Of a DNA stretch of 64,000 nucleotides, positions 1 through 64,000 are shown piece after piece. Every line of letters begins with the position of its first letter. Position 1 is the stretch's first letter. The translations under genes and the position numbers were made by a program. Origin of the DNA: Citrus sinensis (Eukaryota > Streptophyta > Magnoliopsida > Sapindales > Rutaceae); assembly GCF_022201045.2 (NCBI RefSeq), contig NC_068562.1, forward strand, positions 9,034,001 through 9,098,000, written 5' to 3'. Below the pieces are notes generated by a model. It did no database searches. It worked only from the letters and a program-made list of their open reading frames with translations, and was not told where the DNA came from.

Positions 1-1343
1 CAAAAAAAAATTTGCAACATTGTCATCGTTTTGAAGAGGTTACAAGGTAGTAGTGCCAATAAATCCCCAGGAATACATGCTCAACCACCTAATAATAGTG
101 TTGATATCAAGAAAAGTTTAAAAAAAATTTCAGCAAAATCCAAGGCATCCAGCCATCTTACTCCGAGCATGAAGGTCTGCAAAACTTGAAATTTGAATAA
201 GAAAGCAGAATTTCAACATCAGCTGTAATGGTTGATGCAGAAGAATGTCGTTTGTGTGTATTCAGTGTTATTAATCTGCAGTTGTCATCAATTATACGGA
301 ACTATGAAGAGAACACTCCCTTAAGTGGTAAAAGGACACAGCAAGATAATTAGATTGAAACATCCAAAGTGCAGATCACAGCACCATGCAGAGACATGAA
401 GTAGTCAAGACAATTTTAAATTTGAAGTCTTTTAGGGAAAAGCACGGAATTGTAGCCATACTGAAGCTTCTGCACAAAATCATGTAAACTAATATATGTG
501 ATTGGTCATGAATCAAATTTAGGGCTTTTCAAACTTCAATATAACTTTAACGTACTCTTCTTCCACACAGCTTAATTGAGGACACATGTGAAATTGTTAG
601 CTGGCAGCTGTAGTAAACTAGGAAGTAGATAATGGTAGATCAAACAAATTACATATAGTTCTGCATGAACAATGAAGTTATTAGTGGATTAATCGGTTAG
701 AATAGTCTTCAATAGATATTACAAAGAAAATGGAACAAATGGCCACCTGAGTCAGAGATGTTTAGCACCGGCATGATGGAACATTACAATAAGGATATAT
801 GCAGACCGGATTTATAAAATATGGACAGCAATAGAATGTTTAAAAAGATAAAAAGTTGCAAAGACAGAAGCCAAAAGTAATAAACTATACCACTGAAAAA
901 TATTAGCATATTAATCAAAAACAGCACGTGTTGGTAGATATCTGATTAAGTAGCAACTAAGAAATTTAAGTTATGTTTCCACCATAACTGATATGTATGC
1001 CACAACAATTTCACAAAATGAAATAACATTTACAAGAGTATATATCTTATCATCCCACATCAAAAGCCAGGTAATTACAGGTTAAATCCTAGATTACAAA
1101 TGCTTCAGAATAACATAGAAAAATAACAGGGCATGGCCCCGGGACAAGGATGACACACACTAATCGAGAAATAGTCCAAGAATACAAAGGTTTCCAGCGT
1201 CATTACTAGTCTGTGCTTCATTGAGAGATATAAATTGCAGTTACTGAAACTTCTAAGCAGCAAACAAGTAAAGAATGTTATGTATCATTTTGATGCAGTA
1301 CCGCAATACAACATGATGTCATAATCAAAATGTAACACTTAAC
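1..1343. other. No gene recognised (AT-rich spacer or intron)
   Basis: No exon-like open stretch with flanking splice sites was recognised on either strand. The sequence may be intron or 3' flank of the minus-strand gene fragments that follow. Nothing repetitive stands out. Confidence 0.4.
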
Positions 1344-2660
1344 CCTTCAGGAAAGAACTGATGTCGCCACAATGATACAAAAGTATGGGGAAATTCACAA
1401 TAAGCCCCGTCCACTGGTTCATTACGTGTAGTATGCAGGTCCCCCATCGTAGAGATATCTAGCAAACATGAAAACTCAACCTTGAGGAAGCAATAAATGG
1501 AAATTAAAAGATACAAATTTAAAATATAATCCAAAATGCCAAAAAACTTCCAGATTTGACCTAAAATATAATGTCATTTTAAACAAACAAACAAACATCC
1601 TCCAGATGGCATAGAAAAGGAAGCAGATTTAAATAAAATTTTGAAAAAAAGGGAAAAGAATGAATTATGCATCGAGGACGAAACTGTGGGGACAAAAACA
1701 TAGACAATTTGCAGACAAAATACAAGACCCCCGTGTCTAGCGACTTCAATTTCTTAATCTCATCCCCAGGAAGGCCATGCTGCTCTTGCTTAAGTTTTTA
1801 CTTCACAGAGTAAATTACATAACCCTGCAATGTGTCAGGAATGAAGCCAGCCAGGAAAGCATAACACAGCTCAAAGTAGATTCTAACAAAGCCATATAAC
1901 TAAATCAAACAAGTCTTCATGGGAAACCAACATTAAAAAAATATGACAACAAAATGAAGTTTACCTGGATATCTATAACATGGTCAGTTTTGAAAGCTCA
2001 AAAGGTCCTTTCTCAAGCAAAACTCTTCCCCTGCAAAAATGTGAAGTTGAATTAAACAAAGGAGAAGCGAAAGTATCAAATAAGGTCATACAATTTTTAT
2101 CCGAAGTAAAGGTTAAACATTGCCCACATCCAAGCCAACCAGTGTATGCCTCAGCTCATAATCATCCATCCTTTTATGAATCTCAAAGAGTTGTTCCGCA
2201 TCTTCTTTAATACAAGAGGGAACAACAATAGTGGAGGCTTCATGAGGTACAGGCCTCTGGTAGCAACATACATGGGCAATCCTCTCTGTAAATGTAGGCA
2301 TTAAATGAATTTTTCAATAATAATTAAGAAGGCAGTCCCAGCAAATTAAAAATAAAATAAAAAGAAAAAAATTGAACAATTGTCGAAAAGAAAAATTCCA
2401 TGTATAACTACTCAAATACAAATTTTAAGAACGTAGCTAAGTGAACTTCCATTGACCGACTATATTAAAGCTAATAATATTTTAAAACTACTTATTAATC
2501 AATCTGACAACAAGGAATCGAAAGCGTTCAAGAGCTATTACTTTTCTTGTATGAAATAATTTTTTGACCAAACAAAATTAATTAAAAAATTAAAAAAAAT
2601 AAAGAGAAACGAGAAGGAGAACTAACAACGTCATCCATGTGGACGTCGGAGATAAAGAGG
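1344..2660 (-). CDS. Unrecognised gene, exon fragments (minus strand)
   Basis: Two stretches look like real internal exons. The first, about 2119-2285, follows a TTTACAG acceptor and reads through AHVCCYQRPVPHEAS and FEIHKRMDDYELRHT. The second, about 1344-1480, follows a CCTCAAG acceptor and reads through DISTMGDLHTTRNEP and WRHQFFPEG up to a GGTTAAG donor. A further open piece near 2630-2660 contains ISDVHMDD and could be the 5' end. I do not recognise the protein and could not chain the exons in a single frame. A possible piece near 1990-2050 (VLLEKGPFELSKL) did not fit the phase. It may be a real gene with missed exons, or a decaying one. The region around 2640-2870 would be its promoter side. 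Confidence 0.3.
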
Positions 2661-2810
2661 AAATTTTGAGAGATAGCTGGAGAATGGCATTGATAAATCG
2701 AGAGAGGGGAAAATAATGCAAGTCTCGTGGCCTGCTATCGAAAATTCTTCCACTTTCTACCCTTGTAATTGCATCCCCCTCTCACTCTTCTCCTCTTCTT
2801 TGGCTTTCCT

Positions 2811-2864
2811 GCCCTTCTGTAATTCAACGGCAGCAGAGCCCTTCTGTAATTCAATGGCAGCAGA
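2811..2864. repeat. Tandem 27-bp duplication
   Basis: Two adjacent 27-bp copies (2811-2837 and 2838-2864) differ at one visible base. Each contains CCCTTCTGTAATTCAA followed by GGCAGCAGA. They lie between the minus-strand gene fragments and the nicotinamidase-like gene. The rest of 2286-3154 holds no recognised coding sequence. Confidence 0.7.
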
Positions 2865-3154
2865 GCAATCAATCGCCTGAGTTTGCAAAAAAACATTCAA
2901 ACCGTTTCATCCGGTAACCCATCTCTTCAATTAACCTATTCAGCCAGTTTGCCATTCCAACTGTTTTTGCATAAATTTAATAATATCCGTTAGATCCAAA
3001 TTTAAGATATCTGACGGTTATCATTTCACTGATCGTATGTTACGTTAAACGTAACTTAGGGATTGCCATATATATATATATATGCAAATTAAATTAACTC
3101 TCCTTGTTTCAACTTATACTTATTTCTACATTTTTTTTTTTTGGTGTTTTGTAG

Positions 3155-4261
3155 AATGATTTTATAGCTGATGATGGATTGGCAAGAATGGATGGAGGCA
3201 AAGCCATACTTCCTAGTGTTATTAAGAGTGTTGAAATCGCTAGGCAGCGTGGGATTCGCATAGTCTGGGTAAATCTCAATGGACATATGCCTTTTCATTT
3301 CACTCTCATATAATCACTCAAGCATTTCAATGACTAGAAATTGAATTTTATCCGTTTGAAATCCCAGAGACAAATAAATATATGTCAATCTGAACTTCAA
3401 CAGATTTCCTTCTGTAGCAAGAAATAAAATATGGTCTATAATTGAGAGCATCAGTCAATCATGATCATCATAGTAGTGTTTATACTTTACATGTGCATTT
3501 TTTTTTTTTTGGGTGATGATATATAATGAGGAAAAAAAAATGGCACTTACTACTGAAGGTTGTTCGTGAGCACGACCCGTCAGGAACAAATGTTGAATTA
3601 TTTCGCCGGCACCGGTACTCTAACGGGAGAGTTGGTCCGGTGATAAAGGGAAGTCGAGGTGCGGCACTTGTCGATGGCCTGGAGATCAAACAAGGGGACT
3701 ACAAGGTGGCGAAGACCCGGTTCAGCGCCTTCTTTGCCACCCCACTGCACTCATTCCTTCAAGATGCAGGGGTTGATAGCTTAGTCATTACTGGTAAATC
3801 AATGAGATTAATTAATCAAACAATGTTACGTTAGTTAATAGCAAGTCACGCATCAATTTAATAAATTAATTAATTGTGTGATTTGTGCGTGTGCATGCAT
3901 ATTTCATAATGCCATTATGTACCTATATATCCAGGCATTCAAACTCCAAACTGCATAAGGCAGACTGCTTTTGATGCAATAGCTTATGACTATCGATCTG
4001 TAACCGTCATCGTTGATGCCACTGCAGCTGTCACACCAGAAGTTCATTCTGGTATGTGTTATTTTTGTACTATATATTTTCACCAAAGACTCTCACGTAC
4101 GTAGCAAAATGCCATCCTCGTATATCTGACTTGCGCTTGTATTTTTCATTTTTTTTTCCATTTATTTATCAGCGAATATTCACGACATGAAGAAGGTGAA
4201 AATTGCAACCCCAACTTTACAAGAATGGTCTGTTGAGGCTGAGGCTGAGGCTGATGCTTGA
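3155..4261 (+). CDS. Isochorismatase/nicotinamidase-like protein, first exon not found
   Basis: Four exons read cleanly: 3155-3268, 3559-3793, 3935-4051 and 4173-4261 (TGA). Together they give about 184 residues of an isochorismatase-fold hydrolase, close to plant nicotinamidase (NIC2/NIC3-type) proteins, which convert nicotinamide to nicotinate in NAD salvage. Visible signatures are NDFI at the start of the first exon, the VAKTRFSAFF segment with the catalytic lysine, and QTPNCIRQTAFDA with the nucleophilic cysteine. The family's catalytic aspartate normally lies just before NDF, in an exon encoding the start and a hydrophobic strand. No such exon is visible between about 2600 and 3154. The acceptor (T-run, then GTTTTGTAG) is intact. 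The C-terminus ends in a short EA repeat. The gene is either 5'-truncated and non-functional or uses a distant first exon outside the part I could read. Family assignment is firm; function is doubtful. Confidence 0.75.
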
Positions 4262-6925
4262 TTCATCTGCAGTTGTATCATCTGATTTTGCACGCCTGCA
4301 AATGATGTATTAATAATATTGATTATTTGTGCCCATTTGCTAATTTTCGTTTGAATGGATTTGTTGTGTGATTTTGAGTTGGTGATTCCAAGATCCAAAA
4401 CCATTGAAAATTCACCAAGTTGTTTCGTTTTATACAACAATGGGGAATATTATCTGCATGCTGTAGTATGTGTTGCGTGTGATCTATGTTCCTACGTGCA
4501 GGGCTGCCCATTGAAATACTGCTCTGACCTCCCAAGCCTCGAGTCTTAATTGTGTGATTTGAAACTGACCAGTTTGAAAGGAATTCAAGGAAGTTCACAA
4601 GCATGACACCAATGAAACTATGTTTCACAAACAAGACCATATGTTATACAAAATGCCCTTAAAAATAATGGATTTAGAGCCTCAATCAATTTACCCAGCC
4701 TTATGGGTTACACGGCCCAAGATATTAGTTACTCCCCCGCTTGATAGTTGTGCAATCTTTGCCTTTCGCTATTGTGGCATGTCAAAAAACTTTTCCTGTA
4801 AATCATTATTAAAAAAAAAAAAAAAAAAAAAAAAAACAGAACTGAAGCACTTTATATTTAAGAAAGGAAAAAAAAATTGAGAAAGTGGGAGTGGGAGGGG
4901 CATATTTTTGAAAGTTAGCCACTTTTGCGGCGTGTTCATAAACAATATAAAAAAATTCGTCCCCTCTATTTTTTGCGTACTGGTTTGTTAAAAATAAACC
5001 TAGACAAATAATTTGAAATATGAATTCTAACCTTGAAGACAGTCTTTAACATATTTTATTTCAGCATCTACGATAAAAACATATTTTAATTCAGCATCCA
5101 CGATAATCCACCATTAAAAGTTTACTTTTATGCCCAAAAAAGGAAAAAAGAAAAAGAAAAAGAAAAAAAGAATCCCCGTATCATCTTTTTGCATTTGTAT
5201 TAGAAACATGCACCGTGGGAAAATAGAAATGCTTCTCCCACAAATTTACATATTAGAATATGGAAATAGTCGTTAACGTTTTTTATAGTTGCCATGATAC
5301 TCTCGATTTTGAACCTAGCGGAAGAGGGTAGAGCCTAGAGACAAGCAATATGGGCTAATGCCTAGAGGCCCAATCTGCCAGTTGTGTAACGAGTCATGTG
5401 CTGTTATCATTACGTTCGACCCCTTTAACCTTTTCCATCTTTGGTTTAAGATCATTATCAAACTGGCCAGATAGCTTTGGGGCCTAGATAATCAAGCGGC
5501 TTGGTGGACCCAATGAGTCCACTTTTCAGATGGGTTAGCCGTGGGCACGGGCCCTCGGGGACCCTTCCCCAACATTCTTTTTCCAAATCGTAAATGATGA
5601 GATTCCTTGCGATTTATAATTCATAGTTGATTGCTTGATTCTTCTTCTCCTTTCAATAGAATATATTTTTTTTTTCTTGTATTGTTTCTTCCATATACTA
5701 AGTATAGGGGTAGTTTCAACTTTTCATGGCTGCATAAAGTTGGCTAGAATTGAAGATTGACTTGCCTCTATTCATCAAAATTGGCCCACTATTTATTGTT
5801 TGAGTTAATGATAATCTAACTTCCGTTATCATGAAAACAACAGCAAATCATCCAAATCTTATTGTGTTCCCAACCAACACATGATTTCTTGGAAAAAGTA
5901 ATACCATCTATCACTTCGAAAAGGTCTTTTACAGCTAACTTCAATCTATTTTTATAAAGGTCACTTCCCTAGTCAACATACACATCATCACCAAAATTCC
6001 TATTGCATTTCTCAAAGAAAAATTTGCTTGCATCTAACAATTTGTTCGGTTTCATTTTGTCAAAGATTTTGAGAAAGCAACATAAGACTTGAAAATTTTT
6101 TAAGGATAGAAAGGGGATTTGTGCTGATTTTGGGTTATTTCTACACTTAATAGGAGAAATATTCATGCGAGCTCATCAAACCCTAAACTCCACGAGTGCA
6201 AACTATGGACCTACTGATCCGGACAACCCCTCATAATTCATAAACCGCAGCTTTCATACCATGATTGGCTTGTAAATACACTTGAAAATGATAGAGATCC
6301 TCAAAATCTCGAACATTTTTCTCTTGATGCTAATACAACCCACCAAACAGATAAAAGTGTCTCTTTGCATATTGATGTTATTGAAGATAAAGATAAGATG
6401 CAATAATAAAGCGATTTTTTTCTTCTTGCTTTGGCCTACCTTTCCTCACACAACACATTGGCTGTTCAAACTTTCACATATGAGAAAAGAAAGTTAAAAA
6501 AAAAATAAAAAGAAATACAAAAAAAAGGGAGCTGTTCTGTTATTATACTATTAGAAGTAGGCCGTTGGAGTTTGAAAATAAAGTTGGGGAAGGGGGGGGG
6601 GGGGGGGGCGGTCTTCTTATTTAGTGTCAACTTTAGGGACAAATTGCAACACGCAAGACCTAAAATATAGAGTGGCACTATTTCGTTCTTTATTATTGTC
6701 TTGTCCACTTCTTATTTTACCCTACCAATTTTGGGACCTCTCTAGGGGCTGCTATCAGATTCAACTGACCCCTTGATTTATTGTGAGATTTGTAAATTCA
6801 GCTACGCGGTTTCTTTTTCCTTGACATGTGATCTAACAATTAAGCCAACTTTTTTTTTTCTATTGATTAGGAAGATAAGGAGAGGCAAGTAAGAAAAATA
6901 AAAGGCAGATATCCTTATCTAACAT
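4262..6925. other. Intergenic; simple repeats only
   Basis: No gene recognised. It contains a 26-base A run (4811-4836), a near-duplicate pair of about 30 bp around 5050-5108 (CAGCATC[TC]ACGATAA), and a 17-base G run at 6592-6608. The rest is AT-rich. Confidence 0.5.
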
Positions 6926-7029
6926 TTCTTTGACGGTTGTAAATATCAGTTGTAAATCTCATATAATATAAGTTGTAATCTGAGTATTAGTCTCATGTAA
7001 TTTTTAAAAAAAAAATTCTTTGACGGTTG
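6926..7029 (+). mobile_element. 5'-truncated SINE remnant with 14-bp TSD
   Basis: An insert of 76 bp (6940-7015) ends in an A-rich tail and is flanked by perfect direct repeats TTCTTTGACGGTTG at 6926-6939 and 7016-7029. Its start (TAAATATCAGTTGTAAAT) resembles the 3' half of the tRNA-derived SINE at 51888-52203 (GTAAATATCAGTGTAA, CAGTTGTAAATATC). It therefore looks like a 5'-truncated copy of the same family, mobilised by target-primed reverse transcription. Confidence 0.75.
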
Positions 7030-10000
7030 ATCATTCTTTTTCTTTTTCAATTTCTAAATATTACTTATGGAATCATTTTATCGTTCATTATAGTAATGGC
7101 GCCTTATTTAAATCTATATTTGGAATGTATAGCATTTACTTTACCGACGTTATATTACAAACCAAGTGTCTATATATAGTCATATTGCGACCCCTGATTT
7201 TAAAATCCAAATGGGAAGTGTCTGTTTTCAATAGTTGAGAAATCACCCTTACTTATCAACCGGCAAGAGTCTTGTCTTTTAGTATGGTGGAAATGAGACG
7301 AAAATAATTGATTGAGGCTTAAACTCATGAATTAATGGTTCTTAGTTTAGTCTCAAAATTAATTATTATTATTTCTTTTTTTACTATTACAAAGTTGACA
7401 TGACAATCATCACGTACGTCATTTATAGTTCATCAAACACCTTTATGATTTGATAATTGTAGAAATCCACGTGTAAGAAAACTTTTAATTATATATATAT
7501 ATATATATTTTTAAAAAAAATTGAGAAGAAGGATACACACACAAAGAGATAATTCAGTCATTCACTGAAGATCATCACCAACTATGTAGTAAGCAATTGA
7601 ACTGCGTAAATTTCTGTTCATAATTTTCAAAGCCTTGGATTAACTACACAATTGCATACGGTAGCCAATGTCACTGCATGCAGTAACAACAATATCACTA
7701 AGCAAAAGAAGAAAAGTTGATTCTGTGATCATGGAAGTCACAAGATGATAGGATTTTTTTTTTTTTTTTTGGGAAAAAAATATTATAAAAAGTACATTAT
7801 AGTATTAGTGTCAATTTAATAAATCGACGTGCGGTGTATCTAAATCTTGAATAATTTGAATGGAGGAACATGGAAGCTGGAATTTTCGTATCAACAGTAT
7901 TCAATAATCTCGAATCGATTATGAAAAGGAAACTTGGTCTCAGCTGATTGACTCAAGAGGGTAACGACAACGAGAAAATCCAAGTCCCCGACAAATTAAT
8001 TAAGAAAATGAAAGAAAGTTTTCCATGAAGTTGGAAAATCAAAGGAATAAAAACACAAAGAAAAAGCCAATGTCCTCTCTGGAGAAATGAAAGGGAATGC
8101 ACAGTAACTGTTCAAGATATTATGTTACCACTTACATCTTATCCACTAATAATGTTAATTAAAACTAAATAAAAATTAGTGGTATATGCTTGTATTCTAA
8201 TTTTTTTTTAATGGGTTAAATAAAAAAAAGAGCAAGTGGTATATGTTTCCTTGTGACTGAGTGGATTGATTTCTTGTAGTCAAATCAAACCTAACGCCGC
8301 ATTATTCATTATTTCAACTGATGCATGAAGTTGATATAAAGTCCTAAGAAATTATTAAAGCAAATACTTCAATCATAGTTGTGTTGTGTCCAATATTTAG
8401 TGGTGAAATTAAGATTTTAATTAAATTATTTTTATTATTATTCCGCTCGATAGTATTTTAATTCTTTGTTAGTTCATATGAGTAAGGTTTAAATTATAGG
8501 CCTTTTATTATTATTTTTTATGTAAGACAATATCTTAGACAAATGCTATCTCTCTCTCTCTCTCTCTATATATATATAGAGCATTGGTATACTTGCTTCA
8601 TAATAAAGGCTAATAATTTTATTATCAATTAAAACCCAAGGTTCATTAATCTACGATAGTTAGAATTATGCAATGAGTAATTTTTTTTTTTTTTTGGTTG
8701 GAAAATTAATACATGTGTTACATTCTTTTTAATTAGGAAAATCGTGCTGTCATTGATTCAAAGGAAGAGTAAGCATGTGTTACATGTTATTGGTTTTATT
8801 CATTGTATTTTGGGACTACTGAATTTAAACAGATAGTTGTTACGAGAATTCAATTGCGTAACCTAAAATTTTTAGGTATTTTTGAACTACCCATTAAAAT
8901 TTTCAATGCCAACTCTTAATCTATTTCGCCAGTTTATGTACAAAAATTTGATGAAGAAAAAAAAAGTTACCACATTTGATATATCTTCACCTAACATCAT
9001 AAATATAAAACTTTCTACCCTCATTATATGTCTTCAAAGCCTTTCACTCACTTCAAATCTGAGAGCAAATCAAAGAGTAGGAAAATGTCAACACCTTCTG
9101 GCCACCTTTTACCCAACTGATGAATTGTTTAAACAAATTCGTGAATCAAGAAAACCTTCTTGATGCATCATGATCCATCAATCAACAACTGAAAAGTCAG
9201 TAAAAATGAAACACAAATAAACAGATTTTTTTTTTCCACATTGATAAATGCACAGTACAAAACTGTACATACATAATGATTCCGAATAGAAATTTCTTCC
9301 CTGTAAAGTGTAACCCATGCCAGCACCCTTAATGCATGAAAAATTGAAAATGGGTTGTTTTTGTTGTTCTTTCAAATCTTGATCTGAAATTGCAGTTTCC
9401 AAGAACGTTAAAATAATACTACTCTTTCCCATTGATCGAAATTATTTCTTTTGAAAGATAAATTAATGGGGATTATTATCATCTATACCCCACGTGCACG
9501 TACACAAATTTTAAGATTGGTCTTTGATCATCCACTAAAGCCTATATATATATATGCATCATCATTGGATTTTTAGATCTCCGCTTTTTAGCTTAGCTGC
9601 CCATTATCTATGACTGTGGCGATGTTGACTCAAGCTGCAACAAAAGAAAAGCAAAAGGGCGAAGTGGCCCATCTGATTACCGTGAGACCTGCCACACCAT
9701 ATCCCAAAAAAGGAGTATGATGATTGATGATTTGTAGGTGTACTACTCTCCCTCCCTCCCTCCCTCCCTCCCTCTTGATTCTTTTTTATTTCAAAACTTG
9801 TTTTTTATTTTCTAAAAAATAAAAGAAAAAGAATGATGTAAAGTTAAGGTGATGTGAACTACAAGAAAAGCTGCTAACATCATGGTATGTTCCGCTCGCC
9901 TCAATTATTTGTTTTTTTTTAATATTATTATTTAATTATTATTTGTTTTTTCACTTTTTCGGCACTGGACTGAAACAAGAAAGTGGGTTTCCTATTTATT

Positions 10001-10047
10001 ACACGCAATAAGATTATAAGGAGATCTTTGTCTGAAACCCATGCTAC
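7030..10047. other. Intergenic, AT-rich; microsatellites
   Basis: No gene recognised. It holds an AT run near 7488-7508, a TC/TA microsatellite at about 8549-8578 and a CTCC microsatellite at about 9747-9774. The last 1 kb is presumably promoter of the NPF gene. Confidence 0.5.
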
Positions 10048-10054
10048 TATAAAA
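10048..10054 (+). promoter_or_regulatory. Candidate TATA box of the NPF gene
   Basis: TATAAAA lies 79 bases upstream of the start codon at 10127, followed by a CT-rich leader. The spacing fits a plant core promoter with a leader of about 45-50 bases. This is a motif match only. Confidence 0.5.
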
Positions 10055-10126
10055 TCTCCCAAGGCTAGCTCTTTTTCATGCTAGATTTGGCTCTCTCTCT
10101 TAAAGCTATAAGCTAAAGTTTCAACA

Positions 10127-12971
10127 ATGGAGGAAGCAATTTCAGATCAAAGAGAAACGAGGCAACAGGAAGAAGCAGCTAATAACGTTCAAGAGAGAAG
10201 AAGAAAGGGTGGCCTCATTACCATGCCATTTATTATAGGCAAGTTCACACACTTGCACATCATCATAAGCACAATAAATAAATCTTACATTTCAAGTGGG
10301 GTTTGTGACTTTGTGTGTTTTTCTGTGCATGACTTAATATTCGTGAACTTTCTTTAAACTTTTTCTCAGCGGGGGGCTTGCTTGTCTGATTTTTCTGTGG
10401 TCCTTGAACTTCATGCAGAATTTTTAAATGGGTTTGTTTGTACTTCTAACTTTGTGTTATGTGATGTTTTGAGCACTGAGCAGCAAATGAGGCATTTGAG
10501 AAGGTGGCAAGCTATGGGCTGGTGACAAACATGATACTGTACTTGATGAAAGACTATCATTTGGGAGTTGCAAACGGCACAAATGTGCTTTTCTTCTGGA
10601 CCGCTGCTACCAATTTCATGCCTATTTTGGGTGCTTTTCTTTCTGATTCTTATCTGGGTCGATTCCTGACCATTGGCTTGGCTTCCTTCTGCAGTCTCCT
10701 GGTAACTAAATCTTCTTTTCCCTTTTACAATTTCACTGTTTCTTGTACTATTTCTGTTATTATAATAATCACAACACTAATCATAGCTTTGACCATTCCT
10801 AAATTGATAATCAAGGCAAGGCAAAGGTTTTAGCTGAATGCGACTGTCATTTTCACTAAGGTTTTATCTTAATTGTTTAAGCATTAGCATTCAATTTATT
10901 ATCATCAACTCATTATTTTGCCTGTCATTTTCACTTGGGCCCACGAGAAGTATATGTAAAAGCATTTTTAAGTCTGTAAATTGGATTCTTCCTTGTTCTC
11001 TTGTGGAATCCTTCGCATTTTTAATGGCAGTAGAAAAATTTTACTGCCCTTTTAGGGTAGCTTGCCCATGTTTCAGTGAGATTGGAAGCTGAAGAAAGCG
11101 GTTTATTTGAGAAACAAACAAACAAGAATCTCCTTTTCCAATTTACATACGCAGTGGATTTTAGTTAATCCTTTACTCATCGAGTACGGTCAGTAAAAAG
11201 AAATCACACCAATGCATTAGCTCATTTTAGAAATAGCTTTGTGCAGGCAGAGCTGAAATATTGATGTCGTTTCTGATATTTGGGTAAAATGTGTTCTTAA
11301 TTAAAATCAGCAACGAAATTAGTTTCGAATTGCTTTATCTTATGCTTTTATGAAGAGAAATCTCATCTAATTTTCAATTTCACAGGGGATGTTTCTCCTA
11401 TGGTTAACAGCAATGATTCCGAAAGTAAAGCCTTCACCGTGCAACATATTAACCCAGAGCTGTGAATCCCCGACCACAGCTCAAATGACACTTCTGATCT
11501 CTTCTTTTTGTTTCATATCCATTGGAGCTGGTGGCATTAGGCCATGCTCCATAGCATTCGGAGCTGATCAATTGGACAGAAAAGATAATCCCAACAATGA
11601 GAGGGTCTTAGAAAGCTTCTTTGGTTGGTACTACGCTACATCAGCTATAGCCGTCGTGATTGCATTGACTGCCATCGTTTACATTCAAGATCATCTTGGA
11701 TGGAAAGTTGGATTCGGAGTTCCTGCAATCCTTATGGTGTTGTCTGTTTTACTGTTCTTCATTGCTTCTCCCTTGTATGTCAAGCTGAAAGCAAGCAGTA
11801 GCTTATTAACTGGCTTTGCACAAGTTGCAGTTGTTGCTTACAAGAACAGAAAACTTGCCCTGCCACCGCCAAATGCTAGTTGGTGTTACCATCGCCAGAA
11901 GGACTCTCTGCTCATTGTGCCAACTAGCAAATTGCGGTAATATGTTAACTACCTCATTGTCATTTTTTTTTTTCCAGTTAGAATATTTCACGAGCTTTTG
12001 TTGCTTTTGCCGTCAGGTTTTTGAATAAAGCTTGCCTCATTAGAAGTCCAGAACAAGACATTGCTCCAGATGGATCAGCTTTAAATCCATGGAGTCTTTG
12101 CACGATTGAGCAAGTAGAAGAGCTCAAAGCACTCATTAAGGTCTTGCCATTGTGGTCCACGGGGATAATGATGTCGATCAACATTAGCCAAAACTCATTT
12201 CCATTGCTGCAAGCTAGTTCCATGGATCGACATGTTACTTCAAGCTTCCAGATTCCCGCAGGCTCTTTCGGCACATTCACAATAATTACTTTAGCAGCAT
12301 GGGTAGTCCTCTACGATCGTGTTTTAATTCCAGTGGCATCAAAGATGAAGGGTAAACCAGTGAGGCTTGGTGTTAAACTAAGAATGGGAATTGGACTATT
12401 TCTCTCGTGCATGGGAATGGTAGTTTCAGGACTTGTTGAGAATATTAGACGAAGAAGAGCTATCCGAGAAGGTTACCTGAACAATGGTCAAGCCGTGTTG
12501 GAAATGTCAGCAATGTGGCTTGTGCCACAGCATTGCTTGAACGGCTTAGCAGAAGCATTCAATGCAATCGCGCAAACAGAGTTCTTTTACTCAGAGTTCC
12601 CAAAGAGTATGTCAAGTATAGCTGCCTCCCTGTTTGGTCTAGGGATGGCTGTGGCAAACTTGTTAGCTAGTGCTATAGTAAGTGCCGTGGATCATATCAC
12701 TTCAAAAGGAGGGAAAGAGAGCTGGGTATCGAGCAATATCAACAAGGGTCGTTACGACAATTACTATTGGCTTCTTGCTATAATGAGTCTTGTTAATTTG
12801 GTATACTTCCTCGTGTGTAGTTGGGCATATGGACCTTGTGTTGACCGTGTAACGAGTGTTGGAGATGAAGGGAATGACGTAAAGGATGAAGAAGAAGAGC
12901 TACTTCATTTAGGCAATAGCCGAGTTGGCAATGAAGGAAACGGCTTAAAGAAGGAAGAAAGTTTCTCATAG
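10127..12971 (+). CDS. NRT1/PTR family (NPF) transporter, NPF1-like
   Basis: Four exons join in frame: 10127-10238, 10484-10701, 11386-11936 and 12017-12971. The product is 611 residues, a normal NPF length. NPF proteins are plasma-membrane or endomembrane proton-coupled carriers with about 12 membrane helices that move nitrate, peptides, glucosides or hormones; the substrate cannot be told from sequence. The proton-coupling ExxEK-type motif (NEAFEKV) lies at the start of exon 2 in helix 1. Other family features are GAFLSDSYLGRF, SIGAGGIRPCSIAFGADQ, ESFFGWYYATSA and QTEFFYSEFPKSMSS. The tail is acidic and soluble. Intron 1 is an apparent GC-AG intron (AG|GCAAGT), because only this donor keeps the MPFIIANEAFEK frame. 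Closest subgroup by eye is NPF1.1/1.2. A decayed tandem copy follows at 14.5-16.6 kb. Confidence 0.93.
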
Positions 12972-14497
12972 TCCAGGGAATTGGGAGCATGATTTGAATT
13001 CAATCGGTTTGATATGATTTGTTTTACTGAATGTATGTATAATTATGCGACTGGGTGGAGAAAGTAACTAGGATTATAGATTTATGAACTCTTTTTAGGC
13101 TGGTGTTTGCTCTACAAATTGTCTCTTACATAGCAATTATCGTATACTTCTTCAACTGCTATATTATATATGTATTTGCAATGTGTTTATCCAATGAAGT
13201 TCAGTGTTTTAACTTGAGTTCATATCTAAGGTTTGATAGATAGCTTTGGTTAATATTTTTTCTGAAATAAATTAGGGAGCTTATAATGTGCGTAATGTAA
13301 TACACTAATATGATCCTAGAAATCAATAATTGACATTACTGAAAGTTCCAGCTGTTAATACACAATGAGTTGAACAATAATGCGTTGCTTTGGGATTATT
13401 TCAATAATGGGACAAATCTTTTACTTGTCCCCGCAAGAAAATCTCTGGAAGATTTTCTCTCACATTTTCCTCCTTTGGACCAAACGCACGTATTGTTAGT
13501 CCCCATTCTACTGTCCTTTACTCAATGGAACCCACAACCTGGGATTCCTTCTATAAAGTATGAACATCTTTTCTAGCTAAAAAGACAGTAGCCATCCTCG
13601 ATAGGCTGCCTCTTGTGGAGGAATTTGCACACGTGAAACCGGACAACTTAATCTAAAAATATTACACCATATTCATTTAAATTTCATAAATCTGACCAGA
13701 AAAATGTATGTGCTGTTATAGGAGCAGTACGACGATCGAGGATGCTTGCTTTCGGATATCGTCTTTGTTAATGGGACAACTCTTTCGCTTAAAAGTGTTA
13801 TTTTTTTTTCCCTCTCGTTTTCCCTCTTACCAATCAGAAAAAGAGGCCACATCCGATTAACCTTCTGCATGTATGGCTTTTAGTGTACTTAAGAGATGTG
13901 AAGCTTTATGGTGCGAAAATCAGTTAAGATAGTTACAGAAGTGACGATGTGGCATTTCTGACGTGTCTGGCCAGGTGGGACCCGTAGAAAATTGTGAATA
14001 TCAGTTTAGATGGTTGCATTTTCTGGATAGAGAGTAGTTAATATGCAAAGTCATTTAACGAGAGAATTCTTGTAATTTCTATTGATAACAATTGTTTAAA
14101 ATTTGACCCAAACTATTAGATATATTATTATTTTTGCCTCTTCTAGTTATATTATTATAATTAGATCCCTATTAGTTATTATTTAAGATCAAATGAAGAG
14201 GATCGTACTTATCTATTTTCATTCTTAAATACATGCATTCGCTTCAAAATTAATCAATTTCGGCAGTATTGAAGATTAACATAAGATAAATTTAACACAT
14301 ATGACATGAAATCTGTGGTTCGATATCTTTAAAAAGAATAAAGTGATCCAATTTATTAAATAAATTAAACAGTAATTTAATTAATATGGTATCAGATCCC
14401 ATATAAAAAGGGCAGTGTATGAAGTTTATTTATCTTATTGGAATATTTCATACACTTCAATTATTTTGTTTTATTTAGTAGAATTTTCCTTCAAGTC
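12972..14497. other. Spacer between NPF gene and its pseudogene copy
   Basis: This holds the 3' flank of the NPF gene and AT-rich spacer. No further gene recognised. Confidence 0.5.
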
Positions 14498-16631
14498 ATA
14501 GAAAAGTGATCATGAGCCACTAACAAGCAACTCCAAACAGACGAAAGGGTGGCCTCTTAACCATGCAATTTTTTCTTTGTAGGTACATGCACGACATTAA
14601 ATAATAATGACACTTAAATTAATGGAGCTCGTGTGACTTTTTTACCATGCAAATGCTTAAAATTGTCACGTTCTTCTAAAATCTGTATCATCTTAAATAC
14701 AATCATTCAATGACATTAACATGTAGAGGCGGAACGGTATTCATACGTCTCCAAGTCAAAAGAGAAAATGAGGGAAATTTAAAAAATAATAATAATTTTA
14801 AAAATTAATTTACTTACGTAATTTTTATGCTTTAATTTCCCCCCTCAGCTTTTACATTAGTTTGCTGTAGCCTACTAACTTTCATGCTTTAAAGCCCCAC
14901 TGTTGGCATCTTCAATTTTATAGATTTATGCTACGGCTAGTCAAGTTTATATTTTTTTTCATTATGGCCCGTATTAAACAAAAATTCTGGCTCCATCACT
15001 GATTGTATCATATGAATACTGGATATTTATTGCAATGATCAACATGATTAGCATTTTTAAAATGAAACACATCTATAGAGCCATTAATCCTAAACAGGTA
15101 CAATCTGGGCTAATTTGGTGCATGCAAATGAGGCATTTGAGAAAGGTGCCGAGCCAATAGCTACACATAAGCTCAATCTTTGATTTTTTATTATGTTTTG
15201 GGGAGTCGAACAAAAGATGAAGTGAAAATAAGGTTTTTGATCCTTATGCTGTGCCTTTGAGCGGCAAATGAGGCATTTGAGAAGGCAGCAAGCCATGGGC
15301 TGGGGTCAAACGTGATATTGTACTTGATGACAGACTATCATATAAGAGTTGCAAAAGAAACTCATATTCTTTTGGTACGGAATGCTGTTCTGAATTTCAT
15401 GCCTATTTTGGGTGCTTTTCTCTCTGATTCTTATCTGGATCGATTCCTCACCATTGGCTTTGCTTCCCTACTCCAGTCTTCTGGTACAAGTTTTCAAATC
15501 CATTTTTACACAAGCAGTTTGTTTGAGAGATCATATTGAATTTTCGATGAAACAGGGGATGGTTAACAGCAATTATTCCACAAGTGAAGCCTGCCCCATG
15601 TAGCCAATTATCCCAACGCTGTGAATCCCCAAGCACAGGTCAAATGACTACTAATCTCTACATTCGCCCTCATGTCCATTGGAGCTGGTGGCATTAGGCC
15701 TTGTTCCTTGGCATCTGGAGAAGGTCAATTAGAAAGAAGAGATGATAGCCCCAAGAATGAAATGGTCGTGGACAGGTTCTTTGGTTGGTACTAATGCTTC
15801 CGCAGCTCTTGCTGTCCTGATTGCTTTCACCGGTATTGTTTACATTCAAGATCATCTTGGATGGAAATTTGGTTTCACAGTTGCTGCTATCCTAATGCTG
15901 TTGTTATGTTTCTTGTTTTCCCTTGTTTCTCCTTTATATGACAAGCTGAAAGCAAGCAAGGGCTTATTCACTGGCTTCGCACAAGTGGTGGTTGTTGCTT
16001 GTAAGAACAGAGAATTTCCCCTCTTCCGGTAGATGCTAGCTGGTGTTACCATAACATTAAGAGTTCGCTACTCATTGTGCCAAGTGACAGATTAAGGTAA
16101 CACACTATTACCACTGCCTCAACTACATTTTTTAAATATGAAAGTTCGATGAGCTGTTTTCGCTTTTGTTCCTTATCAGATTTCTAAATAAAGCTTGCAT
16201 CATTAGAAATCCTAAAGAAGAAGAGCTCAGAGCACTCATAAAGCTTACGCCACTGTGGTCTACAGGGATGATTATGGCAATAAACATTAGCCTAAACTCA
16301 TTTCCATTGCTGCAAGCAAGTTCCATTTCTTCAAGCTTGCAAATTCCAGCCGGCTCTTCTAGCACGTTCTCAATTATTGCTCTTATCATACGGGTAATCC
16401 TTATTTAGAAATGGTTTTGTGAGTTTTATTAATTTGCAATATTCTGTTGTGTGTAGTTGGACATACGGACATTGCTCCAAAAGCATAAGAATAACGAGTG
16501 TCGGAGAAGGGGGGAATGGCTCAAAGGAGGAAGAAGAGTCATCTAATACTATGAAACAATACTTTGGCAATGAAGGAAATGGATTGAACGAGGAAGAAAG
16601 TTTATCCAGGCCCAGGAAATTTGCAGCTTGA
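14498..16631 (+). pseudogene. Tandem NPF pseudogene
   Basis: This is a collinear copy of the upstream NPF gene in the same orientation. Remnants are: exon 1 tail ending at 14582 (RRKGGLLTM, with a normal GT donor); exon 2, about 15265-15483; exon 3, 15556-16096; exon 4, 16180-16631. Damage: the start region reads ATG AGC CAC TAA; the exon 2 acceptor CAG has become CGG; an 11-bp deletion between two ATG trinucleotides shifts the frame at the start of exon 3; TAA replaces a codon in the FGWY segment near 15793; about 65 bp are missing early in exon 4; and about 480 bp covering the last helices are missing near 16400. The intron before exon 3 is only about 70 bases, against about 680 in the intact gene. 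A second partial copy of the exon 2 start lies at about 15121-15160. Confidence 0.9.
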
Positions 16632-16923
16632 TTGGAGTTTATTATATAGGCATAATTGTTCTATTGAACGTATGCAACTGGGCGAAGAAAGTAAACCATA
16701 GTTACTGAATGTATGTATAATTATGTAAAGGCAAAATGAAAAATTCTATTTGAAAATTCGCCAAAAAACACACAGTTTCAGAGTTGGAATAAAAGGCCTA
16801 CACATGAATCGATGGTTCCTGAGAAGTAATTCCTAATCCTGATAAACATGGAGTTTACAGTTTCTCAATTGTGCATCTCAAACCATTTAGGCAGAATCTC
16901 CATGTGCATGTTCAGATTCGACA

Positions 16924-19900
16924 TCATTGGTCAATCCAATCCTTGAACAGCAACATCATGTAGAGAGGAATATTTACTACAGCAATGACTGTAAGCATTC
17001 GGAACATACGCACCAATCTATGGATTATGAACTTTGCTGTTGATTTGCTTGTTCTTGGTGGCAGATTTGTCATGGGATCATCTACATTCATAGAGATCTC
17101 TACCTCCTGAGCATTACCTTTCTTAGCTGTGTGCCGCATCACAGCATTACCCCTACCACAAAAAAATAAATAAATTAATAACTGTAAGAGAACATATACT
17201 AGTAACCAGAGATGCGAATCAAAGTGTATCACTTGTTATAATAAATGGTATCAGTAAATGAGAATATGGCGTTGAAGCACCTTTCCATTGTCCCTGATGT
17301 GTCCTTTGCACGAGTAATGGGAGTATTTGTGGCTTTTCGAACAAGGTGCATGGATCCTTCTGCATCCCATACCATCTCGTACTCACAATTCTCATCTTCA
17401 GTCTTTTCTTTGGTTCCAACTTTAAAGAGCTGTTTACCATACGCCAAAAAATCACTGCAGTGGCACCCAAAATTCACACCACCAGTTGGCCAAAAGAGGA
17501 GAGTAACGAGGGTCACTATGAACAGCAACAGATACCTGATATAATAAGCAAATACAGCAGGTAAAGATTTGAACAATACCCAACTGATAAGCTTAAATAC
17601 AAAAGTGATCATTTTTAATCATCAACCAGGAGAGTTACCCTATATAAATGTGTGTTTGCATTGGAAGAAAACACAGACGAGTAAGAACTGCTTCTTCCAA
17701 ATTGGACATGTTTAAAAGAGCTGAATTACTGGCAGATAATAGCATGAACGATGGATACAAGTTTCCCTGCTGCCAACTTATTGTCCCTACAGTGTGCTGC
17801 ATATTATCATCAATTATATTCAATCTCTCTGTAAAACTTGTATTAGTCAAAATACTAACTGCTTACCTCCTTTATATGCTCATGGTTGGACTCATGGGAA
17901 ACCGTACACTGGTCATGATCATGACCAGATAAGACAAGTACCTGCAAAACTCATATCATCATTGGACAGGCCTCTGCATCATAGACACAATTCATGCAAT
18001 GGTGTGAAACGTCACAAATACTAAGGGCCCATCCCTTATTTTTACACCGGCACCATTTGTTTTTGTTTTCTTAAATATAAAGGAGACCTGTACAATCCAA
18101 GGTTATGAAAAAGCAAAGCAGATGGATTGATGCAATAACTTAGAACCAAAAAATTATATTTAGACCATTGAATAAAAGACAAAATATGAACTTTGGACTG
18201 GAATGAAGTCTGCACTACAGTCAATTACAGATAAGTCATAGTATTTATAACATGGGAAAAGACCACTTTGGTTAATTTCACATAACCCCAGCAAATTTTT
18301 AAACAATGACATACTGATCCATGACTATAGAAACCAAGGGCTATGTGCACTGTGAAGGCTGGGTGTGGTTCAACAACAGTGGATATCAACAAAATGGAAG
18401 CTGGGAAGTTTTTTTTTTTTTTTTGGGTAAGAAGCTGGGAAGTATTTTGGTGGCAGAAAAGGCTTACTTGCTGGTTCGCAATGACTCTTCTGGAAACATT
18501 GTTGTCGGGATATTTTTGGTTTCATAAGCAGTATTGGTGAAGTTTGGTCACTGAAAACTGACCAGAAAAGTGAAACAGGTTTCCCTGCCGTGTGTTAGTT
18601 GCAAAAACGTATCAATCAGAGGTTGGGCTCTACTACTACTAACAGATTGGTGCAAAACCAATATACAAAAAAGAAAAATTATTTTCTAAAAGTTAGAGAA
18701 AATTAGCAGAATTAGAGAGAGGATAAAATATAACTTTATTCCAATAATAAATTATTATACAAAGTCTGAATTAATACTTAAAATAAAGCCCTATTTACAC
18801 AGGTCATAAGTATGAAAAATACAGGAAAAGAAGTTTACCTCCAAAAAGAAAAATACCCGCCACATTATCAGATTTTGAAAATACCAAATTAGAAGCACCA
18901 CTTCATTTTCTTAAATGATTTCCAAAAATGCCGTTCAAAACGCAATGCACTGGGATACTCCTAGGATAGTGAAAAGCAACATAATTCAAATATTTCTATT
19001 ATTTTAAGTGTGATCGCCAAATTTGGGCACTCAGCCAAAATTTACATGGCATCCACCTTGACAGATATGCATAGAAGTCATCATTAGAGGTGTTATACAA
19101 AGAATGATGTCTTTACTATGTTTCCCACATCAGTATCAGCACAAAATAACCATACACCGGATCTACAAATAATGGTAAAGAGAACTTACAGGTTTAATCA
19201 AGTCGAGCAAGCGGTTTGATGATTCTTCAGTGATGTAATTTTGGTACCTGTATTACGGGACTATCAAATAGTGCTCTACTACTACCAATAGATTTTATTG
19301 CAATTCTGTCGTCCATTGCATAGAGAAGGAAGGATAAGCTTACAATATTTCTTGGCTGTGACCAGTACGCACGATCCGCTGGACAATAAAGTAAATTATT
19401 CAATTGAACATTCAAATACTGAAAAAAGTACAGGAATTCTGATAGAAAATTCCTCAAAATAACATGAAAATCACGGCAATGCCCTAAAAATGTATCTGGA
19501 ACAGTAACTGTAAATAACATGTTTGCTTAAACTTTTAACTTCTCAAAAACTAAAAAAGTAATACCTGATTGATAATTGGAGAACTACGGTGAGGGCCACA
19601 AGGAGTCTCATCTCTCCGATACAATGGAATATGTGTCAATAATACCCTTGGAAGCAATTGAAAATCTGAAAGAATGTGAAAAAATATACATAAACTATTC
19701 CTATGTGATTAACACCATCCGGAAAAATAAGTTAATATAAATACCTATAGATACATTTTTAACAAAATCCCAAGTTGCAGCAGCCAGGTTTCCTTCTGGA
19801 TGTCCTGTACACGGCATTAGCACTTGCATTATTTATGAACATTCTAAATTCTAAGGATATTCTAAGAGACACCAACCTATACTTATTTAAAAGTTATCAT

Positions 19901-22595
19901 TTGAAGTGACTCATCTCAATTGCACTACAAACAACATATCTAATTCATTTTCCTTCAGAGATAAAATCCCTAAAAAATTCAGAGCAGACTACGCTTGAAT
20001 TTACTTCCTCTGATTGAGCAGTCAACAACAGGTACTATGATAACAGAAATAAAACCATAGAGATTTTACGCAAATAATTATCCTAAAGCATGAAAACATA
20101 AATAAGGATGCAAATGGTCCAAACCTCTACAGACACAAACCTCAATAAACACTTCACATACAAGATTTAACGCTTCATTCCAAAAGATAATCAAGCAAAT
20201 AAAAGTGCTTTATTCTCAAAATGCTAGAGAACCATCTTATGGTTACAGATTTTCTTAGGGCTTGAAATTATTTGCTGGAACTTACTGGTTGATTATGAAA
20301 ATTCACTTTCTAATTGGAAAAAAGAAACAGGCATGAAAGAGAAAGTAAAGAGAAGTAAAATAATAAAATTGATGAAAGTTTGAAACAATGAGTAGTTACA
20401 ATTTTTTTTTTTTTCAATTCTTCATTACCTGGAATAGTATTGTATCTAAAATCAGCAGAAATTTATGCATAACTCGTAGTATTAGCAAACCCCAATCCCC
20501 ATCATACAAAAGCACAGATGTCTAAAGGGAACACAGAACTCTTTTAGAGTGCAGCAAAAAGCAGACATGCCCTAGTAGATTGCCATAAAGATTGTATTGA
20601 CACCCTCTTGCTGCAAGAAATAAAGATTTTGTCTCAGACCAACAAGTTTTAATTACTTGGAGATTTCAAAAATGACATCCCTTCAATCAGTATTCTGAGG
20701 AAACTCTTTACAGGGAAGCACCTGCAGACACTAATTTTATCAAGTAGTGGTTGGCAAACTGCTTTTTACCTTAAGGCAGTTTGCTCTTTCAAAATTAATT
20801 GATTTTATCATGATTTTTTTATTCCCCTCATCTTTTCTATCCTTTTCAGGCAACAATGTTGGTTGGGGACACTAATGCTTTGAAGCCATCAACAGTCAAC
20901 ACAGATTAGGAAGTTTGAAACCAATAAAACAAATAGGCATAATCATGCTGTTGTACCCTTTTGCCCAAATTGATCTATTTCAATTAAAATGCAGCACCTA
21001 ACATTTGATAACACTTTCCAATAAATAAAGTCCGAATTGCTGTCTTACGATAAGGTTCCAAATGTCTGTAATGTTTTATTTTTTATTAAAAGCGGCCATA
21101 TCCAACAATGTTGACAGCAAAAATTAAGAAAACAGAAATTAGAAAATAACAAAACACAGTTAATCTATAGAATGAATTCTGTCGGTAACTATAGGTATCG
21201 CCATAATTCAAGATGTTAAATATAATTTCATAGATTACAGGATCAATGTACATGAGGGGGATGAAAAAGAAGTGATTCCAGAGTCATTAGAAGATATAAA
21301 CAACACCCTTATTCTATAGTAATAGAACTAATGCCATGTCAAAGAAGAGTTGGCCACTTTAATTTACCATCTAGAGTTTGAGCATCGACAACAATGAACT
21401 CAACTTTTCCAACTGTAAATCGGTAGTTTCTCTTCCCAAATTCCTTTTCATAGCGTCGAACGATCTGTAAACATGTAAATTATAACTTAATAAACAAGTT
21501 ATTTCAAGTCTAAGAAAGCACATATTTTACTATTGAGCATTGGAGAAGAAATTTTTTCAAAATACACATAACACAATCCACTCACCGTACTCAATTCAAT
21601 GCATCTCATGCCCTGGACTTCCGAAAAACTTTGCATTTCAACAGGATTATTCACAAATAAATCTTATAAAACTTAAATTAATGACATTCACAATAAAAAT
21701 TTGCCAATACTTTTTCATAATAAATAAAGTTTCATGGCAGACATATCCTTCAAGTAGCTCTAACTTAACACTTTATCTGAACAAAAAAAGAGTACTTTTT
21801 AAGATAGAAATGGCATAATACCTCTGGTTTATGAGAGAGCAGAGCTGCATAACCATTATCATGATTTCCAGGAAGAAAGTGAACTCGGATATCTCTGAAT
21901 CTATCTTGACTTTTTAAGCCAAATATATGCTTAAAACGGTTTAAAGATTCCTGCCATCTAATCAGTGAAAGAAATGTTAAAAAAGGCAATCCTGGGTCAG
22001 AATTGTTTATTGAAAATGGAAAATTCTACCAAGCCTCGCTCTTACTCTTCATCAGACAAATAAGGACCCCCATCGAAATGATCACCCAAAAACAAAATCA
22101 CATCAGGTTTAAAAGGCAGGATGGAAGCAAAGAATGCTCTGCGCATATACAAATCGGTAAAGAACTGTGCGACTTCTAAAGCAAGTGATTTTGGAGGCAA
22201 ATGGAGGGAGGTTTTATCCATGATCTGTTAAAGCTAACAAATAATATCAGTAATTCAAAACAGAACTACCAGCATAGCAGCAACAGAGGGCAAGGGCAAA
22301 CTAATCACCTGTGGATCCGTAATAACGGCAACTTTATCATAACCATCAACTCCATCCATCTAAACTCAAAATTACAACAAACATTAATACTATAGGAACA
22401 AATTCACATAAAAAAATTCATGCATTACAAAAGTCCAAAATTGATACGCTTTGTAAATGAAATTACCGATGAAGACGATGGCCACGAACAAGAGCGAAGA
22501 GTGGGAATCCAAAATGCAAACATCTCCCCGTAAAGAAGAGTTATGGTCCATGTCAAGCACAGAAACAATGTCAATTTATGATGCTGCTTCATCAT
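16924..22595 (-). CDS. Calcineurin-like metallophosphoesterase, PGAP5/MPPE1/Cdc1-like
   Basis: Thirteen exons chain in frame to 520 residues: 22467-22595, 22309-22359, 22046-22224, 21822-21957, 21368-21464, 19745-19804, 19565-19665, 19344-19378, 19190-19247, 17867-17941, 17639-17796, 17281-17535 and 16924-17152. Family members act in the ER/Golgi. Mammalian PGAP5 and yeast Ted1/Cdc1 remodel the ethanolamine-phosphate of GPI anchors. Metal-binding motifs are all present: VITDPQ (a D-motif in which histidine is replaced by proline), GDHFDGG, GNHD, THIPLYR and GHDHDQC. An N-terminal hydrophobic segment (about residues 9-30) and C-terminal hydrophobic stretches fit an ER membrane protein. The gene looks intact. 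Intron 9 holds a tiny poly(A)-type insertion. Function in plants is inferred from the family. Confidence 0.92.
18397..18443 (-). mobile_element. Micro poly(A) insertion with 13-bp TSD
   Basis: A 21-bp insert at 18410-18430 (15 T then GGGTAA; on the minus strand TTACCC followed by A15) is flanked by perfect direct repeats GAAGCTGGGAAGT at 18397-18409 and 18431-18443. It sits inside an intron of the metallophosphoesterase gene. The structure is that of a retroposon reduced almost entirely to its tail. Confidence 0.75.
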
Positions 22596-23474
22596 ATTAT
22601 TACCTCCCCTACAGTTAGCAGCAACTTACAGAGAATTAGGGGGTCGTTTAGTAGCTTTCACTAAAATGCTTAACAAAATGAGGCACTCTTAAATTGCAAA
22701 TTTGGTAAAATAGAAATCAAAATTACGAACAAATTAACAAAACCAGAAGAAGTTTGGATTGACCGCACTTGCCTAAGGCGATTGATCTCTCAACTCTCCG
22801 ACCAAACACAAGTATAGCACCACCGTCACGGGCAGTGGCCGTCGCCAAATCTAGGCGTGGGATTCCTCGAATTCGATGACGAAGTGGAAAAATATTAGAT
22901 AATGTTTTGTGAGAAATTGGTTTAGGGTTTGAAAAGCCGTTAGAAGGTTTCCGGGGTCCCAAATTTGTTGATTTTGTGTATGAACAGGGATGCGATAACT
23001 TTTTTTTTTTTTGGGAAAAGAGGGATGCGATAACTTGCAAAAAAAAATGAAATTGATGCAGGGGTTTCAGAAAACAGATTTTCGGTGGTTTTGAGAACGT
23101 TTTCAAAAAGTATTTTCATTTTTCAAAACACAAAACAATGAAAAATGAACTACGGAAACTGTTTTTCATTGCTTTGTTTGGGGAGGAGTGTAAATACTCT
23201 GGCAGCTAGTGGGGTCCACATGGGTGCTTTTCGATTACGCAGTCCTGGCAACTGTTGGGGAACTGACCGGAGCTGAGCCTAATTGCTGAGTTCGGTACAC
23301 CTACAATTAAAGTTTGGATCTTGCTATGTTACATTTAAGGTAACATACACACCTAATAGTTGGCAGCCATGTGTCCTGAGGAGAGAGAAAAGGCATTGAA
23401 AAACAAGGCAGAGGAGTTGGCTGTAAGTTACATGAATTGTAACTTAGGCAAACTCCTTAAAGTTTTTAAAATGA
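22596..23474. other. Upstream region of the metallophosphoesterase gene
   Basis: This is the 5' flank of the gene that starts at 22595. A long minus-strand reading frame at 22723-23106 is low-complexity, spans a T run and shows no family features, so I do not call it. It contains the micro insertion at 22986-23036. Confidence 0.5.
22986..23036 (-). mobile_element. Micro poly(A) insertion with 16-bp TSD
   Basis: A 19-bp insert at 23002-23020 (11 T then GGGAAAAG; on the minus strand CTTTTCCC followed by A11) lies between perfect direct repeats AGGGATGCGATAACTT at 22986-23001 and 23021-23036. Same structure as the insertions at 18397 and 60110. Confidence 0.75.
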
Positions 23475-24194
23475 TATCATATCGGAGCAATCTACGTTAC
23501 AGACGCTGTTAGCCTGTGAGTTGACAAGAGAATGTATGGGTGCGTGGCACGTGGACTGCGGATGGAAGGGGATATTATATATGGAACCTGCCATTCCGGT
23601 TTTCTTCGGGTGACAAAATGCTCTCCTCCCGGCTGTGCCAGGGTCATCCTCTTCGGCAGTATAAGGAAACTGCTTCAGATCCGATGCAACCATACTGTCA
23701 TCATCAACCTTGGATTCACATATATATCTCTCATATTTCTTAGTCATATCTACCCACGAACAACCCATCATTTGTAATTTTAGTTATACACTTTCGCTAC
23801 TACAGTAACTAATTCGTCTCCACCACGTCCCATTTGCTGGTATCTTCATACTTCTAGATGTTTTCTTTGCTGGTTATGGTTTGCCCAATATTTTTCATAG
23901 TCACCTGCTGATCTTTGTACTACTCCGACCAATTTTCACCGATATTTCACCGAAATTGACATTATCTTTAACACCAACCTAATTAAAATATAATTAATTC
24001 TGTTAATTTCTCTAGCCACGTGTCCTTTTATTACTTTTCACATTCGGTTGCACATTAACCGTTAAAGTCGGTTTCCTGTGCTTTGGTGATTTTTTCCCCT
24101 TATTTTTCTGACCGTCCATCTTTCTCTCTCCACATCCAGAGATTACAGGTCTGTTACTAACAGAGTCTGTAACGTAGATTGGTCCTATCATATC
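23475..24194. mobile_element. MULE-like MITE, 9-bp TSD
   Basis: The element spans 23484-24185 (702 bp). Its ends are inverted copies: GGAGCAATCTACGTTACAGA on the left and GGACCAATCTACGTTACAGA on the reverse complement of the right, both continuing to CTGTTAG. It is flanked by TATCATATC at 23475-23483 and 24186-24194. A 9-bp duplication is typical of Mutator-like elements. No transposase is encoded, so it is non-autonomous. Confidence 0.88.
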
Positions 24195-24199
24195 TTATA

Positions 24200-25437
24200 C
24201 GTTTTCGTATACCTGTCAAATCACGTTCAGCTATTTTCTTATACGTGTCAAAATCACAATAAAAACTGAGCTCAGTTATTTTCGTATACATGTCAAAATC
24301 ACAATAAAAACAGAGTTAAGTTATTTTCGTATACGAGGAGTGCTAGCAACAGTAGCCCTTATGGGCGACTGTTTCAGTCGCTTGTTTCTTGTGTTGACAC
24401 GTGTTTTTCTTTTCAGTTCATTTATGACTATTTAATTTTACCATAATATCCTTATTAAATCTTCTTCCATAAAGCGCTTTTTTTTTTTTTTAAAACCAAT
24501 CATGCATAATCCATTTATGACCATCACTCAATTCATTTTCTCTCTGCAGGCCAAACCAAACCAAACCCAACACCAGAACAGAACCGCTTTCCCAAGCGTG
24601 AAAGAGAAAAAGAGAATAATGGTGGCTGAGGCTCTCCATTTTATGGTGGCAACAGAGGAATCTCATGCATCCATCCGCCTTTTTCTATGAAGCTTTAATT
24701 TAATAAGTTCTTATGAAAATTTTTCTTTTTAGAAAAAGTTAAACAAAAACCCAGCTTAAGAGATGACTATCCTGAAATTTGCAAGACTTCTGATTTTTAT
24801 TTTTTATTTTTGGTGTTATACTGAAGATTTTATTTATAAGCAGATCTAAGCCCTTTTTGAATGGTTGAAAAAATTGGAGCAACTTTCTGTTGGGTGGGTA
24901 TTTTTGTTGGGGAAGAATGAAAGTGGTTCGAAGAGTTATTGATGAGTAATGGGTGAGAGTGGATTTGAGAGTGAGGATAATGGCCATTGATGAAATGGCG
25001 AAATCGAGTGAGTTTAGTGAGACAAAGAGGGAGAAGGCTTGAGGGCCCGAAATGGATGGAGGAAAAATTGAGGAAGAAAAGAATGAAAAATGGATTGAAG
25101 GATAAATCTGTAATTTAAAAATGATGTTTTTTTATAATGAATAAAAGTTTGGAGTCTTACGTAACTAAAAGTGGGGGTGAAACTTTTAAAATAATAAAAC
25201 TGACACGTGTTTATTTATAGAGCGGCGACTGAGACACTCGCGAGTATCCGTAGCACTCCTCTTTCGTATACATGTCAAAATCACAATAAAAATTATTTTC
25301 GTATACCTATCAAAATCACAATAAAAACAGAGTTTAATTGTTTTCGTATACCTATCAAAATCACAATAAAACAGGATTCCGCTACTTTCATCTACCTGTC
25401 AAAATCACAATAAAAACAGGGTTAAGCTATTTTACTA
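24200..25437. repeat. Minisatellite of about 50-bp units, split by a MITE
   Basis: Units carrying CGTATAC[AC]TGTCAAAATCAC followed by AATAAAAACAGAGTTAAG recur about three times at 24200-24334 and about four to five times at 25262-25437. The two parts are separated by the element at 24335-25261, so the array predates it. Confidence 0.8.
24325..25271. mobile_element. MULE-like non-autonomous element, 10-bp TSD
   Basis: The element is 24335-25261 (927 bp). Ends begin GAGGAGTGCTA on both strands, and further partial inverted matches include TCAGTCGC and ACACGTGT. Flanking direct repeats TTTCGTATAC (24325-24334, 25262-25271) are 10 bp. The direct repeat is also part of the surrounding minisatellite unit, so its length is slightly ambiguous. 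No convincing coding sequence inside. Confidence 0.8.
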
Positions 25438-26242
25438 CGGTTTTTATCTTTTGTGATTTAATTAATGTTAAATTTAATTAAACACTCTATACTTTTTTTT
25501 ATTCATAAAATATTAAAAAATATTATGATGCTTCTCACTTGCACTCTTTTTATTTATTATTGTTATAAGTATTAAAATATTTACTTGTTCACATCCAAGA
25601 TGGAAAGCACCAATATAAATAAAAAGACAATAATACCCTTAAATTTATAAATTAAAAATAAAATGCCTTTCCCAAGCCATTTGAATCAATGAACTCAGCA
25701 TCCGTCTCCAAGATCTGCTTGCAACTACTATACAAGCCTAGGATCTGCATCCCGTATACCTTCCAGTGATATATACTTTCCAGCCAATTGCAAGTAAAAC
25801 ACTTGAACAAAGATCACACCCATTTGCACTCTATGCATCAAAGCTAAAGCGATAACCCGACCAGAGGTCAAGGTGCAAGGGATGTACCTTAGATGCTGAA
25901 CATACAAGACAATTCATGAATTTTCTGTAACTTGTTTTATTTTCGTCAGACATTCGTCAAGAAGGGTACTTTTGTCCTTTTAAGACTTATAAACAAATTT
26001 TAAATGAAAGAAGTGCAAGGGGCTCCTGTAAATTTGATAGTAGTTAAAACGAACCCATACAGACAACATGCTTATACATATATATTATATTATTAAATCA
26101 AAATATAATTTTATTTTAACGAAAGTAATTTGATTTTTTAAAAGAATAAATAATAAATGAAATATCTAATAATTAGTTATAATGCTGATACTAATTGATA
26201 TGGCACATAAAAATCAAGTTAGTAGCGGCAGCAGCATTGTAA
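25438..26242. other. AT-rich spacer
   Basis: No gene or repeat recognised. Confidence 0.5.
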
Positions 26243-26777
26243 TTATAAAATGGGACATTATCATTTTATTATTTAATATTTTTTAACATATCATTTTACC
26301 ATCAAAATTTTTTAATAGTTACTTTTTCTTATTTAATATTTCAGTTTTTATCATTTTACCACTAAATTGTTAAAGTTAAAATTTTCGTTAAAGATTTTTT
26401 TTACATAAATTATAGTAAAAGTTCATTTTATCCCTAATAAACTATATAAGTGTAATTTAACCCTCTAAATTAAAATAAAATACAAAATTAATAAAATACA
26501 AAGAAACAATGCTTTTATCAATTGATTATTTTATCTATCTTCAATAATTAATTGATAGAATTATAAATATTATATCTTGTGAAATTCTTAAAATACTGAA
26601 TCTATTGAAATTATTAAAATACCCCTGTGGCATCAACAAATAATAAAATTAATAATTTAGTGGTAAAATAATAAAAATTGAAACATCAAGTGAGAAGAAA
26701 GAATTGTCAGAAAATTTTGGTGATAAAATGATAGGTCAAAAACTATTAAGGAGTAAAATGATAATATCCTTATAAAA
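26243..26777. mobile_element. Long-TIR MITE, candidate 8-bp TSD
   Basis: 26251-26769 (519 bp) starts TGGGACATTATCATTTTA and, on the reverse complement of its right end, GGATATTATCATTTTA. The inverted similarity extends about 120-150 bp, sharing CATTTTACCA, CAAAATTTT and ATTTTACCACTAAAT. TTATAAAA flanks both sides (26243-26250, 26770-26777). It is AT-rich and non-coding. Confidence 0.7.
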
Positions 26778-28455
26778 CATATCCTTCCATTTTGGAAAAA
26801 AAAAAGGTTAATTATCTATTGTTTTTGGTACCTTTTTTTTTTTCAATGAAATTTGCGATTCCTTTATTCAGGAGGTAGACACACCATAAGTAGTTTGGTG
26901 TACATAATTGGATTGGATAAATATTAAGGATATTAGTTAATTAATATACATGATATTAATATACATGATACTTGCAAATGGTGAAAAGTCAGAAAAGAGA
27001 GAAATAATCTACAGAATAGGCCATATTAAGATCAGTATTCATTATTTCAGGAGATATGATCAAGAATTTGATCATCCTTAATTTGTACAAACAAAATAAG
27101 TTAATCATTTTTCATGGCTTAACAAAAAATTATCTTAGTAGCTAATTTTTTATTTTTTTTGAGCTTAATATATTTGAATGGATATTCCAACTAATATGGT
27201 GTTACAACACAACATTATGATACAAGTAACAATATTTACTGATATGATTTTGATCTATACTTAATAATAGAATTTCACATTATTAATTTCACTAGAATCC
27301 CTAGAGCACAATTGAACCTTTAGATATGCTAAAAAGTAAAAAATAAAACAAAAATAAATATTTCATTTCAATTTTTCTAATGCTTGCTTGCTCTTTCAAG
27401 ATGGAGAAATCGTAGAATACCTGTAGAATAAAAACTCAATTTATAAATTAAAAAATGTTAAAAAGAATTGCTCAATTATGCAGCATTAGAGAAAAAAAGA
27501 TAAAATAATCCCTAAGGGATAAAGAGAACTGTTGATATTGTCTTTTACTGAGATGGATGTTCTATAATTCAAAAATTCAAAAAAAAAAAATTGTTTCCCA
27601 AGATGATTCAAAAAAAAAAAAAAGAAGAAGTTAAGCTAACAACAAAATTTAAACTTTAGTACGAAATAAGCACAAAAAAAAAAACTACTTTTCAAACACA
27701 ATTATCTTTTATTTTTATCATCATCATCATTATTATTATTATTATTATTATTTGTATTTTTTCTTTTAGTCAAGGCAAGCCTAATATTTTTATTTGTATT
27801 ATTACTACTACTATTATTTATTTTTACTATTACTACAATTATTGTTGTTATCATCATCATTGTACCCTTGAGATTTATAGTTACATGTAATAAGAATGTA
27901 TATGCCCTACACTATTTTTGAACTATTGTTAGATTACTAAAATATTAATAACATTTTCATTACACTACTTATTTATATAATTTACAAAACTTAAGAACTA
28001 GTGTTGAAATAACTTTTTTTTTATTTGATATCTATGTTCATTACTTTAGAAGATTTGGTAGGAGATCTGATCATCTACACTTAAGTTTTTGACTTTGTAC
28101 ATATTAATGCTCATTTATCATTTAAAAAATTATAATTAGTTAACAACATTTTTTTTTTGGCAACGAGCGTTATTCTTTTTTTTTTTTTAAGTATGTGTGT
28201 CCTCTAAAAAATATATGCATATAGTGTTCAATTTGCAAAATAAATTCTTCAACTTTTCATGACTTAACAAGAATCGTTTGAAAATCTTATTTCAACTAAT
28301 ATGGTATTAAGAGAATATAACACTCTAGTAACAATATTTATTGATATGATTAATTTATTAATATATTATTTCCTTCCAACACCCACGAAATTATTTCCCC
28401 TTGGCCTCCTTCATTCTTCTTCATTTTTTCATCATTCTTAACTTTTTCTTATTTT
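26778..28455. other. AT-rich spacer with microsatellites
   Basis: No gene recognised. An ATC/ATT trinucleotide array lies at about 27719-27753. Confidence 0.5.
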
Positions 28456-28630
28456 AATCATAATTATAAAGCCCGCGATCAAGGGAAGTTTTGTCCAGAA
28501 AAGACAGTGATATATCTTAGATGCTAGATAAAAGAAGAAGGATGTCTTGTCTCTGGGGCAAGTTTCGTTTGTCTTGTCTTTAGGGCAAGTTTAGTAGAAA
28601 GTATTTTTTACTTGATATTCCTACTTTGTG

Positions 28631-29863
28631 ATGGCCAACAATGAGAGACAATCGGATTTTAATATTAATAACGGATATGCCAGCATGTCCATTGACGACG
28701 AGGAGGATGATGGGCTGATTATTGCAGGAGAGGACATTGATGATGGGAACAAGGTCAACATCGATTACCGGTGTTGTTTGGTGGGCAGATTTTTGACAGA
28801 TAAGGTGATTAATTTTGCTGCTATGAAAAACACAATGGCTTCTCTTTGGCGGCCAAGAAAGGGTGTCTGTATCAAGGATTTATCGCCTACGCTGTTTTTA
28901 TTTCAATTTTTTCATGAAATTGATATAAATCGAGTACTGGAGACAGGACCGTGGACTTTTGACCAGCACATTCTACTGGTTAAAAGGCTAGATGAGAACG
29001 AACAGCCGCAGAATGTTCCCCTGTTTCTTGCAGATTTCTGGATTCAAATATACAACCTACCCATTGGTTTCATGTCTGAAAAAATTCTGAAGAATATCGG
29101 AGATTATGTTGGCATTTTCTTGGACTCCGATGAGCATAATTTCATGGGAGTTTGGAGAACCTATATGCGCATTCGGGCATCCATTGATGTGAGGAAGCCC
29201 CTTAAGCGTATGATGAAGCTTAAAAAGGAGGGTGGTGAATGGATCTGGATAGACTTTAAATATGAACGATTGAATATTTTCTGTTTCATCTGTGGTTTAC
29301 TGGGGCACACAGAGAAACAATGTCCGAAGTTGTATGATTGTCCGTCGAGTGAGATTGTGAAGGTTTATGGTCACTGGCTGAAAGCGCCGAGCAGGAGGAG
29401 CCTGATGAATTCCGGGGAAAAGTGGCTGAGATCAACGATGCCGGAAGAGAATAATAATGGAAAAGGAAACAGCGAGAAGTTTGCTGGTGCAATGGCGGTT
29501 GATTTGGTTATTAACGCAAATTCTGGAGCTAATATGCGTAACATAAGGGATTATAGTATCAATGCGGGGATTGAGGGGATCAATAAGGAAAGCAACAGCT
29601 TGATAACAATCGGGAGACATTTGCATATCAATGAAAAGTCAACAATGGGAATCATTAATGATTTGAGCGAGGAAAAGATTCTTGACGAGGAACGGGAAGC
29701 TAGACTAATTGTTAATGAGTCAAAGAGAAGAAGATCTCAAGGTGGGCTTCGAAGTTCTGTGGGCTTTGAGGATACGGTAGCTTCTCCGGAGATGGATATT
29801 TCTGTGGAAGGAAAAAATGGGCAATCGGTGGGACTTGTGATCAAGGCCCACCGAGAACAATGA
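28631..29863 (+). CDS. LINE ORF1 (DUF4283 plus zinc knuckle)
   Basis: The 410-residue ORF1 protein is the RNA-binding partner of LINE retrotransposition. The N-terminal half (about residues 40-190, including WRPRKGVCIKDLSPTLFLFQ) matches the DUF4283 type common in plant L1 ORF1. A CCHC zinc knuckle, CFICGLLGHTEKQC, lies near residue 216. I take the ATG at 28631 as the start; an upstream GTG is in frame. The stop overlaps the ORF2 start by four bases (ATGA), which suggests coupled translation. No break seen. Confidence 0.9.
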   Translation: MANNERQSDFNINNGYASMSIDDEEDDGLIIAGEDIDDGNKVNIDYRCCLVGRFLTDKVINFAAMKNTMASLWRPRKGVCIKDLSPTLFLFQFFHEIDINRVLETGPWTFDQHILLVKRLDENEQPQNVPLFLADFWIQIYNLPIGFMSEKILKNIGDYVGIFLDSDEHNFMGVWRTYMRIRASIDVRKPLKRMMKLKKEGGEWIWIDFKYERLNIFCFICGLLGHTEKQCPKLYDCPSSEIVKVYGHWLKAPSRRSLMNSGEKWLRSTMPEENNNGKGNSEKFAGAMAVDLVINANSGANMRNIRDYSINAGIEGINKESNSLITIGRHLHINEKSTMGIINDLSEEKILDEEREARLIVNESKRRRSQGGLRSSVGFEDTVASPEMDISVEGKNGQSVGLVIKAHREQ

Positions 29864-31388
29864 GTGTGTTAAGTTGGAACTGCCGTGGGCTAGGCCACCC
29901 ACAGACAGTTCAAGTCTTGATTGAGTTGGTCAGATGTAAAAAACCTACTATTATTTTTCTCATGGAAACGTTGTGTGGTAAGGATAAATTAGAGAGTGTC
30001 AAGAGGAAGATGGGGTTTAATGGGCTTTTTGTGGTTGATCGCGTGGGCCGTAGTGGGGGGCTTGCTCTTCTTTGGGATGCCAATACAAATGTCTCTTTAT
30101 TGAGTTATGCGAGGAATTTCATTGATGTTCATGTGGAGGTAGCTGGGTTGGGGGATTGGAGGCTAACTGGTTTCTACGGTTTCCCTGAATCGAGTCGTCG
30201 TCGTCAATCTTGGGATTTACTTCGATTTCTTTCTTCTTCCTCAACTACCCCATGGGTTTGTCTTGGGGATTTTAACGATTTATTGGCAGCAAGTGAGAAA
30301 AAATGTAGACTTGAGCATCCTCAGTGGAAATTGCAGGGATTTAAGAAGGCTATTTCTGATAGTGGATTGTTGGATGTTGAGATGGAAGGATATCAATTTA
30401 CTTGGGAGAGATCCCGAGGATCAGTGGATTGGGTGGAAGAGAGGCTGGATAGAGTCCTAGCCTCAGCTGAATGGCTTCATCGTTTTGCTCGGGTTAAAGT
30501 TATGAGCTTGGAGGCCTCTTGTTCTGACCACTTACCTATTTTCATGGATCCGAATCCTATTAATACTACCAGTAGGCATAAGCGATTCCGTTTTGAGAAT
30601 TTGTGGCTGCGAGAACGGGATTGTGTTGAGGTTATTACAAATAGCTGGAACTCTTCTTCGGGTTGTTCCATCCAGCAAAAGATTGCGCGGTGTGGTGCTG
30701 ACTTGTTCCAGTGGGGGGGTCATTTAGCTCGTGATTTTCGTAAGCGTATCTCTGATTGTAAATGTCTTATGGCTCGGTTAAGGGGGCGGCGTGACCAAGG
30801 GAGTGTGGAGGAGTTTGTGGAGGCCAGGAATCGGTATAATGCTCTCCTCCATAGTCATGAAGTCTTCTGGAAGCAGAGAGCAAAATCCCTTTGGCTTAAA
30901 GAGGGAGATAGGAATTCACGGTTTTTTCATGCTACGGCTTCAGCAAGGAAGCGTAGGAACTCTATTGAAAGATTGCGAAATAGACAAGGAATTTGGAGCT
31001 CTAATCAGGAGGAGATTGATGGGATGATTGTGGATTATTTCAGCACATTATTTCAGACTGAAGGTTGCAGTAGTGAGGAGGTTTTAAGATGTGTAGAGAA
31101 GAACATCACCGAGGATCAGAACATGATGCTCTTAGCTCCATTCTCAGCTGTTGAAGTTAAAGATGCCTTGTTTGATATGCATCCGGAAAAATCTCCAGGG
31201 CCTGATGGTATGAATCCTGCCTTTTATAAAAAATTTTGGAATATTGTTGGTGAGGATGTGGTGCAAGCTTGCTTGAACTTTATTAATAGGTGTTCCTTTC
31301 CGGTGGGACTTAATGATACATCTATTATTTTGATTCCGAAAAAGCAGCAGCCTGAGACCTTAGCTGATATGCGGCCCATTGCGCTGTG

Positions 31389-32752
31389 TGTTGTGCAAAT
31401 TTTAATGTACTCGCAAGCGCACGAATCTATTGTAGTATAGATCTATGGTGACGAGTGTCGATCCCACGAGGAGGTGGATTTTAATTGTGTAGAATTAATT
31501 TTGTAAATGGGTTGTTGGATTTATGGTGGAAATGATTTGGTATATGCTAAAACTTAAATTAAAATGGCGAGAATAAATTCTAAAATTGGAATTGCAATGG
31601 CGAGAATAAATTGAAGATAATTCTATTGAAATGACGTACTTGGGTATCTGGATCCGTATCAACATGCATCATGGGCTAAATAATCCGTATTAATGCCAAT
31701 TAAATCATGAGGGGGGAATCCACACCTCATGAACCACGCTCTAATCAATATGGTGCTAAGGGCTTATCGTGCCAAATAATAATAACCTTGTACCAGAGGG
31801 CCGGTGAAACCAAGGCGGTACTAGACAAGATTAGTATTATTTGTCGACGAGAAGTCAAAACATCCACAAAAACTAGAGGGGAAGAGAAAATAAATTTACC
31901 AAATAAAGCCCATGACACATGTTGAGACTTCACCTTCAACCCAAGCTTGAAAGAAAATTAGCCACTCATAATTGAACTAGGGGCAAAATGGGAATTTATT
32001 AAAATACGAAGAAAATACAAGATGGAGAGGGAATTACAGAAAACAGAGTCCAAAAATGGATTCAGAGATATCAAATTAGGGGGGGGAGGCCCCCTTTTTA
32101 TAGATACATGGAGTAAATCATGGCCATCGGATTAAAAACAGTTTGGACGCTCAGGATTGCGCCACGTCATCAGTCAACAGTCCACGTTTGACCACGCGGA
32201 TGAACAGTAACACGGTTTGACCCGACTTTGAACAGTAACGCGGTTTGACCCGGATGAACAGTAACGCGGTTTGGTTGAAAATAATCCTGTGTGATGCATG
32301 CACCGTACGCGAGATTTTTCGTCCACTGATATGCTGCCACGTCACCATCAACAGTACATAAGAATTTTAGTCCAACAGGATCGTGACACCTCATCAGTCA
32401 ATGCCACATCATCGGTCAATGCCACGTCATCATCCGTCTATGTGAACAGTGTCGTGAACAGTAACGTATACAGTACCGTACACGTGAATAGTGCCATTTT
32501 TCCTTTTATGCTCCTCCTAAGGTTTTCGACCGTCCTGAGTTCAAAAGTGATGTCCGTTTTGCCGTCTGATCTCTCCTTTATTGTGAAATGACTATAATGC
32601 CCCTAAAATACATAAAATACTTAATTAAAATAAAACACATGTAATTAAATCACAAGAAGGTTAAATATATAAAAGTAAGGGTTGTTAGTAAGACTTAAAA
32701 TGTAAAATGACGGTTTTCTCCTTTATAAATATGCATTTTCTAATACTCAACA
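31389..32752 (-). repeat. 3' LTR (left copy)
   Basis: 1364 bp, with TG...CA ends (TGTTGTGC...CTCAACA). All checked stretches match the right copy at a constant offset of 11,155 bases. It includes three tandem units around GAACAGTAACGCGGTTTGAC at about 32195-32275. Confidence 0.96.
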
Positions 32753-32760
32753 CACCCCCC
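32753..32760 (-). promoter_or_regulatory. Polypurine tract
   Basis: On the minus strand GGGGGGTG abuts the 3' LTR. This is the expected site for plus-strand DNA priming. The longer motif GGTTGGGGGG recurs inside the element at 34161-34170 and 34584-34593. Confidence 0.7.
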
Positions 32761-32764
32761 AACC

Positions 32765-33617
32765 AGCTTATTGCTAGTCCCTAGCAAATAAAGCGAAAAC
32801 AAAATTCAAATTCAAAATAATTTTTTTTTTTTGTTTTAATAGAAACACTCGTATTTATTCCATCAGATTGATGATAACACTCAAATAAAAGTATAAGCAT
32901 TATCTCCAGTCTAAAGCAACATCACACCCACATCAACCATCCACATGAATTAGCCCAGTAGACTTTGTTTTAGCTACTCTCAAGAATGACATGTCAAACC
33001 CCAAAATCTCACTGGAAGTAGTGACACTCTCACAAATAAATTAATCCCAATAAAAATAGTCACTCCAATGAATGGTAATTGAGAGAGAAAATAATAAAGA
33101 AGTGATATCACATGCTCTCACCAAGATGAAATAAATATGCCCTTAGCTTAGAAATAATACGATCTCAAGTCAAATAAAATGTTAGTCAACCCACTTTATT
33201 TATCTTTTTTTTTTTTTTTATGCATCACTACATCTTTTTAGCCCATATAACTAGCTTCTACTTCAAACTATAGTTCCCTAAAATCAAGAAGGACTTTTAT
33301 TAGGATGAAACGTAGGCTAGGGACATGGCTAACAAAGAAGGAAAATAAGGAAAACAAAGTGTATGTTTGAGAAAAATGCAGAGAAAATTTTTTTTTTTTT
33401 TTTTGGAAGTTGCAAGGTGGATTTCACCTATTTTTATTCTTTTGAAACAACAACTTTTGTTTTTGTTTTTTGTTTTTTTTTTTTTTTTTTGGCATAACTT
33501 CACTGAACAACATAATTATTTACATTTTCTCAAACATAAATAGGTGATGGAACTTATAAGACATCGGGTAATACTCCAAATCGGAGTGGGTCAAGATGAT
33601 AAGTTGACAAAGAAAAT

Positions 33618-33656
<39 letters not shown>

Positions 33657-34680
33657 GCTCAAAAGGGTTAACTATGGATATTTAATAAAAGGGATGGCTA
33701 GAAAGGCTCAAACGGATCAAAGATGGCCTTTCCATCGTCTTTTAGAGCTCTGAATAACCTTCCATATCTACTAGTTAGATGAGCCTCCAAATGTAGCAAC
33801 ACACTCTTTTTTCTTTTTTTTTTTATTTTACAAATTTTTTTTTTTTTTTAGGGTTAACTCAAAAGTAATTTAGAGATCGTGTATAAAATAATAAACTACT
33901 AAGCTGTATAAAGAGTGGGCAAAAGGGTTATTCTCCAAGAAAAATAATAGGCTCAAAAACTCACTTGGTACTTATTATGACATGTTCATTCCTTCAAGCA
34001 ACTCATATATGTCTCCGACATCAACATGTAGAGTAGCAAACATAATGTAACATCACTTAAGACCAAAGATAATACAAATACTAAAATTTAAAATTAATCA
34101 TGTCACCCAATGTTAAAACAAATCACACAAAATTTTTTTTTTTTTTTAAACAACATTCTACCCCCCAACCTATTCTAAACATGAAAGGAAAATATGCATG
34201 CAGAAATGTGAAAATGATGCATAAAAACTAATTAGAAAAGTTACACGTAAAATGATAGAAAACGAAAATGATTTTTTTTTTTTTAAAGAAGATGCGTTTC
34301 TAGAGGAACTACACTCCATATTCAGCCATCTTCGACTCAAAAGTTGGAAAATGTATATTTATAGAGGAGAAATTAAAAAGAAGAAAAATAAACATAAACA
34401 CATAATAAAGAAAAAGAAAATGTCTGAATTTTTTTTTTTTTTTATAAACGATGAAGATGCGTTTCTAGAGTCACTACACTCCATATTCAGCCATCTTCAA
34501 CACAAAAAGTTAGCAACAGTTAGTTTCTACAACAAAAATTAGTAAAAACTTAACCAAAATTCTACAATTGTCGACTATTCCCTCCCCCCAACCAGAACGA
34601 AACATTGTCCTCAATGTTTGAAAGGAAAGAAGTAGAGTTTAGAAGACATCACCTGGGTGGTGCAACACAGAAGAAAATAT
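32765..34680 (-). other. Non-coding 3' region of the LTR element
   Basis: No coding sequence recognised. It is rich in T runs, including 34 T at 33619-33652, and holds two extra polypurine-like motifs and a partial duplication (34288-34512). Confidence 0.6.
34288..34512. repeat. Imperfect direct repeat inside the LTR element
   Basis: GAAGATGCGTTTCTAGAG followed by CACTCCATATTCAGCCATCT occurs at about 34288-34346 and 34453-34512, each preceded by a T run. Confidence 0.75.
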
Positions 34681-35349
34681 TTATAGGCGGAGAGTTAAAT
34701 CTAATTTGTACTTCTTACTGCTGCTACTGTTACCATCATTATTTGGACGCTCCAACACGAAGGTCCAGGGGTCTGGCTCCGGTCTATAAGCTTGTAACAG
34801 ATCAAGTAGCTCATTAGCAGTGTGAGCACAAATAAAAAGTTTTTTCACATTAGCGGGAATGAAATAGTTTTTTATTGCATGGTTAAGAAATGCGATAAAG
34901 CCATCATAAAAGTTATTGACATTTAACAAACCGATGGGTTTTTGGTGGATGTGCAGATGGGCCCAAGATGCTAGTGTCATAAGTGCCTCTAGTGTTGCAA
35001 GATCTCCTGGAAGGAAAATAAAAGCATCAGCATGATTAAGCATTTCAGTTATTCTTTCTTGCATACCTGAGACGACTAACTCTTCTCCAGTTGATGAGTC
35101 AGACGAACTGCCCAATGGTTTTAGGACTCTTGGGATGATGCCTAACACTTGACTTCCTCTGATAAAAGCTGCTTCTGAGACCATTTTTGATAACCCTCGG
35201 TTACCTCCTCCATACACCAAATGTAATTTTCTCGCTGCTATGCTTCGACCAAGATCTATAGCTGCCTCAACGAACTCTTTATGTTTGCCATAGGTAAATC
35301 CAGAAAGCACACAAATGTTCTTGAATTGTCTATTGGGAGTAGCTGCCAT
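34681..35349 (-). CDS. LOG-like protein carried by the LTR retrotransposon
   Basis: An intron-less ORF of 222 residues from the ATG at 35349; an in-frame extension to 35460 would give 259. It matches the LONELY GUY fold along its whole length. LOG enzymes release free cytokinin base from cytokinin riboside monophosphate. Matching segments: FKNICVLSGFTYGKHKEF (9-26), LVYGGGNRGLSKMVSEAA (44-61), VLGIIPRVL (68-76), MQERITEM (96-103, with the conserved Arg99), DAFIFLPGDLATLEALMTL (108-126), HQKPIGLLNVNNFYDGF (135-151). The signature PGGxGTxxE is altered to PGDLATLEA, with Ala122 in place of the catalytic glutamate and Asp116/Ala118 in place of glycines. The nucleotide-binding GGG is kept. Enzyme activity is therefore doubtful, but the frame is open. 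It probably derives from a spliced host mRNA, since host LOG genes have introns. Confidence 0.9.
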   Translation of the reverse strand: MAATPNRQFKNICVLSGFTYGKHKEFVEAAIDLGRSIAARKLHLVYGGGNRGLSKMVSEAAFIRGSQVLGIIPRVLKPLGSSSDSSTGEELVVSGMQERITEMLNHADAFIFLPGDLATLEALMTLASWAHLHIHQKPIGLLNVNNFYDGFIAFLNHAIKNYFIPANVKKLFICAHTANELLDLLQAYRPEPDPWTFVLERPNNDGNSSSSKKYKLDLTLRL

Positions 35350-35690
35350 TGTGATACTTCTCGAAAACAATTTGTGAGTGCTTGACAAAAAGGAAATCAC
35401 ATTTAAGAATCTTGGTGACAGTGGATCACAGTTATGTATGAGGTAACATGTCAGTGTCAAATAACGCGTAAAGCACGTGGCTCGCTAGTCAAAAAGGAAA
35501 CAGTAAAAGGGAAAAAGAAAACAGTAATAAGGAAAAAGCAAACAGTAATAAAATTTTTAAAGACAATAATGCACACAATAAAACAATAGTGAAATAAAAT
35601 AACAGTAAAGTAAAAGGATATTTACAGGTAGTTGCGACTGTGGCTCACATCTTCCTCTGGTTTTACGTCCAGAAACGGCTTGAACGCCCT

Positions 35691-36248
35691 CTATGGGTCG
35701 AGGATAGGCTTCCTATCCAGTTTTCTTATAAACTGGCAAACAGGGTCGTTTATAGTCAGATTCCCGAGACTATATCGTGCATGCTCTTTCTGGAATAATG
35801 GCCATAACTGGAGAATCGCTCCTTGCACATATCCACTGGGATGCGTTTCAAGAGACAAAAGGATATCATCCAATGACTCCTTATTCAAGCCATCCCTAAT
35901 GAATTGAATCTTATCTTCCCTGTTATCAGACACCATTCCTAAAGAACATGGGTTTTTATTGCAACTCATTCTGGCACACTTATGACAAGCAACAGAAATT
36001 CTTCGAGCTCGTCGTTTTCTTGCATAATTTCCTTTACCACAACCAGGCATGTATGCAATAAATTTTGGAGGTAACTCACCTGCCGATCGTACTTTAGCCT
36101 CGATTAACCAACGGATGTCAGCAGGTATGTTATTCCTCATGAGTAATCGCATGCGTTCGGACCGAGCTTTATAGATCGTAAGGAGGGCATTCTGAGGAAG
36201 TGAAGGGAATCGCTTGTGAAGTTTCGCTAGAATCTCGTTTTTGTCCAT
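35691..36248 (-). CDS. Basic Cys-rich protein resembling flexivirus nucleic-acid-binding proteins
   Basis: 185 residues. The centre has a glycine/basic run, GCGKGNYARKRRARRIS (69-85), then four cysteines spaced C88-x2-C91-x4-C96-x4-C101, then a segment ending KIQFIRDG (113-120). This order (G-rich turn, Y-A-R-K-R-R basic patch, C4 zinc-binding cluster, hydrophobic-acidic helix) is the layout of the nucleic-acid-binding proteins of carlaviruses and relatives (Pfam family Carla_C4), including the larger versions in citrus-infecting mandariviruses, some of which suppress RNA silencing. The spacing between cysteine pairs is shorter here. The flanking halves (1-65, 125-185) are not recognised. Similarity was judged by eye only. 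The ORF is intact and lies between the 91-residue ORF and the LOG-like ORF. It could instead be an unrelated zinc-binding protein. Confidence 0.6.
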   Translation of the reverse strand: MDKNEILAKLHKRFPSLPQNALLTIYKARSERMRLLMRNNIPADIRWLIEAKVRSAGELPPKFIAYMPGCGKGNYARKRRARRISVACHKCARMSCNKNPCSLGMVSDNREDKIQFIRDGLNKESLDDILLSLETHPSGYVQGAILQLWPLFQKEHARYSLGNLTINDPVCQFIRKLDRKPILDP

Positions 36249-36389
36249 ACCTTCGCCTCAGAATATCAGTTATTATGGGAAACTGAAGTAACCGACTTGA
36301 TTGTCACGGAGTACCGTTATCCGCCACTTCACCGGGGTAATAAACTAAAGCACACAAATAGAAAAACAAATTAAAACACACAAAGAAAA

Positions 36390-36665
36390 TTAAAATCGTC
36401 CTCTTATTGAATTTACCTCAAGCTCCAACTGGATGTCGTAAACACTTCTCTCAATGTCTCTGAGTTGGCTTTCTAAACCCTCAACATAGGCTACTAACTC
36501 TGGTGGTTGTAGAGCCCAAATGCGTTGTGTTTTACAAAATTGAATCTGCCTTTTGAGATGAGTTTTGACACGTTGAAGTGGTTTAAGAATGTTCAGGAGG
36601 AACGGTCTAAGTATGAGACTCATGATTAAAAATGATAAGAGAAAACTTAATGGTGAAATAAACAC
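36390..36665 (-). CDS. Small hydrophobic/coiled ORF downstream of pol
   Basis: 91 residues, not recognised. The N-terminal 35 residues are hydrophobic (FISPLSFLLSFLIMSLILRP) and could anchor in a membrane or act as a signal. The middle is basic, and the C-terminal half (PPELVAYVEGLESQLRDIER) looks like a short coiled coil. Translation could also start at the internal Met (MSLILRP). It lies 85 bases after the pol stop and 141 bases before the Cys-rich ORF. Whether it is expressed is unknown. Confidence 0.45.
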   Translation of the reverse strand: MFISPLSFLLSFLIMSLILRPFLLNILKPLQRVKTHLKRQIQFCKTQRIWALQPPELVAYVEGLESQLRDIERSVYDIQLELEVNSIRGRF

Positions 36666-36750
36666 ACTTATGCAAAAACAATTTCAATTAGCAAAAGAAT
36701 AATATAAAGAACGAAAACAAAATCAAATCAACGAAAAGAAAGAAAAAAAA

Positions 36751-39700
36751 TCAATTCAAATCTGGTGGGTCACTCAAATTTATTTCGGTGTCTTCTCCAC
36801 GTGGTTGGTATTCTAGATATGGCTTTAATCTTTGACCATTAACTTTAAACGTGACACCGTTCTTTGGGTCCTTAATTTCAATTGCCCCATGTGGAAAAAC
36901 AGTATGAACAATAAAGGGACCAGACCAACGAGAGCGTAACTTACCTGGGAATAGGTGCAAGCGAGAATTGAATAAAAGCACTTTCTGACCTGGAGTGAAC
37001 GATTTTCTCATAACGTGCTTGTCATGGAAGACTTTCATTCGTTGCTTGTAAATCTTGGCATTTTCGTATGCATCATTGCGAATTTCTTCAAGTTCTGCCA
37101 GTTGTAATCTTCTTTCTGAGTTGGCTTGCTGCATGTCAAAATTGAATTTCTTGATGGCCCAATACGCACGATGCTCGAGTTCCACAGGTAGGTGGCAAGC
37201 TTTTCCATACACTAGCCTGTAGGGTGACATCCCAATCGGGGTCTTGAAAGCCGTTCTATATGCCCATAAGGCATCATCAAGTCTTAATGACCAATCTTTT
37301 CTGTCCGGCCTCACCGTCTTTTCTAATATGTGCTTTATTTCTCGATTGGAGATCTCAACTTGGCCACTGGTTTGCGGATGATACGGGGTCGCCACTTTGT
37401 GTGTGATTGAATACTTTGTCAAAAGTGCTTTGAATGCTTTGTTACAAAAGTGGGCACCACCATCACTGATTATTGCTCGAGGGAATCCAAAGCGTGAGAC
37501 AATGTTGTTTTTCAAAAATCCTATCACCACCTTGTGATCATTGGTTCTACATGGAATTGCTTCTACCCATTTTGAGACGTAGTCAACACCAACCAATATG
37601 TATTGATGGCCAAAAGAAGGGGGAAAGGGTCCCATGAAGTCGATACCCCATACGTCAAAAATCTCAACCACTAAAATTGGATTTAGTGGCATCATGTTCC
37701 TTCGTGTAATGCTCCCCATTCGTTGACACCTATCACATGAAGAACAAAAAGTGTAAGCGTCTCGAAATAGTGTTGGCCAATAGAAACCACATTGTAAAAC
37801 TTTAGTCGCTGTTTTCTTAGCACTGAAATGGCCTCCACAAGCTTGTTCATGGCAGAATGAAAGGATATTCTGAATTTCATTTTCTGGGACACATCGTCTA
37901 ACAATTTGGTCTGCACAATACTTGAACAAATACGGGTCATCCCAAAAGAAATTCTTTATTTCCGCAAAGAATTTGATCTTGTCTTGCTTAGTCCAATGCT
38001 CTGGAAGTTTACCTGTAACAAGATAATTAACTATATCAGCATACCAAGGTAATACTTCCACACTCATTAATTGTTCATCTGGAAATGACTCATTTAATAT
38101 TAATGGCTCTGTAATTGTGTCAAAGTGAAGACGAGAGAGGTGGTCCGCCACAACATTTTCTGTCCCTTTCTTATCTTTGAATTCCAAGTCAAACTCCTGC
38201 AAAAGTAACACCCAACGAATTAGTCTGGCTTTTGCATCTTTCTTTGTGAGAAGATATTTAAGAGCAGCATGATCTGTGAATATAATTATTTTACAACCAA
38301 TGAGATAAGATCGAAATTTTTCTAATGCAAACACTACTGCTAGCATTTCTTTTTCAGTAGTTGAATAGTTCAACTGTGCATCATTTAATGTCATACTAGC
38401 ATAGTAAATAACATGGGGAATTCGATCAACTCTTTGTCCTAATACTGCTCCTATTGCATAATCAGATGCATCACACATTAGCTCAAATGGTAAGCTCCAG
38501 TTTGGGGCCTGAATGATGGGTGATGATGTCAACAAATGCTTTAATTTTTCAAATGCCACAAGACATGAATTATTAAAGACAAAAGGTGCATCCTTAGCAA
38601 GTAAATTGCATAAGGGTCTAGAAACTTTGCTAAAATCTTTAATGAAACGTCTATAAAAACCAGCATGCCCAAGGAAAGATCTTACTTCTCTGATTGTTTT
38701 AGGTAGAGGAAGATTAGAAATGAGATCCACCTTGGCTTTGTCAACCTCAATACCTTTGCTCGAAATGATGTGACCGAGAACAATACCTTGTTTTACCATA
38801 AAATGGCATTTCTCCCAATTTAAGATCAAGTTCTTCTCGATACATCTCTGCAGAACTAGTGTTAGATGATGTAAACATTGATCAAATGAGTCACCAAAGA
38901 CAGAAAAATCATCCATAAAGACTTCAAGGAATCGTTCAACCATATCAGAAAAAATGCTCAACATGCATCGTTGAAATGTAGCAGGTGCATTACATAATCC
39001 AAATGGCATTCTCCTATATGCAAATGTGCCAAAAGGGCAAGTGAAAGTAGTTTTCTCTTGATCTTTTGGTGCTATGGGAATCTGATTATATCCTGAGTAA
39101 CCATCTAGAAAGCAGTAAAATTCATGGCCTGCTAATCTATCAAGCATTTGATCAATAAATGGTAAAGGAAAATGGTCTTTACGTGTGACAGAATTCAATT
39201 TTCTATAATCAATGCATACACGCCATCCTGTAGTCACTCTAGTGGGTATCAATTCATTATCAGCATTGGTAACTACTGTGACTCCTGACTTTTTGGGGAC
39301 AACTTGTACAGGACTGACCCATGAACTATCAGAAATGGGGTAAATGATACCTGCATCTAATAGCTTAAGGACTTCAGTTCTAACAACTTCTTTCATGTTA
39401 GGATTTAACCGACGTTGCATCTCCCTAGTAGTTTTAGCATTTTCATCAAGGTGAATGTAATGCATGCAGTCTACTGGATTTATACCTTTGATGTCTGCTA
39501 TGGTCCATCCTAATGCTCCTTTGTGCTCTTTTAAAACATCCAACAACTTACCTTTTTGTTCGTCATTGAGGGATGATGAGATGATTACCGGTAGAGTACT
39601 TTCTTCTCCCAAAAATGCATATTCCAATGTGTTGGGTAATGGTTTGAGCTCGAGTTTCGGTGGTGATTCTGATGATGGGATGAGTTTCTTCTCTGATGGT

Positions 39701-42201
39701 GCTAGTTGTTCAACTCTTGACTTCCATTTATTAGTGTCCATAGATGGTGCTGAGTCAAGCAGGGCGTTGACCTCATCAACCGATCTGTCAATATCAAAAT
39801 CAAAACCAAAGTGAGTTAAACATGTTTGTAAAGGATCATCACTAAGGTTTGAAACAAAAGTATCATCAACTAATGCTTCAATTAAATCCACATCAACAAT
39901 TCCATCATCTGCATTGTGAGGTTGTTTGGCAATATTGAAGATGTTCAGCTCCATAGTCATGTTGCCGAAAGACAACTGCATATTTCCAGTCCTGCATTGA
40001 ATGTGAGCATCTGCAGTTGCCAAGAAAGGTCGGCCTAGAATAATGGGGATGTGCTTCCTTGAATCCTGTATTGGTTGAGTGTCAATTACAATGAAATCAA
40101 CAGGAAAATAAAACTTGTCTACCTGGATAAGCACGTCCTCCACAATACCACGAGGTATTTTCGTGGACCGATCTGCAAGCTGTAACACCACTGGAGTTGG
40201 GTGTAATTCTCCCAGTCCAAGTTTCACAAACACAGAGTAAGGCAACAAATTTACACTAGCTCCTAAATCCAACAAAGCATTCTCAATTGTGTGGTTCCCT
40301 ATACTACATGAGATAGTGGGGGAGCCAGGGTCTTTGCATTTTAAAGGAATTTTATGTTGGAGTATAGAACTAACGTTTTCTGTTAAAAATGCCTTCTTTT
40401 GAACATGCATATTTCTCTTTTTAGTACAAAGGTCTTTAAGAAACTTGGCATAAGATGGAACTTGTTTAATAGCATCAAGCAAAGGGATATTAACACTTAC
40501 CTGTTTGAAGATTTCGAGAATCTCACCTGTGGATTTTTCCTTCTTTCCTTTCGCTAACCTTTGAGGAAATGGAGCTTTCGGAACGTATTCTCGTGGGTTG
40601 GTTTCTTCTTTCTCCTCCGGTGATGAGTCTTTAACATTCACAGGTACAATTTGATTTTCTTTGGTTACCGGCATCTCCACTTTGTTGTCGACTTCTTTTC
40701 CTTTTCGCAAGGTCATAACTGCTTTGACCTCTCCATGCTGCTGTGGTGAACTGGTACTTGCTTCATGTACTCCTTTAGGATTAGGCACTGGTTGACTTGG
40801 AAACTTGCCTTTCTCAACAGTCATTGCCAAGGTCTGAACTGAAGAAGCAAGTTGTCCCACCATCTTCTCAAGGCTTGAAACTGATTGGGCTTGTGAGTTG
40901 AAGCCCGCTCTCAACTCATTTCGTAGTCCATCAATGGTGCGGTTCTGTTGCTCAATCGTGGAGTGAGTAACATTCCTAAAATTCTGGAATGCATCCTCCC
41001 ATGGTCTAGGTTGAGAGTGGTTCTGGTTCTGATTGAATGGTCTAAATGGGGGCTGAGAGGCTTGAGGATTTTGAGAAATTTGTTGCATTGGTGGAGCTGG
41101 AGCTGCTGGTCCATTCTGTTGGAATCCTTGAGACCATGAAAAATTGGGGTGATCTCTCCATCCAGGGTTATATGTGTTGGAGTATGGGTTGTAATTTGAT
41201 GGCTTTCTCATTACACCTATGGCATTGGCTTGATCTGAGTATGAGTCATGGTCATGTGGTTCTGTTGATTTAGCAGTCGATAATGATGCTATTTGTCGAG
41301 CAAGACCTTCAACCATCTCCTTGACTTCTTTGATTCCCGAAGTTGACTCACCAATGTGAACCTCATTCACTCCTTTAATCCTTCTAGTATTCCTGAGTGA
41401 TCGACTCCGTTGTTGGGAATTGTCCGCTTGTCGCTGGAAAAACTCCCAAATTTCTGATGCACTTTTTGACATTAGCTCTCCTCCACTTGTTGCCATTAGC
41501 CATTCTTGCACATTTGGTAGTAATCCCTCCAAAAAGTATTGGCATTGATGCCATTTCTCGTACCCATGATGTGGACACTTCAAGAGTAGCCCATTGAATC
41601 GCTCCCATGTTTCGAAAAATTGCTCGTCCTCTCTCTGGGTAAACTCCGAGATTTCCCTGCGAATAGCGTTGGTTTTATGCACTGGGAAATATTTATTCAA
41701 AAATTTCGTTACCATTTGTTCCCATGATGAAATGCTATTAGCAGGTAAAGTATTTAACCATGAACGAGCTCTATCTTTTAAAGAAAATGGGAATAGTCTA
41801 AGTTTAACATCATCATCTGAAAAATTCTCATATTTGAATGTTTGACAAATGGCATGAAAATCATTCAAATGATTATATGGATCCTCATTTTCTAGGCCAT
41901 AAAATGTAGGGAGACAATTTAACACACTAGGTTTTAATTCAAAACTCCTAGCAGCTACATTTGGGTATCTTATGCATGACGTGCTCAAATTAGCTAAGGG
42001 ACTAAAATAGTCCTTAAATGGCCTCTCCTGTGGTGCTTGTAAATCCATTTTATTTTTAACGTGTTTGTGTGTGCGAAGTGTTTTTTCTAATTCAAGGTCT
42101 ATAGGTTCAAGATTAGGTAATAATGACCTACGACCATGCATGCAAAATAAATAAAATAAAAATAAAGATGCAAACAAAACAAAAAATAAAGATGGGAACA
42201 A
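36751..42201 (-). CDS. Gag-pol polyprotein, intact, 1816 codons
   Basis: A single open frame carries all retrotransposon functions. Gag (retrotrans_gag type) surrounds [10 protein letters not shown] near residue 147; no CCHC knuckle was seen. The protease motif [12 protein letters not shown] is near 645. Reverse transcriptase includes [26 protein letters not shown] and the catalytic FMDDFSVFG near 1093. RNase H shows [14 protein letters not shown] and [10 protein letters not shown] near 1309. The integrase zinc domain ([24 protein letters not shown]) starts near 1449; the catalytic core (WGIDFMGPF near 1518, [24 protein letters not shown] near 1605) and a GPF-type C-terminal segment follow. 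The first about 51 residues, before [11 protein letters not shown], are hydrophobic and may be untranslated leader; that Met would be an alternative start. No stop or shift interrupts the frame, so the element may be competent for transposition. Confidence 0.95.
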
Positions 42202-42519
42202 AACAAATAAAAATAAAGAAGAGTGAGAAATTACGATACTAACCTTATTGCGCTATTACAACCTTTCTATAAAAATACACAAAAATAAATACGTGAAAGA
42301 AATTAACTAAAAATTAAATTAATAAGATAAACAAAAAAAAATTACAAAGAAAAATAAATGGAAAATTAAATTACAGAATTTTAAAGAAGAGAAAAAGAAA
42401 AGAAATACTAACCTTTAAATGTAGATTCACTTTTTTTTTTAATAATAAAAAAAAATACAAGAAAACAAATAAAAGAAATTATTCACAAAAATTAATTCTA
42501 TGAATTAAAATTACTTACC

Positions 42520-42537
42520 TCCCCGGCAACGGCGCCA
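42520..42537 (-). promoter_or_regulatory. Primer binding site, tRNA-Asp type
   Basis: The minus-strand sequence TGGCGCCGTTGCCGGGGA begins six bases inside the 5' LTR. It is complementary to the 3' end of plant tRNA-Asp including CCA, the primer used by Athila-type elements. Confidence 0.85.
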
Positions 42538-42543
42538 AAAACT

Positions 42544-43907
42544 TGTTGTGCAAATTTTAATGTACTCGCAAGCGCACGAATCTATTGTAGTATAGATCTA
42601 TGGTGACGAGTGTCGATCCCACGAGGAGGTGGATTTTAATTGTGTAGAATTAATTTTGTAAATGGGTTGTTGGATTTATGGTGGAAATGATTTGGTATAT
42701 GCTAAAACTTAAATTAAAATGGCGAGAATAAATTCTAAAATTGGAATTGCAATGGCGAGAATAAATTGAAGATAATTCTATTGAAATGACGTACTTGGGT
42801 ATCTGGATCCGTATCAACATGCATCATGGGCTAAATAATCCGTATTAATGCCAATTAAATCATGAGGGGGGAATCCACACCTCATGAACCACGCTCTAAT
42901 CAATATGGTGCTAAGGGCTTATCGTGCCAAATAATAATAACCTTGTACCAGAGGGCCGGTGAAACCAAGGCGGTACTAGACAAGATTAGTATTATTTGTC
43001 GACGAGAAGTCAAAACATCCACAAAAACTAGAGGGGAAGAGAAAATAAATTTACCAAATAAAGCCCATGACACATGTTGAGACTTCACCTTCAACCCAAG
43101 CTTGAAAGAAAATTAGCCACTCATAATTGAACTAGGGGCAAAATGGGAATTTATTAAAATACGAAGAAAATACAAGATGGAGAGGGAATTACAGAAAACA
43201 GAGTCCAAAAATGGATTCAGAGATATCAAATTAGGGGGGGGAGGCCCCCTTTTTATAGATACATGGAGTAAATCATGGCCATCGGATTAAAAACAGTTTG
43301 GACGCTCAGGATTGCGCCACGTCATCAGTCAACAGTCCACGTTTGACCACGCGGATGAACAGTAACACGGTTTGACCCGACTTTGAACAGTAACGCGGTT
43401 TGACCCGGATGAACAGTAACGCGGTTTGGTTGAAAATAATCCTGTGTGATGCATGCACCGTACGCGAGATTTTTCGTCCACTGATATGCTGCCACGTCAC
43501 CATCAACAGTACATAAGAATTTTAGTCCAACAGGATCGTGACACCTCATCAGTCAATGCCACATCATCGGTCAATGCCACGTCATCATCCGTCTATGTGA
43601 ACAGTGTCGTGAACAGTAACGTATACAGTACCGTACACGTGAATAGTGCCATTTTTCCTTTTATGCTCCTCCTAAGGTTTTCGACCGTCCTGAGTTCAAA
43701 AGTGATGTCCGTTTTGCCGTCTGATCTCTCCTTTATTGTGAAATGACTATAATGCCCCTAAAATACATAAAATACTTAATTAAAATAAAACACATGTAAT
43801 TAAATCACAAGAAGGTTAAATATATAAAAGTAAGGGTTGTTAGTAAGACTTAAAATGTAAAATGACGGTTTTCTCCTTTATAAATATGCATTTTCTAATA
43901 CTCAACA
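42544..43907 (-). repeat. 5' LTR (right copy)
   Basis: 1364 bp, same length as the left LTR and identical in the stretches compared by eye. It carries the element's promoter. Confidence 0.96.
43251..43257 (-). promoter_or_regulatory. Candidate TATA box in the 5' LTR
   Basis: On the minus strand CTATAAAAAGGGGG is a strong TATA-like motif about 650 bases into the 1364-bp LTR. Transcription towards gag-pol would start about 30 bases downstream. Confidence 0.55.
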
Positions 43908-46480
43908 CTGTGTAATGTTCTGTACAAGATCATATCTAAAATGCTTGCTAATAGAATGAGGGCAGTGCTTGCTTCGGTTGTCTCCGAGGCCCAAAGTGCT
44001 TTTATTCCCGGCAGAGCAATCACCGACAATATAATTATCTCGGTCGAAATCCTCCATTTTTTGAAGAGAAAGAGACAAGGGAAGCATGGCTGTGCGGCCC
44101 TTAAAATAGATATGTCTAAGGCATATGACCGTATCGAGTGGAAGTTTCTCCAAGCTATAATGCTAAAAATGGGGTTTGCGGAAAATGGGTGGATTTGATA
44201 ATGCTTTGTGTTTCAACAGCGCAATACAACGTGCTTCGTAATGGTAAGGAAGTGGGGCCGATTATTCCTAGCAGAGGACTACGCCAAGGTGATCCGTTAT
44301 CCTCGTACTTGTTCATTTTGTGTGCTGAAGGGTTGAGCTCCCTGATTCGAGTAAATGAAAAGGCTGGTTTGATTCATGGTGTGAAGGTGGCTAGAAGTGC
44401 TCCAATGGTGTCCCATTTATTTTTTGCCGATGATTCCTTTCTGTTTTTCCGAGCAAACCAGCAGGAAGCAGTGCTAATGCGGAATATTCTAGCTTCATAT
44501 AGTCGTGCTTCTGGGCAAAAAGTAAATTTCAATAAATCTTCGATTTCGTTTAGTGCTAATGTGCTTGCTGATGTTGCTAGTCAGGTATGTGGGGTGTTGG
44601 CTGTTAATGTTACCTCTGATCATGGGGCTTACCTGGGACTTCCTTCCTGCATTGGACGAAATAAGAGGGCCGTATTTCAGAGCATTCGAGACAAAGTCTG
44701 GCAAAAGCTGCAAGTATGGAATATAAGGCTGTTATCTAGAGCCGGAAAAGAAGTTTTGCTGAAAACAGTGGCTCAAGCAATGCCTAACTATGTGATGAAT
44801 GTCTACCTTCTTCCGCTTGATCTTTGCAAGGAGCTTAAGATTATGATGAATTCGTTTTGGTGGGGTGGTAAGCGTAATGGTGGGGGTGGAATTAATTGGA
44901 TGAAGTGGGAACGCATGTGCAAACCGAAGGATTTTGGGGGGTTGGGTTTTAAGCAAATTCATATTTTCAATGTTGCAATGTTGGGTAAACAGGTGTGGAA
45001 ACTGTTGACAAGCCCAACTTCTTTTGTTGCAAAGGTGCTTGAGGCTCGTTATTTCCCTCGATCCTCAATCTTTGATGCTAATTTGGGTTTTAACCCGAGC
45101 TTTATTTGGCGATCCATAATGGCTGCGAAGGAAGTGGTTATACGGGGTAGCAGAATTCAGATTGGAAGCGGGAAGCAGGTTCTTATTGGGAAAGATTCGT
45201 GGCTCCCTGACCTTGAGGATGGATTTACTACTTCTGAGCTGCCTAAGGAAATTGTGATGGCTCCAGTGTGCAGCTTGATGGTGGCTGATGAGCGTCGGTG
45301 GGATTTTGACGTTGTCACTGATTTATTTAATACCAGGGATAGAGACCTCATTCTGAAAATTCCCCTTAGTGTTCGTAGGGATCGTGATATGTGGCACTGG
45401 TTAGCTGATCCAGGGGGTGTTTTTTCAGTGCGTAGCTGTTATAAGCTGATGACTTATGATGCTAATACCTCTGCTTTGAGTTTCTGGCGACGGTTGTGGA
45501 AATTGGAGGTGCCGAGTAAAGTGAAGAATTTCCTTTGGCGTGCTGCTACGAATGTGCTACCTACGTATGATAATCTACTTCGGCGTAGAGTTCAGGTACT
45601 GCCTCTTTACGTTGTATGTAACACTTGTAATGAATCTATAATTCATATTTTGGTGGACTGTGGTTTTGCCAAAGCTTGCTGGATTGCTTCTCCGATAGGA
45701 TATATTGGTCACATTTCTTCCTTTATGGAGTGGCTTGGCATTATATTTAACCGTTGTAGTAAAGAGGAGTGTGAGCTTACAGCTATGGTTTGCTGGAGGA
45801 TTTGGGTTCAGCGTAATGATAAAGTTTGGAACAGCAGGTGTGGTCGGGTTTATCAAACTCTTAACTCAGCTGGTTACCTTCTTCACCAGTGGCAATATTG
45901 GAGGAAACAGATTCTGTTTGATGATGCATTTGGGAGTAGTTTGAGGCATGGGGCTGTGTGTTGGGAAAGACCTCATGATGGATGGTTTAAGTGTAACGTT
46001 GATGCTGCTGTGTTTTCATCTCAGTCGAAGATTAGCTTTGGTTGTGTGGTTCGCAACTTTGAGGGCAAGTTCTTGGCTGCAAAATGTGACTGTTTTGCTG
46101 GAAGTTTTGGGGCTAGAGAAGCAGAGGCGCTTGGTGTTAGAGAAGCTCTTAGCTGGTTGAAATGTTTGCACCTTCCTCGTGTGATTATTGAAGTGGACTG
46201 TCTGCAGGTTTTTAAGGCTTTAACTGAGAATCTTTCAAGTCCCAATGGCTTTGGCCTCATCATTGAGGAATGCCGTTTCTTAGCTCAGGAATTAGGAGAA
46301 GTGCAATTCTCTTTTGTCCGTCGATCTACGAACGTTGCTGCCCATAGAGTCGCTAGGGTGGGGGGTTCTTTGTCAGGTCCTAGCGAGTGGAGTGCTGTTC
46401 CACCTTGTTGGTTATTGAACAATTTGTAATCGAGTTTATTTAATGAATTTATCTTCAAAAAAAAAAATCATAATTATAAA

Positions 46481-46609
46481 CATCTCTATCTTTTTTTTAT
46501 ATATATATCACTTGATCAAATTTCTTGATCTTAATTTTGTTTATACTTAACATTTTATGTATGATATACTCAATTATACTTATTTGTCATTATTGTTATT
46601 ATTATAATA

Positions 46610-46647
<38 letters not shown>

Positions 46648-47559
46648 AATAATAACAAGAACAACAAGAATAATATTAGCAGGTTTGATCAAACTTTTGA
46701 GCATACATAATTATACTCAGTTATCATTTAAATAATTAAAATTGATTACCAACATTTTTTGAATAGTAAGAATCCCAGTATAAATTTTGAAAATGCATAA
46801 TAACTATCTCTTCAACAAAGTTAATAATTTTTTTAGTAAAGGTATAATCAGATTTATTTTTACAAAAACTCCATAATTTTGCCATACAAAATAAAGAATT
46901 GCATCTGAAATGACATTCAAATCAACAAACAAATCCAGAATTAAGCTCTTAACTCTATCAATCCACAATTAATTAATAGGTTAACTCTATCAAATAGAGA
47001 TTTCAACCAATACTTTCATCTCAAGTAAAGTTAAGGAGAAAAACCTCACCAACAAAAGAAAAGAGAAAAAAGAAAAATTGTGAGCCTTAGCAGCCGAATT
47101 GCAATAGCTTCCACATCCATACTCTAAAATCTAAATATTTCAAGAGGAAACAACACGATCGAAAATAACATGGTAATTTATCTTTTGACTTGTATAATGC
47201 CCAATGACCTTGAAAAGAAAAAGAAATCATATCATGACAATAAAATATCAACTCCCACTAAAATTATATGGACCCTATGGCGTAGCTAAAATTGAATACG
47301 AGATTGAGGAAATTTTAAAAACATATAGGCTGAGTAATCAAGCTTATTTTTCTCTCTAAAATCTTAAGAATAAAGATTTATCTCAAGTCCAGCCAACAAT
47401 GCATTTATTCTACATAAATAACGGAAAAGCCAATCTGCGTGGTTTGAAAATGAGGAAAAAAAAAATTACTCCAAAACCTAATTCTATTTGGATATCACCC
47501 GAATTTTAGAGGATGCGATAGTTACGAAATTATATTCTGACTCTAGCAACTTGTAACTC

Positions 47560-47591
<32 letters not shown>

Positions 47592-48453
47592 GTAATGACT
47601 AATAATGATAGCTATTAATTCATTAATCATGATAACACTAACAACTCGAGATCAAATATTAATAACACATATATAAATGTCTATTACAACTATAAATAGA
47701 AATTGCTGTGGCATGAAAATGGTAATTAAATGTAAACATAAAAATAATATAGCACAACGGAATAAATCCGATATGCTATATTCAATAGGTTACTTAATTT
47801 CACATAAGTTTTGCATGAAATAATTCACATAAGATTATTTGTGAGTATTATTCAAATATGTAGATATTTCATAGTGTCCTTATACAATGATCTATTTGTA
47901 CTATTAATATATTAGTTGGTAGTACTAATAATATTTTACTGGGAATTTGTGGCTTGGCGTTGTGAATAATTTATTTATTTAAGAACTATCCAATAGTTGG
48001 AAGGAAAATTATTTTACTTTCTATATTGGCGATTAGGGATTTCCTCAACATGCAGTATGGGATTTTTTTCTTTTAAATATTTGAGAGTAATATGATTTAG
48101 TTTGGGTCTAGACATTCGAATTGCATTGTAATATTATATAATTAATAAAAAAATTATAAATAATTTTTAATAAAAAATTTATAATGACATATTAAAAATA
48201 ATAATATTAATTTATGGCGTACTTTAACATAAATATTATTCTCACTAGCGTAGAAGTTACATAATTTGAACATATTTTACATGCAAAGTTGAAGGGAAAG
48301 TTTGATAGTTTCTAATTTGAATCCATTATTTTGAAATTAAGTTAAAAGTAAGGGGCGCTATGTGCAAATTACCTTTCATAACTGCCTATTAATAATTGTT
48401 CGGTAGACGGTTCTAAGCGTAATATCTGTCCATTGCCCACGAAAAGAAGAATC
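46481..48453. other. AT-rich spacer with microsatellites
   Basis: No gene recognised. An ATG/GAT trinucleotide array lies at about 46609-46648 and a short AAT array near 47560-47583. Confidence 0.5.
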
Positions 48454-50009
48454 ATGTGGCCGCCGCAGGAATTTGTGCCGCCGCCGGGATTTATGGAGAC
48501 TAAATCTTACGCTGTGAAATTCACATACCTGTCCTGTTGTGGCTCGCAATTGGTGAAACTGCAGCCTAACGGAGGGATGGAGAGTCCTGATTTTGAGTAT
48601 CGTCTGCTGGTATGTGCTATAAGAAAGCATTTTTTACTTTTTATACTTAGTTAGTTTCTTTGTTTTAATCTGTTTTCTACGTTTTGCAGGTGCGATGCAG
48701 GTGTTGCGGTGAGGAAGCGTGGAGGAGCTTGTTTTTGCGTCCCGGCATGGATGGGAGATATATTCCAGTACATATTTTCTATTATGTTATTTTTGTTAAG
48801 AGTAGAGTACTAATCTTTTTCTTCCGCCAGCTAAACTCAGCTTGAGTGATCAAGCTTTCTTTTTGTTAGCTTTTATTGCTTGCACGGTATGCTTTTTCTT
48901 TAATTTTATACTCTCGTTCTTTTTTCTTTTTTTGTTCTTTGATGGTTGTGTCTGTTTTTGTGTGAGTTTATGATTTTTTTTTCCTCTCATTTTGTTCTGT
49001 TTAGTAGCTTTACAGTATTGTATTTGTTATGGTTTGTTTTGTGAAGCTGTATGTAAATTTGAACAAAATGGTAGTATGGGGCATGGCAACAAATGGTGAT
49101 TATATCAGGCTTTGGATATGGTTTTTGTGGGTTTTATTGAGAGCTTAATGGCTTGGGATTTTTTGTCGATAGTTTTCGAATCAAACTGCTATCTGGACTT
49201 GCAAATCTTTCACGCTTTCACCTGGTATAAGCTTCAATCATGTATTACAGATTGTAGGACCCACAAAAAATTTGTTAGACCACAACAAGAACTAGTTTCC
49301 TTCGTAAACTTGAAAAAAGGGAAATGATTCATGTCTCGTTACTGTACTATTTTCTTAAAAAACGAGTCTACCAAACAAGTTTTATCTGTTTTCCTTATCA
49401 CAAAACAAAAATCAACAAACTAAAAATATCACCCTTAATCATTCTGTTTAGTGGTTCTTGACACTTTTTATTTTCTTTATTAGTGTTCCCGATGTGACTG
49501 GGGGGGTTGGGTTATTCTGTACCCTAACAGCAACCCGAGTCCGATGCAGGACGATCGTTTCGGTTGCCAAGTTCAAGTTCCTGCTTTCTTCGTAAATATT
49601 GCTTGTCGTGGATACGAACCGCTGAAACTTGATATAACTAAAACTTGTTGGGAGCTTCACACGGTAGTATTTTTTTTTTTTTTTTTAAGATTTCTACTTT
49701 AAAATAACTAAAATAATTACTAATGAAACTATATTTCTTTTACAGTGTCCTCCTTTCGTGATATATCCTCCTATTAAGGTTTCGAAGGACATTCGCTATG
49801 GTGAGGAGGATGAGGAGGATGAGGGGATTGTCTTCACAGACATTCGCAACGACGAAAATGAATTCGAAGGCTACAGGATTTCCGTCCGCACACCCACCCT
49901 CTTTTTTCACCTGTACCATTTGGATGCAAGTTTTGAGCTGGTGTCTACCACCGAACATCGTAATATGGAAGACGCTTATGAGCTGAAGCTGTCTCTCCAT
50001 GGGCCCTAA
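48454..50009 (+). CDS. Divergent CXXC zinc-binding (DUF866-like) protein
   Basis: Four exons join in phase 0: 48454-48609, 48690-48767, 49484-49663 and 49746-50009, giving 225 residues. DUF866 (UPF0587/C1orf123) proteins are small conserved eukaryotic proteins of unclear function with two CXXC zinc-binding pairs. Here QLVKLQPNGGMESPDFEY corresponds to the family's LQPxGG segment, CRCCGEEAW and CSRCDWGG supply the cysteine pairs, and IACRGYEPLKLD matches the conserved CRGYEP motif. It is longer than the usual about 160 residues because of a proline-rich start (PPQEFVPPPGF) and an acidic C-terminal part (EEDEEDEGIVF), so it is a divergent paralogue. The start is the ATG at 48454; the only upstream in-frame initiator is a TTG. 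No defect seen. Confidence 0.8.
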
Positions 50010-50482
50010 GCCTTGCAAATGTAACTAATGAATGATCAACCTTTCGTTGTGTTCAGTAATTTATGTTGTTTGAGAAGTGATTACAATGCCCAACTATTTA
50101 CAATCTTAATCAAAGGATTTGAAGTGTAACAATAGTCATAGATAATTAGATATTGTTTTCCTTTCCTTATAATGAGAAATAGTTCAATACCGGATCAAGT
50201 ACAATTCACAAACTACAAGGCAGAAATAGATGCAAATAAAATATTTCAACAAGGATCAGTGAGAGATGGATTATACCACATTCATTAATTGTTGGGACTC
50301 TTTTTAAGGATCCAACAGGAATCACACTATCATAATCATGATTAGTGCCACTTAGAACATCTATATCTTGTCAATTAAACATAAAACTAGTTAAAATATG
50401 TCGTTAAGCGAAAATAATCCATATATAATTCTTAACACAAGCTAAAGTCTTTTACAAAGCAAGTATTTACAAAGCTAAGGTC
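50010..50482. other. 3' flank of the DUF866-like gene
   Basis: No gene or repeat recognised. Confidence 0.5.
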
Positions 50483-51887
50483 TTCAGACTCAAATCCTGA
50501 ACATATGCATACTAATTACTAATTAACCTATATCTTTCCCCCGCGTATGTAACATGTTCGGTGGCTTCAAATAAATATATTTATCACAGATAATTACAGA
50601 AAAGGGTGAAAAGGATTATCAGTCATATATAAATAATATATTAAAAAAATTTGAAGAAGAGGTTGTCACTCTATATAAAATTATTTTTAACCAGAGCAAA
50701 AAAAAAATACTACGGTTTAGGGTTGAATGAAAAGCCCAATTTAACTCTAAATCAATATTAATCTTGACTTAGTTGAACAAATAGAGTTCTAAAACTAATT
50801 AAACTACTAAGGTTCAGAACTCACTACTGTTGAAAATGAAAAGATAATTATTCAATATATCAAATGAATCATATGAAACAAAAACCATAATGATCAAAGA
50901 TCACATGTAGACCATTAATTAAGAAAAAAAATAATTAGACGTACTTAAATTAATGAAGAGCAAGAAGGTCTCTTGCCCGTGCTTCGTTCTTGATCTTCTG
51001 CCCCTGCGATCAAGCTTGTCTTCGCGAATGTCTACTCCATTCAACTTGGCTCCCTTTACATAGAATCTTGCAATTAATCCTTTTTATGATTTGAATTCCT
51101 AATTAAGCCACCGCTAGCATGAAATCCTAAAGCCTTTAGAAGTTGAGTTAGCTAACCGACTTTAGGAAGCCAAGGTCTGTTTCCATATTTCTTTAATTCA
51201 TTCACGTGCATGCATGATCTAGATTTGCAACTAATTGAATTTTGGTTATTCACCAAGTATTCCACGTGTGAATTTGGTCAATTTCTCCCCGACCCAATTT
51301 TTCTTCAGTGATTCCCAATTTTTTTTTGTGCACTTTATATCAAATATCTAATTATTTTTCTGTTCAATAAAATAATTTAATGAATCGAAAATAACAATTA
51401 AAATAACTAGTAAACATATAATTAGAGATTAACTATTAAATAGTATATGCTCATCACTTAAATTTATTATTTATTTGAAATTATGAAACAAATTCTCATT
51501 CATTGGTCTTATACACCAATCAAATGGTGAATATCCAAAAAAAAAAAAAGAGAGATAAGGTCATGAAGATCTAACATTACCACCAATTCATCCACTCTCT
51601 TTGTTGTTGGCTTAAATGCAATCAATAGATGAAAAATTGTGTCACTGACTTTTATTGTCAAAAAAAAAAAATTAAGCCAAGCAAACTCATCCATTTTCTA
51701 GTCAGAAGTTTGATAAATTATATATTTTAAGTTCTATGAGTTTTATATGGAAGTACATTATTAGAGAAATTATCTTTACTAATGCTAAAATTGTGTCAGT
51801 GATGTTGACACGTGGTTTGATGAATTCATCGTTAAAGTGATGTGAAATCATATAGGGAGACTAAAATAGGCATAAAATATTAGACTT

Positions 51888-52203
51888 GGAGCCACTCAGC
51901 CTTTGGCCCAGTGGTTGGGCTGCTGCCCTCACAAGTGTGCGGGTGCCGGTCCAAGCCCTCACAAAAGTATTGAATGATTAAATTATTTATAAGTCGTTCT
52001 CTTTTGCGAAATACGAGTGGAGTAGAGACATCTCTCGTCTGAGAGAGTTATTTGTCTGGGCATGTACTTCATATAATTTAATATAATAATATAAGTCTCA
52101 ATTATATATATCTAATTGTAAATATCAGTGTAATGTCTGCTATAATTGCAGTTGTAAATATCTATGCAATACAGTAATATGATGTGTAATCAGTATTAAA
52201 AAC
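51888..52203 (+). mobile_element. tRNA-derived SINE
   Basis: About 315 bp, absent from the matching site in copy B near 60875-60885. The left part has pol III promoter-like boxes: A box TGGCCCAGTGG (51904-51914) and B box GGTCCAAGCCC (51948-51958), 33 bases apart. The insert lies between AATATTAGACTT on the left and AAATTAGACTC on the right, an imperfect target duplication. The 3' end is A-rich. Confidence 0.78.
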
Positions 52204-52299
52204 AAATTAGACTCGAATTTGAAATGGAAACATTGCAACTTGTGTTAAATAGCAACTCAAATATTTGGGTCAAAAATTTTGTTAAAAAAGTAGTTAAAT

Positions 52300-54800
52300 T
52301 TAAGGGCAAAGTTTCGGCACCCTAGTAATACTTTACCCTCTTTTATCCTTTTTGATTGAATCTTTTGCATTAATTCTTATTTACAATTCAGTTATAATGG
52401 TAATTTTATTTTCCCAATCGTCTTCACCACTCCTTTATAATCAGCCCGATTTTCTCCATTTAACATTGCTTTTAGACCATTAGATCTGAGCAATCAGATT
52501 TATTTATAATAAATTGATAAAGCTGCACCTTGAATAGTGCTCATCTAATCCCAAACAAAGTTTGAGAATTTAGTACCAAAATATATTATACAACTATTTT
52601 TTTCATTTAATTTCACTATAGTTATGTCTTGTTTCTTGTTAAAAAACCCAAATAAACAACTAAATAACATTTCTAAATTTTGACACTCAAGTCCTCTTTA
52701 TTTTTTTTATACTTATATTGTTGAGTTGACTATTAACAAAAATTTAATAGAATATAGAATTATTATTTTTACCCTTATAAAAAAAAAGGTCCGTGGATAT
52801 ATAAATCAATAAAATACTCATAGTACCTCCTTTTAAATAAGAGTAGGCTATTTGACTTCAAAATATATTTTACAGCTATTTTTTAATTAAAATTTCTATT
52901 ACTAAAATGCCTATGAAATAATTTAATATTAAGGACAAGATATATACTTCATTACTTATTATTTTCTTTTATTCTTATTGTAATTTAAATTCAAATTTTA
53001 TTTTAAGCTATGCACAATTTCATATTAAACAAATAATATTCATTCAAAAAGAAAAAAAGAAACTAGTGTAAAAACGTAATGGAACAAATAAGTCAAATTG
53101 AATTACCATCTACATTTGTTGTTGGGAGGTCTTTAATTTAAGCAAATTTTAGCTTTTAATTTCACGAGGCATGAGTTGAGATTTTATAGAATCCTGGATC
53201 CTTCAATGGGGGAATATTTTAAAACTGCATAAACACTAGAAGTGTATATATATATATATGAAGAATTGCACAGTGATCATGAATTAATAGGAAAACCAAA
53301 GGCAAACGGTACCAAAAAAAAAAAAACATGAAAACAAGATTTAAGCATCTTTACTTAACAGTTAGCACCAATCCCCATTTAATTGTTGTAAGTTTCCAAT
53401 AGACAAAAAAATTGCAAAGCAATTCTTTTTCTATTACAAGTAAAAAAGAATAATAAAGAGATAAATAAATGTTTATTGCTGTCAAATTAAAAGTTGAATT
53501 TTTTCTAGCATAAAGCACTTTTTTATTCATCTTTTATTGTCCAAACTTTGCAAGATTATCCAGTCCATAAAAGATTAATTTTGATAAAAAAAAGCAGTAG
53601 AGTATAATTTTTATTCAAAAAATAAATGAAATTGAGGTTATTTTTAGTATTATGAGGCATACATAGTCAAATTTTAATTTTTAACTTTAGGCTATGGGTT
53701 TCTTAAGTAATTAGGTGTATAGAATAATTTAGTAGGTTCAAAAAATCTCATACTATAATTAAATTAGTTATATTACAAAAATACCCATTCATTAAATTAA
53801 TATTAAGGACAAAGGATAAACATCTATAATTTACAACCATTTATTCTCTACTTAAGGTATCTTTTATTTAACACAAAAATAGTCATTCGTATAAATTCAA
53901 AAAGAAAAAAAGTTCTCAAGAAAAGGTTTAGTTCAAGAATTTTAGAGAACATGAATGGGAAGTTTATAAATAATAGAATTTTAAGAGCCATAAATCTTTA
54001 TTCAATAGCATCTATGAAAAAATAATTGTACTTTGAAATCAACCTAGACCAAAGATCAATATTAGGTTATTGCTGATAAAAAAAAATCTATTTTTAAAAT
54101 ATGATGGTTTTAATTAAAACTATTTTAATACATTTGAGTTTATGAAAAGAAGGGAAAAAAATAGAGAATAAAGTTGATGGGTGCTAAACTGCTAATTAAG
54201 AATAAAGAAAAAATAGAAATGAATTCGGTTACAGTACACATGAAGATATTGTCATTAAAATAACTGTAGGAATTACGAGACGTGTTCATTACTAATAGTA
54301 TTAGAAACATTTAATTTAGGCATATACATTTTCATTTTGGTCATATATTATTATTGTTATTATTAACAAATTAATATATTTTCATTATTTATTCTTTTTT
54401 AATTGACATATTCAAATAATTTATTGTATATTAAATACATATTATGTTACAAAAATATTTATTAACACATGTTAATTTTTCATGTATTTTGTAATTTTTA
54501 CATGAGATTACATTATGGTCTATACAATGATACTCATTCTAATAGTCAAACTAGGTCAATGGATTATAGTTTAAAATTTTTTGAAATAATCTGGACATAT
54601 ATGTCAACATTCAGAAACCTTTGCCTTTTCTAATTTTTCAATAAATGTCGGGGATGACAATGTTAATAATTATGCAAACACATCTGGGCCGATATGCCGA
54701 TATGCAACTCTTTAGTTAGATTTAATGCTTAAATCACTAAATGACACAATAGGGATACTGAACAGTGAACACCAGTTACAAAGTAGCAGGACCCTAAATT
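52300..54800. other. AT-rich DNA specific to copy A
   Basis: No gene or element ends recognised. It contains loosely similar blocks around 52840-53060 and 53690-53900 that share ATATTAAGGACAA. It may be old insertions. Confidence 0.4.
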
Positions 54801-55555
54801 TAAAATAGTGTCAAACATATGTGACAAGGACATTGTTAATTTCTCCTCTAACGAAATTAATGTAAATCACTTATCTCTTATTATTTTTATAATATTTAAA
54901 AATCTTTCTATCACTAAAAAAATTAAAAGAAAAGGGGAGTAAATGGGTAATTTGCTTGATAATTAACCTTGAGAATATAAAATATATATTTATTATAAGA
55001 AATTTTTTTAGAAAATAACAAAAGTACAAAAAATCTTATTATTAATTTTTTTATTCACATCAAAGCATGTTATTTCTTATTTTTGGTACTTAAGTTTTAA
55101 TTTTAATTTTAATTTATATATTTATTTAACTTATAATAAATAAAAATATATTTAAAAATAAGAGAAATGTTGTACAATTATATTGCTAGGAGAGTTATTG
55201 ACTATTATAAAAAGGATACGAAAATAAATGGTATTTATTAATTTAGACCTAAGATCAACACAATAATACGATAATAACACTTCAATAGGTTGTGGCATAT
55301 TACGTATTTAATCCCCATATTTATTCATATAACGGTTAATTAAGAATTGAATCACATAATTTTGAAACTAGTAAAAAATACAAAATACAACTGTGCAAGT
55401 GTATTATGACCATGATTTAAATACTAAGGGCTAGCCTTGACAATTTAAGGGCTTGCGCCTAGGCTTGACACATATAATTTGTAAAAAGCCTAGGCCCTCT
55501 CAAAGCATGTCCAATCTATAAAAAAAAAAAGTTAATTAGGGTTTACAAGATTAAT

Positions 55556-56480
55556 GGGGAAATTAGGGATGGCAAAAACTTCCACGGGGACAGGGACCAT
55601 TGAGGATTTTTCCTATTCGGGGAGGGTATGAAGATAATTTTATACCCAATTTCTTATTCGGGGAATGGATGATGATGATTTTTTACCCAGATTTTTATTC
55701 GGGGAAGGGACGGGGATGAGATGGAATCCCCATCCCCTACCCATTTCCCCATTTCCTCATATTAATTTTTTTTTCTGATTTTATTTTTTAGAATTATTAA
55801 TAAATGAATAATAAAATTTAAATTATAAAATGTTAAATATTAGTATAAATAACAAATATCAAAATATTTATACGCATCTACTATAAAAATTTCAAGCCTG
55901 GTTAACTAGTTGTAGTCCTAATTACTATTTGATCATACCTTATTTCAAAGGTTTTGACCCAAAACTATTTTAGATTATGAGTCATATTGCATATATTATT
56001 TTTATTGTTTTAGATTTGAAACCTGATCCTATCTCTTAATTTCCAACATTCCTCGAGGAAGAATAGGATGAGTATGAGATACAAGAGTAAATGCTTTTAT
56101 TAAAAATATTAATTTCAATATCTATACCCATTTCATTTATTTCATTATTGATATCGAAGTAATTTCTTTTTATTATAGGATTATAAAGGTTGAGGAAGAT
56201 AATTATTCTAATTATTTGTATTTTTAGTGTAATTTTTGTATTGAATTAATGTTAATCTAAGATATATTGTCAAACCTTACCTTATTAAAATTTTTATTTT
56301 AATATGATTAAATTAAGTTCAAAAATAAAAAAATGTATCAGTTATTCGGGGATCGGGGACCTTTCGGAGATCCCCTCAAGTAATTCTGATTGGGACAGGG
56401 ATATATGAAGAACATCGGGGATGGGTGCGGGGATGTTGGTCCCCTCCCCTCCCCTCCCCATTGCCATCCCTAGGGGAAAT
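55556..56480. mobile_element. hAT-type MITE, 8-bp TSD
   Basis: The element is 55564-56472 (909 bp), starting TAGGGATGGCAA and ending TTGCCATCCCTA (perfect 12-bp inverted ends). Flanks are GGGGAAAT at 55556-55563 and 56473-56480. An 8-bp duplication and this terminus are typical of hAT elements. Both ends are GC-rich with many GGGGA/TCCCC motifs; the centre is AT-rich and non-coding. Copy B near 61568-61590 shows the uninterrupted site. Confidence 0.92.
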
Positions 56481-57185
56481 ACTAAGCAAAGAGCTTTTAG
56501 AAGAATTTAAAAAAAGATGTTAATTAGGTATTTAGAGCCAGTGATCGAGAAATTTTAGAATACATTAGAAATATCATGTCAATTATATACAAGCAAATAA
56601 TGCTATGAAATACACTTTTATTTTTAAAAGCAATGTCCATGTAAATGATAGTTATATTAAATTTAATTACACATGTCGTGCATTTATTAATTTGTTGTAT
56701 TAACTCTAATCTATTTTAAAATTCATGTTTGTGATGATATTAGTTGTGCTAATATTTTAATAATCTTGCAAACCACTAGCTCATTCATCTAAATTGAAAC
56801 GAATCTTTCTCTGGATAAGAAACATATGATAAGGAAAAGACAGCTTTCTATCATGCGCTCTTGGACTTACTAATAAGCAAAAATATTCCTAAATTCTGTA
56901 TGAGGATGTTGATTTTACTAGCATAATTGAAATATTTTTTGTAAGTAAAATATAAATGGATCTGTTTGGCTTAAATAAGACAATCTTGTTTCATGAGAAA
57001 ATGGTATGAGGAGCACCTGGGACAAGGCGCTACAAAAAAATATTGACTCAAACGAGTGATATACTGAGATTGGTCGCCCTCATTTGAACATGTAGAATTT
57101 TATTTATCAATATGATTCAACACATTCGTTATCCTATTATAATATATGTTTCTTACTATCAGAGAGAAAAACTGATCGAGACTTA

Positions 57186-59184
57186 TCATGCGTCATGTTC
57201 GGGAAAACACCATTCAAGATTGAGTTTAAAATTTCCATCTGGAAGCGTAGGCAATCTCTCCCTCAAATATCCATCTGGAAGCATAGGCAGTCTATCCCTC
57301 CAATTATCTATATTAATTGGCCTAGCATCTCCATTCGGTAAGAAGCTCGCTGTCTTTGTATTCTTTAAATAATGCCTCCAACATTTGATAGGACAAGATT
57401 TGCAACACTTCTCATTTCTATTCCATAGTAGTTCCAAAAGCCACTGCATGCAATTAAACGAAAATTAGGGCATGCATACATATTATAATGTGAACTTTAA
57501 AACTAACAACAAAGTTTAAATAATATTACTGAAGAATTAATGATGCTTACATTGAAAATTTTAATAGAACGTCGACAGAGATAAAATAAGATTGGACCTA
57601 ATTTATTATGTTAATTAAAACATAATTAAAAAGCAAGATTTAATAGAATGTCGACAGAAACAAGATAAGACTGGACCTAATTTACCATGTTAATTAAAAT
57701 ATAATTGAAAAGCAAGATAAACTAGGCTCAGTCTTACCTTGTTTCAATCTTTAATATTTTTTAATAACACATTGAATATGCCAAATTACTGGTAAAGCTA
57801 AACATACCTCGATAAATTGGGAACTGGCATTGAATTGTTTAGGCAGATACAAATTCTTGGGATAACAAATCCAGAAAATACCATCCATCAAATTCTTGTA
57901 TTCTTGTATTGGCACTTCCATACCTACTATGAGTCGCATATTCCCGACTTGAAAAGGGAGTGAGGGGGAACGATTTTTGAATTCCTCTAAATCAAATGGC
58001 ATCTAAACAAATCACAACAATGAGAAAAAAAGACACAATTAGGAATATAATGTCAGTCAAAAGTACAAAAGCACTAACCTATTATAAATATGCATACGTA
58101 CCTGTCGGATATTTACACTACGTAGATTTATGAGCAGATTTTCAATTTGATTAGATGCTCCAAGAAATTCTTTTAGCTTAAGGTACCAGTTGTCAATATC
58201 TCCAACGTCATGTTCATGTACAAAGAATACATTCCATGGACATTGATGAGACGCACTTATTGATATGGTGGGAATTCGAACACTCTCAAAAGTAAAAGAT
58301 AGTAAATTGGGAGTATCAAGGTCCACTGCTCTCAAACTTCTACAGAACAAAAATGCTACGCGCTTGAGCAAATTACTTGAAAATTTAACCCTTTCGAGGG
58401 GTTGAGAGCTAGACACTGACAGATCCTCGAGCAAGGGAAATTTTGAAATAAGTTCATGAAACTCCTGGTCTTCGAGAACAATCTCAGATAGATGTAACTT
58501 TTTCAAATTTGGGCAAGTAGCCACGACAATGACACGCACCAGGGTTAACTGTTGAAGACTCGGAGCAACAATACTTTCAAGTTCACTTGACCGTGAATAA
58601 TCCACAATTACCATATTCTTCAGTTTGTGTGCTTTGGAGACACTAAAAAACTTCAAACCCAAAGTATAGCGAAGGCTCAAATCTTCCAGTGAACAGCATT
58701 CAGCAATAAGGTTATGGACCATCTGTTCATTTGCATAGACTCTCTGTAGAGAAAGATTTTTCAGAGAATTTAGGTTTATAGCAATCAAGGGTTCGTCCAA
58801 TCGACAACCATTGAGAACTAAAGTGGTTAACAATTTAGCAGAGTAGATTGCTTGAGGCAAAGTGTAGGCACTTTCGTGAGGTGATGATTCGACTACAATG
58901 TGTAATTCTTTTACCCCATTCCCTACGGCCAATCCTATCCATTTATCAACAAGAGAAGAAGATCCTTCAACATCCACCACCAATGCTGTCCATTTATTAA
59001 CAAGATAAGAAGATCCTTCAACATCCTTAAGTCGTACCAGCAGAATCCACTTCTGAATACCTAACTTAAGTTCATTGCGGAACTGAACCAGATTATTATC
59101 AATTAATTTCAACTCGTCAAATTCTTTTTGTAATTCTTCATCTTTCTCTTTCCAAAATGTAGGCAACTCCGATATTCGATCCAT
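57186..59184 (-). CDS. F-box-type LRR/FBD protein lacking the F-box
   Basis: Three exons: 58102-59184, 57808-58002 and 57186-57443, giving 511 residues. It resembles plant F-box/LRR/FBD proteins, substrate receptors of SCF ubiquitin ligases. The leucine-rich part is clear (LTTLVLNGCRLDEPL, LKNLSLQRVYANE, LEDLSLRYTLGLKFF, LKKLHLSEIVLEDQEF), and the C-terminal exons (WLLELLWNRNEKCC, LEWCFPEHD) fit FBD-type tails. The start keeps MDRISELP, as F-boxes often begin. Then a charged coiled stretch (FWKEKDEELQKEFDELK) follows instead of the F-box, so Skp1 binding is unlikely. Residues about 55-90 hold a tandem duplication (DVEGSSYLVNKW/DVEGSSSLVDKW), and the last exon has a second one (RLPMLPDG/RLPTLPDG). 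The frame is open upstream to an ATG at 59304, but a good acceptor (GATTACAG) lies just before 59195. It may be a decoy or a decaying gene. Confidence 0.8.
57560..57716. repeat. Tandem duplication of about 78 bp in an intron
   Basis: Two adjacent copies start TTTTAATAGAACGTCGACAG and TTTAATAGAATGTCGACAG, each continuing through GGACCTAATTTA to AAAGCAAGAT. They lie within the last intron of the LRR/FBD gene. Confidence 0.8.
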
Positions 59185-59431
59185 AATCTGCAACTCTGTA
59201 ATCATATTCATGTTCAGAAATTGCATCATAATCAAAGAAAAAGAATGCAACAAACATATAAATACATTATCTGTGCTTTTCACATGGTTGGAGAGCATAT
59301 TCAATTTCCTGCTCTACTATGCTTTAAAAGGGGAAAAAAAAATACTAACAAAAGAGAAAACAGTGAACGATAATAAATAAACTCTAAGCGAAAGAACCCC
59401 AAAACATATAATTAAAATTTTTTCAAGAAAA

Positions 59432-62070
59432 TTCTTCAGACTCAATTCCTGAAAATACGCATACTAATTGCTAATTAGCCTAAATTTTCCCACCGCATAT
59501 ATAACATGTGCAGGCTTTAAATAAATAAATTTATCACAAATAATTACAGAAAGGGTGAAAAGGATTATCAAACATAAATAAGTAAATATATAATAAAAAT
59601 TTGAAGAAGGCTGTCGCTCTACATAAAAATATGTTTTAACCGGAGGAAAAAAAAAATTATGTTTTAGGGTTAATTGACCAATTTAAATCTAAATCAATAT
59701 TAATCTTAATCTAGTTGAGCAAATAGAGTATAGATTTAAGATTAATTAAACTACTAAGATTTTTAAATCCATCATTATTAAAAATAAAAGATAATTATTT
59801 AATATATCAATCAATCATATGAAATAAAGACGATAATCGTCAAAGAACACATGTAGAAAATTAATTAAATAAAAAAATAATTATTTCATTAAACAAGATT
59901 TAGGTAGACGTACTTAAATTAAGGAGAGCAAGAAAGCCTTTTGCCCGTGTTTCGTTCTTGATCTTCTGCTCCTATCAAGCTTCTCTTCGCGAATGTCTTC
60001 TCCACTCAACTTGGCTTCTTTTTATGTGGAAGCTTGCAATTAATCCTTTTTTGATTTGAATTCCTAAGCCACCGCTAGCGTGAATCCTAAAGCCTTTAGA
60101 AGTTGAGTTGGCTAACCGACTTTTTTTTTTTTTTTTTAAATACGGCTAACCGACTTTAACAAGCCAAGCTTCTGTTTCCATACTTCGTCAATTCATTCAC
60201 GTGCATGCATGATCTAGATTTGCAATTAAGTGAATTTTGGTTAGTTTGCCTTGTAAATTTGGCTCAATTGCTCCCAATAAAACCAATTTATCTTCAATGA
60301 TTCCCGAATTATTTTTCTTTGTGTACTTTATTTTTAGTATCTAATTATATTTCTGTTCAATATAATAATTTAATTAATCAATAATAACAATTAAAATAAC
60401 TAACAAATATAAAGTTAGATATAAATTAAATATGTAAATAGTATATGCTCATCACTTGAACTTATTATTCATTTGAAATTAAGAAACAAATTCTCATTCA
60501 TTTGTTTTATACAGCAATCAAATTGTGAATATTAAAAAATAAAAATAAAAATAAAATAAAAAGGTGAGGATATAACATTACCACCAATTCATCCCCTTCT
60601 TTGCTGTTGGCTTAAATGCAATCAAAAGAGGAAAACTTGTGTCACTGACTTTTACTTTTAAATGAAAATTTAAGCCAAGAAAACTAATCCATTTTCCAGT
60701 TAGGAGTTTGATAATTTATATATTTTTAAATTCTATGAGTTTTATATGAAATTATATTATTAGAAAAATAATCTTCAGTAATACTAGAATAGTGTCAGTC
60801 ACATGTGCTTTGATGAATCGATTGTTGAAATGGTGTGAAATCATATATAGAAACTGAAAAAGTCATTAAATATTAGACTTGTATTTATAATGGAAACATT
60901 GTAACCTGTGCTAAAAGGCAACTCAAATTTTTGTGTCAAAAATTTTATTAAAAAAAGTTAAATTTAAAAAAGTTCCAAATGTTTGTGAAAGGGAGATTAT
61001 TAATTTCTTCTTTATTAAAATCAATATATACCATTCACCTCCTATAATTTTTATAATATTTAAAAGTTCCTCTAGCACTAAAAAAAGAAAAAAGAAAAAG
61101 AGAGGTAAATAGGTCATTTGATTGATAATTCATCTTGAGAATATAAAATATATACCTATTATAAGAAAGTATTTTAAAAAATAACAAAAAGTACAAAAAA
61201 ATTCTTATTATTACGTTTTTTATTTGCATCAATATATTATTTCTTATTTTGAGTACTTAAATTTTTTATTTTCATTTTCATTTTTATGAGTTATTTAACT
61301 TATAATAAATATGAATAAAAATATAGTTAGAAATAAGGTTAATACGGTACAATTATATTATTAGTAGAGTTATTAATTATTATCAAAATAATAAAAAAAT
61401 AAATCGTATTTATTAATTTTAGTTAGGAGGAAAATGAATAATCTCCCTATGTAATATAAACAAAATAAGGTGTTGCATTAATAGCTCTGCATGTAGTCGA
61501 TTGATTCTTATATTTTGGTTTTCTTTATACATGTACAAATATTTTACCCATTATAAGCGTTTACAAGATTAATGACGCATACTGAGCAAAGAGATTTTAA
61601 ATGACAATAGAAAGATAAATAATTTGGACCCAATAATAAATTTTTATTTTTTATTTTTAATAAAGAGGGATGAACAAAAGTTAAATTAATTTTTTAACAT
61701 TCTACCTCTCATAAGATTGAAATCAATTGATCGATTAAATAAATTGCTTGATGAAAATCACTTGATCACATCCCTCCCGGTGATCTTGACTTTGCCAACC
61801 TTTAAATAATCTTGCAACCATTTTATCAGATTAGTAACACAATCAACAATACCTTTGCTTTCTGTTATTGCAATAGTGGAACAAATCTTTCACTTTTTCT
61901 CCCAAGAAAATATATGATAAATAAAAGACAGCTTCCAATTATACACGCTCTTGGAATTATTAATTAGCAAAAATAATTCATAAAATCTGTATGAAGATAT
62001 TGATTCTACAGGCATATTTGAAGTATTTTTCGTAACTCGTAAGTAAAATATAGACGGTTCCTTTTGACAT
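59432..62070. repeat. Segmental duplication, copy B
   Basis: This matches copy A (50483-57000) without the SINE, the 2.5-kb extra DNA and the hAT MITE. Its left part is the upstream region of the LRR/FBD gene. It carries a private micro insertion at 60124-60143. No separate gene recognised within it. Confidence 0.75.
60110..60157 (-). mobile_element. Micro poly(A) insertion with 14-bp TSD
   Basis: A 20-bp insert at 60124-60143 (14 T then AAATAC; on the minus strand GTATTT followed by A14) is flanked by GGCTAACCGACTTT at 60110-60123 and 60144-60157. The paralogous site in copy A (about 51150-51163) has a single copy of the flanking sequence and no insert. Confidence 0.88.
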
Positions 62071-62230
62071 AAATCAGCTGTAACTCTTTCTAGCCTATAT
62101 AATTTATACAAGACTATTACAAGCTTCTCACTTGGGATCTTTCGACGGAAAGGAAAAGAATGAAAAATAAATGTTTCTTCTAGTTCATTCTTGCATTCCT
62201 CACTTATAATTAATGTACAACTAAGTTGAA

Positions 62231-62475
62231 TTATTGTTGTGCAGCCAGTTGGTTCTTCAACTCTTTCTTGTTCACCTGAAAGTGGCCAAAAAGAAAAAAG
62301 TCAATAAAAGTAATGATTTAGTAACCTTTACATTCTCCCTTTAAATATGTTTCCCATTTTAGTAAAAGGACATGAAATGAAGTTTACGTGAGAAAAGAAA
62401 TGAGATATGCTTGCAGTTTACCTTTCCCATGGCATTTCGAGGCAGAGAGTCCCACAAGAACAGACGGGTTGGCAG
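62231..62475 (-). CDS. Last two exons of an AAE13-like acyl-CoA ligase (partial)
   Basis: Exons 62422-62475 (LPTRLFLWDSLPRNAMGK) and 62231-62275 (VNKKELKNQLAAQQ, stop) join in phase 0. They match the extreme C-terminus of acyl-activating enzymes, closest by eye to malonate-CoA ligase (AAE13), including the catalytic lysine region PRNAMGK. AAE13 makes malonyl-CoA from malonate for mitochondrial or cytosolic fatty-acid synthesis. No upstream exon is visible up to 64000; the next minus-strand sequence is an unrelated pseudogene. Either a large intron contains that pseudogene and the rest lies beyond the window, or this is an orphan 3' fragment. Confidence 0.8.
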
Positions 62476-63115
62476 CTGAAAAGAAATAAGCATAGCAGTA
62501 TTAAAATGAATGCCTGAATCCGTTTGAACATTCAACGAATTAATGAAAATAAACATTACATGCATGGCAAATTCGAACTGAATTGGATTCTCAACCACAA
62601 AGGCATTACATATAACTACTCGAAGAAAGGTGCAAAGGCTAAAACAGGAGATGGATACGAGACATGAGAGCTAGATCAAAGAAGAGAAACAGAAACTTAT
62701 TTGGATGCCTACTTGGTACTATAAGCTGGAATAATGAAAGAAAGGGAAAAAAAAACAAGCATTTCTGGCTGTTTTTGGCTAGCTGAGGCAGCGGAAGCAG
62801 CTAATAAAATCTGCAGCCCAGTATGAATCTCCTCTAAGGCTTTAGCTGGAATGATAAATGAGGGGTGGGGTGTACTTCACATCAATATGATGCACTTTAA
62901 AACAAATCTTAAAGAGCGAAAACATCCATCCAATTTGTCAAATTCACTTCTTTAGGGAAGGGCCAATTGCAATTTCTATTACCAATATTTCTGGGGAAAA
63001 AAGGAAGGACAATTCATTGAGTTTAAAGATCATAAGGGAGATACATATCATACGATTTGACAAAATATTCTCATGCAACCCATAAAACATTAAATAAAGC
63101 GGGGAGAGCATGCAC
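62476..63115. other. Spacer or intron
   Basis: No exon recognised between the ligase exons and the pseudogene. Confidence 0.4.
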
Positions 63116-63793
63116 CTCTTATGAATGACTGATCGCATAGCTGCCTCAACGAATAATGGTCTCCAGTTCCAGTATCATAATTATCCTCAAAAACAAGATG
63201 TCGAAACCCTACTTTCAGCGCCTGCTTCAGTCTTCCATGAAAGCATGAATTAAGAGAAATCAGCATTGAGAAAAGTGAAGCATGTCAAATCTTAGAGTAT
63301 ATAAGGAAGTGCAAAGGTTTGTCAATATCAAATAAGTTGGACGGTGAGTACCTTTTCAATTCATTCTGATGGTCATAAAAAAATATTAGGACTCGGCTGA
63401 GATTGGTAATCCCATGTCTCTTCATGACGGGCCCCCAATCTATAGAACCAAATCCACAAAATCTTTTCCAGCAAAATATGTACAGTTTTCATCAACATAA
63501 GCGGGCCCCTTCTTTAGATAGTTAGCAGGATGCCAGGGCGAAAGTGAAATAATTGATTTATCAGGCATAGTTTGTCGCAAAACCCAGGTTGAATGTCCTT
63601 AAAAGCACCACTCTCAATCATCAGATCCAGCTTCAGCCATCGAGCAATGAACCAAGGCCCAAAGCTTTGGTCAAAACCCATACCATAAATGTTGTTTTTT
63701 ACAGGACGAGTTTCATATATAGGCACAAACTCTTCCAAAACCTCGATTAAATCCTTGGTTGTCCATTCAACCCTTTTTTCCATTTTTCGATCT
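63116..63793 (-). pseudogene. Frameshifted copy of a conserved plant protein (methyltransferase-like family)
   Basis: Two exons, 63352-63793 and 63116-63231, contain WTTKDLIEVLEEFVPIYETR, GMGFDQSFGPWFIARWLKL, DLMIESGAFK, then, only after changing frame, KGPAYVDENCTYFAGKDFVD and later FRHLVFEDNYDTGTGDHYSL. This layout (ESGAFKG, then a DDHQ-like motif) belongs to a conserved, poorly characterised plant family with a CmcI/rhamnosyl-O-methyltransferase-like fold; that naming is from memory. Two single-base deletions (near 63598 and 63442) break the frame, and the DDHQ position reads YDHQ. It probably continues past the window edge. Confidence 0.75.
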
Positions 63794-64000
63794 GCCTTTT
63801 AAAAAGGATAAGAATTAAATAACATCTAAGATAAGCAACTAAAAGTGGCCGATTCAAAATCAAGCAAGACAACTGAGATTCACCATTTCAAATTGAGTAA
63901 CAATCAAAAAGGAAGTACAAAGTAACCTAAAATATGCATATTCATCTGAAAACCAAATATGACAGTAAATCAAAGAATGTGAAAGAACCTTGAAAAGAAC
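63794..64000. other. Intron-like sequence at the window edge
   Basis: T-rich on the minus strand, leading into the pseudogene exon acceptor. No coding sequence seen. Confidence 0.4.

Follow-up and report, generated by a model that had tools for sequence, protein, structure and literature searches.

Why should an LTR retrotransposon of Citrus sinensis carry a relative of LOG, the family of cytokinin-activating enzymes, and can the protein still make hormone? The question arises from a 64 000-nucleotide stretch of the C. sinensis genome (the window; contig C7, 9034001-9098000), in which a first-pass annotation had noticed an uninterrupted, intron-less LOG homologue on the coding strand of an intact element, between pol and the 3' LTR. 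It had explained this gene as a spliced host mRNA that was captured during reverse transcription and could change cell division or hormone-enzyme dosage in the host.

The presence of such a domain was already on record. A YgdH (LOG) domain was described in the LTR-element consensus sequences of C. sinensis and C. clementina (Alvarado-Marchena 2022, PMC9289625, citing Steinbauerova 2011) and, under a looser filter, in LTR elements of P. trichocarpa. These Citrus and Populus elements very likely belong to the same Gypsy-type group as the element analysed here, found in C. sinensis and C. clementina; the available part of that account is silent on active-site loss, selection, the C-terminal tail and a viral-type NABP ORF. 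The LOG domain in Citrus elements is thus the known part, and the pseudoenzyme with its viral-type partner is the new one: selection across three subfamilies, loss of the active site, a conserved tail and a selected NABP-like ORF upstream are added to the published finding.

The element and its two accessory reading frames

The paired LTRs, target-site duplication, primer-binding site, polypurine tract and full gag-pol ORF (Table 1) mark the element as an intact LTR retrotransposon, as had been proposed. Its two LTRs are without mismatch, and the insertion is therefore recent: the element is a young, intact Ty3/gypsy LTR element of C. sinensis. It is nested in a LINE, whose coding stretches lie on either side (28628-31440 and 44138-46429). 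The primer-binding site (TGGCGCCGTTGCCGGGGA, 42520..42537) is probably of the tRNA-Asp type, which is characteristic of Athila, and from this site and the lay-out we tentatively call the element Athila-type. Elsewhere in the window, inverted-repeat arms of 132 nt (26253-26384 and 26638-26769; 80% complementary, 253 nt between them) possibly form a miniature element.

Table 1. Features of the retrotransposon, in window coordinates.
Feature	Position	Strand	Remark
5' LTR, 1364 bp	42544..43907	-	no mismatch to other LTR
Primer-binding site TGGCGCCGTTGCCGGGGA	42520..42537	-	sequence
AG/GTAAGT consensus-like 5' splice donor, putative	42513..42520	-	overlaps last base of primer-binding site
gag-pol polyprotein ORF, 1816 aa from first TTG	36751..42201	-	gag, protease, RT, RNase H and integrase domains
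Acceptor-like site, first exon base 36344	36345..36367	-	96 nt before ATG of 185-aa ORF
185-aa ORF, basic patch and Cys-x2-Cys-x4-Cys cluster	35691..36248	-	homologue of carlavirus/mandarivirus nucleic-acid-binding cysteine-rich proteins
Acceptor-like site, first exon base 35484	35485..35507	-	135 nt before LOG ATG
LOG-like ORF, 222 aa, ATG at 35349	34681..35349	-	no stop, no intron; PF03641
Degenerate active-site motif PGDLATLEA, residues 114-122	34984..35010	-	canonical PGGxGTxxE; motif comparison
Tail KKYKLDLTLRL, residues 212-222	34684..34716	-	basic patch and EAR-like LxLxL; conserved tail motif
Polypurine tract GGTTGGGGGGTG	32753..32764	-	sequence
3' LTR, 1364 bp	31389..32752	-	identical to 5' LTR
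Target-site duplication CTGTG	left copy 31384..31388, right copy 43908-43912	.	flanking sequence

The LOG-like ORF (34681-35349) lies on the gag-pol strand, between pol and the 3' LTR. Its family was confirmed by an HMM search, in which it matched Pfam PF03641 with 98.8 bits (E=3.7e-28), above the cut-off of 27; its best solved relative was AtLOG3 (2a33, E=3.7e-45). An AlphaFold model made with 48 close variants reached a pLDDT of only 37, too low to be used. When the genome was searched with PF03641, the long open frames listed were of the element type (best 150 of 1560 scored). No relative of the LOG ORF from outside Citrus was present among the named protein matches listed.

The 185-aa ORF upstream of LOG was identified through its relatives. 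The window copy itself fell short of the Pfam cut-offs (only E=0.011 and 0.046). Among 62 aligned sequences, 49 matched Viral_NABP and 46 matched Carla_C4 at E<=1e-3, and P0134, P0137 and P0172 exceeded the Pfam cut-offs. The matches listed included NABP-like ORFs named from Xanthoceras, Acer and Populus. The model of the protein was weak (pLDDT 63). This basic protein shares with the carlavirus and mandarivirus CRPs (PF01623, PF05515; CVB p12 and CYVCV CRP) a Cys cluster that comes after a basic patch, and differs from them in being encoded by an LTR retroelement and in the spacing of its Cys residues. According to the available excerpts, p12 of Chrysanthemum virus B is a transcriptional activator in the nucleus and a silencing suppressor in the cytoplasm (PMC7588395), and the CRP of CYVCV, a virus of citrus, suppresses silencing (PMC12172455). 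Among the papers listed by literature searches, none reported an LTR element that encodes a protein of carlavirus type, and a scan of viral contigs with the NABP and LOG alignments gave no confirmed relative. Four Citrus gene models (P0053, P0073, P0082 and P0125) join NABP-like and LOG-like ORFs in one predicted protein; these fusions are probably annotation artefacts.

Sites that may serve splicing were found next to the primer-binding site and ahead of each accessory ORF. The sequence AGGTAAGT occurs four times on this strand of the element and never on the other, one occurrence being the donor-like site 42513..42520. Ranked by pyrimidine content among 283 YAG sites, the acceptor-like site before the 185-aa ORF (36345..36367) took place 10 (tied at 15/20) and that before LOG (35485..35507) place 5 (tied at 16/20). 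Together these sites suggest that retrovirus-like spliced mRNAs may be made. The LOG acceptor-like site was not at the same place in the six subfamily II and two subfamily III loci read, which makes the case for splicing weak; a conserved splice acceptor ahead of LOG failed as a candidate in both subfamilies.

Two further observations concern this part of the element. A 77-aa ORF (36390-36623, minus strand, MSLILRPF...NSIRGRF) lies between pol and the 185-aa ORF; a donor-like GTAAAT is found close to where this ORF ends, and a little further on follows the acceptor-like site 36344. In the 1.9-kb stretch from LOG to the 3' LTR, a 71-nt motif occurs twice (34272-34342 and 34437-34507, 85% identity), both copies adjoining poly-T/A runs.

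Active site, tail and origin of the LOG-like protein

In the element protein, the second Gly of the motif PGGxGTxxE is replaced by Asp, the next Gly by Ala and the catalytic Glu by Ala. The resulting GDLAT(L/F)EA was present in the examined copies of all three subfamilies of the element (described below), subfamily III having PGDLATFEA, with single copies that differ at the first residues. Glu at position 9 was found in none of the 107 cluster representatives, out of 120, in which the motif was readable. Throughout the genome, the GDLAT(L/F)EA pattern gave 938 matches (484+454; reversed control 0), a number that takes in intact as well as broken copies and misses variants. The canonical pattern gave nine (control 0), all in intron-split host LOG genes, which were located by this motif pattern only. 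At each of these nine loci (L111-L119) the LOG exons are in separate pieces, and reading L111 by eye showed the PGG codons to be interrupted by an intron; host LOG genes do have introns, as had been assumed. The catalytic Arg of MHxRK is kept in 10 of 10 sequences (MQER; KQER in L110), and the Lys after it is Ile in the element proteins and Val in L108.

The weight of these changes can be judged from characterized enzymes. Arg99 and Glu122 are the proposed catalytic residues of CgLOG, Glu122 being the one that closes PGGxGTxxE; with Ala in place of the crucial residues, hardly any activity was left, Ser19 being the exception (PMC4979012, available excerpt). The PDB entries 5zbj and 5zbk differ at the same Glu (TLEE versus TLEA) in sequences that are otherwise alike, and 5zbk is probably an engineered mutant. 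Because the Glu and the motif Gly residues are replaced in the examined copies of three subfamilies, the LOG-like ORF is very probably not a cytokinin-activating enzyme, and the proposal that the element adds to cytokinin activation or hormone-enzyme dosage found no support. An active host-like LOG was rejected on the same ground. Changed catalysis is conceivable, as MQER still has its Arg and the active-site motif its second-last Glu. Compared with the plant LOG phosphoribohydrolases (PF03641), the element protein keeps homology over the whole domain and the MxxR arginine, and it differs in having GDLAT(L/F)EA for PGGxGTxxE, an added basic LxLxL tail, no introns and only 38-47% identity to the plant LOGs compared.

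The tail combines a basic patch with LxLxL and so resembles the plant EAR co-repressor motif, which is defined as LxLxL. In the window copy the motif reads LDLTLRL, and across the subfamilies the tail has the nearly fixed form KKxxLDLTLRL. When 10 sequences were aligned, 9 of 12 columns were invariant in the tail and 7 of 24 in the linker that precedes it (tail versus linker, Fisher p=0.014); of the 188 core columns, 108 were invariant. A pattern recognised the tail in 105 of 139 representatives, and 96 of these 105 kept LxLxL. In the two samples of copies defined below (sets A+B), residues 211-222 showed three replacements and one silent change among singletons, and no replacement and one silent change among shared changes. 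At this Leu content, LxLxL would occur by chance somewhere in the last 11 residues with a probability of about 1.4%; as the motif was seen before being tested, its conservation is a better argument than this figure. The host LOG L117, the one whose last exon could be followed to the stop, ends without this tail.

As to origin, the LOG-like protein was 38-47% identical to six partial host LOGs, AtLOG3 and AtLOG8, 39-40% to PaLOG of Pseudomonas and 32-33% to YvdD, and the six host LOGs were 70-90% identical to AtLOG3. A small tree was built in which partial proteins stood for six of the nine host loci with the canonical motif, all except L114, L118 and L119. In it the element sequences formed a long branch, which joined the two bacterial sequences and not the plant LOGs (support 85). 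This grouping may be long-branch attraction. Given the low identity to host LOGs and the position in the tree, an old capture with fast change is viable, and another intron-less donor would fit the sequences as well. Capture of a spliced host mRNA agrees with the lack of introns and is one possible origin.

Copies, subfamilies and selection

Copies of both ORFs were collected from the 299.7-Mb genome. Of the 150 LOG-like copies scored (the best of 2113 first-look candidates), 149 were without stop, in a list sorted by similarity to the window protein and hence favouring intact copies; hundreds of copies of the element do carry the LOG ORF, a point on which the first-pass annotation had asked for a check. 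For the 185-aa ORF, 149 of 150 were also without stop (best 150 of 1884, a ranking that again favours intact copies). Four pairs of copies are about 11.1-11.2 kb apart (C8:14243633/14254800, C3:30623837/30634961, C2:2333060/2344205 and C1:7550644/7561788); this is close to the LTR-to-LTR spacing in the window (11155), so they are probably tandem elements with a common LTR.

Subfamilies II and III were found by a genome query with the divergent relative P0098, the grouping being our own. The NABP-like ORF adjoins LOG in subfamily I and in six of the eight loci of subfamily II, and for subfamily III the same holds in both loci that were long enough; in the stretches fetched for the eight subfamily II loci, no NABP match was present beside LOG in L105 and L106. 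In L105 (C8:12775031), what seems to be the end of a related LTR lies just upstream of the LOG ORF. By simple Nei-Gojobori counts, from which all dN/dS values given here derive, dN/dS between subfamilies I, II and III was 0.16-0.26 for LOG, at dS 0.46-0.81, with subfamily II represented by five of its six stop-free fetched loci (L106 was omitted arbitrarily) and subfamily III by four loci. For the 185-aa ORF it was 0.19-0.37, with two of eight loci in subfamily II (L100 and L101, which have stops in LOG and none in NABP) and two in subfamily III.

Within subfamily I, two samples with opposite biases were compared. Set A (L011-L050) comprised 40 of the 149 other LOG copies, picked by eye along the ranking, and favours intact LOG. 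The 40 copies of set B (L059-L098) were taken from among the higher-ranking of the 150 NABP matches, copies of the LOG top 150 being left out by eye; the set is biased against LOG and towards intact NABP. Copies covering less than 80% of an ORF were dropped, leaving 40/40 (A) and 38/40 (B) for LOG, and 38/40 (A) and 40/40 (B) for NABP. Among changes common to at least two copies, dN/dS for LOG was 0.16 in sets A+B (78 copies) and 0.21 in set B; among singletons, which include decay after insertion, it was 0.39 (A+B), 0.41 (set B) and 0.18 (set A, chosen by LOG). The NABP ORF gave 0.19 for shared and 0.68 for singleton changes in set A, picked without regard to NABP, and 0.15 and 0.12 in set B, as expected from its choice by NABP. 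The low ratios between subfamilies and among shared changes imply that selection kept the LOG ORF while the elements were active: the LOG-like ORF is maintained by long-term purifying selection, and the neutral decay that would have spoken against the first-pass annotation was not seen.

In set B, LOG adjoined NABP in 39 of 40 copies and was open over the matched length in 32; the defects were a one-base gap (three copies), a stop (three), a split (one) and the lack of LOG (one). The last copy, at C6:9479472 (L058/L060), is the sole one of the 40 without LOG in the stretch read. It breaks at the same point between the accessory ORFs as L022 (C8:17831157), with LTR-like sequence near.

Possible roles of the accessory genes

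We consider it about 60% probable that the LOG-like ORF is an old, element-owned pseudoenzyme, which would have lost the hydrolysis of cytokinin riboside-monophosphates, would be selected for binding and would be joined with the NABP-like ORF, between pol and the 3' LTR, in an accessory module comparable to retroviral env or accessory genes. The data suggest that the element uses a LOG relative and an NABP-like gene to manage its host, not to make hormone.

Four other explanations were weighed against it. The first is that the element took up a working LOG enzyme by way of a spliced host mRNA and raises active cytokinin. This would be in line with the homology across the whole LOG domain, with an intron-less ORF beside host loci split into exons, and with selection on the ORF; it is very unlikely, since the catalytic Glu and the motif Gly residues are gone in the examined copies of all three subfamilies, against the residues needed in CgLOG (PMC4979012, excerpt), and no close host donor exists among the six partial host LOGs (38-47%). 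That the ORF is a functionless passenger spread by recent amplification is scarcely credible and was rejected: the listed copies are indeed young and near-identical (97-100%), but dN/dS values of 0.16-0.26 at dS up to 0.81 across three subfamilies contradict it, and 32 of 40 NABP-chosen copies outside the LOG top 150 keep LOG open over the matched length.

The remaining two accept the loss of the active site. Mixed dimers between the pseudoenzyme and host LOGs might lower or retarget cytokinin activation; the stretch from WAxLxIH to GLLNVNNFYD stays near that of host LOGs though PGGxGTxxE is lost, and LOGs are dimers whose active-site pocket is formed on dimerization (PMC4979012, excerpt), but hetero-dimers are doubtful at about 40% identity and interference alone leaves the tail unexplained, so we regard dominant interference as improbable. 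The retained fold homology with a lost catalytic residue would also agree with a SLOG-type protein that would blunt an immune signal of the plant, itself derived from a nucleotide, by binding it. A Moco carrier protein shares the LOG fold. It binds a nucleotide form of its cofactor (PMC7470044, excerpt). For the element protein such binding is quite improbable, as Gly to Asp and Gly to Ala damage the phosphate-binding motif and make phosphate binding doubtful.

If the ORF does encode a selected pseudoenzyme, both accessory proteins could be translated from spliced sub-genomic mRNAs, with the donor by the primer-binding site and an acceptor before each ORF. The 185-aa protein would then bind RNA, suppress silencing or reprogram transcription, in the manner of the CRPs of carlaviruses and mandariviruses. 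The LOG-like protein would keep its fold, and its basic LxLxL tail would take it to the nucleus and recruit a TOPLESS-type co-repressor; alternatively, it would pair with host LOG subunits. Co-repressor recruitment and interference with host LOG are the leading, putative mechanisms. We infer a protein without catalysis, and likewise the splicing, the nuclear location, the partner and the benefit to the element. The complete scheme has a retrovirus-like two-gene module, expressed by splicing, in which a silencing suppressor of RNA-virus type stands beside a LOG pseudoenzyme, the latter either recruiting TOPLESS or poisoning host LOG; it is tentative and, taken as a whole, rather unlikely.

Comparable cases are known. 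Extra ORFs are common in plant retrotransposons and most often have no known domain (PMC9289625, excerpt). An orchid Gypsy element with an AlkB demethylase, described in the same source, also carries an accessory ORF of a type found in RNA viruses; the orchid enzyme is active in vitro, whereas the active site of the Citrus LOG-like protein has been lost. Athila and other elements have additional ORFs in the same position and sense as here, from pol to the 3' LTR (PMC7264820, excerpt); in the present element LOG and viral NABP ancestry were identified.

The name cytokinin riboside 5'-monophosphate phosphoribohydrolase has been given to many Citrus proteins that are element products and probably not hormone enzymes. 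Here the fold is known, the active site is lost, the interaction-type tail is conserved, a selection history has been measured and the neighbour is a homologue of a viral pathogenicity factor, which makes the effects of accessory genes on the host testable with single proteins. If the two-gene module were true, a plant transposon would disarm silencing and rewire host transcription or cytokinin signalling.
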